Shown: in pieces, positions 1 through 64,000 of the stretch
Position numbering within the stretch: position 1 is the stretch's first letter
Layout: each line of letters opens with the position of its first letter
Source of the DNA: Nitratifractor salsuginis DSM 16511
Lineage (GTDB): Bacteria; Campylobacterota; Campylobacteria; Campylobacterales; Sulfurovaceae
Length of the DNA stretch: 64,000 nucleotides
Reading direction: 5' to 3'
NCBI RefSeq assembly: GCF_000186245.1
Contig: NC_014935.1
Coordinates: 558,001 to 622,000 of the forward strand
Notes under the pieces: generated by a model
Told to the model about the DNA's origin: nothing
The model's database searches: none
The model's input: the letters and a program-made list of their open reading frames with translations, nothing else
Program-made: the position numbers and the translations under genes

Positions 1-32
1 ATAATGATCCTTTCGATCTTTTTATTCGATGT

Positions 33-1283
33 TTAGTGCAAATTAAAAAGAGGCATACCCGCGAAATAGAGCAAAAGCTCCGCCGCGATGCCCGCCAGGA
101 AGATCCAGAGGATGTTGATCTTCCAGTAGCGCACGGCGATCAGAGCCCCCGCCGCCCAGATGTAAGTGGCGGGAGCGACGAGGCTGACTTTGCCCAGGCT
201 GAGCAGGACGAAGACCAGCATTCCCGTAAAGGCGGCGAGAATCCCTTTCAGGGCTTTGCGGATCGGGCCGTAGTCCTTGATCTTCTCATAGAGCTCCGTT
301 ATGACAAGGGTGTAGAAAAAGGAGGGATAGAACATCCCCACCGTCGCCAGGGCGCTGCCCAGAAGGCTGCTGACCTTGTAGCCGATGAAAGTCGCGGTGA
401 TGAGAAAGGGTCCGGGAGTGATTTGCCCGAAAGCGATCCCGTCAGCGAACTCTTTCATTGTCAACCAGTGATGGGCGACGACCGCTTCCTGCTGGAGCAG
501 GGGCATGATGGTCATTCCGTTGCCGAAGGCCACCGCCCCCACTTTGAACATCGAAAAGAGAAGTCGGCCCGATTTGCTGTGCCAGAGCGATCCCACGGCC
601 AGCAGGAGAACGAAAAGGGCTCCGGCGAGCAAGAGCCCCGCCATACGCCACTGCCAGCGGCCCGGGAGAGGGATGGGTGTGGCCCCTGTTTCCTTGACGG
701 CGTTTTCCTTTGGCTTGGGCATCTCCAGCAAAAGCAGTCCCAAAAGCATAGCGATCAGGATGATCCAAAAGGCATTGACGCGGTAGAGCATCAAAACAAA
801 GGCGATCCCCGCGATGAGAGCTGTCTTACCGCCGGAGATGTAGCGGCCAGAGAAATCGATCGTCACGTGCAGGACGATCCCCACGACCATCGCTTCAAGG
901 ACGATGAAGAGAGGATGGACCCAGCCGATCTGACCGTAGCGGAAATAGAGCCAGGAGAGGAGCAGCATCAAGAGATAGGAGGGAAGCACGAAGAGGAACG
1001 TCGCCAGAAAAGCTCCGACGAATCCCTTGATGCGATAGGCGGAGTAGGCGGCGAGATTGAAGAGGATGGGGCCGGGATAGAGCTGGACCATCGCCAAGCC
1101 TTCATCCAATTCTCTCTGAGTCAGCCATCGCCTTCCGATGAGGAGCGCTTTGAGCTGCTGGAGCATCGCCATACTGTAGGCGGTGAGCCCGATGAGGAAA
1201 AAAGCCCGGCAGAGCTGCCAGAGGGAAGGGACGACTCTGTCCGAGGTCTCCCGGGTCTGTGCAGAGCTTTGCCTGGGGTTCAT
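33..1283 (-). CDS. chrA: Chromate transporter, two-domain CHR family
   Basis: Predicted inner-membrane anion transporter of the long-chain CHR family, whose characterised members export chromate; the real substrate here could be another oxyanion such as sulfate. The protein (416 aa) is two homologous membrane halves, each with the PGP signature (YPGPILFNLAAY in the first, TPGPFLITATF in the second), and is mostly hydrophobic helices. I start it at the ATG at 1281-1283, because translation from further upstream gives a polar, unrelated N-terminus. It is the last gene of a minus-strand cluster with rhodaneses and a TauE-type exporter, which suggests a role in sulfur oxyanion handling (inference). 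Family assignment is secure, substrate is not. Confidence 0.88.
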   Translation of the reverse strand: MNPRQSSAQTRETSDRVVPSLWQLCRAFFLIGLTAYSMAMLQQLKALLIGRRWLTQRELDEGLAMVQLYPGPILFNLAAYSAYRIKGFVGAFLATFLFVLPSYLLMLLLSWLYFRYGQIGWVHPLFIVLEAMVVGIVLHVTIDFSGRYISGGKTALIAGIAFVLMLYRVNAFWIILIAMLLGLLLLEMPKPKENAVKETGATPIPLPGRWQWRMAGLLLAGALFVLLLAVGSLWHSKSGRLLFSMFKVGAVAFGNGMTIMPLLQQEAVVAHHWLTMKEFADGIAFGQITPGPFLITATFIGYKVSSLLGSALATVGMFYPSFFYTLVITELYEKIKDYGPIRKALKGILAAFTGMLVFVLLSLGKVSLVAPATYIWAAGALIAVRYWKINILWIFLAGIAAELLLYFAGMPLFNLH

Positions 1284-1293
1284 TATTGCCGTT

Positions 1294-1539
1294 TTATGAA
1301 GGTTTGATGTGGCATTTTTGGGCGCGGATCTCTTTGATATGACGCACCTTTTTTTCGAGATCCAGGAGCATTTCATACTGTTCGGAGTGGGTATGTCCGT
1401 GCTCCTCCATCCGTCTTTTGCGCTCTTCGATCGTTTCGAGCCACTCGTCGATCACTTCGTCGGGGACGGTGCAGTCTTCGGCATCTTTCTCTTCGTGTTC
1501 GACGATCCAGTCGGCGATCTTTTTCAGGATATGGATCAT
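1294..1539 (-). CDS. Small acidic helical protein, unrecognised
   Basis: An 81-aa soluble, highly charged protein predicted to be mostly helical, with a HGHTH stretch near residue 48. I recognise no family. It is very likely a real gene: a near-perfect ribosome binding site (AAAGGAGG) lies just before the ATG, and it sits tightly between the TauE-type exporter (10 nt) and the chromate-type transporter (10 nt) on the same strand, so the three are probably co-transcribed. Function unknown. Confidence 0.7.
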   Translation of the reverse strand: MIHILKKIADWIVEHEEKDAEDCTVPDEVIDEWLETIEERKRRMEEHGHTHSEQYEMLLDLEKKVRHIKEIRAQKCHIKPS

Positions 1540-1549
1540 AAGTCCTCCT

Positions 1550-2308
1550 TTAGAGATGCAGGTGCAAAAGCCCTGCGATCATTTTGGCTGCCAGGAGCAG
1601 CAAGAGCACGGCGATGAGCTTCTTGACCTGGGAGGGGGTGAGGCGGTAGTGCATAATGCGGTCACCCAGATAGCCTCCCATAATTGCCGCTACGGTCACC
1701 ACCGCCAGAAGGATCCAATCCATCTTCACGAAGCTCAGATAGGTGAAAAAGGCTCCCAAAGAAGAGAAGGGGATGATGAAGCTGACGGCATAGGCGGCCT
1801 TTTTGGCATCGAAGCCCAGCAGAATCAACAGCGGCATAATCAACGCTCCGCCGCCCACGCCGATCATCCCCGAAATGATCCCCACACTGAAACCGATCAA
1901 AAAGAGGATCCACGCCTTGTCATAGACGACCTTGGTCTCCCGCTTGGTATAGAGCAGCAGAAATGCCGCGGTGATGAGGAAGGCGACAAGGATCCACTTG
2001 ACGGTGACGACAGGGACGAATTTGCTGGCGTAGGCTCCGATGGGCGTGGCGAGGAGGATGGCGATGACCAGGGGGAGGGCGAAACGGATATCGAGCACCC
2101 CCCGGAAAAAGTTCATCACCGAGGCGGTGATGGTGGAGGAGCTGTTGATAAAGAGTCCGATCGCCTTGGCGAGATTGAGGGGCATTCCCATCATATTGAA
2201 GGTAGGCACCAGCACGATGGCCGAACCCACCCCGCCCATGGCAAAGAGGGTCGAAAGCCCCAGCGTAAGGAGGAAGTATATCCCGTAATGGAGCAGTTCG
2301 GGGCTCAT
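1550..2308 (-). CDS. Sulfite exporter TauE/SafE family protein
   Basis: Integral membrane permease (252 aa) of the TauE/SafE (DUF81) family, whose members export sulfite, sulfoacetate or related C1/C2 sulfur anions. The two halves each show the small-residue-rich helices of the family, with GxxxxGxxGxGGG-type glycine clusters (GGVGSAIVLVPTF near residue 27; GMIGVGGGALIMPLL near residue 150). It lies 3 nt after a Tat-exported protein gene and downstream of two rhodaneses, which fits release of sulfite made during sulfur oxidation (inference). Family secure, substrate not proven. Confidence 0.88.
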   Translation of the reverse strand: MSPELLHYGIYFLLTLGLSTLFAMGGVGSAIVLVPTFNMMGMPLNLAKAIGLFINSSSTITASVMNFFRGVLDIRFALPLVIAILLATPIGAYASKFVPVVTVKWILVAFLITAAFLLLYTKRETKVVYDKAWILFLIGFSVGIISGMIGVGGGALIMPLLILLGFDAKKAAYAVSFIIPFSSLGAFFTYLSFVKMDWILLAVVTVAAIMGGYLGDRIMHYRLTPSQVKKLIAVLLLLLAAKMIAGLLHLHL

Positions 2309-2311
2309 TGA

Positions 2312-3304
2312 TTATCCGTTGACCAAAACGGTGGTTTTGTAGAACGGCTCGATGGGCCCTTCGACAATATAGGGCAGGATCGCCATGACATGGTGGCGGA
2401 AGCGGGGATCGATGTGGGAGTTTTCATGATCGTAGACGGTTTCCCAGGTTCCGTGGAAGAGGTAGCGATACTTGCCGTCGGGAGCGAAGGCGCTCTGGAG
2501 AATTTCGGTGGTTACCGCGGCACGGTAGTGGAGATTCTGATAGGAACCGGGCATTCCCTTGGGGAATTTGGGGTTGTAGTCGAAGTCTCCTTTGGCGGGG
2601 CGGAAGGTATCCTGCGCCACTTTCAGCAGTGCGGTGCTCTTCTTGTTGAAGACTTCCCGGTCTTTGGCCAGGATCGCCACGTGGTTGTTGACGGTGACCA
2701 GGTCGCTGATGGGAACGTCGGCCTGATGGCGCAGGAAGTGTTCGATCTCTTTGCGGCTGAGGTAGATTTTCTCCCGGTCGCCCGCGGAGACGGTCACATA
2801 GACCCCCTCGGAGAAGTTTTCACTCAGGCCGCCAAAGCTCTTCATCAGCGCTCTGAAGTCTTCCATAACGCCGGAGCGTTTCAAATCTTCGTAACTGGCG
2901 AAGCGGACGAAAAGGGAGTAGAAGAGGGGAAGGCTGTCTTCCTTGGCCGCATCGAGATAGGCGGTCTCCAGGATCCCTTTGAGGTTGGTGGGATAGTTGT
3001 GCACCATGGTTGAGTCGCCGACCATATTTTTGAGTGAGAAGGAAAGGAAACCGCGCTCTTTTTTGAGTTTTTGAACCAGTTTTTCCATATGATGGACCAT
3101 TTTCTCCCGCTCGGGGATCCAGATTTTGAATTCGGTGTAGTAGGTTACCGGCCCTTTGGGGGCTTTTTCACCTTTACCGGGAGCGGTGGGGGTAGAGCCG
3201 AGGACACAGGCGGCACCCATTCCACTCGCATTCGCGCTGGAAGCGGCCAGACCCATAGCTCCGGCGACCAAAGCAGCATTTTTCATAAAGTCACGTCTTT
3301 TCAT
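2312..3304 (-). CDS. Tat-exported protein, unknown function
   Basis: A 330-aa protein with an N-terminal twin-arginine signal (MKRRDFMKNAALVAGAMG) followed by an Ala-rich cleavage region, so it is probably folded and loaded before export to the periplasm. The mature part has two similar stretches with the look of dimeric alpha/beta-barrel (antibiotic-monooxygenase-like) domains, the first around residues 50-130; this is a tentative reading. No metal-binding motif is obvious. Its start overlaps the preceding membrane protein gene by 4 nt (ATGA type), and the sulfite-type exporter follows by 3 nt. The context suggests a periplasmic sulfur or stress function, but I do not recognise the family. 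Confidence 0.75.
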   Translation of the reverse strand: MKRRDFMKNAALVAGAMGLAASSANASGMGAACVLGSTPTAPGKGEKAPKGPVTYYTEFKIWIPEREKMVHHMEKLVQKLKKERGFLSFSLKNMVGDSTMVHNYPTNLKGILETAYLDAAKEDSLPLFYSLFVRFASYEDLKRSGVMEDFRALMKSFGGLSENFSEGVYVTVSAGDREKIYLSRKEIEHFLRHQADVPISDLVTVNNHVAILAKDREVFNKKSTALLKVAQDTFRPAKGDFDYNPKFPKGMPGSYQNLHYRAAVTTEILQSAFAPDGKYRYLFHGTWETVYDHENSHIDPRFRHHVMAILPYIVEGPIEPFYKTTVLVNG

Positions 3305-3639
3305 TTCAAACCTCCCAAATGTTGGTGTTTGTAAATTTCATACAGATAATCGTGCATATCGAAATAGCCGATCATCGCCTCGAAGACCATACGCCAGCAG
3401 AGTTCCATACAGAGAAAGAACCCTATGACGGCCAGGATCGTTGTTATTTTTCCACGCTTGGAAAGCGATGTATTGAGTCTCTTCAGCCGTTCGTCCCATC
3501 GCTTTGCAAACGCGATATTTCGTACGATCCAGCCACGGCCCAGCCACATCAACAGCGGCATCAGGATGGCCCCGATGTAGTAGAAAACGATCAGAACATC
3601 CTGAGTGATGAAGTGGTTGAAGGCCAGGACGTCATGCAT
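3301..3639 (-). CDS. Small two-TM membrane protein
   Basis: A 112-aa protein with two hydrophobic helices (about residues 13-35 and 65-85) separated by a basic cytoplasmic-type loop, weakly resembling DUF4282-like small membrane proteins. It lies 1 nt after a rhodanese gene and overlaps the Tat-exported protein gene by 4 nt, so translation is probably coupled. The role is unknown; it may anchor the exported partner or form part of a small sulfur-handling complex (inference). Confidence 0.7.
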   Translation of the reverse strand: MHDVLAFNHFITQDVLIVFYYIGAILMPLLMWLGRGWIVRNIAFAKRWDERLKRLNTSLSKRGKITTILAVIGFFLCMELCWRMVFEAMIGYFDMHDYLYEIYKHQHLGGLK

Positions 3640-3640
3640 T

Positions 3641-4003
3641 TCAGAGCTTCAGATCTTTGGCTTTGCCGCCCTTGAGGCGCTCCATCAGGCCCAGTAGGCC
3701 GCCGACGAGGTATTTGACCTCGTATCCTTTGGAGGCGAGGTAGGTGCGGGCCATGTTGGAGCGATCGCTCTTGGGACAGGCGACGACGAGGAGCTTGTCT
3801 TTAGGCAGCTCCTCCAGACGCTCAGGCAGTTCATTGGCCGGAATCTGCAGGCCGAAGTTGACTTGCCAAACCTTGGTCTCGAAAGGAACCCGGATATCGA
3901 CCAGCTCCGCTTCGCCTTTGTTGTAGAGATCGATGAACTCTTCGATCTCGATGCGCATGTTTTTCATTTCACTCGGAACGATGTTGAGGGGGAAGGTGTT
4001 CAT
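3641..4003 (-). CDS. Rhodanese-like domain protein
   Basis: A single-domain rhodanese (120 aa), a fold that carries persulfide sulfur on a catalytic cysteine. The family pattern is clear: VDIRVPFE at the CH2A region and an active-site loop VVACPKSDRSNMA, with the Cys followed by a six-residue loop. No signal peptide, so it is cytoplasmic. It sits one nucleotide before a small membrane protein gene and 125 nt after a second rhodanese gene. In a sulfur oxidiser this would shuttle sulfane sulfur (inference). Confidence 0.88.
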   Translation of the reverse strand: MNTFPLNIVPSEMKNMRIEIEEFIDLYNKGEAELVDIRVPFETKVWQVNFGLQIPANELPERLEELPKDKLLVVACPKSDRSNMARTYLASKGYEVKYLVGGLLGLMERLKGGKAKDLKL

Positions 4004-4039
4004 TTTTATCCTTTCACGTTAGGTGCTAAGTGCTACGTG

Positions 4040-4117
4040 GATAGTTTCTTTGAGAAACTATCGGCTATCGGGTCGATGGGCCCGGAAAAGCTTCCGCAGA
4101 AGATTCACCGGGCCCAT
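4040..4117. repeat. Two perfect stem-loops between rhodanese genes
   Basis: Two consecutive inverted repeats fill the gap between the rhodanese genes. The first has 10-bp arms at 4040-4049 and 4053-4062 with a 3-nt loop. The second has 10-bp arms (ATGGGCCCGG and its complement) at 4076-4085 and 4108-4117. Neither is followed by a T-run on the minus strand, so simple intrinsic termination is unlikely; mRNA processing or attenuation between the two genes is possible. Confidence 0.7.
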
Positions 4118-4128
4118 TTACCGTTGGC

Positions 4129-4533
4129 TCAGGACTTCAACCGCTTCAGGGTATTTTTGGCCCGGTCGCCCCGGAGATAGTCTACCAGACCCAGCATCCC
4201 GTCGGTCAGGTAACGGGCTTCGAAGCCCTTGAGCTTGAGAAAGAGCCGGGCGATCTCGGCCCGGTCATAATGGGGGCACATCGTGACGATGGTCTTGCTC
4301 GGATCGAGTTCGTCCAGGCGGTCGGGCAGTTCGTTGAGGGGGATATGGGTGCCGATCCCCAGATGCCACGCTTCATACTCCTCGGGGAAACGGATATCGA
4401 CCAGCTGGGCTTTGTCCGCTTCTAAAAGTTCGAAGAGCTCCTTCATCTGGATCTTCATCGCTTTGCGTTCATCGTATCCGAAATTTCGAAGATATTCACC
4501 GAAATCCAACTCTTTCAATTCACGTCCTTTCAA
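4129..4533 (-). CDS. Rhodanese-like domain protein (second)
   Basis: A second single-domain rhodanese (134 aa), paralogous to the one at 3641-4003. It keeps QLVDIRFPEE and an active-site loop IVTMCPHYDRAEIA with the catalytic Cys. An N-terminal extension of about 25 residues precedes the domain. It is the promoter-proximal gene of the minus-strand cluster. Two adjacent rhodaneses next to a TauE-type exporter point to sulfur trafficking; the specific acceptor cannot be read from sequence. Confidence 0.86.
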   Translation of the reverse strand: MKGRELKELDFGEYLRNFGYDERKAMKIQMKELFELLEADKAQLVDIRFPEEYEAWHLGIGTHIPLNELPDRLDELDPSKTIVTMCPHYDRAEIARLFLKLKGFEARYLTDGMLGLVDYLRGDRAKNTLKRLKS

Positions 4534-4636
4534 GATATGTTGATTTATCTTTATGAAAATTCTACATCAACTTACTTAACGGTAGGTAAATTGAATGAGA
4601 AAATATTTGAGTATTACGCAGAAATTGAAAAGTTTT

Positions 4637-5018
4637 TCAGAGAATTGAAGAGAGGGAGTCGCGTACTGCGTAGGCTGCGGCAAGGCACTCTTTGCATAGA
4701 GCTTCGTTCGGAATGTAGTCCGGCAGAACTGAACCAATGGGATATTTCGATGTCAGATAAATACTGTCGATGAGATCGACATCATCATCACTGACCATTC
4801 GGTGTTCCGTGATCCTCTACCAGGCTTTTGAGGATTGCAATATTATGGGTTTTCGGAAGGCCGAGGCCGAATTCGATGATATAGGCTTTGAGATATTTTT
4901 CGATGGCTTGCTGTGTGTTCTGCAAAGCAGGGTTATACAGATGGCTCTCCAGAAGAATTTTGGCTGAGGCGAGGTTCTCTTCGGCATATTCGATCCAGAG
5001 GCGGGTTTCATCTTTCAT
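4637..5018 (-). pseudogene. HEPN-domain protein, frameshifted
   Basis: HEPN-family protein (PF05168-like), partner of the nucleotidyltransferase that overlaps its start. Reading from 5018 gives 76 aa, ending at a stop at 4788. The family C-terminus continues immediately in another frame: from 4792 to the stop at 4637-4639 the minus strand encodes SDDDVDLIDSIYLTSKYP and then a helix ending RDSLSSIL, as expected for a full-length HEPN of about 125 aa. The frames join at C4793, one base too many, beside a (GAT)n run. So this is a recent frameshift or a sequencing error. No RX4-6H toxin motif is visible; the conserved KTHN is present. Confidence 0.75.
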
Positions 5019-5316
5019 AGATGCTTTCTCCCGTCTGAATCTCCCTCATAAAAGTACCATGGGCATCCGTTTTGACGGGAAGGATATCCAGAGGAATCTT
5101 TCGGGATATTTGGCGCAGGACCTTCCGATATTTCAATGAGAGGCTAAGATAGTCTTCTTGAGAGTTTTGTATTACGGCGATATCAATATCGTGGGGAGTG
5201 GGACTATGGAGGAAAGAACCGAAAACAATGACACGTTCCACTTCTGAAAAATTTGAGAGTTTCTCCCGAATCATAGAAATGAGATATCGCTTTTCATTAT
5301 TTCCTATCTTCATCAA
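5008..5316 (-). CDS. MNT-type minimal nucleotidyltransferase
   Basis: A 102-aa minimal nucleotidyltransferase. The catalytic pattern is visible: VFGSF at about residue 31, then HDIDIAV with the metal-binding D-x-D about 12 residues later. In HEPN-MNT modules the MNT enzyme adds nucleotides to the HEPN toxin and neutralises it. Its 3' end overlaps the HEPN start by 11 nt, the usual order for the module. The start is one of two adjacent Met codons (5314-5316 or 5311-5313). Because the HEPN partner is frameshifted, the module may be inactive. Confidence 0.85.
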   Translation of the reverse strand: MMKIGNNEKRYLISMIREKLSNFSEVERVIVFGSFLHSPTPHDIDIAVIQNSQEDYLSLSLKYRKVLRQISRKIPLDILPVKTDAHGTFMREIQTGESIYER

Positions 5317-5355
5317 ACTTTCCCTCCTGCTTTCGATTATAGCGAATCGATGGAC

Positions 5356-5739
5356 TTATGAAGACTTCGGATCTTCCCGGGCAAGCCATCGCTCAAATTT
5401 TTCCGTGATCTCTTCGGCGGGGACCAGGCCTTCAAGGAAAATTTCGCCATCCAGTACGAGGGTCGGGTCTTTGGCGATGCCCGCTTCGATGGCGGCTTCG
5501 GTAGAGTGTTCGTAGCGGAAGCGGAGGCGGATCGGCAGGTGCTTGATGGCGCAGGAGAGGCGTTTGGAGAATTTGGCGGTGAGGACGCGGTCTCCGTAAA
5601 GTATCGCTTCGTGGAGAGGAAGCTCGGTCAAGTGGGGGTTGAGGATCTCTCCCTCTTCCATGACGTGGCACGCGTCGCCGCCATCGGAGGGGGAATTTTG
5701 GATTTTGGATTTTGGATTTTGGATTTTGTTATTTTTCAT
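5356..5739 (-). CDS. Thioredoxin-like fold protein lacking CxxC
   Basis: The C-terminal half (about residues 60-122) looks like a small thioredoxin-fold domain: IAKDPTLVLDGEIFLEG carries the cis-Pro strand and is followed by VPAEEITEKFERWL. No CxxC is seen; single cysteines lie at residues 24 and 56. The start at 5739 has a plausible AAAGG site, and the first 15 residues are then encoded by the heptamer array at 5696-5723 (KIQNPKSKIQN). Translation from Met27 (5661) would avoid this but has no visible ribosome binding site. A protein whose N-terminus was replaced by repeat expansion is one reading. Confidence 0.6.
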   Translation of the reverse strand: MKNNKIQNPKSKIQNSPSDGGDACHVMEEGEILNPHLTELPLHEAILYGDRVLTAKFSKRLSCAIKHLPIRLRFRYEHSTEAAIEAGIAKDPTLVLDGEIFLEGLVPAEEITEKFERWLAREDPKSS

Positions 5740-5868
5740 TAAAGAACCTTTTGACTTTTGGAGAGTTGAGCGCTGAGCGTTGAGCGTTGAGAAACGAGTA
5801 ACTGGAAACTAGAAACTAATAATTGATAAGTGGATATATACCAATGACCAACGACTAACGACTAACGA
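5696..5868. repeat. Heptamer tandem repeats (STRR), three arrays
   Basis: Three different period-7 arrays lie close together: four copies of TTTTGGA at 5696-5723 (inside the thioredoxin-like gene), four of G(T/C)TGAGC at 5765-5792, and four of CCAACGA-like units at 5841-5868. Between them are degenerate units. The arrays share period, not sequence. Confidence 0.85.
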
Positions 5869-5875
5869 CCATAAA

Positions 5876-5917
5876 CTTGTGACTTGAGGCGCGAAGCGCC
5901 GTGCTTGCGACTTGCGA
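5876..5917 (-). repeat. 43-nt covarying hairpin element, copy A
   Basis: First of eight copies of an element built as CTTGCGACTTGA, a variable hairpin, then GTGCTTGCGACTTGCGAC. Here the hairpin is GGCGC-GAA-GCGCC. It begins one nucleotide after the stop codon of the RND pump gene, in the gene's orientation. Confidence 0.85.
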
Positions 5918-5918
5918 T

Positions 5919-8900
5919 CTAGTCTAACGCCTCTTCGATCTTTTCGATGGGGTTGGTCTTTTTGTTTCTCGGGTCGGTAATGTAGGCGTAGAGGGGCACG
6001 TAGACCAGAGTCAGCAGGGTTCCGACCAGCAGGCCGCCTACGGCGACGTCGGCCAGGGGGCTGAGGCGCTCGAGGCCGACGGCTTGCTCCAGGGCAATGG
6101 GGATCATCCCTGCGATGGTTCCGAAAGCGGTCATCATAACGGGGCGGAAGCGGACGCGTACACTCTGGATCGCCGCCTGGAAGGGAGTCTGGCCCTCTTT
6201 CTCATACTCTTTGTAAAAGTCGATGAGCAGGACGGCGTTTTTAATGATGATTCCGAAGAGCAGCAGCACCCCGACCATCGAGGGCATACAGCTTGGCTTG
6301 TGGAAGAGCATCATCCCCCAGGCGGCCCCGATCATCGAAAGGGGCAGGACCAAAATCATAATCAGGGAGAGGCGTACCGATTCGTAGACGGCGATGAGGG
6401 TCATGATCAGCACCACGACCCCGATGGCGATCGCTTTGATCATTCGCTTGAAGCTGTCTTTGAGCTGGGCGATGTCCCCTTCCTGGCTGACGATGTAACC
6501 CGAGGTGTCCACCTTTTTGAGCGCGGCGTTGGCATCGTCGGTAATGTGGGTGATGGGGCGTTTGGCCCGGTAGCCGTTGACGTCGATACTGTAGAGCATC
6601 TTGTCCCGCTCCAGCTTGGCGGCGACCAGGTGGGGTTTGAAGGTGGCGAATTGGCTCAGAGGCACTTCACCGAATTTGGTGCTGATGGGCAGCATTTTCA
6701 GCGTCTCGACATTCTGGGCATATTTACCCTTGAGGTAGAGGCGGACAAACTGGGTCTGCATGGAGCTGAAATCCCCTGCCAGAGAGGCTACGCCGCCCCG
6801 CAGAGGCAGCTGGGCGATGATCTGCAAAGGTGTCGTGCCGTAGCTGAGGGCTTTGTTGGTGTCGATCTGGAGCTCGATCTCGTTGAAGTCGCTGTCCCAG
6901 CTGGTGGAGACCGAAGTGAGCCCTTTGAGGGGTCGGATCGCTTTGAGCACCTCTTTGGCTTTGTCGGGGAGGCGCTCGTAGTCGCTCGATTTCAATCGGA
7001 CATCCAGAGGCGCCTTGATGGTCGAGAGGGCCGTAGCTCCGAAATCAAAGACATCGTCGCGCTTAACCCCGGGCAGCAGGGCCAATCGGTCGCGGATCTT
7101 GTTCTCGAGTTGCCACATAGTTGCGTTGCGTTCAAAGCGGTTGACGGCGGTGATGGTCAGGGTCGCCTCGGTGGGGAGGTTTCCGCTGCCCAGGCTCAGG
7201 ACACCGGGCTCGGAACCGAAGGCGATGGAACTGCGTACCATCCAGGGCTGTTTGTTGAGCCAGTCGAGGAAGGGTTGGAGCTTCTTCTCGGCGCTTTCGA
7301 CGGTCTCGTTGACGCTGAAAGCCACCTGCGCCTTGATGATCCCGGTATCCATCGGGGGCATGACATCCTTGCCGATGGTGGGCATGACGTTTTTGAGGCT
7401 CAGCACCAGGGTCAGGACCACGGCGGCGGTCAGCAGCATCCGCCGCAGAGCCCACCATTTGCCGTTGGAAAATTTGAGGATGCCGATGTAGGGACCCACC
7501 AGCCGCCCGATGGTGTTTTCATAGAGGGCTTCGAACCACTTCTCGACCTTGGTTTTACCGGTCCCGTTTTTGTAGAGCCAGGCCGAGAGCTTGGGAATGA
7601 AGGTGATGGAGAGGAAGTAGCTCACCAGCAGGGCAATAATCAGGGTCGAGATCAGGGGCCGGAAGATGTGTTGCGGGAAGTCGCCCACGAACATCAGAGG
7701 GAACATAACGGCGATCGTCGAAATGGTTCCGGCGAAGATCGGTTTGAGGACTTCCCGGGTTCCGTTGACGATGGCTTGTTGGAGATCCTCGTGCTCCTCG
7801 TTGAGGTGCCGTTCGATGTTTTCCAGGACCACTACCGCATCGTCGGTGAGCATTCCCAGGGCCAGAATGATGGCGGTGTAGATGACGATGTTGAGCTCCC
7901 CGCCCGTTAGCCAAATGATCGCCATCGTGGCGAAGAAGACCATCGGGATCGAGAGCCCCGCCGCGATGATGGCCCGGAAGTTGCCCAGGAAGATCATGAT
8001 CACCAGCAGAGTGTAGATGATGGCGTCACGCAGGGCTTCGAGCATATTGGTGTTGGCGGTCTCGATCAGGTCGCGCTGGGTATCGGAGATGGAGAAAGCG
8101 ATCTGAGGGTAGCGCTTTTGCAGTTTTGCCATTTCGGCCCGGGCCGCTTTGGAGACGGCGAGAACGCTCCCGCCGGGGGCCCGCTGGATCGCCAGGGCGA
8201 TGGCGGGTTTGCCGTTGCCCAGGTAGCCGCTGGTGCGCTTTTGATGGCTCCAGGAGATCTTGGCGATGTCGCCCAGGCGCAGGTTGGGGGCGATGGGGAG
8301 CTGTTTGAGCTTCTCGATCTGGTCCCGTTCCCCGTAGTAGGTCAGTGTGGCGAAGTTCTTTTCACCTTTGACGAAGCCGATGGGGGTGTCCCGGTTGATG
8401 GCGCGGATCTCTTTGATAAGGTTGGCGAAATCGACGCCGTAGTGCTTGGCCTTGAAGGGGTCGATTTCGATATTGATGGCGCTCTGGTAGCCGCCGAAGA
8501 CTTCCACGTTCCCGATGGCCGGGTTGCCCAGCAGATAGGGTTTGATGAAACTGTCGGCGATCTTGCGGATCTCAGGCAGCGTGATGTTGCCGTCTTTGGG
8601 ACTGAGGGAGATTACGTCCACCGGGAGGGTGAAGTCCCCGGCGGTATAGACGGCGGGGGTGACGTTGGCCGGCAGGCGTCCTTTGGCGATGGAGAGGGCG
8701 TTGGCTACGTCGACGGCGGCGGCTTCGAGCCCTTTTTTATACTCGAACTCCGCCGAGACGATGGACATATTGGCCACGTTGACCGAGCTGACATCCCGCA
8801 CCATGGAGATACGGGCGATCTCCGCTTCGATAGGCTTGGAAACACTGCTGGCCGCCACCTCCGCCGTGGCGCCGGGAACCTGGGTGATGACGACCACTTG

Positions 8901-9023
8901 AGGGCGGTTGGCATCGGGGAAGAGGTTCTTGGGCAGGGTCTTGAGGGCTACGACCCCCAGGACGAAGAGGATGGCGATCAGACTGTAGAGCTGATAGGGC
9001 CGTTTGTAAAAATAGTTGAACAT
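5919..9023 (-). CDS. RND efflux pump, inner-membrane permease
   Basis: Proton-driven RND permease (1034 aa, full family length) that extrudes substrates through a tripartite channel. Features: N-terminal TM helix; periplasmic porter domain starting with FPDANRPQVVVITQVPGATA; TM4 with the proton-relay pair in GMLTDDAVVVLENIERH; a second periplasmic domain; a C-terminal TM block with ALEQAVGLERLSPLADVAV. It is the last gene of tetR-tolC-MFP-RND, 6 nt after the adaptor gene. The adaptor and TetR neighbours suggest drug or solvent export rather than metal export; no CusA-type Met triad is evident. Family certain, substrate unknown. Confidence 0.93.
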   Translation of the reverse strand: MFNYFYKRPYQLYSLIAILFVLGVVALKTLPKNLFPDANRPQVVVITQVPGATAEVAASSVSKPIEAEIARISMVRDVSSVNVANMSIVSAEFEYKKGLEAAAVDVANALSIAKGRLPANVTPAVYTAGDFTLPVDVISLSPKDGNITLPEIRKIADSFIKPYLLGNPAIGNVEVFGGYQSAINIEIDPFKAKHYGVDFANLIKEIRAINRDTPIGFVKGEKNFATLTYYGERDQIEKLKQLPIAPNLRLGDIAKISWSHQKRTSGYLGNGKPAIALAIQRAPGGSVLAVSKAARAEMAKLQKRYPQIAFSISDTQRDLIETANTNMLEALRDAIIYTLLVIMIFLGNFRAIIAAGLSIPMVFFATMAIIWLTGGELNIVIYTAIILALGMLTDDAVVVLENIERHLNEEHEDLQQAIVNGTREVLKPIFAGTISTIAVMFPLMFVGDFPQHIFRPLISTLIIALLVSYFLSITFIPKLSAWLYKNGTGKTKVEKWFEALYENTIGRLVGPYIGILKFSNGKWWALRRMLLTAAVVLTLVLSLKNVMPTIGKDVMPPMDTGIIKAQVAFSVNETVESAEKKLQPFLDWLNKQPWMVRSSIAFGSEPGVLSLGSGNLPTEATLTITAVNRFERNATMWQLENKIRDRLALLPGVKRDDVFDFGATALSTIKAPLDVRLKSSDYERLPDKAKEVLKAIRPLKGLTSVSTSWDSDFNEIELQIDTNKALSYGTTPLQIIAQLPLRGGVASLAGDFSSMQTQFVRLYLKGKYAQNVETLKMLPISTKFGEVPLSQFATFKPHLVAAKLERDKMLYSIDVNGYRAKRPITHITDDANAALKKVDTSGYIVSQEGDIAQLKDSFKRMIKAIAIGVVVLIMTLIAVYESVRLSLIMILVLPLSMIGAAWGMMLFHKPSCMPSMVGVLLLFGIIIKNAVLLIDFYKEYEKEGQTPFQAAIQSVRVRFRPVMMTAFGTIAGMIPIALEQAVGLERLSPLADVAVGGLLVGTLLTLVYVPLYAYITDPRNKKTNPIEKIEEALD

Positions 9024-9029
9024 GGCCGC

Positions 9030-10118
9030 TTACTCCCCGGGGGCTTTGACGACAGGGTAGCCTCCCAGCAGACGCAGGAGGATATCGGGTTTGGCTTCGA
9101 CGATCTCTTTGCCCGCCACGGAGGGATCGAGGGCGATCCCCTGCTCACCCGTGGCGAGGATGGGGGCTTTGACGGGATGGACGTTGCCGTTCTGGTAGAG
9201 GAAGAGCCAGTTCTTGCCCTCCCGGTTGAGGAGGGTATCGAAGGGCAACAGCACCGCTTTGCCCTGGTAGGTGACCACTTCACACTCTACCCGGTTGCCT
9301 GCGGGGATGTAGCGGTCGATATCGGCCCGGTACTCATTGAGTCCGTTAAATGTCGAGTGGAGGGCTTTGAGGGGATACTCTTTGCCCTGGAAGAAGATCT
9401 TTTCGGCTCCGCCGGGCAGACGCACCAGCAGCCAGGTCCCTTTCGACGCGGCGATCTTGACCAGGGGTTTGCCCGGCGTGGCCAGGTCGCCGACGCTGAC
9501 CATCGTTTGCGAAACGATCCCGTCCACCGGGGCGGTGATGCGGGTATAGGAGAGTTGGTTCTCCAAAGCCGCTTTCTGGGCTTCGAGCTTGGCGATCTGG
9601 GCTTTGATACCGGCGACCTGGGCTTTGGCGCTGTCGATCTTGACCTGTTCGGCATCGAACTGCTCCCGGGAGACGCCGTGGATCTTGAGCAGGTCGGCGC
9701 TGTGGGCGTGGATCTTCTCCAGATTTTTGAGATTGAGTATTGCCGCATCGAGCTGGGCTTTGGCACTCTCGATAGCGTGGAGCACCGAGGCGAGCTGTGC
9801 TTTGATGTCAGTATCGTCGAGCTGGACGATCAGATCGCCCTTTTTGACCGAGGTACCGCTCTTGGGGACCCGGAGGACCCTGGCGGCTACCTTGGAAGCG
9901 ATGACGGCGTCATTGTCGTTGCGGGTCAGGGAGATCGAAGGTACGGTGAGGGTGACCTTTTTGGGTTGGGCCTTGAGGGTACTGATGACCACGGCATACT
10001 CTTTGGCCGGCGGGGTCTTGGCCTCTTCGGCGTGGCGTTTTTTGACCAGACGGACGGCCCCGACGATCAGGGCGGCGAGGATCAGGAGGAAGATCAGGAT
10101 TTTGATCGCTTTTTTCAT
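9030..10118 (-). CDS. RND efflux periplasmic adaptor (MFP)
   Basis: Membrane fusion protein (362 aa) linking the RND permease to the TolC-like channel. It has an N-terminal membrane anchor (residues 5-22), a first lipoyl half (VLRVPKSGTSVKKGDLIVQLD), a coiled-coil hairpin (about residues 85-165), a second lipoyl half (RITAPVDGIVSQTMVSVGD) and a beta-barrel/proximal domain. I start it at the ATG at 10116-10118, which follows AAGGA by 7 nt; the longer reading frame upstream is translated heptamer repeat. Confidence 0.92.
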   Translation of the reverse strand: MKKAIKILIFLLILAALIVGAVRLVKKRHAEEAKTPPAKEYAVVISTLKAQPKKVTLTVPSISLTRNDNDAVIASKVAARVLRVPKSGTSVKKGDLIVQLDDTDIKAQLASVLHAIESAKAQLDAAILNLKNLEKIHAHSADLLKIHGVSREQFDAEQVKIDSAKAQVAGIKAQIAKLEAQKAALENQLSYTRITAPVDGIVSQTMVSVGDLATPGKPLVKIAASKGTWLLVRLPGGAEKIFFQGKEYPLKALHSTFNGLNEYRADIDRYIPAGNRVECEVVTYQGKAVLLPFDTLLNREGKNWLFLYQNGNVHPVKAPILATGEQGIALDPSVAGKEIVEAKPDILLRLLGGYPVVKAPGE

Positions 10119-10140
10119 TTGGAAGTCCTTGCGGGGGAAT

Positions 10141-10243
10141 GAGTAATGAGTAATGAGTAATGAGTAACCGAGTAACCGAATGATGAGAAAATGGAAAATA
10201 GAGATAAACAACTACTTAACACATAGCACTTAACACTTAACAC
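10141..10243. repeat. Heptamer tandem repeats
   Basis: Period-7 array of GAGTAAT/GAGTAAC units (10141-10168, then 8-mer CGAGTAAC variants to about 10180) and a second array of ACTTAAC units (about 10227-10243), all in the gap between tolC and the adaptor gene. Confidence 0.85.
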
Positions 10244-10254
10244 AAAATTCCCAT

Positions 10255-10297
10255 CTTGCGACTTGAGGGCCACAGGCCCGTGCTTGCGACTTGCGAC
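10255..10297 (-). repeat. 43-nt covarying hairpin element, copy B
   Basis: Hairpin GGGCC-ACA-GGCCC between the conserved CTTGCGACTTGA and GTGCTTGCGACTTGCGAC flanks. It begins 5 nt after the stop codon of the TolC-like gene, in the gene's orientation. Confidence 0.87.
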
Positions 10298-10302
10298 CGA
10301 TC

Positions 10303-11583
10303 TCATCGTACGATCCTTTCGAAACGGTTTCCGTAGAGGAAGGCCAGTTGGGCGAGGGTTTGCCAATAGGCGGCGCGGGTTTTGTAGAGTTCGGCTTTGG
10401 CATCGTAGAGGCTGTCGATGTAGCGCAGGTACTCTTCGAGGGTCATCCGGCCGTCTTCATAGCTTCGGCGGGCGATTTCGACCAGCTTTTTCTCATTGGA
10501 GATGTTGTGCCGATGGAGGGAGAGCGCGTGGCGCAGCAGCCCCAGTTGGCGGCGCATCGCTTTGGCCTTCGTTTTGAGCTCATCGGCGGTCTTCGCCAGT
10601 TCGGTGGCGCTCTTCATCGCGTGGATCCGGGCTTTTTGCATACTGCGGATCTGCGGCATATCCAGAAGCGGGGCGCTGAGGGTGAGCCCGATCCCGCCGT
10701 AGTCTCTATGGATATTGTGACCGCTGAAGTAACTGTCGCCGTAACCCCGGTTGATGTTGGCATCCAGATGGAGAGAGGGGTAGAGTTTCTCCTGCTCCGC
10801 CTTGGCAGCCAATTCATCGGCTTGCCTTTTTGCCTGCAGGGGCTTGAGAGCGAAGATAGGGCCGGGCCGGTAGTTGCCTTTTTGCCGCATCGGTGCCGAA
10901 TGGGAGAGCGTGACACCGCTGAGGGTTTCGATCAGGGTGCGGATGTTCTCTTTCTGCACTTCGATATTGTCCAGGGCGATGCGGATCGAATCGAGACGGT
11001 CCTGGACTTTGTAGAGCGCCGAAGCGGGAGCCCGTCCCGCTTTGACCTTGGCTTTGACGATTGCTTCGGTCGTTCGCAGGGTTTTGGCCTTGGAGTGCAG
11101 GGAAGCTTTCATCTGCTCCAGATAGCGGAGGTTGGCGTTGGCCCCCAGGACCGTCGCCTCGTTTTTCAGGAGATCGACCTCTTTTTTCGCCGCTGCAGAG
11201 TGACGCATCGCTTCGGTCTGATCCGCCAGGGTAAAGAGATTGGCGACGAAGATGGGCATCGAAAGGGTGGCCCCTACCCGATAGATGTCGGTGCTGAAGG
11301 GATAGTCGCCATTTCCCCCTGCCTGAGGAGAGAGCTTGGCATTCTCCGTCGGAGTGGCCGGACGGAGGTTGGTCGGCGCATTGTAATGGGTCGCGCTGCC
11401 GAAGATCCGGATCTTCGGCCAGAATTGGCTGCGCACCATCTCCAGGGCTTTGTCGGCCTCCTGGATGGAGTAGTTGTCTAGCTGTGCCTGATAGTGGTGC
11501 CGCACGCCGTCGAGCAACTGGGAGACGCTGGCGGCGTAGAGGCCGCTGCCGAGGAGGAGGGGGATGAGGGTTCGTTTCAGCAT
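10303..11583 (-). CDS. TolC-family outer-membrane efflux channel
   Basis: Outer-membrane factor (426 aa) of the tripartite pump. It has a signal peptide ending at GLYAAS, then two repeats of long heptad-rich helices typical of OEP proteins (about residues 20-210 and 225-420), including the conserved YEDGRMTLEEYLRYIDS pattern near the C-terminus. It overlaps the upstream tetR gene by 7 nt, and the adaptor and permease genes follow, so regulator and pump form one transcription unit. A 180-nt repeat-filled gap separates it from the adaptor gene. Confidence 0.92.
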   Translation of the reverse strand: MLKRTLIPLLLGSGLYAASVSQLLDGVRHHYQAQLDNYSIQEADKALEMVRSQFWPKIRIFGSATHYNAPTNLRPATPTENAKLSPQAGGNGDYPFSTDIYRVGATLSMPIFVANLFTLADQTEAMRHSAAAKKEVDLLKNEATVLGANANLRYLEQMKASLHSKAKTLRTTEAIVKAKVKAGRAPASALYKVQDRLDSIRIALDNIEVQKENIRTLIETLSGVTLSHSAPMRQKGNYRPGPIFALKPLQAKRQADELAAKAEQEKLYPSLHLDANINRGYGDSYFSGHNIHRDYGGIGLTLSAPLLDMPQIRSMQKARIHAMKSATELAKTADELKTKAKAMRRQLGLLRHALSLHRHNISNEKKLVEIARRSYEDGRMTLEEYLRYIDSLYDAKAELYKTRAAYWQTLAQLAFLYGNRFERIVR

Positions 11584-12188
11584 GTGAGGGCCTTTAGGAT
11601 TTTTTCTCGTAGATTGGGAATTATATCCTCTAGTTCCGGATTGATGTGCTCTTTCTCCCCGTCGAGGTGTCGCAGGACCTTTTCTCTGAGTTCATAAGTG
11701 CTTTGATAATTGCTCAATGTCGAGACGATCATAAGCTGAATCATAAAAGGGTTCTCTTCGTGGAAGAGTTTGCGTTCTCTCCCCTCCTGCAAAATCTCGT
11801 CGAGACGTTTGAGGATCTGAGAGAGGTTTTTGATGCAGCGCTCGGGCAGGTCCCGGGCACCGTCGGCCAGTTCCCTGGCAAAAATAGTGCCGAAGTGGGG
11901 ATCCTCGATGAGGTAGTATCCGAAGGTCTCCACATAGGCTTCCAGTGCCCGGAGGGGATCCTCTTTTCGGGTCTCTTCGTCGATTTTCCGAGCGATCAGG
12001 GCGAAGCGCTGGCAGAGCACCGCTTCGTAGAGGGCCTGCTTGTCTTTGAAATGGTAGTAGATCGCCGGCTTGGTGATGCCGCAGGCCCCCGCCACATCCT
12101 CGAGCACGGTTTTGCTGTAGCCGTGCCGGGCGAAAAGTCGGGCCGCCGCATCGACGATCCGATCTTTTTTCGAAAGATTTTTGTTCAT
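11577..12188 (-). CDS. TetR-family repressor of the efflux operon
   Basis: TetR/AcrR-type repressor (203 aa). The N-terminal helix-turn-helix is canonical (RIVDAAARLFARHGYSKT, then VAGACGITKPAIYYHFKDK); the C-terminal ligand-binding domain is divergent. The start is the ATG at 12186-12188, just before the HTH; longer frames read through the operator. It lies immediately upstream of, and overlaps, the tolC-like gene, and a palindromic operator sits 17 nt upstream of its start, so autoregulation of the whole tetR-tolC-MFP-RND unit is likely (inference). Confidence 0.92.
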   Translation of the reverse strand: MNKNLSKKDRIVDAAARLFARHGYSKTVLEDVAGACGITKPAIYYHFKDKQALYEAVLCQRFALIARKIDEETRKEDPLRALEAYVETFGYYLIEDPHFGTIFARELADGARDLPERCIKNLSQILKRLDEILQEGRERKLFHEENPFMIQLMIVSTLSNYQSTYELREKVLRHLDGEKEHINPELEDIIPNLREKILKALTC

Positions 12189-12204
12189 AAGTTGTCGACT
12201 CCTT

Positions 12205-12218
12205 ACTAACCGGTAAGT
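12205..12218. promoter_or_regulatory. TetR operator, ACTAACC/GGTAAGT palindrome
   Basis: Near-perfect 14-bp dyad ACTAACCGGTAAGT (half-sites ACTwACC) centred on ACCGGT, 17 nt upstream of tetR and about 65 nt upstream of the divergent gene at 12312. The shape matches known operators of TetR efflux repressors. Confidence 0.75.
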
Positions 12219-12280
12219 CGAATGATAGATCAAAGAAGCTTGATTGATCCTGAAACGGGCTCTTCGGAGAGGCTCTGTGA

Positions 12281-12286
12281 TACAAT
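12281..12286 (+). promoter_or_regulatory. -10 box for the 12312 gene
   Basis: TACAAT preceded by TGTGA (extended -10 context), giving a transcription start near 12293. No -35 box is evident. Confidence 0.45.
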
Positions 12287-12311
12287 GTCTCTCAAAAAAA
12301 AGGTGATGATG

Positions 12312-12578
12312 ATGGGTGAAGTAAAAGCGACGGAGAAATTGAAAAACCTGCTGCTTAATGAACTGATGCCGGATCTGGAAGAGGCAATCGACGAGATTTT
12401 CGCGATGGTGGAGAAGGAGAAGATGATCTCCCTGGCCGACCGGGAAGAGCTGGAAGAGATGCAGGCGATGCACGCCGAGTGCCGGGAGATCCTCATCGAG
12501 ATCGAAAGCGGCGAAATGGAAGAGGATGAAGCGGAAGAGCTGTTGGAGGATCTGATCGAAGTGAAAAGCGAAGAATAA
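12312..12578 (+). CDS. Small acidic helical protein, unrecognised
   Basis: A soluble 88-aa protein (90 aa if the first of three tandem Met codons, 12306, is used), very rich in Glu, with heptad-like spacing of Leu/Ile/Met that suggests a helical hairpin or coiled coil. I recognise no family. The tandem ATGs follow AAGG; the upstream in-frame ATG at 12285 lies within the likely -10 region and is not used. It diverges from tetR across the operator, so it might be co-regulated with the pump. Copy C of the hairpin element starts directly after its stop codon. Confidence 0.65.
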   Translation: MGEVKATEKLKNLLLNELMPDLEEAIDEIFAMVEKEKMISLADREELEEMQAMHAECREILIEIESGEMEEDEAEELLEDLIEVKSEE

Positions 12579-12614
12579 GTCGCAAGCACGGGCCTGCGGC
12601 CCTCACGTCGCAAG
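12579..12614 (+). repeat. 43-nt covarying hairpin element, copy C
   Basis: Shorter copy (36 nt, one flank unit missing) with hairpin GGGCC-TGC-GGCCC-type pairing. It starts at the first base after the stop codon of the 12312 gene, in the gene's orientation. Confidence 0.83.
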
Positions 12615-12623
12615 TTCCTCTCG

Positions 12624-12720
12624 TTCCCACGCTAGGCGTGGGAATGCATATCTAAGATCATCTATAATCAATTATCCAATAATCACCTATGTATGGGTTC
12701 CCACGTTCAACGTGGGAACC
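12624..12720. repeat. Pair of TTCCCACG palindromes
   Basis: Two REP-like palindromes with the same core: TTCCCACGC-TAG-GCGTGGGAA at 12624-12644 and a 25-bp one with arms GGTTCCCACGTT at 12696-12720. They lie between the convergent 3' ends of the 12312 gene and glmS and may serve as a bidirectional boundary. Confidence 0.8.
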
Positions 12721-12759
12721 AGAGAAACCATAATTTCTCATTTCTATCTTCTCATTGAT

Positions 12760-14568
12760 TTATTCAACAGTGACCGATTTCGCCAGGTTCCTCGGCATAT
12801 CCACATCGTTGCCCAGGCGGATGGAGATCTCCAGGGCCAGGAGTTGGGTGACGACCATCATTTCGAAAAATTCCAGCATAGGATGATCACCGTTCTTTGT
12901 GCGGACGAAATCGTCGGCGAGCTCAAACTCCTCGGGGCTGATGGCGAGGATCGTAGCATCCCGGGCGCTGAGCTCTTCGACGTTGGATTTGATCTTGTCG
13001 TAGAGCAGGGTTTTGGGCATCAGGGCGATGGTGAAGAGCTCCGCGTCGGCCAGGGCGATGGGCCCGTGTTTCATCTCCCCGGCGGGATAGCCTTCGGCGT
13101 GGAGGTAGCTGATCTCCTTGAGTTTGAGGGCTCCCTCCAGTGCCAGGGGGAAGAAGAGGTCACGCCCGATGAAGAAGAAACCGTGGCCGTGGAGGTAGCG
13201 CTTGCTCAGGCGATGGAGTTTCTCGTGGAGCTTCTCTTCGACCAGCAGGGCCCGGGGGGTATGACGCATGGCGTCGAGTTCTTTGGCCAGGGTTTCGGGA
13301 GCGAGGGTCCGGTGCTTTTGGCCCAGATAGAGGGTCAGCATCCAGAGCACCATCACCTGGGTGGCGAAGGCTTTGGTGCTGGCAACCCCTTTTTCGATGC
13401 CGGCGCGGGTGAGGATCGTCGCATCGCTCTCTCTTACGATGGAGGAGTTGTCCACATTGCAGATGCTCAGACTCTTCAGGCCGGCCCGTTTGGCCATTTT
13501 GAGGGCTTCGAGGGTATCGGCGGTCTCCCCGCTCTGGCTGATGACGATGAAGAGGGTGTCGGGTGTCAGCAGCGGTTCTTTGTAGCGAAATTCCGAAGCG
13601 ATCTCCACCTGGCAGGGGATCTTGGCCAGGCGCTCGAGCAGATAGGCTCCGGTGAGTCCGGCGTGGTAGCTGGTGCCGCAGGCGCAGATCTTGATGGAGC
13701 GGATCCCTTCGAAGAGGGAGGGGTCGAGCTCTTCGAACTCCACCCGGTCTTCGAGTACCCGGCCCAGCATCGTATCGCCGATGACGGTGCTCTGCTCGTA
13801 GATCTCTTTTTCCATAAAGAAACGGTAGCCCTCTTTCTGGGCCATCGCCTTGTCGGAGGGGAGGGGCTGGGTGTGGAGCTCCTTTTCCCCCTCGGGGCCG
13901 AAGAGCTTCACTTCGCCCGGTTTGGCGTAGCCGTATTCGCCGTCTTCGAGGTAGTAAGCCTCTTTGGCTTTGCCGATGACGGCGGTATCGGAGGAGGCGA
14001 AATAGACCTCATCTCCGTCGAAAGCAATAAGCAGCGGGGAGCCGTTTTTGGCGAAGAAGATCGTCTCGGGGGCTGCTTCGCTGATGAGGAGGATGGCGTA
14101 GGCCCCCTCCAGGCGGCGGATGGTCTCTTTGAAGGCTTCGAAAGGTTCCAGGCCCTTTTGGATATTCCGTTCGAAGAGATGAACGATGGTTTCGGTGTCG
14201 GTCTGGCTGACGAAACGCACCCCTTCGCTCTCCAGCTCCTTTTTGAGCTCCTGGTAATTCTCGATGATGCCGTTGTGGACGACGTAGCTGAAGGCGCCCA
14301 TATGGGGATGGGCGTTGAGCTCTGTGGGTTTGCCGTGGGTGGCCCAGCGGGTGTGGCCGATGGCGGCTCCGGGGCCATCGCTGTGGAAATCGGCCGCTTT
14401 CTTGCGCAGGTTTTCGAGCTTGCCGACTGCTTTGAAATGCTGGAGTTTTCCCTGGCTGATGACGGCGATTCCCGCCGAATCATAGCCCCGGTATTCCAGT
14501 TCCTGCAAGCCGTCGAGGAGGATGCTCTTTTTCTCTTTTGGGCCGAGATAGCCGACGATTCCGCACAT
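12760..14568 (-). CDS. glmS: Glutamine-fructose-6-phosphate aminotransferase
   Basis: GlmS (602 aa) makes glucosamine-6-phosphate from fructose-6-phosphate and glutamine, the first step to UDP-GlcNAc for peptidoglycan and LPS. The N-terminal Ntn glutaminase domain begins MCGIVGYLG; the nucleophile Cys must be residue 2, which fixes the start at 14568 and rules out the GTG two codons upstream. Two SIS sugar-isomerase domains follow (ACGTSYHAG; ISQSGETADT), and the C-terminus DMPRNLAKSVTVE is canonical. It follows glnD with a 4-nt gap free of signals, so the two are probably co-transcribed. Confidence 0.97.
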   Translation of the reverse strand: MCGIVGYLGPKEKKSILLDGLQELEYRGYDSAGIAVISQGKLQHFKAVGKLENLRKKAADFHSDGPGAAIGHTRWATHGKPTELNAHPHMGAFSYVVHNGIIENYQELKKELESEGVRFVSQTDTETIVHLFERNIQKGLEPFEAFKETIRRLEGAYAILLISEAAPETIFFAKNGSPLLIAFDGDEVYFASSDTAVIGKAKEAYYLEDGEYGYAKPGEVKLFGPEGEKELHTQPLPSDKAMAQKEGYRFFMEKEIYEQSTVIGDTMLGRVLEDRVEFEELDPSLFEGIRSIKICACGTSYHAGLTGAYLLERLAKIPCQVEIASEFRYKEPLLTPDTLFIVISQSGETADTLEALKMAKRAGLKSLSICNVDNSSIVRESDATILTRAGIEKGVASTKAFATQVMVLWMLTLYLGQKHRTLAPETLAKELDAMRHTPRALLVEEKLHEKLHRLSKRYLHGHGFFFIGRDLFFPLALEGALKLKEISYLHAEGYPAGEMKHGPIALADAELFTIALMPKTLLYDKIKSNVEELSARDATILAISPEEFELADDFVRTKNGDHPMLEFFEMMVVTQLLALEISIRLGNDVDMPRNLAKSVTVE

Positions 14569-14570
14569 AA

Positions 14571-17033
14571 TCACTCCGTGAGTTCTTGGATAATTTTGTC
14601 GATATTATGACAGAAATTACCATTCTTTTCGATAAGGAAGAGGTCATTGACCCGTCCCTTGATCGTATGGATCTTGGCGGAGGCGATGTCGACGCCCAGG
14701 CGGTCGAAGAGGGCGATGAGATAAGCCAGGAGCCCCGGCTGGTCGGCAGTGCGGAGCTTCATCATCGCATACTCCCTGGAGTGGTCGCATTCGCAGGAGA
14801 CCTCTTCGGCTTTGATGAGGGGTTTGCGCAGTTTCATCTCCGGATGGGGGGTAAAGGATCCGTGGATGATCTCATCGAGCAGGGGGAGTTCGCTCTCGTC
14901 GAGCCGGTCGTTGAAGTCTATGCGGAAATATTTCAGATCCCCCCAGAGCTTGGCGATCTCCATACTCACCACCTGAAGCCGGGCGAGGCGGTGGAGGAAC
15001 CAGGCGAGGTTGAGGTCGTGGCGGCGGATGATCTCGACAGTGAGGTTGTGTTCGTTGCTTAGATGATAAGTGTACTCCTCCATTTTGGCCGCGGCTTTGG
15101 CGATGGCGATGATGCGCCGGGTGCTGTGGCGGATAAAAAAGGCATTCGAAGAGATGGAGAGAATCTTGTTCTGCAGGGTGCGGGGGAGTTCCCGGAAGGC
15201 TTTGGAGTTTTTGAGCCGGTCCACGGCCCGCACTCTTTTGGCGGTTTCGCTCAGCTGTTCGGGATGGTTCAGCGCTTCGAGGGATTGCTCGTAGAGCATA
15301 CGCAGGAGTCGGGCGCTGTGGCTGTTGTAGACGTCGGTCCCCACCCCCTTCATATCGGCGTAGGTGAGGATGTAGATCATATCCAGCAGCTTTTTGCTCC
15401 CGAAGCGGGAGACGAAGCGCAGGACCACTTTTTCACTGTAGATATCCTCCCGCTGGGCGGTGACGCTCATCAGGGTATGGTGGAGGATGAGCCGGGCGCC
15501 GATCTCGATGAGCTCCTTTTCCATCCCCAGCTTTTGGGCAAAAATGCGGAAGAGGGAAGCTCCGACGAGGTGGTGGTCTCTCTTGCGCCCCTTTCCGGCA
15601 TCGTGGAGAAGCACGGCGACCTTGAGCATCACCTTCTCTTTGGGCTCCAGATTGTCGAAGAGCTCGGCGATGAAAGGGTCTTCGATTTTCTCGAGGTGGC
15701 GGAAACATTCGATGGAGTGACGGTCCACGGGATAGCGGTGGTAACCGTCGAACTGGGGCAGGTCGATGACCTTCTTCATCGCGGGGACCATATAGCCCAG
15801 CAGCCGGGCTTCCACGAAGGCTTGCAGCACGGAGGTAGCGGCCGGACGTTCGAAGGTATGGAGCAGGGTGCGGTAGAGGGTCCGGTCGGGGCGTTCGGGG
15901 CGCTCGGCGTGGATCAGGGCATAGAGAAGCTCGGGGTGGATGCGGAAGGGCCGGTCGGCTTGACGGTTGAGCTCTTCTACGAGGCTGTGGAGTTTACGGT
16001 GTTGTTTCTCGGGAAGATAGCATTCGCTATAGAGCTCGGGCAGATAGTCGCCGATGAGCCGTTCCAGCCAGATACGGCTGTAGAGATGGATGGTCCGCAG
16101 CGCCCCGATGATGCGCCGGGCCAGGCGCAGCTGCCCCCGGCGGCCCCGGTCGTATCTGAGCAGGTCGGCCAGCTCGGGCAGGAGGTCCAGCCGGACCTGA
16201 TCGACCTTTTTCCCCGCAATGATGTGCAGGGCGGTCCGCACCCGGAAGAGAAACTCCAGTGCGATGCGGAATTCCCGGTAATCCTCGGGATCGACGATCG
16301 ACTCGTTCAGATCCCAGATGCGGGGGACATTGTAGAGCAGCTTGCCCATCCAGAAGACCATATTGGCATCCCGGAAGCCCCCGACCCCCTCTTTGAGATG
16401 GGGCTCCATCGTCAGGGGGTAGCGCTGATGGAGCGCCCGGCGTTCTTCGACCTTGAGGCGGATGAACGCTTCGGGCTCTTCCCGGCGGATCTCGTTCAGG
16501 CTGTTTTCGATCCCGGTCCATAAGAATTTGGATCCCTCGATGAAGCGCGATTCAAGCAGGGCGCTTTTGATGGTGATATCCTCCCGTGCCACGACGGGGA
16601 GGTCCCGCAGTTCGTGGACCCGGTGGCCCAGTTTCAGCCCGCTGTCCCAGAGCAGGTAGAGCATCTTTTCGATCAGGGCCTGGGTGGCATAGCCTTCGAT
16701 ACTTTCATAGACGAACATCAGGTCGATGTCGGAGTGGAGGCAGAGCTGCTCCCTGCCGTAGCTCCCTAACGCCACGAGGGTTACGGGGATCTGGTTTTTC
16801 AGAGGGGTGTAGGGGCCGAACATTTCCCGCACCGCCACTTTGTAGGCGAGGCGGATGACCGTGTCGATGGTGCGGGTGTGCCGCACCAGAAAATCCTTGC
16901 CCCCAGTCTGGGCAAAGGTCTCCGGCAGGGTGGCGAAGTAGGCTTTGAGATAACTTTTGATCGCCTTGGCGATCTCCAGTTGAGGCGCATTTTCATAAAG
17001 CAGCTCTTCGACTTTGGCGTGGAGGGCGCGCAT
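14571..17033 (-). CDS. glnD: PII uridylyltransferase/uridylyl-removing enzyme
   Basis: GlnD (820 aa) uridylylates and deuridylylates the nitrogen regulator PII according to glutamine level. Domains in order: nucleotidyltransferase with ALGSYGREQLCLHSDIDL (residues 88-105), the conserved KEGVGGFRD (214-222), an HD hydrolase with LLHDAGKG (475-482), and a C-terminal ACT region. The C-terminus seems to hold one clear ACT domain rather than two, and the protein is slightly shorter than E. coli GlnD (890 aa). A good AAAAGGA site precedes the ATG. Placement ahead of glmS links nitrogen sensing with amino-sugar synthesis. Confidence 0.94.
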   Translation of the reverse strand: MRALHAKVEELLYENAPQLEIAKAIKSYLKAYFATLPETFAQTGGKDFLVRHTRTIDTVIRLAYKVAVREMFGPYTPLKNQIPVTLVALGSYGREQLCLHSDIDLMFVYESIEGYATQALIEKMLYLLWDSGLKLGHRVHELRDLPVVAREDITIKSALLESRFIEGSKFLWTGIENSLNEIRREEPEAFIRLKVEERRALHQRYPLTMEPHLKEGVGGFRDANMVFWMGKLLYNVPRIWDLNESIVDPEDYREFRIALEFLFRVRTALHIIAGKKVDQVRLDLLPELADLLRYDRGRRGQLRLARRIIGALRTIHLYSRIWLERLIGDYLPELYSECYLPEKQHRKLHSLVEELNRQADRPFRIHPELLYALIHAERPERPDRTLYRTLLHTFERPAATSVLQAFVEARLLGYMVPAMKKVIDLPQFDGYHRYPVDRHSIECFRHLEKIEDPFIAELFDNLEPKEKVMLKVAVLLHDAGKGRKRDHHLVGASLFRIFAQKLGMEKELIEIGARLILHHTLMSVTAQREDIYSEKVVLRFVSRFGSKKLLDMIYILTYADMKGVGTDVYNSHSARLLRMLYEQSLEALNHPEQLSETAKRVRAVDRLKNSKAFRELPRTLQNKILSISSNAFFIRHSTRRIIAIAKAAAKMEEYTYHLSNEHNLTVEIIRRHDLNLAWFLHRLARLQVVSMEIAKLWGDLKYFRIDFNDRLDESELPLLDEIIHGSFTPHPEMKLRKPLIKAEEVSCECDHSREYAMMKLRTADQPGLLAYLIALFDRLGVDIASAKIHTIKGRVNDLFLIEKNGNFCHNIDKIIQELTE

Positions 17034-17043
17034 TGAAATCCTT

Positions 17044-17170
17044 TTGAATAACGAGTAACTAAGAATGGGAACCGAGTAACGGAGTAACCGAGTAATGAGT
17101 AACCGATCAAGCTGTGAGCGTTGAGTGCTGAGAATTCGTACTTATAACCTCAAATCCCTAGTTACTAGTT
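17044..17170. repeat. Heptamer/octamer tandem repeats
   Basis: Degenerate arrays of GAGTAAC/CCGAGTAA units (17044-17104), GAGCGTT/GAGTGCT units (about 17115-17132) and TAGTTAC units (about 17158-17172) fill the divergent gap between glnD and mqnE. Confidence 0.75.
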
Positions 17171-17177
17171 ACTATTA

Positions 17178-17183
17178 TATAAT
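17178..17183 (+). promoter_or_regulatory. -10 box for mqnE
   Basis: Perfect TATAAT 32 nt upstream of the GTG start; no -35 box is visible, which is typical of Campylobacterota sigma-70 promoters. Confidence 0.55.
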
Positions 17184-17215
17184 ACCCCAAAATTTACGAC
17201 AGGACGGTGTGAAAA

Positions 17216-18292
17216 GTGAGTGCACAAGAAGCGTTGATCGCCAAAATACGGGCCGGGGAGCGGCTCTCTCAGGAGGAGGGGGAAGTGCTCTACGATCTGG
17301 ATCTGCTGACCCTGGGGGAATTGGCGGATGGGATCCGGCGGGAGCGATACGGCAAGAAGAGCTATTTCAATATCAACCGACACATCAATCCCACCAATAT
17401 CTGCAAAGATATCTGCAAATTCTGCGCCTACAGCGCCAGCCGCAAGAATCCCAACCAATACACGATGAGCCACGAAGAGATCCTCTCCATCGCCGGGGAA
17501 GCCCGCGCCAAGGGGGCCAAAGAGGTGCATATCGTCTCAGCCCACAACCCCGAAGCGGGCCTCGACTGGTATCTGGGGGCTTTTCGCAAGATCAAGGATG
17601 CCTACCCCGACCTGCACGTCAAAGCTCTCACCGCGGCGGAGGTCAATTTCCTCGCCGAGAGCAACGGCCTGAGCTACGATGAGATGATTGATCTGATGAT
17701 TGAGAGCGGGGTGGACTCTATGCCCGGCGGCGGGGCGGAGATCTTCGACGAAGAGGTGCGTGACTATATCTGCAAAGGCAAAGTCAGCTCCGATCAGTGG
17801 CTGGAGATCCACCGCAAATGGCATCAGCGGGGCAGGGAAAGCAATGCCACGATGCTCTTCGGGCACGTGGAGAAACGCTCCCATCGGATCGACCATATGC
17901 TGCGCTTGAGGACGCTGCAGGATGAGACGGGGGGATTCAACGCCTTTATCCCCCTGGTCTATCAGCGGGAAAACAACTTCCTCAGAGTCGAAGAGTTCCC
18001 CACCGCCCAGGAGATCCTCAAGACTTACGCTATCGCCCGGATTTTGCTGGACAATATCCCCCACATCAAAGCCTATTGGGCCACTTCGACCATCGGCCTG
18101 GCGCTGCTGGCCCAGGAGTTCGGCGCCGACGACCTAGACGGGACCATCCAGAAAGAGTCGATCCAATCCGCGGCCGGGGCGGCTTCGGCGCAGGGGATGG
18201 AGTTGGAGGAATTTGTCGCCTTGATCCGCAACTCCGGTTTTATCCCCGTCGAGCGCGACAGCCTCTACAATGAGCTCAAGGTCTACGATTAA
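17216..18292 (+). CDS. mqnE: Aminofutalosine synthase (radical SAM)
   Basis: MqnE (358 aa) is the radical SAM enzyme that joins 3-enolpyruvylbenzoate and SAM to give aminofutalosine in the futalosine route to menaquinone. The [4Fe-4S] motif CKDICKFC (CxxxCxxC) is at about residues 62-69, with the NPTNICKDIC lead-in and FCAYSASRKNP typical of MqnE; FIPLVYQRENN and STIGLALLAQ lie in the C-terminal part. CofH and MqnC are the close alternatives, but length and motif context favour MqnE. Start codon is GTG at 17216 with AGGA upstream. It is monocistronic here, ending 1 nt from the convergent AraC gene. Confidence 0.9.
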   Translation: MSAQEALIAKIRAGERLSQEEGEVLYDLDLLTLGELADGIRRERYGKKSYFNINRHINPTNICKDICKFCAYSASRKNPNQYTMSHEEILSIAGEARAKGAKEVHIVSAHNPEAGLDWYLGAFRKIKDAYPDLHVKALTAAEVNFLAESNGLSYDEMIDLMIESGVDSMPGGGAEIFDEEVRDYICKGKVSSDQWLEIHRKWHQRGRESNATMLFGHVEKRSHRIDHMLRLRTLQDETGGFNAFIPLVYQRENNFLRVEEFPTAQEILKTYAIARILLDNIPHIKAYWATSTIGLALLAQEFGADDLDGTIQKESIQSAAGAASAQGMELEEFVALIRNSGFIPVERDSLYNELKVYD

Positions 18293-18293
18293 T

Positions 18294-19073
18294 TTAAACT
18301 CGCAATGATCCGGGGGTGTAGCCGAAGAATTTTCGGAAGATCCGGATCATATGGGATTGATCGCTGAAACCGCAGGCAAAGGCGATCCGGGCCGGGGGTA
18401 TTTTCTCCTCGGCGATCATCTTTTTGGCGCGTTCGGCACGCAGGCTCAGCAAAAAACGGTGCGGTGTGGTGCCGAAAGCCTTGCCAAAACTCCGGACGAA
18501 GTAGTAGGTGGAGAGCCCGGCAGCCTCCGCGATCTCATCGACGCTCAAATCGCTTTGATCCCAATGGGCAAAGAGATAATCGAGCGCCCGGCCGAGCTGT
18601 GTCCGGTCATAGAGAAGATTCCGGCACGCCTGTGCGTCAAAGCTTCGCTGGAGCAAAAGACTCCCAAACGCGTCAAAAGCCTCTTCCAACTCCAGCGCCT
18701 CCCCCTTCAGCGACGCATAAAGCCGTTTCCCCGCCGCCGTCAATGCGGGGTCTTTGTGAAGGGGCCGGAGTTTTGGGGCGAAGGAGAGCTCTTTTTGGGC
18801 GATCTCCTCCGCCAGGGTTTTGATCAATGGGGCATCGATATCGAAATGGAGGTAATTCCAGGTTCCCGAGAAGGTTTCGTGGAGTTCATAGGGTGAGACG
18901 ATCCGCAGCTCTCCCGGGCGTAGGATCGCAGTCCTGGTGCCGGAGCGGTAGCGGTATTCTCCTGCGTAAAAGATACCGATACTGTAGGCTTCGTGAAAGT
19001 GGGGGATCATCCCCGCGTCCTTGAATTCCCCGGCGACGGCGAGGACTCCTTTTTTCAACTGCGTTGCAGCCAT
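18294..19073 (-). CDS. AraC-family transcriptional regulator
   Basis: 259-aa regulator with an N-terminal cupin-like sensing domain (HFHEAYSIGIFYAGEYRYRS) and a C-terminal AraC double HTH (LSVDEIAEAAGLSTYYFVRS, then IAFACGFSDQSHMIRIFRKF with the GFSDQSHMIR signature). It overlaps the 3' end of the DMT transporter gene by 19 nt on the same strand, so it probably controls that exporter and is co-transcribed with it (inference). The resemblance is to AraC regulators of LysE/EamA-type exporters; the ligand is unknown. Confidence 0.9.
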   Translation of the reverse strand: MAATQLKKGVLAVAGEFKDAGMIPHFHEAYSIGIFYAGEYRYRSGTRTAILRPGELRIVSPYELHETFSGTWNYLHFDIDAPLIKTLAEEIAQKELSFAPKLRPLHKDPALTAAGKRLYASLKGEALELEEAFDAFGSLLLQRSFDAQACRNLLYDRTQLGRALDYLFAHWDQSDLSVDEIAEAAGLSTYYFVRSFGKAFGTTPHRFLLSLRAERAKKMIAEEKIPPARIAFACGFSDQSHMIRIFRKFFGYTPGSLRV

Positions 19074-19969
19074 CCCTGTATCCTTTGGCTCAGACCTAAA
19101 AGATTGTAACCGTTAATCTGATATACCGCAAGCAGGGTAAAGAGCCCGCCGATCACAGTGGAGAGGCCGATCTCTTCGTGCAAAAAGAGTGCCGCAAAAA
19201 GCGCCGCGCTGAAGGGAACCAGGAAGAAATATCCGCTGGCCTTGGCCCCTCCCCAGCGCGAGGCGGCCAAAAAATAGATCGAAGTCCCGAAGGTCGTTCC
19301 GTAAAGGGAGAGGGAGAGCAGGTTGAGCCACTCGATAGGGTGCAAAGCACTGAGCGCGGGGATTTGAAAATCCAAAAAGAGCGCCCAATCCCCCAGGGCG
19401 GTGATGAGGAACATATAGAAGCTCAGAACCAGCGGCGATCCTTTTTTGAAACGTGCGCTCAGGATCGTGATCCAGGGCCAGGTCGCCGCCGCCGCGATGA
19501 AATAGAGAATCCCCGGTTGCTGCCACATCTCCAGCCCGTAATTCCACACTTTCAGGATTGTCAGAGTCCCCAGCGCTCCCAAAATCAGGGCGAACCACTC
19601 ATCCTGCCGAAGCAACTTGCGGCTCAAAAGTGCGATAAACATAAAGGTAAGGATGGGATTGAGTGTCGTCACCAGCACCCCGCCGAGCCCCGCCTCTCCC
19701 AGGTGGGTCCCCAGGAAGAAAAAGCGGTTGTAAAGAATCAGCCCTAGCCCGGCAAGCAATGCGATCAGCAACGCTTGGCGATCGATCTTCCAGGAGTGGC
19801 CCATAAGCCATATGACGGGAATAAGTCCCATTGCCGAGAGGAGAAAGCGCCAAAAAATCAGTTGGTGAGCCCCCATCCCTTCCATCAGGATCTTGGCACT
19901 GACCCAGGTACTCCCCCAGGCGATCATCGCCAAAAACATCCAAAAGGTGAGTGAACGATAGCTCATCAC
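19055..19969 (-). CDS. DMT-superfamily (EamA) transporter
   Basis: 304-aa inner-membrane protein with ten predicted TM helices in two EamA repeats. The first repeat begins with MIAWGSTWVSAKIL and the second includes AAAATWPWITILSARF; the C-terminal helix carries LHEEIGLSTVIGGLFTLLAVY, the classic EamA ending. Likely an exporter of amino acids, amines or similar metabolites. Gene overlap with a downstream AraC regulator suggests inducible expression. Family secure, substrate unknown. Confidence 0.9.
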   Translation of the reverse strand: MMSYRSLTFWMFLAMIAWGSTWVSAKILMEGMGAHQLIFWRFLLSAMGLIPVIWLMGHSWKIDRQALLIALLAGLGLILYNRFFFLGTHLGEAGLGGVLVTTLNPILTFMFIALLSRKLLRQDEWFALILGALGTLTILKVWNYGLEMWQQPGILYFIAAAATWPWITILSARFKKGSPLVLSFYMFLITALGDWALFLDFQIPALSALHPIEWLNLLSLSLYGTTFGTSIYFLAASRWGGAKASGYFFLVPFSAALFAALFLHEEIGLSTVIGGLFTLLAVYQINGYNLLGLSQRIQGWLQRS

Positions 19970-20128
19970 AAGACTCCTTTTCCGATATTTTTTGATCCCA
20001 TCATAGAAGAAAGCTCCGGGTGATGTATAGAATATTCTTGCTCTTTGGCTTCAGGGGGATGATTGAATACGGAGCTTCGCCTGAGCGAATTGCCGTCGTC
20101 TCCTGCCGTTACCATTATGATTGATCGA

Positions 20129-20204
20129 GACGTTGCGTCAATGTGGAGACGCGACTTCAGTCGCGTAAAAAATATCTCGAGTCATTTCAGCGACTAAAGT
20201 CGCT
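20129..20204. repeat. GCGACT-NN-AGTCGC palindromes
   Basis: Two REP-like palindromes of one family, ACGCGACTTCAGTCGCGT at 20149-20166 and AGCGACTAAAGTCGCT at 20189-20204, with a smaller GACG-TTG-CGTC dyad just before. Apart from these and a promoter, the 322-nt gap between the DMT transporter gene and trpG (19970-20291) shows nothing. Confidence 0.8.
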
Positions 20205-20258
20205 GCCCCAAAAGGAGGAGTCGTATTTTCCCCATTTCATAGCGTGAGGGAGTTTCGC

Positions 20259-20264
20259 TAAAAT
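20259..20264 (+). promoter_or_regulatory. -10 box for trpG
   Basis: TAAAAT in the context TTTCGCTAAAAT, 28 nt upstream of the ATG; AAGGGA serves as ribosome binding site. Confidence 0.5.
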
Positions 20265-20291
20265 ACTCCCACTTGCAAGAAGGGAAAGACT

Positions 20292-20861
20292 ATGGTTCTG
20301 ATGATCGACAACTACGACAGTTTCACCTACAACATCGTGCAGTATTGCCGGGAATTGGGCGCCGATTTGCGGGTGATCCGCAACGACGAAATGAGCGTTG
20401 ACGAGATCGCCGATCTGGGGGCGGAGAAGATCATTCTCTCTCCCGGCCCCTCCACCCCCGACGAGGCGGGGGTCACTTTGGAAGTGATCGAGCGTTTCGC
20501 CGGCGAAACCCCGATCTTCGGGATTTGCCTGGGGCACCAGAGCATTGCCCAGGCCTTCGGCGGGGAAGTGGTCCGGGCCAAAAATATGATGCACGGCAAG
20601 ACTTCTCAGGTCAAAGTGACCGGAGAGAGCCCCATTTTCCGGGAGCTTCCGGAAGAGTTCCGCGCTACCCGCTACCACTCCCTGGTGGTCAATCCCGAAA
20701 CCCTTCCCGAGCGGATCGTTCCCACGGCGGTGAGCACCGATGACGGGGAGATTATGGCCCTTCAGATTCGTGATCTGCCTATCTATGGGGTGCAGTTCCA
20801 TCCCGAGTCGATTATGAGCCAATACGGCCACGAGATGCTGGACAATTTCCTGAAGCTTTGA
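20292..20861 (+). CDS. trpG: Anthranilate/aminodeoxychorismate synthase amidotransferase
   Basis: Class I glutamine amidotransferase (189 aa, usual length), which supplies ammonia to TrpE and possibly PabB. MIDNYDSFTYN opens the protein, the catalytic Cys is in GICLGHQ, and the His-Glu pair is in QFHPESIM near the C-terminus. No synthase partner is adjacent; trpB lies at 58065-59282, so the trp genes are dispersed. Downstream, one nucleotide away, is a polytopic membrane protein gene, probably co-transcribed by position only. TrpG and PabA cannot be separated by sequence alone. Confidence 0.93.
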   Translation: MVLMIDNYDSFTYNIVQYCRELGADLRVIRNDEMSVDEIADLGAEKIILSPGPSTPDEAGVTLEVIERFAGETPIFGICLGHQSIAQAFGGEVVRAKNMMHGKTSQVKVTGESPIFRELPEEFRATRYHSLVVNPETLPERIVPTAVSTDDGEIMALQIRDLPIYGVQFHPESIMSQYGHEMLDNFLKL

Positions 20862-20862
20862 A

Positions 20863-21960
20863 ATGATCCGAATCTGGAGAGACGACCGGGTCTTTTACAC
20901 CTTTCTCATTCTCTATGCCCTGGTCATCGCCGCCCTGGCGTTGACGACCCCGCTCTCTCCCAGCGAAGCCCAACTCTTCTACCGCCAGGAGTGGAGCCCG
21001 GCCGTCTGGGCCGCCCGGCTCCTGCATCAGGTCTTCCTGGGTACCCTGGGCTTGCGCCTGGTCCCTTTTTTGCTGGGGATGCTCAACCTCTACCTTTTTT
21101 ACCATCTCTTGCCCGACTATTTCGAGCGGATCGAGGATCGGCGTTTTACCTTGATGATCTTTGCCATACTGCCCGGGGTGATTGCGGCCAATGTTCTCCT
21201 CAACGACGCGGTCTTTGCTCTGAGCCTGACGCTGCTTTTTCTCTGGGCGTACCGCCGCCGGGTCTTCTGGCTCGAAGCGCTGGCGCTGGGCGTGCTGCTG
21301 AGCACGGCGACAGCAAGCTTCGCCCTCTATCTGGGGGTGGCGCTCTATGCCTGGGCCCATCGGGAGCGCGCCTTGGCGCTGCTGGCCGGGGGGCTGCTGA
21401 TCCTTTCGCTCCTTGGCGGCCGCTACCTGATCGGGGGACACCCCCAGGGGCATCTGCCTGAGCTCTTCGGGATCTATGCGGCACTTTTTTCGCCCCTCTT
21501 TTTTGTCTATTACTTTTACGCCCTCTACCGGGTGGCGCTGGAGGGGCCGCGGGATCTTTATTGGAGCATCGCTTTCAGTGCCCTGGCCCTCTCGATCCTC
21601 CTCTCGATCCGCCAGCAAGTGCTCATCGTCGATTTCAGCCCCTATCTGCTGGCGGGCACCATGATCCCGGTGGCGGTCTATTTCCGCAGTATGCGGGTGC
21701 GGATGCGTCGTTTCCAACGGCGCTATAGGATCGCGGGAGCGATCGTGCTTATCACGCTGCTTTTGAGTAGTATGGCGGTGATCCTTCACCGTCCCCTCTA
21801 TGAGCTGCTGGGACGTCCCCACCACTTCTTCGCGGCGCCTCTTTATGAGATCCCGGCGCAGATCGAGGGGCTGCGTTCCCGGGGGCAGAGCTGCCATCCG
21901 CCCGTCAAGCGGCGTTACGATGTGCTCTACCGTTTTTATGGAATGCCGGCCTGTAAGTGA
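20863..21960 (+). CDS. Polytopic membrane protein, GT-C-like
   Basis: A 365-aa protein with about nine or ten TM helices and short loops. The first periplasmic loop begins with an acidic/proline segment (TTPLSPSEAQLFYRQEW) and the C-terminal tail is basic, an architecture similar to GT-C (PMT/ArnT-like) glycosyltransferases, although a clear DD/DE catalytic motif is not visible. It is longest read as a conserved hypothetical membrane protein of Campylobacterota. It follows trpG by one nucleotide. Confidence 0.7.
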   Translation: MIRIWRDDRVFYTFLILYALVIAALALTTPLSPSEAQLFYRQEWSPAVWAARLLHQVFLGTLGLRLVPFLLGMLNLYLFYHLLPDYFERIEDRRFTLMIFAILPGVIAANVLLNDAVFALSLTLLFLWAYRRRVFWLEALALGVLLSTATASFALYLGVALYAWAHRERALALLAGGLLILSLLGGRYLIGGHPQGHLPELFGIYAALFSPLFFVYYFYALYRVALEGPRDLYWSIAFSALALSILLSIRQQVLIVDFSPYLLAGTMIPVAVYFRSMRVRMRRFQRRYRIAGAIVLITLLLSSMAVILHRPLYELLGRPHHFFAAPLYEIPAQIEGLRSRGQSCHPPVKRRYDVLYRFYGMPACK

Positions 21961-21961
21961 G

Positions 21962-22018
21962 TAGATTAATAACCGAGTAACCGAGTAACCGAGCAATGAG
22001 CAACCGAACAACCGAGTC
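21962..22018. repeat. Octamer-type tandem repeats
   Basis: Array of CCGAGTAA-type units running straight into the REP pair. With that pair, hairpin copy D and the aclB promoter it makes up the whole 323-nt gap 21961-22283. Confidence 0.8.
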
Positions 22019-22085
22019 GTAGGGTGGGCTCCGCTCACGCTCTCAGAGACAAGATACGAATTTTGGTGGGCGAGGCCCACCCTAC
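22019..22085. repeat. GTAG-headed REP pair (BIME-like)
   Basis: Two inverted REPs. The left is GTAGG followed by hairpin GTGGGC-TCC-GCTCAC; the right, read on the minus strand, is GTAGG followed by GGTGGGC-CTC-GCCCACC (22065-22085). GTAG heads and facing orientation match the BIMEs mobilised by REP-associated tyrosine transposases; a RAYT with the same REP class is at 62479-62948. Confidence 0.8.
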
Positions 22086-22117
22086 ACAGACTCGTTCAAT
22101 TCACAACACAAAAAATT

Positions 22118-22160
22118 CTTGCGACTTGAGGGCCGGAGGCCCGTGCCTGCGACTTGCGAC
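22118..22160 (+). repeat. 43-nt covarying hairpin element, copy D
   Basis: Hairpin GGGCC-GGA-GGCCC with intact flanks, upstream of aclB. On the plus strand it is followed by TTTTT, so this copy could end transcription. Confidence 0.86.
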
Positions 22161-22244
22161 TTTTTAATGTTCCCAAAATACACACCTCCGGGGCAAAAAG
22201 AATCCTCCCGCTTTCTCTGCCATAAGTTTCAAAGATTCAAATGA

Positions 22245-22250
22245 TAAAAT
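22245..22250 (+). promoter_or_regulatory. -10 box for aclBA
   Basis: TAAAAT 33 nt upstream of the aclB start, followed by a strong AAAGGAGAAG ribosome binding site. Confidence 0.5.
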
Positions 22251-22283
22251 CTAGCCAACCCTAAGCAGACAAAGGAGAAGCCG

Positions 22284-23603
22284 ATGGCTCAACGAGCAAT
22301 ACGCGAATATGATGGAAAGCAGCTCTTTGCCAAACATTGGAATGAGTATTTCGACGGGTTCCACTACCCCTTCAAGTCCGTGCTGGTCACCAGCGCCGAC
22401 GAACTCCGCCAAAAGGCGAAAGAGCACGGATTCGAGTGGCTCAACCAGGAGCCCCTGGTCGTCAAACCCGATATGCTCTTCGGTAAGCGCGGTAAAAACG
22501 ATCTGGTCCTTTTCAAAAAAGAGAAGCCCGGTGACGTGACCCTCGAAGATGCCGCCAAATGGATCGAAGAGAAGCAGTCCCATGACGTCACGCTGCTTTC
22601 CGGTCAGCATGGCCGCCTGACCCACTTCATCGTCGAGCCTTTTACCCCCCACACCCAGGATCAGGAGTACTACATCGCCGCCACCACCGTCGGTGAGGAC
22701 GATGTGCTCTATATGTCCGCCGAAGGGGGAATGGAAGTCGAAGAGGGATGGGAAGAGAAAGTCAACGAAGTCCGCATCCCCATCAATATGCCCGAAGCGG
22801 ACATCGAAAAGGCGATCCGCGCCAACGTGCCTGAGGATATTCCGGCCGAGAGCCATGAAGCCTTCGCCACTTTCGCCATCCAGTTCTTCAAATTCTTCCG
22901 GGATATGCACTTCGCCTACCTGGAGATCAACCCGCTGGTCCTCATCGGTACCGACGCTCATATCCTTGACCTCGTTGCCCGTCTGGATGATACCGCCGGC
23001 TTTATGATGAAAGAGAAGTGGGGAGACATCGAATTCCCCACCGCCTTCGGTATGGAAGAGCAGTCTCCCGAAGAGAAAGCCATCGCCGAAGCCGACAGCA
23101 AGTCGGGTGCGTCACTCAAGCTCACCGTCCTCAACCCCCAGGGCCGCATCTGGACCATGGTCGCCGGAGGAGGCGCTTCCGTCGTCTATGCCGACACCAT
23201 CGCCGATTTGGCAGGGGTCAAGGACCTGGCCAACTACGGGGAGTACTCCGGAGGACCCACCACCGGGGAGACCGAGTTCTACGCCGAGACCATCTTCGAC
23301 CTGATGACCCGCTATCCCGACCCCAGAGGCAAGATCCTCATCATCGGAGGGGCCATTGCCAACTTCACCGATGTCGCCAAGACCTTCACCGGGATCATCA
23401 ACGCCCTGGAGAAATGGGCGCCCAAGCTCAAAGAGCACAACACCAAGATCTATGTACGCCGGGGCGGCCCCAACTATGAAAAAGGGCTTCAGGATATGAA
23501 AGATGCTGCGGAGCGCCTGGGTCTGGAGATCCATGTCTACGGTCCCGAAACTCACGTCACCGACATCGTGCGCATGGCCCTCGAAGACGAGAAGCAGAAG
23601 TAA
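22284..23603 (+). CDS. aclB: ATP-citrate lyase, small subunit
   Basis: AclB (439 aa) carries the succinyl-CoA-synthetase-beta-like (ATP-grasp/citrate-binding) half of ATP-citrate lyase, which splits citrate to acetyl-CoA and oxaloacetate and drives the reductive TCA cycle. It opens with MAQRAIREYDGKQLFAKHW; TYIGLG-type glycine loops are replaced by MVAGGGASVVYADTIAD, and the NYGEYSGGPT and RRGGPNYEKGL stretches are diagnostic of AclB. The aclB-aclA order and 17-nt spacing match other rTCA bacteria. Very GC-rich synonymous codon choice suggests high expression. Confidence 0.96.
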   Translation: MAQRAIREYDGKQLFAKHWNEYFDGFHYPFKSVLVTSADELRQKAKEHGFEWLNQEPLVVKPDMLFGKRGKNDLVLFKKEKPGDVTLEDAAKWIEEKQSHDVTLLSGQHGRLTHFIVEPFTPHTQDQEYYIAATTVGEDDVLYMSAEGGMEVEEGWEEKVNEVRIPINMPEADIEKAIRANVPEDIPAESHEAFATFAIQFFKFFRDMHFAYLEINPLVLIGTDAHILDLVARLDDTAGFMMKEKWGDIEFPTAFGMEEQSPEEKAIAEADSKSGASLKLTVLNPQGRIWTMVAGGGASVVYADTIADLAGVKDLANYGEYSGGPTTGETEFYAETIFDLMTRYPDPRGKILIIGGAIANFTDVAKTFTGIINALEKWAPKLKEHNTKIYVRRGGPNYEKGLQDMKDAAERLGLEIHVYGPETHVTDIVRMALEDEKQK

Positions 23604-23620
23604 GGTAGGAGAGGAAAATT

Positions 23621-25438
23621 ATGAGCAGACTGTTTACACGAGATACTCAAGCGATATTCTGGAACAACAACAAGAGCGCCATCCAGCGGATGCTGGATTA
23701 CGATTACGTCATCAAGCGGGAGACCCCCTCCGTCGCGGCGATCGTCGCGCCCACCAGCAGTGCCAAGTTCGAAAAGTTCTTCTGGGGCGGTGACGAGATC
23801 ATGATCGATGTCTTCCGCAGCACCGAAGAGGCCGTCGCCGCCCATCCCAATGCGGATGTGCTTCTGAACTTCGCCTCTTTCCGGACTGCCTACGATGTCA
23901 CGATGGAAGCCCTGGCCATTCCCGGCCAGTTCCGCGTGATCATGGTCACCGCCGAGGGGATTCCCGAGCGTCTAGCCCGGACCATGAACCAGGCCGCCAG
24001 AGATGCCGGCGTCACCGTGATCGGGCCCGCGACCGTCGGTGCCATCGCTCCCGGCGCCTTCAAGATCGCCAACATCGGCGGAACCATCGAAAACATCATC
24101 AAATCCAAGCTCCACCGCGCCGGAAGCGCCGGTCTGGTCACCCGCTCCGGCGGTCTGTTTAACGAGCTGTGTAACATCATCGCCCTCAACGCCGACGGGA
24201 TTGCCGAGGGTGTGGCCATCGGTGGGGACCGCTTCGTCGGTTCCGTCTTCATCGACAATATGCTCCGTATGGAGAGCAACCCCGATGTCAAATATATGAT
24301 CCTCCTGGGTGAGGTCGGGGGAACCGAAGAGTACAAAGTGATCGAAGCGGTCAAGTCGGGCAAGATCACCAAGCCGGTCATTGCCTGGTGTATCGGAACC
24401 ATCGCCAAGCACTTCAGCAGCGGCGTACAGTTCGGCCACGCGGGTGCCTCCGCCAACGCCGACCGTGAGACCGCCGCGGCGAAAAACGAAGCGATGCGCG
24501 AAGCGGGCATCCATGTCCCCGAGAGCTTCAACGACCTGCCCCGTGTCATCAACGAGGTCTATACCAAGCTCTACAACGAAGGGGTGATCCTGGAGATCGA
24601 AGAGCCCGAGATCCGCACCATCCCCAAAGTGCGCCGGCCCAAGAACTTTATCTGTACCATCAGCGACGACCGGGGCGAAGAGGCGACCTACGCGGGCTAT
24701 CCCATCAGCTCCGTCGCTACGCCCGATACCGGCAAGACCATCGGTGACGTCATCAGTCTGCTCTGGTTCAAAAAAGTCTATCCCCGCTGGGCGGTCGATT
24801 TCATCGAAACTGTCATCAAGACCGTCGCCGACCACGGCCCCGCCGTCTCCGGTGCGCATAACGCCAAAGTCACCGCCCGTGCCGGCAAGAGTGTCGTCGA
24901 GTCTCTCGTCACCGGTCTGCTCACCATCGGCCCCCGCTTCGGCGGCGCCATCGACGGAGCGGCCAAATACTTCAAATACGCCTACGACAACGAGCTCAGC
25001 CCCGCCGAGTTCCTGGCCTATATGAAGAAGCAGGGGATCCCCATTCCCGGAATCGGCCACCGCATCAAATCCCTGCGTAATCCCGACCTGCGGGTCGAGG
25101 GGCTCAAGAAGTTTGCCGCCGAGTACTTCCCCAAAACCCCTCTGCTCGATTACGCCCTGGAGGTCGAGCAGCTCACCACGTCCAAGAAGGACAACCTGAT
25201 CCTCAACGTGGATGGAACCATCGGAATCCTGATGGTCGATATGTGGCGCTCTCTGGGCTACAGCGAAGAGGAGATCGACGAGTTCATCGAGTCGGGAACC
25301 CTCAACTCCTTCTTCATCCTGGGCCGCACCATCGGCTTCATCGGCCACGTGCTCGATGAGAAGCGCCTGGCAATGCCGATGTACCGCCACCCCTGGGACG
25401 ACATCCTCTACGACGTCAAAAAGGCCGAAGAGATCTAA
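23621..25438 (+). CDS. aclA: ATP-citrate lyase, large subunit
   Basis: AclA (605 aa) supplies the CoA-binding, phospho-histidine and citrate-synthase-like parts of ATP-citrate lyase. The N-terminal two thirds match succinyl-CoA synthetase alpha, with the active-site His in FGHAGASANAD (about residue 270). The C-terminal third is citrate-synthase-like, with PRFGGAIDGAAKYF and GIGHRIKSLRNPD. It follows aclB by 17 nt with a GGAGAGG site. The pair shows that the organism fixes CO2 by the reductive TCA cycle (established for this enzyme). Confidence 0.96.
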   Translation: MSRLFTRDTQAIFWNNNKSAIQRMLDYDYVIKRETPSVAAIVAPTSSAKFEKFFWGGDEIMIDVFRSTEEAVAAHPNADVLLNFASFRTAYDVTMEALAIPGQFRVIMVTAEGIPERLARTMNQAARDAGVTVIGPATVGAIAPGAFKIANIGGTIENIIKSKLHRAGSAGLVTRSGGLFNELCNIIALNADGIAEGVAIGGDRFVGSVFIDNMLRMESNPDVKYMILLGEVGGTEEYKVIEAVKSGKITKPVIAWCIGTIAKHFSSGVQFGHAGASANADRETAAAKNEAMREAGIHVPESFNDLPRVINEVYTKLYNEGVILEIEEPEIRTIPKVRRPKNFICTISDDRGEEATYAGYPISSVATPDTGKTIGDVISLLWFKKVYPRWAVDFIETVIKTVADHGPAVSGAHNAKVTARAGKSVVESLVTGLLTIGPRFGGAIDGAAKYFKYAYDNELSPAEFLAYMKKQGIPIPGIGHRIKSLRNPDLRVEGLKKFAAEYFPKTPLLDYALEVEQLTTSKKDNLILNVDGTIGILMVDMWRSLGYSEEEIDEFIESGTLNSFFILGRTIGFIGHVLDEKRLAMPMYRHPWDDILYDVKKAEEI

Positions 25439-25450
25439 TCGGCCATCTGC

Positions 25451-25485
25451 CACTCTTCTCCGCGTCGGAGAAGGAGTGCCTCTTT
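25451..25485 (+). terminator. Putative terminator after aclA
   Basis: Hairpin with arms CACTCTTCTCC and GGAGAAGGAGTG (one bulge) and loop GCGTC, 12 nt after the aclA stop, followed by the pyrimidine-rich CCTCTTTC. Confidence 0.65.
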
Positions 25486-25589
25486 CGCTTCTAAAAACTT
25501 CCTCTTTCTTTTATTTTATTTATCTTTTCCCATATGTGCAGATTAACCTTGTTTTCAAGATTAGGTAGAATTGAAAAAAAGGGGGAGTG

Positions 25590-26543
25590 ATGCGCCGCTG
25601 TTTTCTTCTGCTTACTGTCTTTCTGATCTCTTGGCTTTCAGCCGGGACCGATGAAGCCTACCGTGCCTACAAAAAGAGGGACTACACCGAATCCTTCCGT
25701 CTCTACCGGGAGGCTTACAAGCACAGCGGCAGCACCAAAGCCGCCTACAATCTCGGGGTCTTCTACGAAAAGGGGATCGGGGTGAAAAAGAACCTCAAAG
25801 AAGCGCTCCGCTACTACGAAGAGGTCGAGACGGCGGCGATGAACCTCTACTCTTCCAAAGCGATTTGTTCCGATCGGAAGATGCTTCCCTATTACAAAAA
25901 GAGCCTGAAAAAGCTGTACCAATACGCCCACTCAGGCTACGCTGTGAAACTTCTGCAAAGCATCGAAGATGAGTGTGCCGAAACGCAGAGAAAACCTTCT
26001 GAGCCCTATCTTTCCAAATGCCCCGCCGCTTCGATCATTCCCAGGGCGGACCGGAACGATCTGGCCTATTACGATTGCGCCCTTTTCAAACGATACCCGA
26101 AGCTGATGAAGCGGTATCTTCGGCTCGATAGGGAACGCCGGATCGCTCTGGCCCGGGCTGAGGCTTCGGGGAGCAGGGATCGGCAGGCCGCCAGACGGGC
26201 CAAAGCGGCCCACCGCCGGATCAGGAAGCTGGTGGTCCCCCTGATGCGCTACGAACTTCAGCGGGCTATCGCCTGCACCCGCAAAGCCTCGACCTTTGGA
26301 GAGGCTGGGGCTTGTAGAATGAATTACATCCGTTTCGCTGACAAAGTGATGGGGTGTGAGCCGACCTTTGAGGGTTGCGGTTTCGATCCGAATCCGGAAG
26401 AGTCCTGCCGCCGGCAACGCCTCCACGATCAAAAGCCTCTCGATGCGGCCCACAAGAGAGAGATGATAGAGCGATTGCACAGCAAACTGACGCAGCACGA
26501 CTACTTCACGGGAGATTGCGACTCCCTCTATCAGACCCTTTAG
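25590..26543 (+). CDS. Exported Sel1-repeat-type protein
   Basis: A 317-aa secreted protein. A signal peptide (MRRCFLLLTVFLISWLSAG) is followed by a Sel1/TPR-like helical hairpin region (about residues 20-95) containing AAYNLGVFYEKGIGVKKNLKEA, then a long charged helix segment and a Cys-rich tail (several Cys between residues 230 and 275). Start is ATG at 25590 after GGGGGAG; a GTG sits just upstream. Sel1 proteins are scaffolds; the specific role is unknown. Confidence 0.72.
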   Translation: MRRCFLLLTVFLISWLSAGTDEAYRAYKKRDYTESFRLYREAYKHSGSTKAAYNLGVFYEKGIGVKKNLKEALRYYEEVETAAMNLYSSKAICSDRKMLPYYKKSLKKLYQYAHSGYAVKLLQSIEDECAETQRKPSEPYLSKCPAASIIPRADRNDLAYYDCALFKRYPKLMKRYLRLDRERRIALARAEASGSRDRQAARRAKAAHRRIRKLVVPLMRYELQRAIACTRKASTFGEAGACRMNYIRFADKVMGCEPTFEGCGFDPNPEESCRRQRLHDQKPLDAAHKREMIERLHSKLTQHDYFTGDCDSLYQTL

Positions 26544-26564
26544 CGATGGGGCGGGAGCCTGGGC

Positions 26565-27272
26565 TCACCCCCGAATGATGATCCGGGTATTCTCCTTGCC
26601 GTAGCGCCGGATGAGGTGGTAGAGCTTCTTGGCATTGTCGGGGTGGACGCGGACGCAGCCGTGGGAAGCGGGGTGTCCCAGGTGCCGGATGGCGTAGGTG
26701 CCGTGGATGGCGAAGCCCCCTTTGAAAAAGACCGACCAGGGCATCGGAGAGTGGTGGTATTTGCGGGAGTAGTGCATCCGCTCCAGGGAGTAGGGGCGGA
26801 AGACGCCGTCGGGGGTCCAGTAGCCCCGCCTCGCCGTGGAGACGTGCCATCCGCCCAGATAGTCGTTGTCGAGATAGACCCGCATCTCCTGGCGACGTTT
26901 GTCGATGTGGACGATGAGATATTTTTTTGCCGGGTTGAGGAGGGTCTTCATCTTCAGATAGGTTTTGGCGTAGGCCTGGGGCATCGGGTCGAGGATTTGT
27001 TTGAGGGAGAGGTAGCGTTCGGGATCGAAGGTCGTTGCCGCCTGGAGGGGGATCTTTTTCAGGCCCAGGTAGAGCTGGGCGGGGTAGTGGACCGGATGGG
27101 GATCGGTAGAGAGTAATGGGGCCGGGACTTTGGCTTTGACGAAATGGGGGGCATTGGCCCCGTCGATCCGCCAGGGAGAGGCCAGGAGGGGATCTTCGTA
27201 GCCCTCATCGCCCGCCTGGAGCATCGCAGCACAGAACGCAATCAGCAAGACATACCATCCCTTTTTGAACAC
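26565..27272 (-). CDS. L,D-transpeptidase (YkuD domain)
   Basis: A 235-aa exported enzyme that makes 3-3 peptidoglycan cross-links or attaches proteins to the wall. Signal peptide about residues 1-20; the catalytic motif of the YkuD fold is present as AIHGTYAIRHLGHPASHGCV with His and the nucleophile Cys, followed by RVHPDNA. The central beta strands (KKYLIVHIDKRRQEMRVYLD) are typical. Convergent with the Sel1-type gene. Family secure; periplasmic location is inferred from the signal peptide. Confidence 0.92.
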   Translation of the reverse strand: MFKKGWYVLLIAFCAAMLQAGDEGYEDPLLASPWRIDGANAPHFVKAKVPAPLLSTDPHPVHYPAQLYLGLKKIPLQAATTFDPERYLSLKQILDPMPQAYAKTYLKMKTLLNPAKKYLIVHIDKRRQEMRVYLDNDYLGGWHVSTARRGYWTPDGVFRPYSLERMHYSRKYHHSPMPWSVFFKGGFAIHGTYAIRHLGHPASHGCVRVHPDNAKKLYHLIRRYGKENTRIIIRG

Positions 27273-27342
27273 TCCTGTCCCTTTTCCAATCCATTTTCCT
27301 TATCAGGGATTGTAACAGAAAAATAAAAGGTTGGGAAAAGGT

Positions 27343-27356
27343 CCCCGCAAGCGGGG
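27343..27356 (-). terminator. Putative terminator after the Hsp20 gene
   Basis: Perfect hairpin CCCCGC-TT-GCGGGG 11 nt beyond the stop codon, followed on the minus strand by ACCTTTTCCC. Confidence 0.55.
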
Positions 27357-27367
27357 TGAAGGGAGGA

Positions 27368-28009
27368 TTACTTGGAGCTGTTTTTCTCCGCGGATGCGGG
27401 GCTTTTTGCTTCCGGCTTGCTTTTTTGGACGGGGATTACCTTGGCCCCGCTTTTGGCGGCGGATTTTTTGGGGATGATGATGAGGATGGTGTTATCCTTC
27501 TGTGTCGCCTTGATCCCCGAAGTATCGGCATCGTCGGGGAGGGTAAAGCTCTGAACGGAGCTGCTGTTGGCATAGCTGATGATCTTGCCGTAGTTTCCGC
27601 TGGTCTTCTCCTCTTTCTTCTGCTCGGTCACTTCCACGGTGAGCATACCGTTCTCCGTAGTAACCTTGACCTTGGAGTTTTTCAGGTCGCTGACTTTGAT
27701 CTGCAGCTCATAGTGGTCCCCCTTGTCCTGGATGCCGGAGCTCAACACTCCCGAGGAGTGGACTAGGATCGGCATCTTGGCGATGGCAGGGGTCTGGAAG
27801 CTCTGCTCGAAATTACGGAACATCGCATCCATCTGCTTGCGCATCAGCTCCATCTGCTTCATCTGCATCTGGAAGATATGGTCCATCTGGGCGAAGGGGT
27901 CATTTTGTTGCGCCGCAGCAGGAGCGCTCGTAGTAGCCAAGGGGGCGCTGGCAAATCCGAAGACCGAGGCGGCGGCGAGGCCGCTGAGTAGATACTTGAT
28001 TCTTTTCAT
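27368..28009 (-). CDS. Periplasmic small heat-shock-like protein
   Basis: A 213-aa protein with a signal peptide (residues 1-about 34, ending in an Ala-rich cleavage region) and an alpha-crystallin domain (about residues 88-180): DHYELQIKVSDLKNSKVKV, then NGMLTVEVTEQ, and FTLPDDADTSGIKATQKDNT with a terminal IIIP motif. The segment before the domain is rich in Met and Gln (QMQMKQMELMRKQMDAM), and the tail is Lys/Ser/Ala-rich. Hsp20 proteins are usually cytoplasmic, so the signal peptide is the odd feature. It would act as a periplasmic holdase (inference). Confidence 0.82.
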   Translation of the reverse strand: MKRIKYLLSGLAAASVFGFASAPLATTSAPAAAQQNDPFAQMDHIFQMQMKQMELMRKQMDAMFRNFEQSFQTPAIAKMPILVHSSGVLSSGIQDKGDHYELQIKVSDLKNSKVKVTTENGMLTVEVTEQKKEEKTSGNYGKIISYANSSSVQSFTLPDDADTSGIKATQKDNTILIIIPKKSAAKSGAKVIPVQKSKPEAKSPASAEKNSSK

Positions 28010-28080
28010 CGTATCTCCTTTCTTAATTTTATTTTCAACATTAAGCTTAGCGACTCAAGGTTAACGAAACTAAAACGGAG

Positions 28081-28190
28081 TTGAGAATTGAGAATTGAGA
28101 ATTGAGAATTGAGATAGCTGATAAAAATTACTAGTTGCTAGTTTCTCGGTTTCTCATTACTCATTACTCGGTTGCTCGGTTATTCTGTTA
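28081..28190. repeat. Heptamer tandem repeats
   Basis: Four and a half copies of TTGAGAA (28081-28112), then TAGTTGC/TCGGTTT/TCATTAC-type units to about 28190; the array reaches the last codons of the MFS gene, whose C-terminus is read from repeat sequence. Confidence 0.82.
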
Positions 28191-29400
28191 CGAATTCTTC
28201 GAGGCGATGGACGAAGTAGAGGCCGCCGGCGAGCATAAGGATCGTCAGGATATAGAGGAAGGTGTAGCCGAAATATTCGAGGATGAATCCCCCCGGAATG
28301 GAGAAAAAAAGCCCTACGGAGACGATGGTGGATTGGATGGCGACATAGACAGGGCGCTTCTCTTCGGGGGCGATCTCCAGGACCAGGTTCATATCGGCGT
28401 TGCGGAAGCCGTCGATACCGATGCCGAAGAGGAGGAAGATAAGGCCGTAAGTCCAGACATTGTTGGCGAAGAGGGCGAGGAGAAATGCGGCGATCATCAG
28501 GCCGTAGGCGGTTTGAAGCATCCGCACATAGCGCCCGGAGAAGCGCTTCCAGAGAAAGAAATTACCCAGGACACTACCGAACATCTGAACGGTGATGAAA
28601 CTTCCCACGATCCAGCCGCTGAGGTGGATGGTCTGCTTGGCGTGGAGGATGACGAAGGGCATAGCCAGGAGAAAAGAGTAGCCCAGGAGTGACGCGGCGA
28701 TCTGGGTGCGTAAGCGCTCATCCCGGCGCAGGATCCCCCAGGCGTTGACGAGAAAGAGCCGGAAGCTCTCTTCCCGTTGGCTGACCCGCTCTTTGGGGGG
28801 CTCCTCGATGGTGGCGAAGGCGATTAGCCCGATGGCCATCAGAAAGGCGCTGAGCATAAAAAGCACGGCGTAGTTCTCGGGGGCTTGGTAGTGCTGTAGG
28901 ACCCATCCGGCAATCCCGCCGCTGATGATGGCCCCGACCGAGGAGGCGAGCTGCCGGTCGGCCATGGTGCGGCCCCGCTCCCGGCGAGTGAATACTTTGG
29001 CGAGGATCTCTTTGAAATAGATGCCGCCGAAGCCGGCGACGAAGCTGAAACCGAAGAGCCCGATGCCGATCAGCCAGAGGGTGAGGGTTGGGTTGCGGTC
29101 TCCCACGAAGTGGATCGCCGCGCCGATGAGGAACCAGAAGAGAAAGCGAAAGAGGAATACCCGGCGCATCAGGGGCATGACCCGGGCATAGCTCTGGGCG
29201 TAGAAGGCGGCGACGAGCTGCACGGCGATGGCCCCGCCACGCAGCAGGGAGGCGAAGAGCCCCACCAGGACCAGGTTGGAACTGAAGTGGTGGACGATCA
29301 GCGGGAGGATGGTGCTGGGCTCGGCCACGGTGGTGGCTACGGAGAGGAAAAAGCCGTGCAGGATGTTCTTGAGGTTATTGATCTGGTAGTTTTTTGACAT
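28180..29400 (-). CDS. MFS transporter
   Basis: 406-aa transporter with 12 predicted TM helices in two bundles and a charged central loop (KERVSQREESFRLF). No substrate-specific motif is recognised; GFGGIYFKEILAKVFTRRERG in the loop between TM4 and TM5 gives an MFS-like RxxRG signal. It starts one nucleotide before the end of the DUF4015 gene, so the two are probably co-transcribed. Function beyond a drug/metabolite exporter type is unclear. Confidence 0.85.
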   Translation of the reverse strand: MSKNYQINNLKNILHGFFLSVATTVAEPSTILPLIVHHFSSNLVLVGLFASLLRGGAIAVQLVAAFYAQSYARVMPLMRRVFLFRFLFWFLIGAAIHFVGDRNPTLTLWLIGIGLFGFSFVAGFGGIYFKEILAKVFTRRERGRTMADRQLASSVGAIISGGIAGWVLQHYQAPENYAVLFMLSAFLMAIGLIAFATIEEPPKERVSQREESFRLFLVNAWGILRRDERLRTQIAASLLGYSFLLAMPFVILHAKQTIHLSGWIVGSFITVQMFGSVLGNFFLWKRFSGRYVRMLQTAYGLMIAAFLLALFANNVWTYGLIFLLFGIGIDGFRNADMNLVLEIAPEEKRPVYVAIQSTIVSVGLFFSIPGGFILEYFGYTFLYILTILMLAGGLYFVHRLEEFVTE

Positions 29401-30681
29401 TTAGTTCGTTCTCAGGATGTCCAGAGGATGGGACGGGTGGCTAGGGGCTTTTTCTCTGACGCTATGTGTTTTGCGGTGTCGGTTGCCCTGATGCTTTTTG
29501 CTCCGTTTTGCACTTCGTCTTCGGGGAGTGTAGGCGACTTGGCTCGGGTTTTCGGCGGAGGAGTCACCGACCAGGGTGAAGAGACGTCGGTTGACGTAGG
29601 GGAAGCGGCTGGAGGGGTTCCAGAGCAGCCAGCCCGAGGCTCCCAGCTTTTCGGCGGCACGGATCTGGGCGGCGATCTCATGCTCTTTGTATTGATGGCG
29701 GCTGAAAGCGTAATCCCGGAAGGCTTGGAGCCAGGGGCGGAATTTGGAAGGGGAAACGCCCCGGGCGATCCCTTTTCGGAGGCTGATGCGGACGATCTCG
29801 TAGGGATGGGCGGCCGGATTGGAGAAGGTGACGCTGCCGCGGTAGAAGCCTGAAGGGTAGAGCATGGGACAGATGTAATCGACGTGGCGCGCCATCTTCT
29901 CGAGGACCTGGCCGATCTGCAGGTCGCCCGGATTCCAAAGCACATAGCCGAAGACATCGACGGAGACCTTGACCCCCAGGGGGTGAAGCCGGTTCTCCGC
30001 CTCCTGGAGAAAGCTGTCGATGGCGACGACTCGGTTGGCCCGGGTATCGGGGCGGTCGTAGCGCAGGCCCCGATGGGCGGGGAAGCGGATATAGTCGAAA
30101 TTGATCTCATCGAAGCCCAGGCGGGCTACTTCCTCGGCGATGGCGAGGGTGTAAGCCCTGGCCTTCGGGTCGAAAGGATCGACCCACATTTCGCTATGGC
30201 GGTCCCGCCAGATTCCTCCGCCGGGACGGTGAACGGCCCGAGAGGGATAGGCAAGGGCTTGGCGCTTGTCTTTGAAGACGGCGATCCGGGCGATGAGGTA
30301 GATCCCCCGCTCTTTGAGTTCACGGGCATAGCGGTGAATATCCCGGAGAGTGGCGTGACGGGAAGCACGGGTGCGCCGCACTTCGGGCAGGGCGCTCGGG
30401 TAGCTCAGGTCTCCCTTGACGTTCTTCATATCGATCACGAGCGCGTTCATCGGGGTCCGGGCGATGATGTTCAGTGCGTGTTTGAATTGAGGGGTGGAGG
30501 GGCCGGCGGTGTGGCGGTTGAGGTAGAGGGCACGCACCTCCGAAGAGGAGTAGCCGAAAAGGCTCAGAGCGTCGGGGGCTTGCGTTTCCGTGATATTCTT
30601 GAGTCGGGAAGGGTAAAAGGTATCGTAAGCTGATAGATAAGTTGATAGTAGTAACAAAGAGAGTAGCCAGATTCGGAGCAT
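29401..30681 (-). CDS. DUF4015 putative glycoside hydrolase, exported
   Basis: A 426-aa exported protein with a TIM-barrel glycoside-hydrolase-like domain (DUF4015, PF13200). Signal peptide MLRIWLLSLLLLSTYLSAY; the start at 30681 follows AAGGA. Hallmarks: NALVIDMKNVKGDLSYPS, GIYLIARIAVFKD, WVDPFDPKARAY, FDEINFDYIRFP (acidic residues at the strand end, probably catalytic) and VDYICPMLYPSGF. The C-terminal 40 residues are basic and low complexity. DUF4015 proteins are thought to act on cell-wall or exopolysaccharide glycans, but no substrate is established. Confidence 0.85.
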   Translation of the reverse strand: MLRIWLLSLLLLSTYLSAYDTFYPSRLKNITETQAPDALSLFGYSSSEVRALYLNRHTAGPSTPQFKHALNIIARTPMNALVIDMKNVKGDLSYPSALPEVRRTRASRHATLRDIHRYARELKERGIYLIARIAVFKDKRQALAYPSRAVHRPGGGIWRDRHSEMWVDPFDPKARAYTLAIAEEVARLGFDEINFDYIRFPAHRGLRYDRPDTRANRVVAIDSFLQEAENRLHPLGVKVSVDVFGYVLWNPGDLQIGQVLEKMARHVDYICPMLYPSGFYRGSVTFSNPAAHPYEIVRISLRKGIARGVSPSKFRPWLQAFRDYAFSRHQYKEHEIAAQIRAAEKLGASGWLLWNPSSRFPYVNRRLFTLVGDSSAENPSQVAYTPRRRSAKRSKKHQGNRHRKTHSVREKAPSHPSHPLDILRTN

Positions 30682-30852
30682 AAAATTTTTTTCCTTCTTG
30701 TAATTGATCGCTCGTTCTATGGAGGATATACCTTGCCAATAATGTATTGGAAACTCTTTTCTATAGGGGCAAGGCATATCCGGGTATATTCGTTATCCTC
30801 GCCTCAGGCGCCGAGGATGAATAAGCATTTTATGAAAGGTCGGAAGAAGAGT

Positions 30853-31518
30853 TCAATCTTTATTCCGACTCTCTTTCTCCTCAATCCCGCTCATTCCGAA
30901 GCGTCGGGCCAGCTCCTGCTTGACCCGGTCGGGGGAGAGCTCTCTGGCGCCCAGGCCCACCAGGGCGTGGTAGAGGAGATCCGCCGCTTCGTAGATCACC
31001 TGTTCGTCACTCTCCCGGTCGATAGCCACGGCCAATTCATCGGCCTCTTCCCGGATCTTGGAAAGGAGCAGCTCTTTGTCATCGAGGAGCTTTTTGGTCC
31101 AGGACTTTTCTCCGCTGGAGGCTTTGCGCTCCAGGATCGTATGGTAGAGGGTGTCGACCACGCCGTAGAGTTTGGCGGTATCCACCTCGGGTTCGCTGAC
31201 GGTTTTCCCCTGGGTGACGGAGGTGAAGAAACAGCTTTTTCTTCCGGTGTGGCAGGCGACCCCTTTTTGCTTCACTTTGAGCAGGATCGTATCGGCGTCA
31301 CAGTCAAGCAGCAGGTCCAGGACCTTCTGGGTATGGCCGGAGCTTTCACCCTTTTTCCAGACCCGCTGTTTGGAGCGGCTGAAGTAGTGGGCGTAGCCTG
31401 TCTCCAGGGTCAGGCGGTAAGCCTCTTCGTTCATATAGGCGAGCATCAGCACTTCGCCGCTTTCGGCCTCCTGGGCGATGGCGGGGACGAGGGGGTTCTT
31501 TTTCCAGTCGATTTGCAT
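30853..31518 (-). CDS. hisI: Bifunctional HisIE
   Basis: Fused phosphoribosyl-AMP cyclohydrolase (HisI, about residues 1-105) and phosphoribosyl-ATP pyrophosphatase (HisE, about 120-215), steps 2 and 3 of histidine synthesis. HisI motifs: [36 protein letters not shown] and [12 protein letters not shown] with the zinc-binding Cys residues. HisE motifs: [10 protein letters not shown] and [11 protein letters not shown]. The 221-aa length is normal for HisIE. GGAG lies 8 nt before the ATG. Confidence 0.95.
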
Positions 31519-31536
31519 TTTTTCACTCCGTGAAAA

Positions 31537-31600
31537 GTGCTAAGTGCTAAGTGCTAAGTGCTACGAATTTTCGTAACACGTAACACGTAACACTTAACAC
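31537..31600. repeat. Two facing heptamer arrays
   Basis: Four copies of GTGCTAA (31537-31564) are followed, after an 8-nt spacer, by four copies of GTAACAC/TTAACAC (31573-31600). The second array is nearly the reverse complement of the first, with one mismatch per unit, so the whole can fold into one long imperfect stem between the SPFH gene and hisI. Confidence 0.85.
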
Positions 31601-31604
31601 GGAT

Positions 31605-32717
31605 TTATTGTTGTGCCGAGACGGCTTTTTGTTCCCGGTTTTTGGTGTCGATCCAAATGTTGGGGACGGCACCGCCGGGGGTGAGGAAGATCTTGGCGTC
31701 TTTGTTGACCTTGAGGGCGTCATTGAAAGCTCTCTGGGTCTTGATCTGCTCCAGCTGCAGCAGCGACGGAGTCAGGGATTGGGAAATCAGCTTGTTGGCC
31801 TTGGCCTGGGCAGTGGCTTCGATGCGGATCTTGTCGGCGAAGCCCTGGGCTTCGATCCGCTTCTTCTGGGCTTCACCCCGGGCGATCTCGGCTTTGCGCT
31901 CCGCTTCACGCTTGGCGCGGTCTTTTTGCTGCTCGGCGATCATAACGTTTTGCTTCTCGGCCTGGAGCTCTTCGATCTTGGCTTTGATCTTGGGAGGCAG
32001 CTCGATATTTCGTAGCTCCACGGAGTCGAGGACCACGGGTTTGCCGGGGATCGACTCCACGGCTTTTCGGACCCGCTGCTGGATCTCCCGGGCGATCTCG
32101 GTGCGCTTCTGGGGAAGGTTCTCGGCGGCGTATTTGCCGATGACGTCGCGGACGATCTCCCGGACCTTGGTGTTGATGATCTTGTCTTCCCAGCCGGTTC
32201 CCCACGTCGCGATGGTCCGGGGGGCTGTCTCAGGACGCAGATGGTACTGCACCGCCAGGTCGATATCGACATCAAGCCCCCGGGAGTCCATGACCCGGAT
32301 GGCGGGATTGCGCTTGAGGCCCCCTTCGTAGCGGGAATATCCCTCGCTGACGTTGGGGCGGGTCTGGTTGGAGTAGGTGATCATCCGCACCCGGGTATTG
32401 ACGGGGATGATCTTTTCAAAGACCGGGATGAAAAAGTGCAGACCCGGTTTGAGGGGCTTGTCCTGGAATTTTCCCGTCACGACCTTGATGCCGACCTCTC
32501 CCGAGTTGATGATCGTGTAGGGTTTGAAGGTGAGGAAGGCGAGGATCAGGACCAGGATGATCCCGCCGATGACGAGATAGCGGTTGGTATTTTCACCTCC
32601 GAAAGGGCTTTCAAAACCGCTCCCACCCCCGGTATTTCCGCCGCCGGAGTTGTTTTCTTCCGGTTCAGGTTTGGAAGGTTTGCGTTTTTTGAAATAGTCG
32701 TTAAGGTCAGCGGGCAT
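31605..32717 (-). CDS. Prohibitin-family (SPFH/band 7) membrane protein
   Basis: A 370-aa protein with a Gly/Asn-rich N-terminal cytoplasmic stretch, one TM helix (about residues 46-64) and an SPFH domain (about 70-260) beginning INSGEVGIKVVTGKFQ; a coiled-coil tail (KDRAKREAERKAEIARGEAQ) follows. Organisation resembles HflK and bacterial prohibitins that form ring assemblies with FtsH. No hflC partner is adjacent. AAGGAAA precedes the ATG. Likely membrane quality control (inference from family). Confidence 0.88.
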   Translation of the reverse strand: MPADLNDYFKKRKPSKPEPEENNSGGGNTGGGSGFESPFGGENTNRYLVIGGIILVLILAFLTFKPYTIINSGEVGIKVVTGKFQDKPLKPGLHFFIPVFEKIIPVNTRVRMITYSNQTRPNVSEGYSRYEGGLKRNPAIRVMDSRGLDVDIDLAVQYHLRPETAPRTIATWGTGWEDKIINTKVREIVRDVIGKYAAENLPQKRTEIAREIQQRVRKAVESIPGKPVVLDSVELRNIELPPKIKAKIEELQAEKQNVMIAEQQKDRAKREAERKAEIARGEAQKKRIEAQGFADKIRIEATAQAKANKLISQSLTPSLLQLEQIKTQRAFNDALKVNKDAKIFLTPGGAVPNIWIDTKNREQKAVSAQQ

Positions 32718-32784
32718 AAATTTCCTTCTTTGGTGAATGGTTAATAGTGAATGATGAGATGATAATTGATCTCTGACATTTACT

Positions 32785-33699
32785 CTAGATAAATGTCAGA
32801 TAGTGTTTGTACTTCTCGTTGCGTCCGTAGACGACGTCGAAGTAGACGCTCTGGAGCTTTTCGGTCACGGGGCCGCGGCGGCCGTTGCCGATGATGCGGT
32901 GGTCGAGGGAGTTGATGGGGGTCAGCTCGGCGGCGGTTCCGGTGAAGAAGGCTTCGTCGGCGATGTAGATCTCGTCGCGTGTGATGTTGCGCCGTTCGAC
33001 TTCGATCCCCATATCCGCGGCCAGTTCCAGGACGGTCGCCTGGGTGATGGATTCGAGGGAGTTGTCGTTGGGGGGAGAGATGAGCTTGCCGTCCCGGACG
33101 ATGAAGAGGCACTCTCCGGTTCCTTCGGCGGCGAAGCCGTTTTCGTCGAGCATCAGCGCCTCTTCGAAGCCGTTCTCGATCGCTTCGTATTTGGCCATCT
33201 GGCTGTTGAGGTAGTTGGCGGCGGCTTTGGCTTTGCCGAAGGTGGAGCGGTTGGGGTTGCGAGTGATGGAAGAGGTGCAGACTTTGATGCCGTTCTCCAG
33301 GCCCTCTTCGCCGAGGTAGGCTCCCCACTCCCAGGCGGCGATCATGGTCTGCACGGGGGCGTGCTTGTGGTAGAGCCCCATAACGCCATAGCCCAGGTAG
33401 ATCAGCGGGCGGATGTAGACATTGGCGGAGAAATCGTTGGCCCGCAGCAGGTCGATATGGGCCTGTTTGACGGTTTCGTAGTCGATATTTGGCTCGATGG
33501 CGACGATCTTGGCACTGTTGTAGAGGCGGCGGCAGTGGTCCTCCAGGCGGAAGATCGCCAGGCCCTCTTTGGTCTGATAGGCGCGGGTCCCCTCGAAGAC
33601 GGCGTTGCCGTAGTGGAGGGTGTGGGTCAGGACGTGGACTTTGGCTTCGTGCCAAGGAACCATCTCTCCATCCATCCAGATAAGCTTAGCTTCGTTCAT
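32785..33699 (-). CDS. ilvE: Branched-chain amino acid aminotransferase
   Basis: Class IV PLP aminotransferase (304 aa) that does the last step in Leu, Ile and Val synthesis. It opens MNEAKLIWMDGEMVPWHEAK; the PLP lysine lies in TFGKAKAAANYLNSQ, and EALMLDENGFAAEGTGEC is the class IV signature. GGGAG precedes the start. D-amino acid aminotransferase and ADC lyase share the fold, but the ANYLNS motif and length fit IlvE. leuDB lie at 60706-62270. Confidence 0.95.
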   Translation of the reverse strand: MNEAKLIWMDGEMVPWHEAKVHVLTHTLHYGNAVFEGTRAYQTKEGLAIFRLEDHCRRLYNSAKIVAIEPNIDYETVKQAHIDLLRANDFSANVYIRPLIYLGYGVMGLYHKHAPVQTMIAAWEWGAYLGEEGLENGIKVCTSSITRNPNRSTFGKAKAAANYLNSQMAKYEAIENGFEEALMLDENGFAAEGTGECLFIVRDGKLISPPNDNSLESITQATVLELAADMGIEVERRNITRDEIYIADEAFFTGTAAELTPINSLDHRIIGNGRRGPVTEKLQSVYFDVVYGRNEKYKHYLTFI

Positions 33700-33876
33700 A
33701 GTCTAACTCCCGTAGAAAAATCTCTCCGGCATCACTGAAAGCAGGGTGTCGGAAAAGTCGGTAGATAGTTTATCGAAAGGGGGCTGAGAGGGGAATGGAT
33801 GGGGGTATGCCATTGTTTTTAGGGAGATAAGTTAGAATGTCATTAGAAATAGATTTAAATCTAATGAAAGGCGGAG

Positions 33877-34443
33877 ATGAAACGGAACAGACCCGAGCCG
33901 ACCGGTAGAGAGATCAAATTGAGCAAGAAGAGGATCATCGTCAGCAAAACCGATATGAAAGGGGTCATTCTCTACGCCAACGATTACTTCTCCGAAGTAT
34001 GCGGGTATAAAGAGGTGGAGTTGATCGGGCAGCCCCATAATATTATTCGCCATCCCGATATGCCCAAGGCGGTCTTCTACCTCTTATGGCAGACAATCCA
34101 GCGGGGAGAGAATATCACGGCCGTGGTCAAAAACCTGGCCAAAAACGGGGACCACTACTGGGTCGTCACCGACTTCGAGATTCTACGCGATAGTATGGGG
34201 AATATCTATCAGTATATCGCCTACCGACGCCCTGTCTCTCCCCAAATCCTGCAGGAGATTGAGCCCCTTTATGCCAAAATGCTCGAGATCGAGAAGGTCC
34301 ACGATATGAAAACCTCGGTCGAATACCTCAGCTCATATCTCCACGAAAAGCAGATGAGTTACAATAGCTATATCAGTGAATTGGCCAAGCCCAAAGGCTT
34401 GACTGTCAAACTCTTTGAGCAGATGAAACGGATGTTTACCTGA
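33877..34443 (+). CDS. Aer-type PAS domain protein
   Basis: A 188-aa soluble protein with one PAS domain (about residues 20-125) of the Aer/CetB flavin-binding type: ILYANDYFSEVCGYKEVELI, the NIIRHPDMPKAVF motif, and GDHYWVVTDFEI. No transducer domain or TM segment follows, only a helical tail. In Campylobacterota, CetB-like PAS proteins sense redox state and signal through a separate membrane transducer; this protein is of that type (inference). It stands alone, with copy E of the hairpin element 5 nt downstream. Confidence 0.87.
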   Translation: MKRNRPEPTGREIKLSKKRIIVSKTDMKGVILYANDYFSEVCGYKEVELIGQPHNIIRHPDMPKAVFYLLWQTIQRGENITAVVKNLAKNGDHYWVVTDFEILRDSMGNIYQYIAYRRPVSPQILQEIEPLYAKMLEIEKVHDMKTSVEYLSSYLHEKQMSYNSYISELAKPKGLTVKLFEQMKRMFT

Positions 34444-34448
34444 TCGAA

Positions 34449-34491
34449 GTCGCAGGTCGCAAGCACAGGGCTTTGCCCCTCAAGGCGCAAG
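34449..34491 (+). repeat. 43-nt covarying hairpin element, copy E
   Basis: Hairpin GGGGC-AAA-GCCCT (read on the minus strand; a G-T wobble closes it) with slightly diverged flanks. It starts 5 nt after the PAS gene stop codon, in the gene's orientation. Confidence 0.82.
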
Positions 34492-34498
34492 TGGATTA

Positions 34499-34604
34499 GT
34501 CACTGGTCATTAGTCATTGGTCATTGGGAGATAGGGTAGAGATGATTTACCGACTCTAGTTACTAGTTACTTGTCTCTCAACGCTCAGCGCTCAACTCTT
34601 AACG
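34499..34604. repeat. Heptamer tandem repeats
   Basis: GTCATTG-type units (34499-34526), TAGTTAC-type units (about 34557-34572) and four CTCAACG-type units (34577-34604), between the convergent PAS and MutS7 genes. Confidence 0.85.
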
Positions 34605-34622
34605 CTTCACTTCCCTAAAATC

Positions 34623-37559
34623 TCAATCTTTCTTTTCTTCATAATGTAACTGCAATCCATCGCTGGTCATCACAAAGCCGCTGATGACGATTTCGCCCCG
34701 GTGGACCATTTCGTGGTGTTTTTTGCAGAGGGGGATGAGGTTGTAGCGGTGGTTTTTGTGGAAGTGGGCGATATTGCCCGCCTCGTCGGCCGACTTCTGG
34801 GGGGCGATGTGGTGAACCTCGTCCACTGGAGCGTCGCAGAGGGCGCAGCGGGTGACGAAGAGCTCTTTGTGGTATTTGCTCCGTTTTTTCTTTTTGAGTT
34901 TTTTGAGTTCGCTGCCGCCACCCGTGAGCGTTTCGCGGATCTCGGCGGCCCGGCGCAGGAAGGTTTCGTCCATATGAAGGCTGCGGGCGAACTCCAGGCC
35001 GTAGAGGGAGTCTCCCAAGCCGATTTTGAGCTTGCGGTCGTAGATGAGCCGGTCGGTCGCGGCATCGTAACGCACTCCCAGGTGGAGGAAGATCAGCCGT
35101 TTGAGTTTACGGATCTCTTCGACCTCGGCCAGCTGATGCAGATGGCTGGCGAAGATGAAGCGGGCTCCCAGCTCCTCCAGTCTCAAGATGGCGCTGCTGA
35201 CGATCGCCAGGGCCGAGAGGGTCTCCGTCCCTTGGCTGATCTCATCGCCCAGGACCAAAGAACGCTCGTCGGCGCGGTTGAAGATGTTTTTGAGTTCCAG
35301 CATCTCCACGCTGAAAGTGCTTAGACCCTTGTAGAGGTTGTCCCGGCTGACGATCCGGGTGAAGAGCTTGTGGAAGATCCCCATCCGCAGCTCCACCGCC
35401 GGGATGAAAAAGCCCGCTTGGGCCAGGATCACCGCCAGACCCACGCTCTTCATCAGGGAGGATTTTCCCGAAGAGTTGATGCCGTAAAGCAACACGCCAC
35501 GCACCTCTTCGCCGCCGGAAGCGTCCAGCATAATGTGGTCGTGCTCTGTGCCGTTGGGTTCACCGAGATAGACATCGTTGGGGATGTAGATGCCGTGCTT
35601 TTCGTTGGCTTCGATGATGGGGTGACGCAGGGCGACGGCTTCGAAAAAGTTTCCTTCTTCCAGGATGGGGCGGCTCAGCCGCATCCAGCGGGCGCAGCGG
35701 GCGTTGCTGACGGCCACATCGATTTCGGCGATGAAGGCGACCAGCCGCTCGAGCAGCAGAGAGTGGCGTCGTTCGATCTCTTCGAGGCTGAGGGTGTAGC
35801 GCTCTTTGACCCGGGCGATGAGCTTGACCCGGTCGGTCTCGATGCGCCGGGTGATCTCTTCGAAGATCGGGGCGTGGATCTTGACGACGCTCTTGAGGAT
35901 CTTGAAGCGGAAATCCCTCAGGAAGATATGCTTTCCCTCCAGGGTGACGTAGCTCTCTTTGAGGAGCTTTTCGATCTGGTTGAAGCGGGTCTTGGTGAGG
36001 GTGAGGTGGTAGCCTTCGCTCTCCAGGTAGCCGACCTGCACCAGAGAGCCGTTGGCCGTGCTCAGGAGCCTGTCCCGCTCGAAGAGCCCCTCGATGTGTT
36101 CAGCGACGCTCTCGATCTTGGCCAGCTCTTCGTTTTGGCGGCGGACCAGCTCGTCGATGGAGGGATGGACCCCTTCGCGGAAAATGTTGTCGTCGATCTG
36201 GTCCAGGCGGTAACGGGCGCAGGCTTCCAGGTCGAAGCTGCTCTGCAGATAGCGGGAGAATTCCCGGCTCTCACTCTCGAGGGCGTTGTCGACTTCAATC
36301 CCCGATTCCCGGCAGAGGGTAAAAAGCCCCTCGATCCCCTCCATCGACATCGCGATGTAGGTCAGTTCCACGGGGTGCAGCCGCCGCAGTTTGATCCGCC
36401 GCCCCAGGCGTTCCAGGTCGTAGATCTGCTTGAGACGGGTGGCGAACTGTTCGCTGCGGGGGGCGACCCGTTCGCTGAGGTCGTAGCGGGCGTTGAGGAT
36501 CTCGGGATCGCAGATGGGGTTGAGGAGCCGCTCTTTGAGCAGCCGTTTGCCGAAGGCCGTGGAGCTGCGGTCGATGAGCTCCAGCAGGGTCACCTCCGCC
36601 GGGTCCCGGCTGATGACCCCCAACTGCTCCAGGGCGTTGTTGCCGAGATAGAGGTAGCGGTTGTTCCCCAGGAACTGGGGGCGGTTCATCTTTTCGATGA
36701 GGCTCTCGTCGTGCTCGATGATAAAATCGATGAGGATCGCCAGCGCCTCGGTGGTGAGGGGGTAGCGCTCCAGGTCCAGATATTCGATGGGGCTGAGCAG
36801 ACTGCGGATCTCGAAGACCCGGGCGAAGAGCTCGTTCTGGTAGGCAATGCGGGGGTGGCTCTCGTTGAAAGAATGGGGGAGATTTTTGATCTCCAGGTAG
36901 TGTAGGAGCCACTCCCGGTCGATCTCCTTGTTGGCCAAGGTGAGGATCACTTCGGAGCTGCGGTAGCTCTGGAGGAGGTTGAAGAGCTCATCGAGGGCGA
37001 AGGTCTTGTCATCGCGGGTGGAGTGGATCTCGTTGACCAGGGTCTTGCCGGTGGTGACGTCGATGGCGGCGTAGCCCACGGAGTAGATGCCGCGGTTCTC
37101 GTCGATGAGCACCGAGACGATGTTGTTCTCCCGGGCGTCGTTTTGGTATTCGAAATTGGTGCCGGGGGAGATGATGTTGCCGATGTAGCGCTTGACCTTG
37201 GGGGGCACCCCCTTTTGGCGCACCAGGATCACGGTGTATTTGCGGCTCTGGACCAGCCGGGCGAGATAGCGCTCCAGGCTGATGGCGGGTACGCCGGCCA
37301 TCAGGGGGTTGTTGACGGAGTTTTCGAGGATGGTCTTGTTTTTGCGGGTGAGCTGGATGTTGAGGAATTCGGCGATCTCTTTGGCTTTGCCGATCTTGAG
37401 CTCTTCGTTGTTGACTTCGTAGACTTCGAAAAAGTTGCCCACTTCGATGAAGACCAGGGCATCGGGGCCGTAGCGCTCTTCGTAATAGCGCTGGAGCTCG
37501 AAGTAGATTTCGGTAAGAAGTTTACCCTTCTGGTTGAGGATTTCGCTTGCCCGGTCCAC
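34623..37559 (-). CDS. MutS7-type MutS with C-terminal HNH nuclease
   Basis: A 978-aa MutS homolog. The mismatch-recognition domain keeps the F-x-E motif as GNFFEVYE (41-48). The ATPase has Walker [10 protein letters not shown] (693-701), Walker [13 protein letters not shown] (768-779) and the ASHLHQL switch (804-810). After a basic linker (883-898) comes an HNH domain (905-950): [12 protein letters not shown] and [11 protein letters not shown], with the Cys pairs for structural zinc. This architecture defines MutS7, known from Campylobacterota, large viruses and octocoral mitochondria. The lineage lacks MutL/MutH, so recognition and cutting may be in one protein (established proposal). No partner gene is adjacent. 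Confidence 0.93.
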
Positions 37560-37684
37560 TCCGCCTCTTCTCGTTTGTTTTGGGAGATTTTAGCATAGTC
37601 GGCTTGAACGGGGAGTCGGATTTCGGAGGAATGCCGCCGGAGAGCGTTCCGTCTTGGGGTTTGGGGTGATCGGGTTTGGCTGGA

Positions 37685-38041
37685 TCAGCGGGAGGCGACG
37701 TAGAGGCTGCCCTCTTTGATCTGCCGGGTGAGTTCCTCGACCCTGGCGATGCTTTGGGGAGTGGGAGGGGTTTGCAGGGTTTGGCGCAGTTTGGCGATGC
37801 AGAGCTCCAGGTATTGGACCAAATTGGCCTTTTCGGCCCGGGGATGGGCGGCTTTCAACTGTCGGTGAAGTTCGATCAGCTGCGTCAATTCGGCCCGAGT
37901 GTCCCGGTGATGGACATAATTGTGCAGAATTTGTCCGCTCAGAGAGCTTTCGTCCCGGGCGACGGCGGCGCTGTTCTGGGCATTGGCGGAAGCGGTGCCG
38001 ACAAAGAGGATTAGAGCCAATGTTCGGAGAAACTGTTTCAT
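37685..38041 (-). CDS. Small exported helical protein, unrecognised
   Basis: A 118-aa protein with a signal peptide (MKQFLRTLALILFVGTASANA, cleavage after ANA) and a mature part predicted to be all helical with many Gln and Leu residues. No family recognised. It lies 125 nt upstream of mutS7 on the same strand. Probably periplasmic; role unknown. Confidence 0.65.
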   Translation of the reverse strand: MKQFLRTLALILFVGTASANAQNSAAVARDESSLSGQILHNYVHHRDTRAELTQLIELHRQLKAAHPRAEKANLVQYLELCIAKLRQTLQTPPTPQSIARVEELTRQIKEGSLYVASR

Positions 38042-38157
38042 TATTCATCCTTTTGATCGTTTTGAATATTAAATAATATTGACCTTTTCCTTAACAGTCG
38101 ATTAATTTTAAATGGAAGATTAATAATCCGACAAACACTATTCTTGCTCCGTGCGTC

Positions 38158-38243
38158 GCTTTCACTCGATAGCTCCGGCAGTCGCAAACACCTGCGGTGC
38201 CCCTACGGGGTTGGGTGCTCCTTTGTCGCTATCGAGTGAAAGC
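38158..38243. repeat. 86-nt palindromic element, 16-bp perfect arms
   Basis: Arms GCTTTCACTCGATAGC (38158-38173) and its exact complement (38228-38243) enclose 54 nt with internal CACC-TGC-GGTG and CCCC-TAC-GGGG hairpins. It has no ORF and sits in the 253-nt gap between the small exported protein gene and the methyltransferase gene. It could be a non-autonomous mobile palindrome or a structured RNA. Confidence 0.8.
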
Positions 38244-38294
38244 TCTATCGCAAAAGTTGGATTGATGGATGCCGGAGTAATACTGTAATATGAT

Positions 38295-39065
38295 TCAGAA
38301 GTCCCGATCCCTCAAACTGGCGGCGGCGGGATTGCGCTCTTTTTTCAATTCCATATCTATGGGGGTGAGCGGTAGCGGTTTGAGGGAAGCGACGGTGCCC
38401 TGCCTCACTTCCCCACCCGGAGCTTCGTAGAGTAAAAAGCCGTTTTCATAGAGCCCCATCCGTACCGGGGTGGCGCTGGAGTAGGTGGTGAGGATCAGAT
38501 CCTCGGAGGCGATGCGGCGCAGATCGGCGAAATACTCCCGGGTCCAGAGCAGGGGATTTTTCTTGGGGCTGAAAGGGTCTTGGTAAACGATATTGACCGG
38601 CAGGGGGATTTGGGGGATCCTCTCTCTGGCATCACCGAAGAGGATGGAGATTTCGATGTGCTCATCGGCATAGCGGCCGCTGCGGGCCAGGCTTTCGATG
38701 ACGGGTCGAAAGGGTTTGAAGGCCTCGGGGTACTCGAAACGCTCCAAAGAGGCGACCAGTTCCCGGTCAAATTCGGGAGAAAAAATTTTTACCTTCCCAG
38801 GGATAGGATGCTCCCGGAAATACAGCAGTGTCGTGAGGGTGTTGTACCCCAGGCCGAAACAGACATCCAGGATTACCAGCTCCTCTTTGTCGGTCTCGGC
38901 CAGGGAGAAGGCGGGAAGGATGTGCTTGTGCAGCGACTCTTTGAGCGCTCCGTCCCGTGTGGAGTGGTAGCACTCGTCAAACTCGGCGGAGTAGAGGGTT
39001 GGGGTGCCGTCCGCGGTTGGGACGACTTTCTTTTCGGCGCGTTTTTCAGGATCATAGAGGGGCAT
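38295..39065 (-). CDS. MnmC-type tRNA methyltransferase (MnmC1 only)
   Basis: A 256-aa SAM-dependent methyltransferase homologous to the N-terminal half of MnmC, which finishes mnm5(s2)U at the tRNA wobble position. Motifs: PTLYSAEFDECYHSTRDGA, LVILDVCFGLGYNTLTTL (SAM loop) and VNIVYQDPFSPKKNPLLWT with the DPF motif. The FAD-dependent oxidase half of E. coli MnmC is absent. The start at 39065 is chosen because the upstream extension is repeat-derived. Confidence 0.86.
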   Translation of the reverse strand: MPLYDPEKRAEKKVVPTADGTPTLYSAEFDECYHSTRDGALKESLHKHILPAFSLAETDKEELVILDVCFGLGYNTLTTLLYFREHPIPGKVKIFSPEFDRELVASLERFEYPEAFKPFRPVIESLARSGRYADEHIEISILFGDARERIPQIPLPVNIVYQDPFSPKKNPLLWTREYFADLRRIASEDLILTTYSSATPVRMGLYENGFLLYEAPGGEVRQGTVASLKPLPLTPIDMELKKERNPAAASLRDRDF

Positions 39066-39130
39066 CGGTTTGCTTTTTTGTTCAGGATTATAGCATTTGG
39101 TCGTTGGTCGTTGGAGCGGTGGAAAAAAAT

Positions 39131-39185
39131 TACTAGTTACTAGGTTCTCGGTTACTCCGTTACTCATTACTCGGTTGCTCGGTTA
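39131..39185. repeat. Heptamer/octamer tandem repeats
   Basis: ACTAGTT units, then CGGTTACT/CATTACT/CGGTTGCT units, in the divergent gap between the methyltransferase gene and purU; the last unit abuts the purU promoter. Confidence 0.8.
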
Positions 39186-39192
39186 TATAAGC

Positions 39193-39198
39193 TATAAT
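39193..39198 (+). promoter_or_regulatory. -10 box for purU
   Basis: Perfect TATAAT in the context AGCTATAATTC, 39 nt before the ATG; no -35 box seen. Confidence 0.55.
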
Positions 39199-39236
39199 TC
39201 GCGGAGATTCCAATTTTGAACAGACAGAGGAAGCAG

Positions 39237-40073
39237 ATGGCAGAGCGGGCACGGGTATTGATCGATTGCAACGACGAGCGGGGACTGGTTTACCGCATTT
39301 CGAAAGTTTTTTACGATTACGAACTCAATATCGACAGCAACCGGGAATTCGTCGATAAAGAGGCGCACAAATTCTTTATGCGTTCCGTGGTGACCGGGGA
39401 GTTCGACGAGAAGGCCCTCCAGCGTGATCTCAAAGCGGCGGTGCCCCCCGAAGCCAATGTGCGGGTGATCACTCCCAGCCGCAAGAAGATCGTGATCCTG
39501 GCGACCAAGGAGTCCCACGCCCTGGGGGATATCCTGATCCGTCACGCCGACGGAGAGCTGGAGGCCGATATCGAGGCGGTGATCGCCAACCGTGAGGTGC
39601 TGCGGGACCTGGTGGAGCGCTTCGATATTCCCTTTGTCTATATCCCCGCCGACGGGCTCGAGCGCGAAGAGCACGAGGCGAAGGTCCTGGCGGAGCTGGA
39701 GAAGTATGCCTTCGACTATATGGTCCTGGCGAAATATATGCGGATCCTCACCCCCTCCTTTGTCTCCCATTATCCGGGGCGGATCATCAATATCCACCAC
39801 TCCTTCCTCCCTGCCTTCGTCGGGGCCAACCCTTACAAACAGGCCTATGAACGGGGAGTCAAGATCATCGGCGCCACCGCCCACTTCGTCACCGACGATT
39901 TGGACGAAGGTCCCATCATCGCCCAGGATGTCATCCCGGTCAACCACCGCTTCGACTGGAAGGATATGCAACGCGCCGGGCGGGATGTGGAGAAGATCGT
40001 CCTCTCCCGGGCCCTGAACCTGGTGCTCAACGACCGGGTCTTCATCCACGGCAACAAGACGATCGTCTTTTGA
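39237..40073 (+). CDS. purU: Formyltetrahydrofolate deformylase
   Basis: PurU (278 aa) hydrolyses 10-formyl-THF to formate and THF, balancing the one-carbon pool. N-terminal ACT-like domain (about residues 3-80), then a formyltransferase-like catalytic domain with HHSFLPAFVGANPYKQAY, GVKIIGATAHFVTDDLDEGP and the FDWKDM region; the His and Asp catalytic residues are present. Start chosen at the ATG at 39237 after AGAGGAAG. It overlaps trmL by one base (TGATG), so they are co-translated. Confidence 0.95.
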   Translation: MAERARVLIDCNDERGLVYRISKVFYDYELNIDSNREFVDKEAHKFFMRSVVTGEFDEKALQRDLKAAVPPEANVRVITPSRKKIVILATKESHALGDILIRHADGELEADIEAVIANREVLRDLVERFDIPFVYIPADGLEREEHEAKVLAELEKYAFDYMVLAKYMRILTPSFVSHYPGRIINIHHSFLPAFVGANPYKQAYERGVKIIGATAHFVTDDLDEGPIIAQDVIPVNHRFDWKDMQRAGRDVEKIVLSRALNLVLNDRVFIHGNKTIVF

Positions 40074-40546
40074 TGTTCAATATCGTCCTTGTCCATCCAA
40101 AAATCCCGCCCAACACCGGCAACATCGCCCGGCTCTGCGTCAACCTGGGGGCGAAGCTCCATCTCATCGAACCTCTGGGCTTCGATATCTCTGAAAAGGC
40201 GGTGCGTCGGGCTGGGTTGGATTACTGGAAAGACCTCGATTTAACGGTTTGGGAGTCGATTGAGGCTTTTCTTGCGGAGCATCCGATCGACGGACATTGC
40301 CATTTGGCCACAACCAAAACGGAGCGGCTCTATTGGGAAGCGGAGTATCATCCCGGAGATTGGTTGATCTTCGGTTCCGAGACCGAGGGGTTGCCTGCGG
40401 AACTGTTGCAAAGCCGGCCCGATCGATGCATCACGATCCCGATGTCGCCGGCGGGGCGGAGTATCAATCTCTCGGTGGCGGTGGGGATTGTGGCGTATGA
40501 AGCTTTGCGCCAATCCGCTTCGCGGCTTGGCGAATTGAGAATGTAA
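40073..40546 (+). CDS. trmL: tRNA (cytidine/uridine-34-2'-O)-methyltransferase
   Basis: SPOUT methyltransferase (157 aa) that methylates the wobble ribose of certain Leu tRNAs. The three knot motifs are clear: IPPNTGNIARLC, LIFGSETEGLP and RSINLSVAVGIVAYEA. ATG at 40073 overlaps the purU stop. The last ten residues are less conserved. Family and typical function are well established; the specific tRNA here is inferred. Confidence 0.93.
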   Translation: MFNIVLVHPKIPPNTGNIARLCVNLGAKLHLIEPLGFDISEKAVRRAGLDYWKDLDLTVWESIEAFLAEHPIDGHCHLATTKTERLYWEAEYHPGDWLIFGSETEGLPAELLQSRPDRCITIPMSPAGRSINLSVAVGIVAYEALRQSASRLGELRM

Positions 40547-40559
40547 AATTGAGAATGGA

Positions 40560-40657
40560 GTGTTGAGGTTTGAGCGTTGAGAGAGTAGTAACCAGGGTTG
40601 GTGAATCATCGCTACCCAGTCTCCCAATGACCAATGACTAATGACCAGTGACTAATC
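40560..40657. repeat. Heptamer tandem repeats
   Basis: GTTGAGG/GTTTGAG-like units (about 40560-40583) and a clean CCAATGA/CTAATGA/CCAGTGA array (40624-40657), downstream of trmL. Confidence 0.83.
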
Positions 40658-40659
40658 CA

Positions 40660-40702
40660 CTTGCGACTTGAGGGGCGAAGCCCCGTGCTTGCGACGTGCG
40701 AC
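40660..40702 (+). repeat. 43-nt covarying hairpin element, copy F
   Basis: Hairpin GGGGC-GAA-GCCCC with intact flanks, 14 nt upstream of a small membrane protein gene. Confidence 0.86.
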
Positions 40703-40716
40703 TTAAAAGGGGTTTG

Positions 40717-40872
40717 ATGAAGCTTGGAGATATTTTTTACTGGATCGCGATCGTGGGGTTTGCCTGGATGACCTTTGTCATCATTCGGGGGAATTTTCAG
40801 CGGAAGTTCGATGAGCAGGGACGGAGAAAAGACCTGATAGATAATGATGAGAAAAGAGAAGATAATGAGTAA
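40717..40872 (+). CDS. Small single-TM protein (51 aa)
   Basis: Short ORF of 51 codons with AAGGGG 6 nt before the ATG. It encodes one TM helix (about residues 6-24, IFYWIAIVGFAWMTFVIIRG) and a highly charged tail. Its 3' end overlaps the start of the S1-domain gene by 8 nt, suggesting coupled translation. Function unknown; the tail runs into repeat sequence. Confidence 0.6.
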   Translation: MKLGDIFYWIAIVGFAWMTFVIIRGNFQRKFDEQGRRKDLIDNDEKREDNE

Positions 40873-41782
40873 CGGAGTAACCGAGCAACCGAGTAACCGA
40901 GATGAAAGTACCGACGAGGATCGACGGAAGGTTAAAAAACTTTCTGATGCCTTGGAGATTGGGCGGGTCAACACTCTGGAGGTCTATAAGCGCAGTGAGT
41001 TTGGGCTTTTTCTTCGTGCCGGGAACGGGGATGAGGTCTTGCTGCCCAATGCCTATGTGACGCCCGAGATGGGGGTGGGGGATCGGCTGGAGGTCTTTTG
41101 TTATCACGATTCACAGGATCGGCCGGTGGCGACGACCGAGCGGCCCACGGCGATGCTTGATGAGTATGGGATTTTCGAAGTGGTGGATTACCGTCCCTAC
41201 GGCGCCTTTGTCGATTGGGGATTGCCCAAGGATCTCTTCGTCCCCCTCTCCCAGCAGAAAGAGTACTTCCGTATCGGGGAGAAAAAGTTGTTGCGGGTCT
41301 GCCGGGATGAACAGACCGGGCGGCTCTATGCCACCCAGAAGCTGAGCAAATATTTTGTCCGCGATATGAAGGGGCTGAAACCGGGGCAGGAGGTGGAGCT
41401 GATGATTTTGGCCAAAACTCCGCTGGGTTACAAGGCGATCGTCGACGGTAAATATGAGGGGATGCTCTTTTCCAATGAGATCTTCGAAGCGTTGGAGATC
41501 GGGGCGCGCCGCCACGGATATATCGTCAAAGTCCGGCCCGATCACAAACTGGATTTGAGCCTGCGCCCTCCCGGAAAAGAGGCCAAACTACAGGAAGCCC
41601 AGGCGAAGATTCTGGAGGTCCTCCGGGAAGCGGGAGGAGCGCTTCCGATGAATTACAAAAACTCCCCCGAGGAGATCAAATCCCGCTTCGGCCTGAGCCG
41701 TAAAATCTTCAAGGCAGCTCTCACCGCTTTGTTGGAGCAGGGGAGGATCGTAGTTTCGGAGAAGGGAATCTCCCTGAAATAG
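40865..41782 (+). CDS. CvfB-like S1 RNA-binding protein
   Basis: A 305-aa soluble protein with tandem S1-type OB domains (about residues 35-90, 100-160 and 165-225) and a C-terminal winged helix (about 240-300), the CvfB architecture. Motifs: SEFGLFLRAGNGDEVLLP, YGAFVDWGLPKDLFVPLSQQ and YKAIVDGKYEGMLFSNEIF. The first 14 codons (40865-40906) lie inside a CCGAGTAA-type repeat, so the N-terminus is repeat-derived. CvfB proteins bind RNA and influence ribosome use; function here inferred. Confidence 0.85.
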   Translation: MSNGVTEQPSNRDESTDEDRRKVKKLSDALEIGRVNTLEVYKRSEFGLFLRAGNGDEVLLPNAYVTPEMGVGDRLEVFCYHDSQDRPVATTERPTAMLDEYGIFEVVDYRPYGAFVDWGLPKDLFVPLSQQKEYFRIGEKKLLRVCRDEQTGRLYATQKLSKYFVRDMKGLKPGQEVELMILAKTPLGYKAIVDGKYEGMLFSNEIFEALEIGARRHGYIVKVRPDHKLDLSLRPPGKEAKLQEAQAKILEVLREAGGALPMNYKNSPEEIKSRFGLSRKIFKAALTALLEQGRIVVSEKGISLK

Positions 41783-41783
41783 C

Positions 41784-42305
41784 TTAGAGGATTTCGATCT
41801 CTTTGGCTCCGCTCTCTTTCAGTGTCTCTTCGACCTGCTTGCTTTGAGCTTCGTCGGTTTTGACGATCAGGAGAATATGCCCCTCTTCGACCAGTTTTTC
41901 CAAACGCTTGGCGCCTTCGGCGGCCATTCCCCACTCGACCAGTCCATCAGCTACGCCAAAGAGGGCGCTTCCGGCCACGGCTCCACCCAGCAGTCCGTTG
42001 ATGGCGCCCGCCAGGGAAGCTCCCACCGTCGCCACCGGACCGGTCACGGGAGCGGTAAAGACGATTCCCCCGATCAGAAGCCCGAGCAAGCCGCCGGAGA
42101 GGGCTCCCCATTCGGCCCATTTCAAGGCTTTCTTGTTGGCTTTTTTCGTTTCGATGTCTTCGATCTTTTCCTCATCCTCCACACGGCTGATGATGGAGAT
42201 GTACTGTTTATCCACACCGCTTTTTACCAAAGCTTCGACACTTTTTTGCACTTGTGCGGAATCCGAACTTTCAAAGATAGCTACCACGAATTTATTATCT
42301 GCCAT
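41784..42305 (-). CDS. Glycine-zipper membrane protein, DUF1269-like
   Basis: A 173-aa protein with a cytoplasmic N-terminal alpha/beta part (FVVAIFESSDSAQVQKSVEA), a Gly-rich double hydrophobic segment (about residues 67-125, GGLLGLLIGGIVF...) of glycine-zipper type, and a C-terminal beta-rich part. It matches DUF1269-type stress or membrane-associated proteins. Convergent with the CvfB-like gene, one base apart. Function unknown. Confidence 0.72.
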   Translation of the reverse strand: MADNKFVVAIFESSDSAQVQKSVEALVKSGVDKQYISIISRVEDEEKIEDIETKKANKKALKWAEWGALSGGLLGLLIGGIVFTAPVTGPVATVGASLAGAINGLLGGAVAGSALFGVADGLVEWGMAAEGAKRLEKLVEEGHILLIVKTDEAQSKQVEETLKESGAKEIEIL

Positions 42306-42387
42306 AACTTGCTCCTTCTATGATGATATATTCATAATAAATTCTGTAGCCTTAAATAAATATTAAAAATCCTTCCCGGTAAAGGAA

Positions 42388-42780
42388 TTACTCTTTTACA
42401 AAGTTTTCCAGATAGTCCAGAAACTCTTCCGCTCCGACTCCGCCGACGGCCCGGTCGAGCTTTTTGCCGTGCTCGTCGAGCACATAGAAGGTGGGCACGG
42501 CGAAGTATCCGAATCCCTCGGGGAGCATATCGTCGTCAATATCCAGGACGACCAGGACAAAATGCTTCTTGAGCAGGTTTGCGACATCTCTCTGTGGTAG
42601 AACAGCCTGTTCCATTCTGTTGCAAACCGGTCAACCCTTTTTGACATAGATCATCAAAACGAGTTTGTGCTCTTTTTGGGCTTTTTCCAGAGCCTCTTCA
42701 TAATCGTGGAGCCAACCGGCTGCCACGGCGAAAGAGCTCAGTAGAAGAAAGCCCGCCAGGATGAACAGCAGTTTTTTCAT
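42388..42780 (-). CDS. Exported thioredoxin-like selenoprotein (UxxC)
   Basis: Read through an in-frame TGA at codon 50 (42631-42633), this is a 130-aa thioredoxin-like protein: signal peptide (MKKLLFILAGFLLLSSFAVA), the first strand KLVLMIYVKKG, then Sec-P-V-C-N-R-M where thioredoxins have CPxC, then VLVVLDIDDDMLPEGFGY, the cis-Pro in FAVPTFYVLDEHGKKL, and YLENF. The frame is intact on both sides of the TGA, and TGA replaces exactly the first redox Cys. A SECIS-like hairpin follows. AAGGAAA precedes the ATG at 42778-42780 and a TATAAT box is at 42809-42814. Alternatives are a nonsense mutation or sequencing error, but the position makes selenocysteine far more likely. No sel genes are in the window. 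Confidence 0.82.
42595..42633 (-). promoter_or_regulatory. Candidate bacterial SECIS after UGA
   Basis: On the minus strand a hairpin GAAC-AGGCT-GTTC, extended by TGG/CCA with a small bulge, has its apical loop 22 nt after the TGA. The loop has G at position 2. These match the published bacterial SECIS rules (loop 3-14 nt, 16-37 nt from UGA, G within the first two loop bases). Confidence 0.6.
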
Positions 42781-42808
42781 TATCTTTCCTTATAAAATTT
42801 AATAAACA

Positions 42809-42814
42809 ATTATA
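42809..42814 (-). promoter_or_regulatory. -10 box for the selenoprotein gene
   Basis: TATAAT on the minus strand in the context TTGCTATAATTG, 28 nt before the ATG. Confidence 0.55.
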
Positions 42815-42850
42815 GCAATAGATCTGTGGATTCACTGTAGAGTTGCCCTT

Positions 42851-42880
42851 TTGGAAGATTTTTCGCTATAAATCTTCCAA
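42851..42880. promoter_or_regulatory. 11-bp palindrome in divergent promoter region
   Basis: Arms TTGGAAGATTT (42851-42861) and AAATCTTCCAA (42870-42880) around TTCGCTAT. The right half of the palindrome contains TATAAA, the likely gph -10 box, and the selenoprotein promoter points the other way, so this could be an operator shared by both genes. A simple hairpin is the alternative. Confidence 0.5.
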
Positions 42881-42898
42881 AATTACTCAGGATAGGCT

Positions 42899-43579
42899 AT
42901 GAGATTCCGCGACAGGACCCATCTGCTCTTCGACCTCGACGGCACCCTCATCGATAGCGTACCCGATCTGGCCAAGGCGCTTAACGCGACTTTGCAGGAA
43001 TTGGGACTGCCCACTTATGATGAAGCGACGATCCGAAACTGGATCGGCAACGGGGCGGCGATGCTGGTCAAGCGGGGGTTGGCGGGTAATCGCCAGATCG
43101 ATCCCGAGCAGGATGAGGCGCTTTTTTCCGAAGCGATGGAGCGTTTTCTGGGTCACTATGAGCGGGTGCTCAATGACGCCACCGGGCTCTACCCTGGCGT
43201 AGCCGAGACCCTGGATGCCCTGAAGGACGCGGGATACACGATGGCGGTGGTGACCAACAAACCCTCCCAATTCGTCGGCCCCATCCTGCGAAACCTCTCC
43301 ATAGACAGCTTTTTTGATGTAATTGTGGGGGGCGAAGACTTGCCGCGCAAAAAGCCCGATCCCCTGCCACTGCTGCACGCCTGCGAGCGGATGGGCTGCG
43401 GCAAAGATCAGGCCCTGATGATCGGAGACTCCGCCAACGACATCCTGGCCGCCCAGACGGCGGGCATCCCGGTCATCGCCGTCAGCTACGGCTACGATAA
43501 CGGGCGATCGGTCAGGGAGCTGGGAGCGGACGAGGTGATCGGGGAATTCACGGAGATCTTGAAGAAATTACAGCGTTGA
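42899..43579 (+). CDS. gph: Phosphoglycolate phosphatase (HAD)
   Basis: HAD hydrolase (226 aa) of the Gph type, which removes phosphoglycolate. Motif I LLFDLDGTLIDS, motif II VVTNKPSQFV, the lysine in RKKPDP, and motif IV MIGDSANDILAA are all present, with the helical cap at about residues 20-85. Phosphoglycolate arises from oxidative DNA repair and Rubisco; with rTCA carbon fixation the former is likelier. Its stop codon lies inside a heptamer array. HAD substrate specificity cannot be proven from sequence. Confidence 0.88.
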   Translation: MRFRDRTHLLFDLDGTLIDSVPDLAKALNATLQELGLPTYDEATIRNWIGNGAAMLVKRGLAGNRQIDPEQDEALFSEAMERFLGHYERVLNDATGLYPGVAETLDALKDAGYTMAVVTNKPSQFVGPILRNLSIDSFFDVIVGGEDLPRKKPDPLPLLHACERMGCGKDQALMIGDSANDILAAQTAGIPVIAVSYGYDNGRSVRELGADEVIGEFTEILKKLQR

Positions 43580-43650
43580 GAGCTAAGCGTTGAGGGTTGA
43601 GGATGGAGAATAGATGATTTTGGATTATAGATTTTGGATTTTGGATTGGG
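43573..43650. repeat. Heptamer tandem repeats
   Basis: GCGTTGA/GAGCTAA/GGGTTGA units (43573-43607, including the gph stop codon) and GATTTTG units (43616-43650). Confidence 0.85.
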
Positions 43651-43701
43651 AACCTGTAAACATTTTTCTTAACACGTAGCACAATTCATCAAGGAGCTGC
43701 T

Positions 43702-45123
43702 ATGAAATCTAAAATCGTCATCGCCGGCGGCGGTGTGGCGGGGGTGAGCGCCGCGCTTTTGCTGGGGAGTCTGGGGATGGAGGTGACTCTGCTGGAGCGG
43801 CAGGCGACGCTGGTTTTGGGGCCGCCTTTTTGCCATTTGCATGCCGGGGGGAATCTCTACCGGGAGATCAGTGACGCGCAGTGCCGGACCCTGCTGAGGC
43901 AATCGATCGACTTTGCGAAGCTCTACCCCTTCGTTGTCGATCGGCGGCCGACTGTCATTGCCGTGCCCACGGAGGATGCGGGTACGCCGGAGGCCCTGCT
44001 GCCCCGTCTGGAGCTTTTGCGCGAAGATTACGCTGCTTTGGTAGCGCAGGATTCGGCTAATGAGGTGCTGGGAGCGCCGGAGGGATATTATCGTCTCTTT
44101 GGCCGCCAAGAGCTAAAGAAGCTGGCGGAGATGGAGCCGGTGGAGAAGCCGTCAAGCCCCGAAGAGTGGATGATCCCGGTGGCGCGGCATCTCGATTTCG
44201 ACCGGGTGAAGTTTCCTCTGATCCTGGTGCAGGAGTATGGACTCAATCTCTTCCGCCTGGCCGCCGGAGCGGGGCTGACTTTGGAGGCGATGGAGCGTGT
44301 GACGATCCACCGCTCCACAAGGCTTGTGGATGTGGAGCCCTCGGGGGAGGGGTGGCGTTTGCGCTGTGAGGGAGCTTTTACCGGCGAATTGGAGGCGGAC
44401 TATCTCATCAACGCGGCAGGCTTTCGCACCGGTGAGATCGACGATATGCTGGGGCTGAGGGAGAAGCGGATGGTGGAATTCAAAGCCGCCTATACGAGCC
44501 GTTGGAAGGATCGAGAAGCCCGTTGGCCTGAGGTGATCTTCCACGGAGAGCGGGGCACGCCGCAGGGAATGGGGCAGTTTACTCCCTATCCGGCGGGCTA
44601 TGTGCAGCTGCACGGAATGACGGAGCGCATCACCCTCTACCCCGACGGACTGGTGGCCTCCACCGAAACGAGCAGCCAACCCCGCCTGCCCGAGCACCTT
44701 TTGCGCAAGATCGAAAAGGGCTGGCCCGAAGATGAGCTGCAAGAGCGCACCCGCCGGGCTATTAAGCACCTCGCCCGCTTCCTTCCCGACTTCGCCCAGG
44801 CAGAAGTGGGCAGCCCGCCGCTTTTCGGAGCCCAGCAGATCCCGGGAGAGGACCCCACCTTGAGGGTGGCGGAGGTGGCCTTCCCCCTGCCGCGCTACGC
44901 CCGCTGTGAAATCGTCAAAGTCTCTTCGGTCACCGATATGGCGCGGGAGATTTTGAGGGACTTGGAGCGGCAGGGGCTGGCGGAAGGGCTTCCCGATGAG
45001 TCGGCGCTGTGGCAGATCCCCCAGCTTCACGCGATCGAAGAGGCCGCTTTGGCCCAACGCGCCCGTCGGATCGCCCAAAGTCGGGGCTATCCGGCGGAGA
45101 TGGGTGAGCGGTGTATTGAGTAG
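43702..45123 (+). CDS. FAD-dependent oxidoreductase
   Basis: A 473-aa flavoprotein. The Rossmann dinucleotide fold is at the N-terminus (KIVIAGGGVAGVSAALLLGSLG, with GxGxxG-like GGGVAG and acidic ME at the end of strand 2), and a second FAD-contact region YLINAAGFRTGEID lies near residue 235. The remaining parts show no assigned substrate motif. It is followed by the AT-rich defence-type gene; no partner redox protein is adjacent. Likely an amino-acid or quinone-linked dehydrogenase of the DAO type (inference). Confidence 0.8.
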   Translation: MKSKIVIAGGGVAGVSAALLLGSLGMEVTLLERQATLVLGPPFCHLHAGGNLYREISDAQCRTLLRQSIDFAKLYPFVVDRRPTVIAVPTEDAGTPEALLPRLELLREDYAALVAQDSANEVLGAPEGYYRLFGRQELKKLAEMEPVEKPSSPEEWMIPVARHLDFDRVKFPLILVQEYGLNLFRLAAGAGLTLEAMERVTIHRSTRLVDVEPSGEGWRLRCEGAFTGELEADYLINAAGFRTGEIDDMLGLREKRMVEFKAAYTSRWKDREARWPEVIFHGERGTPQGMGQFTPYPAGYVQLHGMTERITLYPDGLVASTETSSQPRLPEHLLRKIEKGWPEDELQERTRRAIKHLARFLPDFAQAEVGSPPLFGAQQIPGEDPTLRVAEVAFPLPRYARCEIVKVSSVTDMAREILRDLERQGLAEGLPDESALWQIPQLHAIEEAALAQRARRIAQSRGYPAEMGERCIE

Positions 45124-45374
45124 TATGTATTAATATCACATATGTCTCTTTGTCCAAAATCAGCCGCAACGTGGATTCCTGCATCACAAAGAGCAAAATG
45201 TTTCTCTGATACCCTCAAAATAGAGTGTCGACACTGAAAAACAGTGAGGGAATCTGCATGCAAAGAGGTATCGGTGTGGCAAGATGGAGAACAGGGAAGC
45301 GTTGGAGAGGGGATGGATGGAGGATTCCAATTTTTAGGTAAAATGTATTTAATAAATCCTTATAAAGGAATAAA
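45124..45374. other. Intergenic gap at the left edge of the AT-rich island
   Basis: 251 nt with no supported gene. It contains the palindrome GTGTCGACAC near 45220 and, towards the end, a likely promoter for the next gene (TAAAAT at 45339-45344) with AAAGGAA before the ATG. Base composition falls from GC-rich to AT-rich across it. Confidence 0.6.
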
Positions 45375-48200
45375 ATGAACTTACCTGATAACTTTTTCCA
45401 TCATGATGCCCAAGGATTTTTCCTCCCGGATTCACATTCAGGCATTAATGTTGAAAATATTGGTCGTAAACAAAATACCCTTATAGAAGGTATTAGAGGT
45501 ACTGGGAAAACGCATGTTTTAAAAATGATCCAAAGAAACCGTTTAGAACAATTTGGTGAAAATAGAATTTTGCCAGTTTATTTATCAGTTGCAAAAATTA
45601 GTGAACATGCCAAAAAAGATCCAGATATATTTAGAATGTATTTATATGGAAATTTAGTTAGAGAAGCAATTTCTATTGCAAATATAAATAAGGAAAGTCT
45701 CCAGCCTAATAAAACACTTTTGAAAAAAAGTTTTCACTCAATTACAAGAATGTTTGGAATATCGGCCAATGAACCCTTTGACAGGGTTTTAGATAAGATA
45801 AATGTTCTTTCAGATCAATTATTTGATGAATTTGAATTTGGCTTACTTGGAAAATACATTAACAAAGAACAGGCTAGAGAAATATCACTTTCTAAAGGAG
45901 GAAATATAAAAGCAGGAGTATCCTTAGTTGGCAATAATGTTGATTCTTCTTTATCAGAAAATAAAATATTACAAAATACAGAAAGAAGCCAGGAAGGTGT
46001 AGCTTTTCTTGGAAAAAAACTTTCTCACAATGACGCAGTAGATTTTTTAATTACTTTCTTAAAACAATTACAAGTAATATTAGACTTAGATTACACTCTT
46101 CTTCTAATCGACGAATGCTCAGAAGCACCAAAAAATGCACAGATCGAAATATTTAGGTTACTCAAAACTATCCGGGGCGCAGATTCACTGTTGCCAGAAT
46201 CTGGTTCCTCTTGTGCCTACTTTGTTGCATCTGTTTACCCAAAGAGTCACACTTATTATCCCACTATCAAGAATGATGGGTTTAATTTTGAGCCTGGTCA
46301 TGATTTTACTACAAACTATCTTCAATGGGATGTAACTGACAATATTGGATATGAACAATTTTTTAAAGATATGTTGATTAATCGTGCAAAAAGTCTTTTA
46401 GGGTACTCTGGAACAATAGATCAGTTTATACATGAGCTGTTTGATAAAAAAGATACTTTCTTGCTTGCAATATACTCTTCACATGGTATTCCAAGACGAT
46501 TTTGGGAGATATTGAAGAGAGCTTATTATAACGGTAATGGAAAAATTAGATATAACAATATATCTAATACAATTCTTGGGATTGCTCAGGAACAACTCAT
46601 AGACCACAACCTTTTGAGTGAAAAGGAACAGGATTTTATTCAATACCAAGCCCGTAGATTAAATAGTCAAAATGCTGAAATAAGGCGTATAAACAGAAGA
46701 AGTAGGCGGAGTAAGCCTCAGAATATATTTTTTGAAATAAATAGAAATAATTCAAATAATATACAAAGTATTATTATGGTTGGTGCAATGCATGATATGA
46801 AAAGAATTAGAGCAAAAAAAAATAAAAGTATTGCTAAGCCTTTATATGCGCTTGACATTGCAATTGCGTTTTCCTTAAAATCAATACCAGAAGGTGAATT
46901 TATTGAATTTTTAAAAAATGAACTACATCGCAATGCTACAACAAATTTCACAAATGCTTTATCTGTGCTATCAAAACACTTTATCGAATCGTCACAAGAG
47001 GAAATAGAAGAATTAGCTACAAGCTTAGATAGTGAAAATGATATGATAGTCGGTGCAGAGGAAGGCATTAATAAAGAAGAATATTATGGAACAATTGAGG
47101 AAGTAACGAAGTATTCAGGTATTATTTTGCCTGATGATGAAGAAAAAGAGGCAGTATTCCAAATAAGCAATATTGGTGAAGCTGATAGAAAATATATACA
47201 AATTGGCGATAGAGTAATTTTCAATAGTAGTTGGGTTGATGGAACTAGAGTTGCAACAAATATTAGAAAAATAAATGTTTATAAAGCCGAAGGTACGATT
47301 ACAAAAATATTCAAAGATTTGTTTGGGACAATTACTATACTTGAAGATGGTACAGAGGCTTTCTTCCTCTTGAAAGATGCTGATGAGAAGCTAGAAAAAG
47401 GTGATTTTGTTGAGTTTTCAATAGAAGAAACAAACACTAACAAAAGGAAAGCATATAATATCAGGTTAAAAGATACTGTAAGGTATGCAGAAATACCCAA
47501 AAAGGAAATTGTTGCCTATATTTATTCAATTATTGATAATTCAGACAATCCAGTTAGTTTGGCAGATTTGGGAAATAGGATTATTAATAAATATGGTGAT
47601 ATTGTTCGATTAAGCCACTGGTTTGGACATAAAAAGCTTATGCATTTCATCGCAAGTCTAGATTTGAAAGATTTGCATATCGATAATAGCTCTGGACCTG
47701 GATATATATCGTATAAGAAAATCAAAAATAACTCAGTTAAGATAGGGAAACAAGGTGATGGTTTTATATTATTCACTGATCATGAAAAGTTGATAAACAA
47801 ATTATCAAATGAAATTGGCATCCCTAAATTATCAAGAGAAGAATACAAAAAAATATTTAGACTATTAAAAGAATTAATTGATGAAGAAGGTTATACTTTC
47901 AATTATACAGCAAAGCGACTCAGGGATGTGGCAAGAAAAAACAATATACGATTAAATAGAGTAGGCAGTAATTTTATTTTACGGGGAATTGTATATGCTG
48001 GTCATTGGTTTGAACAACCAGAAGACACCAAAAAGCTACAACAGGCTTTTTATAAAAATACAGTATCGCTAATCGAACAAAACAATTTTTTATTAGATGA
48101 ACATGATTCAGAGTTACTAAAAGATATTTTTGATATTAAAGATATGAAAAAAAAGAAATTAAGAAAAGGAATCAGAATCATAAAAAAGGCGAATGGGTAA
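45375..48200 (+). CDS. AAA ATPase with cold-shock and OST-HTH domains
   Basis: A 941-aa multidomain protein in AT-rich sequence unlike its neighbours. Residues 30-400: P-loop ATPase of the ORC/CDC6-STAND kind, Walker A EGIRGTGKT (38-46) and Walker B LLLIDECSE (242-250). Residues about 569-632 and 637-698: two cold-shock/S1-like OB folds (YYGTIEEVTKYSGIILPDD; GTITKIFKDLFGTITILED). Residues about 708-781: an OST-HTH/LOTUS RNA-binding domain (VSLADLGNRIINKYGDI...HKKLMHFIASL). About 804-880: a second winged-helix-like region. The tail is Lys-rich. Fusion of an ATPase sensor with RNA-binding modules, beside a broken Wadjet gene, suggests a defence protein (inference). I know no named system with this order. 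Confidence 0.8.
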   Translation: MNLPDNFFHHDAQGFFLPDSHSGINVENIGRKQNTLIEGIRGTGKTHVLKMIQRNRLEQFGENRILPVYLSVAKISEHAKKDPDIFRMYLYGNLVREAISIANINKESLQPNKTLLKKSFHSITRMFGISANEPFDRVLDKINVLSDQLFDEFEFGLLGKYINKEQAREISLSKGGNIKAGVSLVGNNVDSSLSENKILQNTERSQEGVAFLGKKLSHNDAVDFLITFLKQLQVILDLDYTLLLIDECSEAPKNAQIEIFRLLKTIRGADSLLPESGSSCAYFVASVYPKSHTYYPTIKNDGFNFEPGHDFTTNYLQWDVTDNIGYEQFFKDMLINRAKSLLGYSGTIDQFIHELFDKKDTFLLAIYSSHGIPRRFWEILKRAYYNGNGKIRYNNISNTILGIAQEQLIDHNLLSEKEQDFIQYQARRLNSQNAEIRRINRRSRRSKPQNIFFEINRNNSNNIQSIIMVGAMHDMKRIRAKKNKSIAKPLYALDIAIAFSLKSIPEGEFIEFLKNELHRNATTNFTNALSVLSKHFIESSQEEIEELATSLDSENDMIVGAEEGINKEEYYGTIEEVTKYSGIILPDDEEKEAVFQISNIGEADRKYIQIGDRVIFNSSWVDGTRVATNIRKINVYKAEGTITKIFKDLFGTITILEDGTEAFFLLKDADEKLEKGDFVEFSIEETNTNKRKAYNIRLKDTVRYAEIPKKEIVAYIYSIIDNSDNPVSLADLGNRIINKYGDIVRLSHWFGHKKLMHFIASLDLKDLHIDNSSGPGYISYKKIKNNSVKIGKQGDGFILFTDHEKLINKLSNEIGIPKLSREEYKKIFRLLKELIDEEGYTFNYTAKRLRDVARKNNIRLNRVGSNFILRGIVYAGHWFEQPEDTKKLQQAFYKNTVSLIEQNNFLLDEHDSELLKDIFDIKDMKKKKLRKGIRIIKKANG

Positions 48201-48310
48201 ACGTCCTCGAATTTAGATCCAAAGAAAAAAGAAGGAAACTCAAGTAAACTCAAGGCTCAAGAGGTCAAATTACAATGATAACAAAGACACATGTGGTGAT
48301 AACCATATAG

Positions 48311-48442
48311 CAAATCGCTCAAAGCGGAGTTATTCGGGGGAGATGGGGGACCGCTGTGTGGGGTAGCGGAAGAAGAAATTTTGATTTCAAGCTTCCGGTA
48401 TAATTCCCCAATGACCTACGAATACCTCAAATCGCTCAAAGC
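48311..48442 (+). repeat. 15-bp direct repeat spanning the DUF3375 start
   Basis: CAAATCGCTCAAAGC occurs at 48311-48325 (just after the AT-rich gene) and at 48428-48442 (within codons 6-11 of the DUF3375 fragment). Chance identity of 15 bp over 117 nt is very unlikely; it may mark an insertion or a small duplication. Confidence 0.7.
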
Positions 48443-48782
48443 CTCCCACCCGGCCCTCAAACTTCTCTGCAGCGACAATTTCGCGATGAGCGTGGGGCTT
48501 TTCCACAAAATCTTTATCGAAGATCGGCAAAAAGTCCTGCCCCAGCACAAGATCGTCTCTTTGCTCGATGATTACCTCTATACCCTCCATCAGAGCTACC
48601 CCGACGAGTTTCCCAAGGCGGCGCAGGCATATCTTGATGATTTCGCCCGGGCGGGTTTTTTGCGCAAATATTACGCCGAGGCCCAGGAGGAGCCCCTCTA
48701 TGAGCTGACGCCCCACAGCCAGCGGGTTTTGGAGTGGATCGAGAGTCTGCGTAAGCGGGAGTTTTATGGGATTTTAAGGTAG
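48411..48782 (+). pseudogene. Truncated DUF3375 (JetA) remnant
   Basis: The 123-aa product matches only the N-terminus of DUF3375, the JetA (MukF-like kleisin) subunit of the Wadjet anti-plasmid system, normally near 480 aa. Recognisable: LLDDYLYTLHQSYPDEFPKA, AQAYLDDFARAGFLRKYY and ELTPHSQRVLEWIESLRKREF; the next family motif (GTESRL) is replaced by GILR and a stop. No JetB, JetC or JetD is nearby. Codon use is that of the GC-rich host, so it was probably a resident gene. A TATAAT box (48399-48404) is only 6 nt from the ATG, which would make a leaderless mRNA. Confidence 0.72.
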
Positions 48783-49052
48783 AGACTGACTCCCATATCT
48801 CCCCTGGGATAGTTCCCCCTAACAAAGGAGTTAAGAGAAAAAATCTCTTTTTCTTTATCCGTATTGATCTTGACCTTATCGCTTTCCTAAAACGCACCAA
48901 TATGGGACATGTCCTCCGCTTTTTTATGGACAAACCAAGCATATTTATAGAGTTTTATACTGATCCCAGTCCGATTATCCTGGAAAGGGGGTGATACGGA
49001 ATTGTATCGGGGAGACGGGGAGCCCGATTCCTGTCGGTTTCCCCTTGTTTAC
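48783..49052. other. Gap after the DUF3375 remnant
   Basis: 270 nt without a gene. There is a hairpin-forming segment near 49003-49047 (GGGGA...TCCCC with inner CCGA/TCGG), which lies beyond the 63-aa gene of the cyd operon on the minus strand and could end that transcript. No continuation of DUF3375 was found in any frame. Confidence 0.5.
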
Positions 49053-49244
49053 TCAGCTCTTTGCAGCGGTATTTTGAGCGGCCTTTTTCTCATCGTGCAC
49101 TTTGCCGTAATGCTCTTCGAGCTCTTCGAGGCGTTCCATCCGTTGATGATGGCGGATGTTGAGCCAGACGAAACGGTAGGTGATATAGATCAGCAGGGGC
49201 CAGGAGAGGTACCAGATGATCGCTTCAGTGTAATCCATTTTCAT
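49053..49244 (-). CDS. Small single-TM protein of the cyd operon
   Basis: A 63-aa protein with one TM helix near the N-terminus (IIWYLSWPLLIYITYRFVWL) and a charged helical tail. It lies 5 nt after cydB, where CydX-type accessory subunits are encoded in other bacteria. CydX is 30-40 aa with a WYFxWxLG motif; WYLSW here is only loosely similar, so a CydX-like role is a suggestion. Confidence 0.68.
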   Translation of the reverse strand: MKMDYTEAIIWYLSWPLLIYITYRFVWLNIRHHQRMERLEELEEHYGKVHDEKKAAQNTAAKS

Positions 49245-49249
49245 ACTCC

Positions 49250-50380
49250 TTAATAGTGATGGGGGTCGTTCTCGACCTCTTGGATCGTCATTTTGTGCCG
49301 GTTCATCGCCCGCCAGACGACGATGATGTAGCCCAGGACCAGCGGGACCATCAGTGAAACGTAAGACATCGCTATTAGGGTGTAGCGGCTACCGGAGGCG
49401 TTTTGGATACTCAGAGAGCTCTGTGGGTCGTCCAGGGAGGGGTAGAAGACGGTGTGGTTGTAGCCCAGGAGCAAAAAGAGCCCCACGACCACCATCACCA
49501 CACCCAGGCCAGCCGGCCAGATCCCCTTGTCGCTTTTGGCGAAGAGGCCCATTCCGATGCCTGAGAGCAGCAGCACCGTACCTAGCAGGATCATCCCGGC
49601 AACGAAAGGCATCGCCTTGAGGTTGTGGAGGAATTTGAAGCTCTCTTTGTGGACCTCCAGCGTCTGCGGGTCGTAGCCGTAGCCGCTCATCGTGACGATG
49701 GAGTAGACCACGTAGGCAAAGAGGGCCAGGAAAATCAGGCTCTCGACTTTGAGCACCTGGCGGGAGCGGGTGACGATGGCCTCTTCGTCGATGGTGTCGA
49801 TGAAATAGAGGGCCGCCAGGATCTGGGAGAGGAAAAAGAGCATCAGTCCGAAGGCGACGTTGAAGGGGTTGAGTACCGCCTCCAGGCCGTAGGTGGGGCG
49901 GGTCCAGTGGGAGAGGTGGTTCTCGTTCACGACGAAATGCCCACCGGTAAAGAGGGTCCCCAGGGCGATCCCGATGAGGATGATCCCCAAAGAGCCGTTG
50001 ATGAAGAGGAAAAGCTCGTAAGTGCGTTCCCCGAAGACATTGTTGGGCTTTTTGCGGTATTCGTAGGCGACAGCCTGGATGATGAAGCAGAAGAGGATCG
50101 CCATCCAGACATAGTAGGCCCCGCCGAAGCTGACGGCGTAGAAGAGGGGGAAGGCCGCAAAAAGCGCCCCGCCGAACATCACCAGCGTGGTGAAGGTCAG
50201 CTCCCATTTGCGCCCCAGGGCATTGACGATGAGGTCACGCTCGGCTTCCGTTTTCCCCAGGCGCCAGAGCAGGGTCTGCCCGCCCTGGACGAAGGTCATG
50301 AAGACAAAGAGTCCCCCCAGAAGCGCAATGAGGAACCACCAATACTCTTGCAGGGTCAGGTAGGAAAGTTTTTCAAACAT
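49250..50380 (-). CDS. cydB: Cytochrome bd oxidase subunit II
   Basis: CydB (376 aa), the second subunit of the quinol:O2 oxidoreductase; about nine TM helices. The N-terminal LTLQEYWWFLIALLGGLFVF, the GRKWELTFTTL segment and FGERTYELFLFINGSLGI are typical. It starts 1 nt after cydA. Together with cydA it gives a high-affinity terminal oxidase suited to microaerobic growth. Confidence 0.95.
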   Translation of the reverse strand: MFEKLSYLTLQEYWWFLIALLGGLFVFMTFVQGGQTLLWRLGKTEAERDLIVNALGRKWELTFTTLVMFGGALFAAFPLFYAVSFGGAYYVWMAILFCFIIQAVAYEYRKKPNNVFGERTYELFLFINGSLGIILIGIALGTLFTGGHFVVNENHLSHWTRPTYGLEAVLNPFNVAFGLMLFFLSQILAALYFIDTIDEEAIVTRSRQVLKVESLIFLALFAYVVYSIVTMSGYGYDPQTLEVHKESFKFLHNLKAMPFVAGMILLGTVLLLSGIGMGLFAKSDKGIWPAGLGVVMVVVGLFLLLGYNHTVFYPSLDDPQSSLSIQNASGSRYTLIAMSYVSLMVPLVLGYIIVVWRAMNRHKMTIQEVENDPHHY

Positions 50381-50381
50381 C

Positions 50382-51917
50382 TCAGTGCTCCTTGGGTCCG
50401 ATTTTGATCTGAGCCGCCATGATCTTCACCTCGGCGATGAGCAGGGCGGTAAAGAGGGTGGCAAAGAGCCAGAAGGTGAGCATCACAGGCGATGCGGCGA
50501 TGTTGGAGGTGGCCATATGCACGGGCAGCATATCCTGGATCGCCCAGGGTTGGCGGCCCACCTCCGCGGTGACCCAGCCCATCTCCTGAGCCAGATATCC
50601 CAGGGGCAGGCTTGCGACCCCGGCCCAGAGCAGCCAGCGCTTGCGCTGGAGCCGATCGGTCATGGCGTAGTAGAGGACGAGGAGAAAAAGGAGGATAAAC
50701 CAAACCCCCAGCCCCACCATCGTGTGAAAGGCGTAGAAGGTGGTCTGGACCGGAGGCACAGCCTGCTCAGGGCTCTTGAGGTAGCCGTAGCCCAGGTAGG
50801 CGCTGTTGGCTTCGAAGATTTTTAGCGCCGCTTCCATCGCGGCTTCGTCCCCTTTTTTCTTGGCCTGTTTATAAGCGGCGAGGGCTTCGACGGCCTTTTT
50901 GCCCCGGGCCATCTTCTCTTCGACGCTCATAATGCCGTGGGCCTTGTCGCCGTAGACCAGCTGACGCAGGCCGGGGATGTAGGCGTCGAGCTTGTGATAG
51001 CTCAGCAGTGAGAGCCCGTCGGGGATAGGGATTTTGAAGAGGAAGGGTTCTTTGAAGTCAGTGAGGGTTTTGCTCGGATCCAGGATCCCGAAGGCCACGA
51101 GCTCCGCACCGGATCTGCCCTCGTAGAGCCCCTCCATCGCGGCGAGCTTCATCGGCTGATATTTGGCGATGGAGCGGGCGGCGTCATCCCCGGTGGTGAG
51201 ATTAAACAGCGAAACAAAGAGCCCGAAGCTGGCGGCGACGACGATGGAGCGCTTGGCGAACTTGACGTTGCGCTTTTTGAGCAGATACCAACTGCTGATG
51301 GCGATGACGAACAGCGAAGCCAGCACGTAGCCGCTGCTGATGGTATGGAGAAATTTGGTGTAGGCGGTGGGGTTGAAGACCACATCCCAGAAGTTGCTCA
51401 TCTCGTTGCGGGCGGTATCGGGGTTGAAGTGCATCCCCACGGGATGCTGCATCCAGCCGTTGGCCACGAGAATCCACAGCGCCGAGAGGTTGGAGCCGAT
51501 GGCCACCAGCCAGGTCGAGAGGAGGTGGAAGCGTTTGCTCACCTTGTCCCAGCCGAAGAACATCACGGCGAAGAAGGTCGATTCCATGAAAAAGGCCATG
51601 ATCCCTTCGATGGCCAGGGGTGCGCCGAAGATATCGCCGACGATCCAGGAGTAGTTGGACCAGTTGGTCCCAAACTCGAACTCCATGATGATGCCGGTGG
51701 CGAGGCCGATGGCGAAGTTGATCGCCAGCAGGCCCATCCAGAAGCGGGTGGTGCGTTTCCACCATTCATCCCCGGTCTTGACGTAGATCGTCTCCATTAT
51801 GGCAACGATGAAGGTCAAGCCCAGGGTCAGCGGGACGAAGATCCAGTGATACAGCGCGGTCAAGGCAAACTGGGCCCGTGACCAGTCGACGACGGAGGGG
51901 TCGAGGTGTTCCATCAT
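50382..51917 (-). CDS. cydA: Cytochrome bd oxidase subunit I
   Basis: CydA (511 aa) holds the haems and the quinol site. The haem b595 His is in ALYHWIFVPLTLG; GRQPWAIQDMLP matches the conserved GRQPW in the last third. The Q-loop between helices 6 and 7 is intact but not of the E. coli long type. The start overlaps the DUF4492 gene by 4 nt (ATGA), and two Met codons in a row are possible (51917 or 51914). Confidence 0.96.
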   Translation of the reverse strand: MMEHLDPSVVDWSRAQFALTALYHWIFVPLTLGLTFIVAIMETIYVKTGDEWWKRTTRFWMGLLAINFAIGLATGIIMEFEFGTNWSNYSWIVGDIFGAPLAIEGIMAFFMESTFFAVMFFGWDKVSKRFHLLSTWLVAIGSNLSALWILVANGWMQHPVGMHFNPDTARNEMSNFWDVVFNPTAYTKFLHTISSGYVLASLFVIAISSWYLLKKRNVKFAKRSIVVAASFGLFVSLFNLTTGDDAARSIAKYQPMKLAAMEGLYEGRSGAELVAFGILDPSKTLTDFKEPFLFKIPIPDGLSLLSYHKLDAYIPGLRQLVYGDKAHGIMSVEEKMARGKKAVEALAAYKQAKKKGDEAAMEAALKIFEANSAYLGYGYLKSPEQAVPPVQTTFYAFHTMVGLGVWFILLFLLVLYYAMTDRLQRKRWLLWAGVASLPLGYLAQEMGWVTAEVGRQPWAIQDMLPVHMATSNIAASPVMLTFWLFATLFTALLIAEVKIMAAQIKIGPKEH

Positions 51918-52129
51918 TTGGCTCCTTGGGTGAGTTGATGCAGGACGAAGTCGCTGCGTTGTCGATCGGTAGAGAAGTATTCCTGCAGAACGTTGGGGAA
52001 GAAGAGGAGTTTGATGACGACGAAGAGGACAAAGAGCTTGAGCGCCACGATGAGCCAGAGCTTTTTGCCCAGCCGCATCGAAGCGAAGCCGTCCCTGTAA
52101 AAGCGGTATATCCTGCCCAAGAGGTGCAT
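51914..52129 (-). CDS. DUF4492 family protein
   Basis: A 71-aa small membrane protein with YRFYRDGFASMRLGKKLW and a single TM helix (about residues 26-46), the DUF4492 signature. In Campylobacterota and Bacteroidota this gene lies just before cydA; here it overlaps cydA by 4 nt and is the first gene of the operon. Probably assists oxidase assembly (inference from linkage). Confidence 0.85.
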   Translation of the reverse strand: MHLLGRIYRFYRDGFASMRLGKKLWLIVALKLFVLFVVIKLLFFPNVLQEYFSTDRQRSDFVLHQLTQGAK

Positions 52130-52252
52130 CGGTGCTCCTTGATCTATTCTATCTTAATCCTGTATGCCGTTTTGCATTGACGGAATAATAGCAGGAAATG
52201 TTGTTTACCTCGTCAATGGATTGGAAATTGGTGCTTTTTGATTGTAGAAGGG

Positions 52253-52295
52253 TTGACACTCCTCTATCCCAGTGATAATATATGAAAACATATAT
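52253..52295 (+). promoter_or_regulatory. Promoter and palindromic operator of the PIN module
   Basis: TTGACA (52253-52258), a 17-nt spacer and TAATAT (52276-52281). An inverted repeat ATATATG-AAAA-CATATAT (52278-52295) overlaps the -10 box, as expected for autorepression by an antitoxin. It is the only clear -35 box noticed in the window. Confidence 0.7.
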
Positions 52296-52312
52296 AAATA
52301 GAGGGATCTCAG

Positions 52313-52600
52313 ATGAAACAAATATCTATTTCAGAGATTCAAAGGAATCTTCATAAGCTCGACTCTTTCGATATTGTCGAGATAGTCGATAAAAAGCGCA
52401 ACCGTATCAAGGGGTATTACATCGAGGGGAAATATGCCTCTCTTGTGAAAGAGGTGGCCCAAAAAGTTGAGGCGCTGAAAAAGAGAGCGATCCAAAATCC
52501 CGCAGGAAAACTCCAACAATATGCCGATCCGGCGAAGATCGCTTCGGAAAAGGACGTGTGGAAACAGAATGTGCTTAATCGGTATACAGAGGAGGGGTAG
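52313..52600 (+). CDS. Antitoxin of the PIN module
   Basis: A 95-aa protein in the place of the antitoxin, 3 nt before the PIN gene. The N-terminus (QISISEIQRNLHKLDSF) resembles Phd/YefM-type DNA-binding antitoxins, and the C-terminal half is charged and helical, suited to wrapping the toxin. GAGGGA precedes the ATG, and a palindromic operator overlaps its promoter. Confidence 0.75.
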   Translation: MKQISISEIQRNLHKLDSFDIVEIVDKKRNRIKGYYIEGKYASLVKEVAQKVEALKKRAIQNPAGKLQQYADPAKIASEKDVWKQNVLNRYTEEG

Positions 52601-52603
52601 CTT

Positions 52604-52969
52604 ATGGTCCTACTCGATGCCAATTACATTTTGCGTTATCTTTTAAACGACAATGCCGATATGTTCCGCCAAGCTGTGCAGACGATCGAGAACGAAGAGT
52701 GTTTCGTTCCGGGCGAAGTGCTGGGGGAGGTTATTTATGTACTTAGCGGCCATTACGGAGTACCACGCTCCGAAGTTGCCGATGTTCTCGAAGCCTTGCT
52801 GGCGCTTCCCAACCTTCACTCTTTCGAAGATGGTGTTTACTATGAAGATGCGTTGAGGCTTTTCGCCGAATCCTCTCTTGATTATGTCGATTGTCTTTTG
52901 TGTTCGATAGGAAGAGATTATCGGGTGGCGACCTTCGATAAGAAGCTGTTGCGGTGTTTGGATAAGTGA
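52604..52969 (+). CDS. PIN-domain toxin
   Basis: A 121-aa PIN ribonuclease. Acidic residues of the active site are visible: LLDANYILRYLL (first Asp), GEVLGEVIYVL (Glu), LDYVDCLLCSIGRDY (Asp) and VATFDKKL (last Asp). PIN toxins cut mRNA, tRNA or rRNA. The antitoxin gene precedes it. The stop codon is followed by a transposase relic. Confidence 0.88.
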   Translation: MVLLDANYILRYLLNDNADMFRQAVQTIENEECFVPGEVLGEVIYVLSGHYGVPRSEVADVLEALLALPNLHSFEDGVYYEDALRLFAESSLDYVDCLLCSIGRDYRVATFDKKLLRCLDK

Positions 52970-52984
52970 AATATCAAGAAGCTG

Positions 52985-53110
52985 TATTGTACTGTCGGGC
53001 TGGGGGATCAGTGTATTGTCCAAGCCTATCAAGAGGGCTATTCTCAGCATGGGATAGCCAAGATATTGGGATTGGCTCGGTCAACGATACAAAAATTATC
53101 AAAAGGGTAG
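52985..53110 (+). pseudogene. C-terminal transposase relic (HTH fragment)
   Basis: Frame 52985-53110 encodes the tail of a Y1 (REP/IS200-like) transposase: GLGDQ, then AYQEGYSQHGIAKILGLARS with an HTH, and a stop. No start codon or catalytic part is upstream. It lies between the PIN module and the cyclase cassette. A short frame at 53121-53199 (LLRSPDPYKRESEIKEMF...) may be another scrap. Marks past insertion and decay at the left edge of the AT-rich cassette. Confidence 0.6.
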
Positions 53111-53252
53111 GTAAGAAGGATGCTATTACGTTCACCTGACCCCTATAAGCGTGAGAGTGAGATTAAGGAGATGTTTGAGAGGGTGGTGGAGTTGTGAGAT
53201 TAATTAAATCAACCTTATTAAACACCATAAAGATATTTTGGGAAGGTTAATT

Positions 53253-53963
53253 ATGAAAATAGACTATTCTAAATATGATTTTGACAGAAGTCTTGAGCGG
53301 ATAGATGAAATTTTAAATAGTTCAGATTATAACTATGAAGAAAAAAAAGGGATACCTTCTGAAAGTAGTTTGACTTTTAAAAATGGATTTTATGTAGATG
53401 TAACTGTAGTTTTCGTGGATATTCGTGGTTCTAAAGAGTTAGCAAATAAACATACACGACCGGTACTGGCAAAGATATATCGTAGTTATATTTCTGAAGT
53501 AATTGCGGTTATGAAAGGTAACTCAAAAATTAATGATATTTTTATAGAGGGGGATGGAGTTTGGGCAGTATTTGATACTAAAACAAGAGAAGATGTACAA
53601 AGTGTATTTAGTACTACTTCAAAAATTTCTTCACTAATTGATGCTCTAAATAAAAAGCTAATAAGAAAAGGGTATTCAAGCATAAAAGTTGGTATAGGTA
53701 TGGACGATGGTGAATCTTTATATATAAAAGCCGGGCATAATGGAAGCGGTATTAATGAAATTGTATGGATAGGAAAGGTAGTTGGCGAAGCAGCCAAACT
53801 TAGTGGATTTGGGAATAGGGAATCACATGATAAAAGAACTATGGTTACTAAGAAGGTGTATGATATGCTAAGTCAGCATCAAAAGAGCTTATTAAAGTGG
53901 AATGCTTCTAGAGAGTGTTATCATGGCAATACTATTTGGAAACCGTATGAAGACTTAAACTAA
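53253..53963 (+). CDS. Class III nucleotide cyclase-like protein 1
   Basis: A 236-aa single-domain class III cyclase homolog. Both metal-binding Asp regions are kept: FVDIRGS (Asp56) and IEGDGVWAVF (Asp101). The usual transition-state Asn-x3-Arg is degenerate (GKVVGEAAKL at 174-183, Gly and Lys in place of Asn and Arg). Residue -3 to GDG is Phe, unlike adenylate (Lys) or guanylate (Glu) cyclases. Start is ATG at 53253 after GGGAAGG; an upstream TTG is ignored. First gene of an AT-rich operon with two more cyclase-like genes and a membrane effector. Confidence 0.85.
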   Translation: MKIDYSKYDFDRSLERIDEILNSSDYNYEEKKGIPSESSLTFKNGFYVDVTVVFVDIRGSKELANKHTRPVLAKIYRSYISEVIAVMKGNSKINDIFIEGDGVWAVFDTKTREDVQSVFSTTSKISSLIDALNKKLIRKGYSSIKVGIGMDDGESLYIKAGHNGSGINEIVWIGKVVGEAAKLSGFGNRESHDKRTMVTKKVYDMLSQHQKSLLKWNASRECYHGNTIWKPYEDLN

Positions 53964-53972
53964 GGAACAAGT

Positions 53973-54821
53973 ATGTTTGAAAAATCAGATAATGAAATAA
54001 TACAAATTATCCAAAAATACATAAATATTATAAGAGAAATTCTAGAAAGAGAAAAGCTTGAAGAAGAAGCCATAAAACTGGAGTATATAACTAAGACTGA
54101 AATAGTACCACATGATTTTTTTTCTGACAAAAATGGTAAAGTTTCAAGTTGCGATAAGGAAAATATAATTTTATTTAAAGATTTTGGAACACCTATAGTA
54201 CTTTTCAATGATTTAAAAAATTCCACAAAACTTGTTGAAGAACTTGAATGCAAAAATGAGCTTTGTATATATGCTATCTATATGTATTATTCTTCTAAAA
54301 TGTTAGGTGATATTTTGGACGTCCTAAATGGTAAAATGGTAGAATGCACAGGTGATGGCAATTACTCAATTTTTTTAGAAGACGAGATTCAAAAAAGTAT
54401 CATTCCTCAAAGTATATATTTCTTTCATAGTTTAAAAGATATTTACGATAGTGCAAATTTCATAAAAATAAAAGATTATATTTTAAATTTTGATACAGAC
54501 GAAGTAAAATATATATATCCTTGGATTTGTGACTATCAACCTCACCAAATATTTAAGCGTCAATATTTCATTAGAGTACTTAGTAATCAAAACAAAATAA
54601 GTAATATCATCAGAGTGCTGTTTTTTCATATATATGCTATATTTAATATTGAGGTTAATACAATTTTAGAGAATAGAATAAAACAAAAATTTTTAACAAG
54701 GATTGGCTGTAAACAAGGCTTATGCAAGATAAGTAGAATTGACATAAACGGACATATCAAACAGGATAAGTTGATTGGTAGTGTTGTGCATCAAGCTGCA
54801 CATCAAGCAAGTGGTAAATAA
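53973..54821 (+). CDS. Class III nucleotide cyclase-like protein 2
   Basis: A 282-aa protein with an N-terminal helical region (1-60) and a cyclase-like domain. Metal Asp positions: VLFNDLKNST (Asp80) and ECTGDGNYSIF (Asp128); Glu125 is at -3 to GDG. An unusual insert of about 110 residues separates these from a C-terminal part (ISRIDINGHIKQDKLIG), and Asn-x3-Arg is His-x3-His (VVHQAAHQ). The domain ends abruptly soon after. GC content is very low. It overlaps no gene; 9 nt after cyclase 1 with AAGGA. Confidence 0.75.
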   Translation: MFEKSDNEIIQIIQKYINIIREILEREKLEEEAIKLEYITKTEIVPHDFFSDKNGKVSSCDKENIILFKDFGTPIVLFNDLKNSTKLVEELECKNELCIYAIYMYYSSKMLGDILDVLNGKMVECTGDGNYSIFLEDEIQKSIIPQSIYFFHSLKDIYDSANFIKIKDYILNFDTDEVKYIYPWICDYQPHQIFKRQYFIRVLSNQNKISNIIRVLFFHIYAIFNIEVNTILENRIKQKFLTRIGCKQGLCKISRIDINGHIKQDKLIGSVVHQAAHQASGK

Positions 54822-54833
54822 AGGAGATTTTTC

Positions 54834-55340
54834 ATGACAGATACAGAAAAAGCAAAATTGGACTTTATGTATAAGTCAATTGATGATGCGGTTAGTAACA
54901 TTAGAGCAATGGATATAAAATCAAATGTACTGATAGCTTTTATTGGAGTGATGGTTTTTGCTGTAATTAAAATCAATAATGATAATATCTCAATTATAAT
55001 GGCTCTTTCTATACTGTGTGGATTGGGTACAGCAATAGTTTTTGTATATGGAGTAGTCCTTCCAAGAGTTGATCCAGATATAGAATTGTATAATGTTAAT
55101 GAGATCATTAATAATGATTTGGATAAAAAATTATTCTTTCCAAGAAAATGTAAAAATTTAAAACTATATTATAATAATATAAATAATTTGGGTTATAACG
55201 ATTTTTTGAAATTATTATCTTACGAAAGACTAAAACTTCAAATAATATTTGACAAAAAAACTAGTTATTTTAAAATTGGATTAACCTGCTTGGTGATATT
55301 TTTTTTATTAATACTAATTAATTTAGCAGCTGGGATATAA
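54834..55340 (+). CDS. PycTM-like membrane effector
   Basis: A 168-aa protein with the architecture of Pycsar effectors (DUF5706): an N-terminal amphipathic helix, the motif DIKSNVLIAF (residues 27-36), two adjacent TM helices (about 31-46 and 52-76), a cytosolic region, and a C-terminal TM helix (about 147-167). In Pycsar, cyclic pyrimidine nucleotides make PycTM disrupt the membrane and stop phage spread. Here it sits between cyclase-like genes 2 and 3, with AAGGAG before the ATG. Confidence 0.82.
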   Translation: MTDTEKAKLDFMYKSIDDAVSNIRAMDIKSNVLIAFIGVMVFAVIKINNDNISIIMALSILCGLGTAIVFVYGVVLPRVDPDIELYNVNEIINNDLDKKLFFPRKCKNLKLYYNNINNLGYNDFLKLLSYERLKLQIIFDKKTSYFKIGLTCLVIFFLLILINLAAGI

Positions 55341-55351
55341 ATTTATAAATT

Positions 55352-55975
55352 ATGGAAAATGAATTTTTTGGAGGTGTATTTTATATAGATCTAAGAAATT
55401 ATACAAAATTAGTTGATGATGAAATACTAAAAAAAATAGCAGAAATAATTTACGACTATCAAAACCTTATCAATTTTGAAGTAAATAAGTATTTTAACAA
55501 AGAAACAATTTCTGCTATAGAATATATGGGAGATGGTATAATGATAATAATTAAAAATAATGATGTTTCTGCCAATATTTCTGCCAAATCATATTTGCAT
55601 AATCCATTTTGTTTTAAGATATATGAAGCTGGTAAAATTTTTAGAGACTCTTTAGATAATTTCTTACAATGTCAAAAAGAAGATTACAAGAAATATATTG
55701 GATTGAAAATTCTGGATTTTGGTATAGGATTATCTTATAGTAAGATTTTCAAAAAAATTCACAAAAGAGATAATAGAAATATGTTTTTCGGGTCAAGTTT
55801 GAATAGAGCAGTTAAAATTGGTGATTCTATAAATAAAAAATATAACCATTTGGCTATAGATAAAAAAATGTATGATGATTATTTAATTAATATCTTGTCT
55901 GAATCAGAAAAGCGGTTAATAATCAAAAGAGATAAGCCTTTAGTTCATATGTATCAAAAATTATATTCAACTTGA
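55352..55975 (+). CDS. Class III nucleotide cyclase-like protein 3
   Basis: A 207-aa cyclase homolog and the most complete of the three: FYIDLRNYT (Asp13), EYMGDGIMII (Asp61, Glu57 at -3 to GDG) and GSSLNRAVKI (148-157) with Asn151 and Lys155 in the Asn-x3-Arg positions. No N-terminal extension. 11 nt after the effector gene; no clear ribosome binding site, so translation may be coupled. The last gene of the cassette. Confidence 0.82.
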   Translation: MENEFFGGVFYIDLRNYTKLVDDEILKKIAEIIYDYQNLINFEVNKYFNKETISAIEYMGDGIMIIIKNNDVSANISAKSYLHNPFCFKIYEAGKIFRDSLDNFLQCQKEDYKKYIGLKILDFGIGLSYSKIFKKIHKRDNRNMFFGSSLNRAVKIGDSINKKYNHLAIDKKMYDDYLINILSESEKRLIIKRDKPLVHMYQKLYST

Positions 55976-56098
55976 GTATTTCATATGCAGCCACTCCATA
56001 CATTACCCAAAAAAATAAATAAAAATCCGGGATACTGGCTTCAATAGAAACAAAAGATAGGGAACAGGGGCCGATAATGGTTCCTGACTAAGTACCCC

Positions 56099-57583
56099 TT
56101 ACGCGTGCGCATCCCCCCGCGCCAGCTTCTCCAGCAAGCGTGTCATCATCCTCACCCCCGCACCGCTGGCGCCGTGGGGATTCTCTCCCCAGGCGTGCTC
56201 CACAAAAGCGGGGCCGGCGATGTCGATGTGGGCCCATTTCTCTTTGTGATCCTCGTCGATGAATTCCCCCAGGAACATTCCCGCCGTTATGGCGCCGCCG
56301 TAGCGGGTGTTGGAGATGTTGCAAATGTCGGCGATCTCGCTTTTAAGCGTTTTGCGCAGGAAGCGGTTGAAATCCAGTTTGGTGGCCAGTTCGCCGCTGA
56401 GGGTGTTGGCGGCGTAGAGGACGCGGTTGACCGGATCGGCGCCAAAGCCCATCACGCCGCTGGTGTATTGACCCACGCCCACCACGCAAGCACCCGTGAG
56501 GGTGGCCAGGTCGAAGATGTAGTCGGCTTTGACCTTCTCCTGGGCGTAGCAGAGCACATCCGCCAGGACCAGGCGCCCCTCGGCGTCGGTGTTGCGCACT
56601 TCGATGGTCTTGCCGTTTTTGGCTTTCAAAACGTCATCGGGCTTGTAGGCATCGCCGCCGATCATATTCTCCACCGCACCCACGAATCCGTGGACCTCGA
56701 TGGGCAGGTGAAGCTCCGCTACCGCCTTGAGGATCCCCAGTACGGCGGAGCCGCCGCTCTTGTCAGCCTTCATCGTCACCATAAAGTCGGAGGGCTTGAG
56801 GCTGAGTCCGCCGCTGTCGTAGGTCAGTCCCTTGCCGATCAGGCTGACGGTGGCGACGGGGGTTTCTTTGGGGGTGTAGCTCAGGTGGATGAGGCGGGGT
56901 TCGTGGCGGCTGGCACGTCCTACGGCCAGCAGGGCGTTCATGCCTTCCTCTCTCATCTCTTTGGGCCCCAGGACCTCCAGGTTCAGGCGAGATTCTTTCT
57001 GTGCCAGCTCTGCGGCGATCTGTGCCATCGTTTCGGGATAGCAGTCATCAGGAGCGGTGTTGACGATATCCCGGACGAAGTTGGTCGCCTCGGCGCTGAC
57101 GATCGCCTTGTCGATGGCCCGCTGGGCGGCGGGGATATCCAGAGCGTAGCCATTGTACTCCTCCAGGGAGATGCGAACCTTGTGGAGGTGTTTGTCGGTG
57201 TGCTTGCTCTTGTAGCGCTCGAAGCGGTAGCCCCCCAGCAGCAGCCCCTCGGCTTGGGCACGCAGGGTAGCGGTGCAGGAGGGATGGCTCATATAGGCCC
57301 CCATCTTGGCGATCTTATAGCCCTTGCCGTTGAGGGCCCGCACCGCGTTGGCCGCGGCGGAGCGGATGTCGGCGCTGTTGATGGAGTCGGCACCCACATA
57401 GAGCTTGCCCTTCTCCGCCAGCAGGCAGGTCTCATCCTGATCCCCGCTGAAGCCGGCCTGTTGCAGCAGTTCCTTGTCCTCGTCCACAAAACGCTGGTCG
57501 AAGTTTTTGTTGATGACGATGACGATTTCGATATCGGCTTCGATTTCGTTGAGGAGTTTTTCGTAAAACTTTATCAATTTCAT
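56099..57583 (-). CDS. pepA: Leucyl aminopeptidase
   Basis: M17 aminopeptidase (494 aa) that removes N-terminal residues from peptides and binds two metal ions. Signatures NTDAEGRLVLADVL (the family consensus), KGLTYDSGGLSLKP and KADKSGGSAVLG are intact, with the catalytic Lys and Arg. The start is the ATG at 57581-57583 after AAAGGA; the longer frame runs into the hairpin element. Convergent with the cyclase cassette. Confidence 0.96.
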   Translation of the reverse strand: MKLIKFYEKLLNEIEADIEIVIVINKNFDQRFVDEDKELLQQAGFSGDQDETCLLAEKGKLYVGADSINSADIRSAAANAVRALNGKGYKIAKMGAYMSHPSCTATLRAQAEGLLLGGYRFERYKSKHTDKHLHKVRISLEEYNGYALDIPAAQRAIDKAIVSAEATNFVRDIVNTAPDDCYPETMAQIAAELAQKESRLNLEVLGPKEMREEGMNALLAVGRASRHEPRLIHLSYTPKETPVATVSLIGKGLTYDSGGLSLKPSDFMVTMKADKSGGSAVLGILKAVAELHLPIEVHGFVGAVENMIGGDAYKPDDVLKAKNGKTIEVRNTDAEGRLVLADVLCYAQEKVKADYIFDLATLTGACVVGVGQYTSGVMGFGADPVNRVLYAANTLSGELATKLDFNRFLRKTLKSEIADICNISNTRYGGAITAGMFLGEFIDEDHKEKWAHIDIAGPAFVEHAWGENPHGASGAGVRMMTRLLEKLARGDAHA

Positions 57584-57604
57584 AATTTTCCTTTCAGTCA
57601 AATA

Positions 57605-57649
57605 GTCGCAAGTCGCAAGCACGGCGGCTTTGCCGCCTCACGTCGCAAG
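57605..57649 (+). repeat. 43-nt covarying hairpin element, copy G
   Basis: Hairpin GGCGGC-AAA-GCCGCC (longest stem, on the minus strand) with two CGCAAGT units on the left. It overlaps the last codons and stop of the four-helix-bundle gene; it faces copy H. Confidence 0.85.
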
Positions 57650-57991
57650 TTGTGATATGATGCTCTTTTTCAGGCCGCCGATCATACGGTTGACGGCGGC
57701 AACCTCGTCGATCCATTTTTTACCGGTCTCTTTGTCAATATACGCGATCTTCATACCGATATAGATCTGTGTTTTCAATTCCGCACAGGAGCCCTGAGCA
57801 ATATCGAGAAAGTGGATGCTCTCCTTATCCGAGTTCCGTTCGACACCTTCGGCGATATTGCTGGGAATGGAAAGTCCCGAGCGTGTGATCTGGTCTTTGA
57901 AGCCGTAATCTTTGCTTTCACGAAAATATAGATAAAGCTCACTGCTCAATGTAGCCGAGCGTTTCCAAACATCGAGATTTTCACACTTCAT
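57638..57991 (-). CDS. Four-helix-bundle protein (IVP/S23 type)
   Basis: A 117-aa protein of the TIGR02436 family, related to the 23S rRNA intervening-sequence protein. LDVWKRSATLSSELYLYF opens it, and IPSNIAEGVERNSDKESIHFL and the SCAELKTQIYIG helix are the family core. Function of the family is largely unknown; members accompany rRNA inserts and diversity-generating retroelements. Start at ATG 57991 after GGAGG. Copy G of the hairpin element provides the last residues (QLAT) and the stop, and copy H faces it upstream. Confidence 0.87.
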   Translation of the reverse strand: MKCENLDVWKRSATLSSELYLYFRESKDYGFKDQITRSGLSIPSNIAEGVERNSDKESIHFLDIAQGSCAELKTQIYIGMKIAYIDKETGKKWIDEVAAVNRMIGGLKKSIISQLAT

Positions 57992-58008
57992 AAAGGCATT
58001 CCTCCACA

Positions 58009-58050
58009 CTTGAGACTTGAGGGTCGAAGGCCCGTGCTTGCGACTTGCGA
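58009..58050 (-). repeat. 43-nt covarying hairpin element, copy H
   Basis: Hairpin GGGTC-GAA-GGCCC (one G-T pair) with diverged left flank (CTTGAGACTTGA). It lies 14 nt after the trpB stop, in the gene's orientation, and in inverted orientation to copy G. Confidence 0.82.
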
Positions 58051-58088
58051 AGGAACTTTTGGAGTCAGAACTCCAAAAGTTCCTTCGC
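58047..58088. repeat. 19-bp perfect palindrome at the trpB end
   Basis: Arms at 58047-58065 and 58070-58088 (GCGAAGGAACTTTTGGAGT and its exact complement) with a 4-nt spacer. The right arm is the last six codons of trpB; the left arm is an inverted copy downstream of the stop. On the mRNA it is a very stable hairpin without a U-tract. Confidence 0.9.
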
Positions 58089-59282
58089 CTGGATCATATC
58101 CTTGTCCCCCCGTCCCGAGAGGTTGATGAGCACGAGCTTGCCCCGGAGTTCTTCGGGATTCATCTTTTTGAGGTAGGCAACAGCGTGGGAGCTCTCGAAG
58201 GCGGGGATGATCCCCTCTTTTTGGCTGAGCCAGACGAAGGCGTCGAGGGCTTCCTGGTCGGTGATGTTGTCGTAGGTGACGCGGCCGAGCTCTTTGAGCC
58301 AGGCGTGCTCGGGGCCGATGCCGGGGTAATCCAGCCCGGCGCTGATGGAGTGGGCTTCGAGGATCTGGCCGTCCTCGTCCTGGAGCAGGTAGCTCATCTG
58401 GCCGTGGAGCACGCCCGGAGCCCCCTTGGCGAGGCTGGCGCCGTGCTTGGAGTCGAGCCCCAGGCCGCCCGCTTCGATGCCGATGCACTCAGTTTGCTCC
58501 TCTTCGAGGAAATGGTTGAAGATCCCGATGGCGTTGGAACCCCCGCCGATGCAGGCAATCACCTTGTCAGGCAGGCGTCCTTCGGCTTCGAGGATCTGGC
58601 GTTTGGCTTCCCAGCCGATGATGCTCTGGATATCCCGAATCATCATCGGATAGGGGTGGGGGCCGGCGACGGTACCGATGACGTAGAAGGTATCCCGGGC
58701 GTGGGTGACCCAATGGCGGATGGCGTCGTTCATAGCGTCTTTGAGGGTCTTGGAGCCGCTCTGCACGGCGTGGACCTTGGCGCCCAGGAGCTTCATCCGG
58801 AAGACGTTGAGCTCCTGGCGGGCGACGTCCTTGGCTCCCATGAAAATTTCGCACTCCAGGCCAAACAGGGCGGCGACGGTGGCGGTGGCCACCCCGTGCT
58901 GGCCTGCGCCCGTCTCGGCGATGATCTTCTTTTTGCCCAGCCGCTTGGCCAGGATCGCCTGGGCGACGGTGTGGTTGATCTTGTGCGCGCCCGTGTGGTT
59001 GAGGTCTTCGCGCTTGAGGTAGATCCGCGCGCCGATCTCTTTTGAGAGGTTTTCGGCGAAGTAGAGGGCGCTGGGGCGGCCGACGTAGTTTTTGTAGTAG
59101 TAGTCCACCTCTTTCCAGAATTCGGGATCGAAGCGGACCGCTTCGTAATCTTTTTTGAGGGACTCCAGGACCGGCATCAGGGTTTCGGGGACATAGCGTC
59201 CGCCGAAGATTCCGAAGTGGCCCAGTTCATCCGGGTCAAAGGGGGAAGGGGTGGGGATATAAACATCGTGTGACTGGCTCAT
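58065..59282 (-). CDS. trpB: Tryptophan synthase beta chain
   Basis: TrpB (405 aa) condenses indole and serine. The PLP lysine is in [12 protein letters not shown], followed by [19 protein letters not shown], and the phosphate loop is GGGSNAIG. It is a TrpB1-type enzyme by length and motif. trpA is not adjacent. The start overlaps the end of mltG by 4 nt (ATGA). A perfect palindrome forms the end of the gene. Confidence 0.96.
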
Positions 59283-60508
59283 GGCGTTCCGTTTTTATCG
59301 AGATTTTTCGGGTTTGTTTGGAGGAGATTATAGCCAATTTGGGCCGAGGAGTTCGTTTCATTCCCTTCGCTCTTTTTCACCGGCGCCGGGGAGTGAAGGG
59401 CTTTGAGCCGGGAGATGATCCTGAGATGATCGGCGTAGCTGGCGCTGAAGAGGTGGCGTCCATTGGGGCCTTTGACGAAGTAGAGGTCCCCGCTTTTGGC
59501 CGGGGCCAGGGCCGCTTTGAGGGCGGCGGGGGTGACGCTGCCCAGCGGGGAAGGGGGCAGGCCGTGGTGACGGTAGGTGTTGAAGCGGCTCTTGTCGCGG
59601 CGGATCCGCTCGGGGGTGACCTTTTTGTGGGACCAGGGGCCGTAGTTGAGGGTGGCGTCGAGTTGGAGTTTCATATTGCGTTTGAGGCGGTTGTAGATCA
59701 CGGCGGCGATCCTGGGCATCTCCTCGGGATGCCACGTTTCGCGCTGGATGATCGAAGCTATGATGAGGTAGCGCCGGAACTCTGCCGGATCGTAGCGGCC
59801 GAGATACTGCTCGCTCAGTTTCCGGAAGGTCTCTTCGCTCTTTTCAGTCAAATAAGCCATAGCCGGCCCCGGGCTCAGGCGGTAGGGGAGGCGATAGTAT
59901 CCCGCCAGGATCCCGCCGTCGAGATAGGGGCTGAAACGAAAATACTCCTCATAAAGGGCTTTGGGGTCGAGGCGAGCCTGTCGGGAGAGTTGCCTAATGA
60001 AATCCTCCAGGCTGTCCCCGCTGTACATCACGACCCGGCGGGTCTTTTCCCGGGGAAAGTCGTTGATACGGCTGAAAAACTCCTGGAGGGAGACGGGATG
60101 TTGGAGGCGGATCCAGCCGGGGGTGACCCGGGAAGGGAGGAGAAAGAGTAGATCGGAGATCCAGAGGGGAAGCCCCTGTCGGCGCAGGGAGTCGTAGATC
60201 TTTGTGCGGTCGCCCTGGGGGATATGGATGAGAGGAGGAAGGGTCTCGGGTTGGTCGAATTCGCGGAGCCGGGCGGGGCTGACGGGGGGAAGCTCTTGCC
60301 GGCTCGCGCTGTGGCGCGGCGGCGCCTGGGGTGTAGAGGGGTTGCCCTGGTTTGGGCTTTCGGGTTTTGGACGTGATGGGGAAGGCTTCGTGGATGCGGC
60401 CGCAGGTGGGTGGATCGGATGGGTCGATCGGGTGTGGTAGAGATAGAAGCCCAGCAGTGCCAAAAAGATCAGTGCGACAATACCGATGAGCCACTTGAAT
60501 CGTTTCAC
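59279..60508 (-). CDS. mltG: Endolytic transglycosylase MltG
   Basis: MltG (409 aa) cuts nascent peptidoglycan and sets strand length. One N-terminal TM helix (about residues 7-24), a long Pro/Ser-rich periplasmic linker (30-80), a LysM-like domain, and the YceG catalytic domain: [17 protein letters not shown] carries the catalytic Glu, then [20 protein letters not shown] and [15 protein letters not shown]. The linker is unusually long. It overlaps trpB by 4 nt, a rare pairing that reflects compact gene order. Confidence 0.93.
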
Positions 60509-60655
60509 CCTGACATTTCACCCTTCACAAGACCTTGGATCCGATTTTGCCGATTATAACAGATTCCCCCTCCCGGGCCTGGAAAAATGGCATTCGGAGT
60601 CAAAAGCGGGCGTGGAAGCCCCGTCTCTTTTAGAGAGCCCCGGCCTCTTTTTGGC

Positions 60656-60661
60656 TATAAT
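60656..60661 (+). promoter_or_regulatory. -10 box for leuDB
   Basis: Perfect TATAAT in TTTTTGGCTATAAT, 45 nt upstream of the GTG of leuD; the T-rich lead is typical of Campylobacterota promoters. Confidence 0.6.
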
Positions 60662-60705
60662 CGCGAAAATTTTCGGGGGAACTTTCTCCCAAAAAAGGAT
60701 AGCAA

Positions 60706-61203
60706 GTGCGAGGAAAAGCCTGGAAATTCGGCGACAATATCGACACCGACCTGATCATCGCCGCCCGATACCTCAATACCAGCGAACCGTCGGAGCTGGC
60801 TAAACACGTGATGGAGGATGCCGATCCGGAATTTGTGAGCAAGATGGAGCCCGGGGATATCATCGTCGCCGGAGAGAACTTCGGCTGCGGGTCCAGCCGG
60901 GAGCACGCCCCCATCGCCCTCAAGGCCGCCGGGATCGCCGCGGTGATCGCCCCGACTTTCGCGCGGATCTTTTACCGCAACGCCTTCAATATGGGGCTGC
61001 CCATCTTCGAGCTGCCCGAAGCGGACGAGATCAACGAAGGGGACATCGTCCGGATTGATATGGAGAAGGGGGAAGTGATCGACGAGACCACCGGCAAGCA
61101 CTACAAGTTCAACCCCATTCCCGAATTTATGCAGGAGCTGGTGGATGCCGGCGGATTGATCGAATACGCCAAAAGAGAGTTGGCAGCCAAGGAGAACGCA
61201 TGA
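60706..61203 (+). CDS. leuD: 3-isopropylmalate dehydratase small subunit
   Basis: LeuD (165 aa), the swivelling subunit of isopropylmalate isomerase in leucine synthesis. [19 protein letters not shown] starts the protein and [16 protein letters not shown] is the family signature. GTG start at 60706, 6 nt after AAGGAT. The stop overlaps leuB by 4 nt (ATGA). leuC is not in the window. Confidence 0.96.
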
Positions 61204-62270
61204 TGCGCAGTTACAAAATCGGAGTGATCAAAGGAGACGGGATCGGCCCCGAGATCGTGGATGAGGCGATCAAGGTGCTCGACGCCGTCGCATCGGTAGA
61301 GCAGATCAATTTCGATTACGAAGAGTTTTTGCTCGGGGGTGCCGCCATCGACGAGACGGGTGTGCCCCTGCCCGAGGAGACGATCCAGGGGGTCAAGAAG
61401 GTCGACGCCGTGCTCTTCGGCGCCATCGGCGGCCCCAAGTGGGATACGCTGGAGCGCCATCTGCGCCCCGAGAGCGGCCTGCTGGGTCTTCGCAAAGCGA
61501 TGGGGACCTTCGCCAACCTCCGCCCCGCTACAGTCTATGACGAGCTGATCAACGCCTCGACCCTCAAGCCCGAAGTGGTCAAAGGCGTAGATATTATGGT
61601 GGTCCGGGAGCTCACCGGCGGGATCTACTTCGGCCAGCCCAGAGAGTACGGCGAAGAGAAAGCCTACAACACGATGGTCTATACCCGCCCCGAGGTGGAG
61701 CGGATCGCCAAGGTGGCCTTCGAGATCGCAATGAAGCGGGACAAGCGGGTCTGCTCCGTGGACAAGGCCAATGTCCTGGAAGTGAGCCAATTCTGGCGGG
61801 ACATCGTCGAAGAGGTGCACAGGGATTACCCCGAGGTGGAGCTGAGCCATATGTATGTGGACAACGCCGCCATGCAGTTGATCCGGGATCCCAAGCAGTT
61901 CGACGTGATCCTCACCGGCAACATCTTCGGCGACATCCTTTCCGATGCCGCCAGTATGCTCAGCGGCTCCATCGGCCTGCTGCCCAGTGCCAGCACCGGA
62001 GAAGGGGTGGGCCTCTTCGAGCCGATCCACGGCTCCGCCCCCGACATCGCCGGCCAGGGGATCGCCAACCCCATCGCCACCATCGCCAGCGCCAGTATGA
62101 TGCTTCGCTACGCCCTGGGCGAAGAGAGTGCGGCCGACCGGATTGACACCGCCATCAAAAAGGCCCTGGCCGAAGGCTACCGCACCCAGGATATCGCCGC
62201 CTTCGACGCCAAAGAGGTGGTGAGCACTTCCGAGATGGGAAGCATCATTGCCGATTACGCGGCGAAATAA
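61200..62270 (+). CDS. leuB: 3-isopropylmalate dehydrogenase
   Basis: LeuB (356 aa) oxidatively decarboxylates 3-isopropylmalate. [15 protein letters not shown] opens it; [12 protein letters not shown], the substrate loop [11 protein letters not shown], and GLLPSASTG with [13 protein letters not shown] near the NAD site are all present. Two ATGs in tandem are possible at the start. Translation is coupled to leuD. The stop codon is 2 nt from the first GTAG REP. Confidence 0.97.
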
Positions 62271-62272
62271 TT

Positions 62273-62423
62273 GTAGGGTGCGCCCCGCGCACGCTGGATG
62301 AAAGACGCCGTACTGAATGAACGGTTCAATTACCCGGAATAAAAGATCACACGATCGCCCTCAGCCATTTCCGACGACTATTCGGCAGATGTCATTCGAT
62401 TCGGTGCGCACGGCGCACCCTAC
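62273..62423. repeat. REP pair upstream of the RAYT
   Basis: REP1 at 62273-62300 (GTAGG then hairpin TGCGC-CCC-GCGCA) and an inverted REP2 at 62403-62423 (on the minus strand GTAGG then TGCGC-CG-TGCGCA). About 100 nt of unremarkable sequence lies between. Typical BIME layout ahead of a RAYT gene. Confidence 0.83.
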
Positions 62424-62478
62424 GGGTCATTTCGCCATATTTTCTCTCCATGTCCATTGAGCCTGATATGCTTTTGAG

Positions 62479-62948
62479 ATGGCAAATTATCGACGCGTTT
62501 TTCTGGATGGATACAGCTACTATTTGACAATTGTCACTTATCGGAGAAATCCAATTCTCATCGACAATCTTTCTCTGCTTCGCTGTGCATTTGCCTACAG
62601 CAAAGAATGCTTCGATTATCGCATCGACGCTATCGTCATCCTGCCCGACCATTTTCATATGATCATCACTTCAAAACGTGCAGATGAATATCCTGCTATC
62701 ATTTCGACAATCAAACGGTACTTCAGCCAATATTGTGATCCGAAACATTACGTGCACATGGCACAGTCAGCCAGCCGATACAGGCGGCGGCTCAAACCGA
62801 TCTGGCAAAAGCGTTTTTTCGAACATACCATCCGCAACGAAAAGGATTTTTTGAAAAAATCCGCTATATGTATCACAATCCGGTCAAACATGGCTACGTT
62901 GTCCATCCTGAACATTGGACTTATAGCTCATTTTCGAAACATCTGTAG
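62479..62948 (+). pseudogene. REP-associated tyrosine transposase (RAYT), frameshifted
   Basis: RAYT/Y1-type transposase. The N-terminal part is intact: YYLTIVTYRRNP, IVILPDHFHMIITS (HUH motif HFH) and YSQYCDPKHYVHM. At about 62853 (six T, then six A) the frame moves: the family C-terminus EKIRYMYHNPVKHGYVVHPE and the final WTYSSFSKHL are found in the -1 frame, ending at 62946-62948. The presumed catalytic Tyr (YMYHNPVKHGY) is therefore out of frame. So it is a recent pseudogene unless the site is a programmed -1 slip. The REPs on both sides are its probable substrates. Confidence 0.83.
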
Positions 62949-62972
62949 GGTGCGCCCCACGCACGCTGGATG
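62945..62972 (+). repeat. GTAG REP after the RAYT
   Basis: REP3: GTAGG followed by TGCG-CCCCA-CGCA, then CGCTGGATG as in REP1. The TAG of its GTAG head is the stop codon of the RAYT frame. Confidence 0.8.
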
Positions 62973-63048
62973 CTTTTTGTTGTTATAATGGTCGTATGAA
63001 AGTTTTATGCCTGAGCGAGCTACCAAATCCCCCAATGATCGATAACCA

Positions 63049-64000
63049 ATGACCACTCTCCGAGCCCCCGATTTCCTCACTCCTTTCCCCCACAAACTTC
63101 AAAAACAGATCCACGAGGTAGAGCACTTTCTCTCTACGCATTACAGCGCCCGCTGCCGGATCGTGGGGGGTGCGGTGCGGGATCGGCTGCTGGGGCGGCC
63201 GGTGAAGGATGTGGATCTGGAAGTCTATGGACTGGAGCTGCCACGTTTCGAAGAGGCGATGGAGCGGCTGGGGGCCTCGGGAGTGGGGAAGAGCTTTTTT
63301 GTCTATAAATACGGAGACCTGGATATCGCGCTGCCAAGGCGGGAGCGCAAGGTGGCCGAGGGGCATCGGGGCTTTGCCGTGGAGCCGGCCTTCGATGAGC
63401 GGGAGGCGACCCGGCGGCGGGACTTTACCGTCAATGCGCTGATGTATGACCTGCAAGAGGGGAAGATCCTCGACTACTGGGGCGGTCTGGAGGATCTGGA
63501 GGCGAAACGGCTGCGCTGTGTCGATCCCGAAACTTTCGTGGAGGATTCTTTGCGGGTGTTGCGGGGGATGCAGTTCGCGGCGCGGCTGGGCTTTCGGATC
63601 GAGGAGGGAACGTGCCGACTCTGCCGGGGGGTTGATCTGGGCGATCTGCCGGGGGCGAGGATCTTCGGGGAGTTTGGGAAGATGTTTGGGGGAGTCTGGT
63701 TGCACTATGGCCTTTATGCTCTGGAATCGATGGAAATTTCTCAAAAGCTCTGGGGGCAGGGATTGGACCGGGCCGCCTTTTTCGCCGCCGCCCGGAAGAT
63801 GGCCCGCTATCCGGCCCAGGCGCCGGAGGGAATCCGCCCCTACTGTTTTTTGGCGATCTACGCTCAGCATTCTGCTGTGCCGATCGGGAAGATTTTGGAC
63901 GCCGTCGATGCGCCCAATCGCTACCGCCGGGCTCTGGAGAGGCTCCCCAAGCTGCCCCCGAAAGTTCCCCTCTCTTTCGTCGCCGACCTGGCCCGGAAAG
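63049..64000 (+). CDS. cca: tRNA nucleotidyltransferase (CCA-adding type), partial
   Basis: The first 317 residues of a class II nucleotidyltransferase of the Cca/PcnB family; the gene runs off the window. Motifs in order: RIVGGAVRDRLLG (GGxxR), VKDVDLEVYGLE (metal DxD), RRRDFTVNALMYD and a neck domain with EDSLRVLRGMQFAARLGF. Function in repair of tRNA 3' CCA ends is likely; poly(A) polymerase is less likely because of the lack of the RR motif. ATG at 63049 is the first in frame; no strong ribosome binding site was seen. Confidence 0.86.
   Translation, partial: MTTLRAPDFLTPFPHKLQKQIHEVEHFLSTHYSARCRIVGGAVRDRLLGRPVKDVDLEVYGLELPRFEEAMERLGASGVGKSFFVYKYGDLDIALPRRERKVAEGHRGFAVEPAFDEREATRRRDFTVNALMYDLQEGKILDYWGGLEDLEAKRLRCVDPETFVEDSLRVLRGMQFAARLGFRIEEGTCRLCRGVDLGDLPGARIFGEFGKMFGGVWLHYGLYALESMEISQKLWGQGLDRAAFFAAARKMARYPAQAPEGIRPYCFLAIYAQHSAVPIGKILDAVDAPNRYRRALERLPKLPPKVPLSFVADLARK

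Follow-up and report, generated by a model that had tools for sequence, protein, structure and literature searches.

Probable decoding of UGA as selenocysteine in a small secreted thioredoxin-like protein of Nitratifractor salsuginis

Selenoproteins described as 'thiol:disulfide interchange protein' belong to PF13098 and carry the motif UxxC (Table 1 of PMC13188914); they have been listed for Deltaproteobacteria (PMC1794560). The selenoproteins found in Campylobacterota by an earlier survey were mainly formate dehydrogenase, SelD and SelW, in addition to one thioredoxin (PMC4607533). The paper reporting the 2,101,285 bp genome of Nitratifractor salsuginis E9I37-1 has no word starting with 'seleno' in its text (PMC3156401). 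Among the open-licence papers searched, just one mentions Nitratifractor and selenoprotein together, in the title of a reference, and the protein considered here is not described in it.

Nitratifractor is a deep-sea vent bacterium, and the gene that we analyzed lies in a 64,000-nt stretch of its genome (hereafter, the window). From comparison of this sequence with its relatives, the UGA at 42633-42631 is very probably decoded as selenocysteine (Sec) in a small secreted thioredoxin-like protein. We take this observation as real because of the comparative evidence, and not because of the hairpin rule discussed below.

The gene, its predicted product and the Sec machinery

Translation of the minus strand gives a single frame, from ATG to TAA, containing one in-frame TGA and specifying the 130-aa product MKKLLFILAGFLLLSSFAVAAGWLHDYEEALEKAQKEHKLVLMIYVKKG-U-PVCNRMEQ...VKE (Table 1). 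This confirms the preliminary description, in which reading through the TGA yields one continuous thioredoxin-like protein with Sec-Pro-Val-Cys (residues 50-53 in our numbering). The same description held that a predictor stopping at UGA would report only a 75-aa fragment from Met56, devoid of the redox motif, and this ORF (42388-42615, minus strand) is indeed in the ORF list; an annotation of this kind would leave a fragment without the active site. The matches to PF13098 and PF13899, at 42.8 and 42.2 bits, respectively, exceed the cut-off of 27 bits. At roughly the position of the Shine-Dalgarno-like element, AAGGAGAA, AAGGACAA or a comparable sequence is present in the orthologues, which also retain the type of signal peptide.

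Table 1. Features of the locus and of the related loci; positions refer to the window unless a locus is named.
Feature	Position	Strand	Remarks
YflT-like stress protein gene, downstream	41784..42305	-	PF11181, 29.0 bits; same position in several Nitratifractor relatives
Probable selenoprotein gene	42388..42780	-	ATG at 42780, TAA at 42388-42390; 130 codons + TAA; PF13098/PF13899 thioredoxin-like domain
Pro96 (AVPTF)	42493..42495	-	Invariant P96 in alignments
Putative bSECIS hairpin UGGAACA-GGC-UGUUCUA	42598..42614	-	Loop 42605-42607; conserved pairs, suppressed synonymous variation
Cys53, predicted resolving cysteine of UxxC	42622..42624	-	Invariant in alignments A1 and A3
In-frame TGA, probable Sec50 of UPVC (residues 50-53)	42631..42633	-	Orthologue/homologue comparison
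Probable Sec-pathway signal peptide MKKLLFILAGFLLLSSFAVAA	42718..42780	-	Cleavage near AVA-A; judged by eye
Shine-Dalgarno-like AAGGAAAG	42784..42791	-	3 nt 5' of ATG; read from sequence
HAD hydrolase gene, divergent neighbour	42899..43579	+	PF13419, 154 bits; synteny marker
Pentapeptide-repeat protein gene	L060:6387-6989; L062:6378-6860; matching place in L063-L073		Coupled in 14 loci

Given an alignment of the window protein and its relatives, AlphaFold2 predicts a confident thioredoxin-like fold past the signal peptide (pLDDT 85.7), residues 1-20 having low pLDDT. In the predicted model, Sec50 immediately precedes the helix formed by residues 51-60, which contains Cys53, and Pro96 occupies what we take to be the position of the thioredoxin cis-Pro loop. 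Of the solved structures, those closest in sequence are the putative disulfide isomerase 2kuc and the Thermus thioredoxin 2lst, and DsbD-gamma is matched as well; those closest in fold are the Bacteroides exported protein domain 3f9u, 2lst, DsbD-gamma and DsbH.

The search for selA, selB, selD and tRNA-Sec that had been proposed as a check found all four in the genome. A tRNA-Sec with anticodon TCA scores above the Rfam cut-off and is also found by ARAGORN; selA adjoins selB; selD has its own in-frame TGA near the N-terminus, in the context FVKAAGUAAKLG. With the formate dehydrogenase alpha model no TGA-containing member was found in this genome, and selD therefore served as the in-genome positive control. 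As a separate observation, made by translation and by eye, an integrase-like ORF begins about 190 nt past the tRNA-Sec gene (L001:1501-1595 and 1783-2949), as if the latter were used as attachment site by a mobile element.

UGA and cysteine codons among the relatives

In a scan of 175 genomes of the family, the 11 best matches came from nine members of the genus, window genome included, and two of a sister genus. All 11 close orthologues have one TGA, aligned with Sec50, and no other stop. A selA match was found in each of these 11 genomes, as compared to 34 of the 175 family genomes overall. On the other hand, the more distant homologues aligned from the family set have a Cys codon at the Sec50 position (13 of 13). 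Scanning of named genomes added two TGA records, L060 and L061, with the motif UPEC, and 13 others with Cys at this position. The expectation that Cys should alternate with UGA at this codon was thus borne out: TGA in close orthologues, Cys in the more distant homologues aligned and no other residue. In a maximum-likelihood tree the Sec and Cys forms fall on opposite sides of one branch with support 100/100; the direction of the change is not readable from this tree because its root is a midpoint only.

When the genus orthologues were compared with the window gene, pN was 0.06-0.13 and pS 0.57-0.90 over the 28 codons preceding the TGA; over the 77 codons following it, pN was 0.12-0.21 and pS 0.54-0.62. 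Purifying selection acts on both sides of the TGA. Since pN is well below pS on either side, the upstream part is under coding constraint like the downstream one and is no relic.

Two genomes (G085 and G118, loci L036 and L035) possess selA and yet have the Cys form of the gene, so that the Sec machinery alone does not bring the Sec form. A scan of viral contigs returned no relative of the gene. The window contains seven TGAs within UxxC or CxxU and with the frame open on either side, homology having been compared for that at 42631-42633 only.

The downstream hairpin and the alternative readings of the codon

Past the UGA, the mRNA can form a hairpin with a 7-bp stem and the loop GGC, whose G-containing loop lies 23 nt from the UGA; at this distance the loop A-GG-N-U is invariant in the Sec orthologues. 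Six stem pairs are intact in all nine distinct orthologue sequences, with one compensatory change from G-C to A-U. When the partners were slid by 1-3 columns as a control, pairing dropped from 92% to 40-67%. The compensatory change concerns one pair only, and covariation equally high was obtained in 17 of 500 shuffles. Codons +6 to +16, counted from the TGA, contain the hairpin UGGAACA-GGN-UGUUCUA and show a synonymous-codon identity of 0.905 versus 0.511 elsewhere, the top window of the gene; the contrast is much smaller for the same codons of the Cys homologues (0.665 versus 0.572). In the Sulfurovum Cys forms, Glu or Asp stands in place of Gln (CAG), which turns the central C-G pair of the stem into a G-G mismatch. 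Synonymous freezing also extends beyond the hairpin (CCACAAAAA): on the minus strand at 42589-42597 of the window, almost every Sec orthologue has CCA CAA AAA as codons +12 to +14, and no pairing partner explains this freezing.

The loop, stem and spacing of the conserved hairpin agree with the published bSECIS rules, which also set the energy at −7.5 kcal/mol at most (PMC13188914). When forced, the hairpin is thermodynamically weak, its energy ranging from −1.5 to −9.1 kcal/mol. For the window sequence alone it is not the MFE fold, the forced hairpin having −4.9 and the alternative best fold of 44-45 nt −7.9 kcal/mol, and shuffled sequences reach an equally good folding energy (z −0.12). Furthermore, about 19% of all window TGAs satisfy the loose rule of a G-loop hairpin of at least 6 bp at the allowed distance, which is why we did not use this rule alone as evidence. 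Of the earlier claim of a hairpin obeying bacterial SECIS spacing, the conserved structure and its G loop at 23 nt therefore stand, while folding energy lends it no help and the rule by itself says little. From its conservation, the hairpin is likely the SECIS. The clean split into a Sec and a Cys clade, with RNA constraint strong in the former and much weaker in the latter, makes a comparative case for a bSECIS shaping protein sequence.

A TGA midway in an otherwise intact gene could also be a true stop, the gene being a pseudogene or the codon a sequencing error. We give this reading practically no credence, considering that the same codon is TGA in independently sequenced genomes whose proteins share 47-78% identity, and that selection is purifying on either side of it. 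It is very improbable, too, that the locus makes two products, a 49-aa peptide ending at the UGA and a 75-aa protein restarted at Met56. Such an ORF, from the ATG at 42615, does exist, and the ATG is retained in most orthologues; its product, however, would lack the redox motif as well as the strands and helix with which the fold begins. The homologues run continuously across the codon with Cys, and L029 has GTA in place of Met56.

Low-level readthrough of UGA occurs in bacteria, and the codon could accordingly be read by a near-cognate tRNA as another amino acid, for instance Trp. This is hardly to be expected where every aligned homologue without TGA has Cys and none has Trp, where the genome has the full Sec machinery and where strong constraint on the hairpin stretch is restricted to the TGA forms. 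The pseudogene, the Met56 restart and the readthrough with another amino acid were thus rejected on the grounds of the shared TGA, the two-sided selection, the alternation with Cys only and the Sec machinery.

Proposed role and relation to known families

With the UGA read as selenocysteine, the gene product would be a periplasmic thioredoxin-fold thiol/selenol oxidoreductase. SelB and tRNA-Sec would decode codon 50, guided by the putative mRNA hairpin 17-33 nt downstream. By analogy with the thioredoxin mechanism, Sec50 would attack as nucleophile and Cys53 would resolve the mixed selenylsulfide. Most likely, judging from what is known of the family, the activity is a periplasmic selenol/thiol-disulfide exchange such as that of DsbD-gamma or DsbH. 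The protein could reduce disulfides or oxidised thiols in the periplasm as DsbD-gamma or DsbH does, with partner and direction that we infer, and be recharged by a membrane thiol carrier; the chances of this reductant role are roughly even.

The Nitratifractor loci share the HAD hydrolase gene, in the same divergent position, and the YflT-like gene is presumed to play no part in the mechanism. Among the Cys forms with downstream DNA plus L060 and L061 (L074, whose sequence is cut short, was left out), a secreted pentapeptide-repeat gene follows closely 3', mostly with overlapping stop and start. The encoded protein has a CxxC motif, in most cases DCxxCDL, at its N-terminus and is a candidate redox partner of the Cys and early Sec forms. 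The gene that comes next in L059, also overlapping, encodes a thioredoxin-superfamily protein (PF13743). Searching the genus with the L060 pentapeptide-repeat protein gave no match in the window genome and, in the other 12 genomes, just larger, weakly similar frames in two. One might see here a separate selenoprotein family, so far unnamed, that is peculiar to Campylobacterota and originally serviced the CxxC of the co-transcribed pentapeptide-repeat protein, Nitratifractor having kept Sec, lost the partner and switched substrate; we regard this scenario as rather doubtful.

On the basis of domain and motif, the protein appears to fit with the known PF13098 UxxC thiol:disulfide interchange selenoproteins, for which WP_011366075.1 is the reference member. 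It shares with them the PF13098 domain, one predicted Sec, the UxxC motif and the existence of Cys homologues; unlike them, it occurs in Campylobacterota (Nitratifractor and sister lineages) and is a stand-alone secreted protein of 130 aa. It resembles the C-terminal domain of DsbD (DsbD-gamma) and DsbH in fold and in the placement of the motif, and the NCBIfam models match weakly over the domain, below their curated cut-offs (DsbD, 27.3 versus 330 bits; DsbH, 28.5 versus 190 bits). It has no membrane domain, and the probable Sec replaces the first Cys. The Sulfurovum and Sulfuricurvum Cys homologues are about 32-41% identical to it and similar in length and signal peptide. They differ in having Cys at the Sec position, no strong synonymous constraint past this codon, and stop/start coupling to the secreted pentapeptide-repeat protein. 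What is new here is thus another member of the known Sec-containing UxxC proteins of PF13098, and not a new kind, by which a secreted UxxC protein is added to the known selenoproteins of Campylobacterota.

Follow-up and report, generated by a model that had tools for sequence, protein, structure and literature searches.

The stretch of Nitratifractor salsuginis DSM 16511 DNA analyzed here (the window; 64,000 nucleotides) carries four open reading frames on the + strand between positions 53253 and 55975, with successive gaps of 9, 12, and 11 nt. In the 5' to 3' direction, they encode a core PycC-type cyclase (Cyc1), a divergent cyclase-like protein (Cyc2), a PycTM-like effector, and a third cyclase-like protein (Cyc3; Table 1). 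An open reading frame check reproduced exactly the coordinates and spacings of this four-gene cassette as given in the initial annotation. The AT-rich composition pointed out there was confirmed as well, with a GC content of 0.23-0.32 (GC3 0.17-0.21) in the cassette vs. ~0.57 in the surrounding chromosome. A promoter and terminator scan stayed near the background level, and Rfam gave no match.

Table 1 Features of the inserted segment and its four-gene cassette (window coordinates)
Feature	Position	Strand	Basis
Inserted segment, ~3.9 kb, approximate extent	52217..56104	.	cydA/pepA flanks adjoin in congeners
Putative antitoxin and PIN-domain toxin, neighbor outside the cassette	52313..52969	+	PIN PF01850, E 3.3e-9 for 52604-52969
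Frame-broken relic with HTH segment VQAYQEGYSQHGIAKILGLARSTIQKLSKG	52970..53200	+	Frame translation, HTH_23-type Pfam matches
Cyc1, core PycC-type class III cyclase, 236 aa	53253..53963	+	PADLOC PDLC02368 PycC, E 2.4e-90
Cyc2, divergent cyclase-like protein, 282 aa	53973..54821	+	Weak PycC matches, residues 72-144, E 7.3e-6
PycTM-like effector, 168 aa	54834..55340	+	PADLOC PDLC02364 PycTM, E 7.6e-12
Cyc3, minimal class III cyclase-fold protein, 207 aa	55352..55975	+	PycC PDLC02367, E 3.2e-6

The insertion contains a PIN toxin-antitoxin pair, the HTH relic, and the cassette. In three congeneric genomes (G237, G506, and G507), the cassette is absent and cydA and pepA are ~467 nt apart; alignments of the window with the congeners break at 52215/52216 and 56105-56112. 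This empty site bears out the horizontal acquisition that had been suggested from the base composition and from a transposase relic on the left-hand side. As for the relic, what is present is a short piece of a broken frame that bears an HTH. It is possibly the C-terminus of a transposase, an identity that is plausible, not proved. Terminal repeats of the inserted segment were looked for, and none were recognized. A second AT-rich stretch of the window (45375-48200, GC ~0.31-0.37) holds one 941-aa open reading frame, in which an ORC-CDC6-like ATPase domain is combined with a cold-shock-type domain reminiscent of TOTE conflict systems. OST-HTH also matches it weakly, and it is possibly an unrecognized conflict or defense gene.

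Cyc1 matches Pfam PF00211 (Guanylate_cyc) at 2.7e-7, above the Pfam cut-off, and, in the PDB, the Burkholderia cUMP synthase BcPycC (7r65) at 9.6e-9. The N-terminal region of PycC is present, and the metal-binding aspartic acids are D56 and D101. The transition-state asparagine, which is present in nearly all relatives of Cyc1, is replaced by Gly178, and Lys182 follows. In the whole single-contig genome of 2,101,285 bases, Cyc1 is the only PF00211 match. Hence, its grouping with two more cyclase-like genes does not reflect the background density of such genes.

The hydrophobic segments of the effector have a two-plus-one layout. An HMM built from the effectors of related loci matches it at 2e-27, and Pfam gave no match, PF18967 included. 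The proposal of a PycTM-like protein is thus borne out by PDLC02364 and by the HMM of the relatives. With Cyc1, a PycC-family class III cyclase gene with both metal-binding Asp (PDLC02368), and an adjacent cyclic-nucleotide effector of the PycTM rather than the PycTIR kind, the cassette probably encodes a Pycsar-type operon, and this core of PycC and PycTM is the best-supported part of our reading.

Of the catalytic set, Cyc3 retains D13, D61, Asn, and Lys. The protein begins at the first core strand and has no N-terminal PycC region; the N-terminal helix regarded as a PycC hallmark (PMC11224242) is absent. An AF2 model reached a pLDDT of 75 and a pTM of 0.74, with an input alignment that contained known cyclases and may favor the fold. 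The best matches of this model in a Foldseek search of the PDB are class III cyclases (best E 7.8e-9; 8jsz, 5e-8; 7r65, 8e-8). Cyc3 therefore has the fold, the two metal-binding Asp, and the Asn/Lys pair of class III enzymes, the fold being read from a model whose alignment included known cyclases. When the Cyc3 stretch was shuffled 2000 times, a 200-codon open frame was never retained.

In Cyc2, the metal-binding residues are D80 and D128, as read by eye, so that all three proteins have both Asp. Approximately 68 extra residues lie between the second Asp and the VxxAAH motif, and the C-terminus follows directly after this motif, i.e., the protein is truncated. Histidines occupy both the transition-state Asn and the Lys positions (read by eye). 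A homologue from Arcobacter (locus L041) is 53% identical, and the PycC models match it in the same stretch as in Cyc2. Both proteins keep FNDLKNSTK, ECTGDGNYSIF, and a C-terminal RIGC...GHIKQDKLIGS.VH.AAHQAS block in the order typical of class III. An AF2 model of Cyc2 built from two sequences failed (pLDDT 32), and its assignment therefore rests on sequence. We also compared 500 composition shuffles each of Cyc2 and Cyc3 with an HMM of ~135 related cyclases, and for neither protein did any shuffle score as high as the original. Three class III cyclase-like proteins had been proposed in the initial annotation; this is certain for Cyc1, well supported for Cyc3, and moderately supported for Cyc2.

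Relatives of Cyc2 are rare. Among 397 Campylobacterota genomes, only its own genome has one, and among 104 genomes of the Arcobacter family, only that of L041. Neither Cyc2 nor Cyc3 has relatives in the plasmid records and viral contigs searched. A 476-aa clostridial cyclase was considered as a Cyc2-Cyc3 fusion and rejected, as it consists of a single cyclase domain and a C-terminal extension.

Pycsar has been described as one cyclase plus one receptor (PMC11224242), and the initial annotation took one cyclase per system as the rule. We scanned 85,000 species genomes with the Cyc1-family alignment, which yielded 80 loci, and added loci from plasmids, phages, and viral contigs. Arrays were defined as strict same-strand chains with gaps of ≤150 nt. 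Two cyclases and one PycTM are contiguous on the same strand in 26 of the 91 related loci, and most of the others are PycC-PycTM pairs. The order is cyclase-PycTM-PycC in 15 of these arrays, PycC-cyclase-PycTM in four, PycTM-PycC-cyclase in two, and cyclase-PycC-PycTM in two, with three other orders occurring once each. In 17 of the 23 two-cyclase genomes examined, the array pair represents the sole PycC-like genes, and in Prevotella ruminicola KHT3, the only three such genes of the genome lie together around one PycTM. A single cyclase is thus the described habit of Pycsar and not a strict requirement, and the rule was too narrow. That a core PycC and a second cyclase repeatedly share one effector is a genuine feature of these loci. 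Since it has three cyclase-like genes, the cassette is a Pycsar variant, not a plain member. With two eroded partners, it is an extreme case, and its peculiarity lies in the extreme divergence of both extra cyclases.

The partner cyclases fall into at least five well-separated tree clades: a clostridial type (457-502 aa), a Bacteroidota type (318-346 aa), a BcPycC-like type (230-249 aa), a 243-aa type, and an actinobacterial/flavobacterial type. Hence, the pairing of core and partner arose repeatedly. One Prevotella partner is a fusion of leucine-rich repeats (LRR) with a cyclase, and the clostridial partners carry a long C-terminal extension; such additions would be expected of sensors.

Several of the loci have features of their own. 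In the three-cyclase cassette of P. ruminicola (L052:2016-5702), the middle cyclase carries leucine-rich repeats at its N-terminus, and the cassette is directly followed by a Y1 (IS200-like) transposase gene. The genome of Ruminococcus phage NatCom_28274 ends in a cyclase-PycTM-PycC cassette (L037:1973-4714) with nearly the same arrangement as on Paraclostridium plasmid pCS1-5 (L034), so that two-cyclase Pycsar is both phage- and plasmid-borne. At L063:306-2305, a two-cyclase array is adjoined by a second PycTM and by a 491-aa protein that joins a cyclase-like domain (SLDICKST...FTGDGALIFF) at its N-terminus to a region resembling, by eye, a glycosyltransferase. On Mycobacterium marinum plasmid pRAW (L038:3308-5786), divergent PycTM, PycC, and a second cyclase lie beside the type VII secretion locus, and another mycobacterial locus (L114) has a similar layout. 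A PycTM-PycC pair at L064:126-1366 lies on a contig binned as Bathycorpusculum and would be archaeal if the binning is right.

Cyc1 itself belongs to a clade with a tree support of 96, which comprises the window, L041 (an Arcobacter MAG), L042 (Massilia, twice), L043 (a Chlorobiaceae MAG), and L049 (a deltaproteobacterial MAG). All six members share the Asn-to-Gly exchange and a Glu two residues before the second Asp. On the 3.1-kb contig of L041, Cyc1-Cyc2-PycTM is followed by an HTH gene on the opposite strand, and thus there is no Cyc3 at this locus. Of the gene order of the cassette, Cyc1-Cyc2-effector recurs here. L049 (4.2-kb contig) has Cyc1-PycTM and a degenerate cyclase with Asn changed to Phe, L042 has Cyc1-PycTM and a convergent second Cyc1, and L043 has Cyc1-PycTM alone. 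Because the MAG contigs are short, the hosts of L041 and L049 are uncertain. The genomes of L041, L049, and L043 gave no significant match to Cyc3. In the tree, Cyc3 and the degenerate cyclase of L049 group together (support 81) on two very long branches, a relationship that we regard as unproven. Between the window and L041, identity is 68% for Cyc1, compared with the above value for Cyc2 and only 24% for the effector. The differences in Cyc1 and Cyc2 are mostly at third codon positions, and both appear to change as genes under purifying selection.

We interpret the cassette as a Pycsar-type abortive-infection operon in which Cyc1 is a core enzyme resembling pyrimidine cyclases and Cyc2 and Cyc3 are class III cyclase-fold partners that pair with Cyc1 and have a regulatory or sensory function, a reading to which we give an even chance. 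Pycsar is characterized by the production of cCMP or cUMP when a phage infects and by defense through its effector. In the cassette, a cyclic mononucleotide would be made upon infection, which would activate the membrane effector and stop the cell. Active sites of known PycC enzymes sit at the dimer interface (PMC11224242). As class III active sites are formed between two subunits, pairing with Cyc1 would be the most likely arrangement for the partners, and in a regulatory or sensory role, they might sense the phage. Possibly, they also supply missing active-site residues, as the Asn lost in Cyc1 is retained in Cyc3. A Cyc1-Cyc3 pair could in principle complete one site, as in mammalian adenylyl cyclase. 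We infer pairing and regulation from the interface position of the active site, the degeneration seen here, the recurrence of extra cyclases, and the sensor-like additions in relatives.

Other observations argue against co-assembly. L042 and L043 have the Asn-to-Gly exchange and no divergent partner, the partners in L041 and L049 have also lost Asn, and Cyc2 is known from two loci only. The idea of Cyc3 as an obligatory Asn donor to Cyc1 is weakened by these same four loci: as Gly occurs there with no Asn-bearing partner, an Asn from a partner is not a general requirement. Furthermore, most relatives have a second cyclase whose active site is complete and which may be an independent enzyme; the Arg used for UTP by BcPycC is often among its residues.

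The main rival takes up this last point. The cyclases could act in parallel as an OR gate, each being an enzyme and a sensor in its own right that makes the same or a different cyclic nucleotide for the one effector. Nearly all two-cyclase relatives retain D1, D2, and Asn in both enzymes, the partners stem from several clades, and Cyc3 retains D, D, N, and K. The base-pocket residues differ, since the core has C, G, or A after the second Asp and several partner clades have Arg there, comparable to R97 in the base pocket of BcPycC, which uses UTP (PMC11224242). For relatives with intact partners, such a gate may well hold. In the window, Cyc2 has no Asn, a large insert, and no C-terminal part, and Cyc3 has no N-terminal PycC region; because of these losses, Cyc2 at any rate would probably not work well as an enzyme by itself. 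We consider parallel enzymes a real possibility for the window, if an unlikely one.

The strong divergence of Cyc2 and Cyc3 would also suit pseudo-cyclases that bind phage anti-Pycsar factors or restrain Cyc1 until infection with no joint site, and their conserved metal-binding Asp may bind nucleotide without turnover. This explanation overlaps with co-assembly, and nothing specific speaks against it; we hold it to be quite improbable. The same divergence, together with the occurrence of Cyc1-PycTM alone in L043, could mean that a plain Cyc1-PycTM Pycsar has merely accumulated two decaying, functionless duplicates. Every frame is intact, however, extra cyclases recur across many lineages, and Cyc2 is kept across two genera with invariant catalytic-motif blocks and an excess of third-position changes. 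Decay, already disfavored, is therefore very improbable.

The two- and three-cyclase relatives in unrelated bacteria suggest an under-described multi-cyclase form of Pycsar. In the literature searched, which did not include the founding Pycsar paper and limits the novelty accordingly, we found no description of such a form. A further-reaching proposal, possible though doubtful, is that multi-cyclase Pycsar is a distinct and widespread subtype, in which variable partner cyclases, many of them with sensor domains or catalytically degenerate, join a conserved core PycC in hetero-assemblies, detect phage, and gate signal synthesis, and that Cyc1, Cyc2, and Cyc3 of the window form a hetero-oligomeric class III cyclase of bacterial immunity. 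If true, bacteria would here provide a rare example of class III cyclases that occur naturally as unlike subunits. Direct binding, pH, and oligomerization have been proposed for phage sensing by Pycsar (PMC11224242). The variable second or third cyclase beside a constant core cyclase and one effector is a concrete candidate for the component that does the sensing or gating, and one that is open to genetic tests. Such systems would be missed or wrongly split by annotation rules built on a single cyclase.

Pycsar (PycC plus PycTM) is among the closest known systems, with a PycC-type class III cyclase adjoining a PycTM in a mobile-island setting. In contrast to it, the window has two additional divergent cyclase-like genes and the Asn-to-Gly exchange in Cyc1. 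The structures of BcPycC (7r65, a clade B uridylate cyclase) and AnPycC (8jsz, clade D) agree with Cyc1 by sequence and with Cyc3 by model in the fold and in the positions of the metal-binding Asp. The base pocket is F/E/G/W in Cyc1 vs. Y50, D94, and R97 in BcPycC and F60, K104, and F109 in AnPycC, and the N-terminal helix typical of PycC is missing from Cyc3.

Panoptes (OptS/OptE) likewise combines a cyclic-nucleotide synthase with a membrane effector. By analogy, one cyclase of the window might constitutively make a restraining or decoy nucleotide, and depletion of cyclic nucleotides by the phage would free the effector. Panoptes does so with a different synthase, and its authors have speculated about similar systems guarding Pycsar signals (PMC12657218); several cyclases per effector would fit. 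The effector here belongs to the ordinary PycTM family, however, and the degenerate Cyc2 would be odd as a constitutive synthase, which makes such a guard improbable. OptS differs in that it synthesizes 2',3'-c-di-AMP and does not belong to the class III cyclases, and the Panoptes nucleotide restrains the effector instead of activating it. For the co-assembly that we prefer, the heterodimeric class III cyclases (mammalian adenylyl cyclase C1/C2 and soluble guanylyl cyclase alpha/beta) are the relevant comparison, as active-site residues are divided between unlike subunits, which would apply here as well. Unlike them, the window has separate small proteins encoded in an operon, and the residues lost vary among the relatives.
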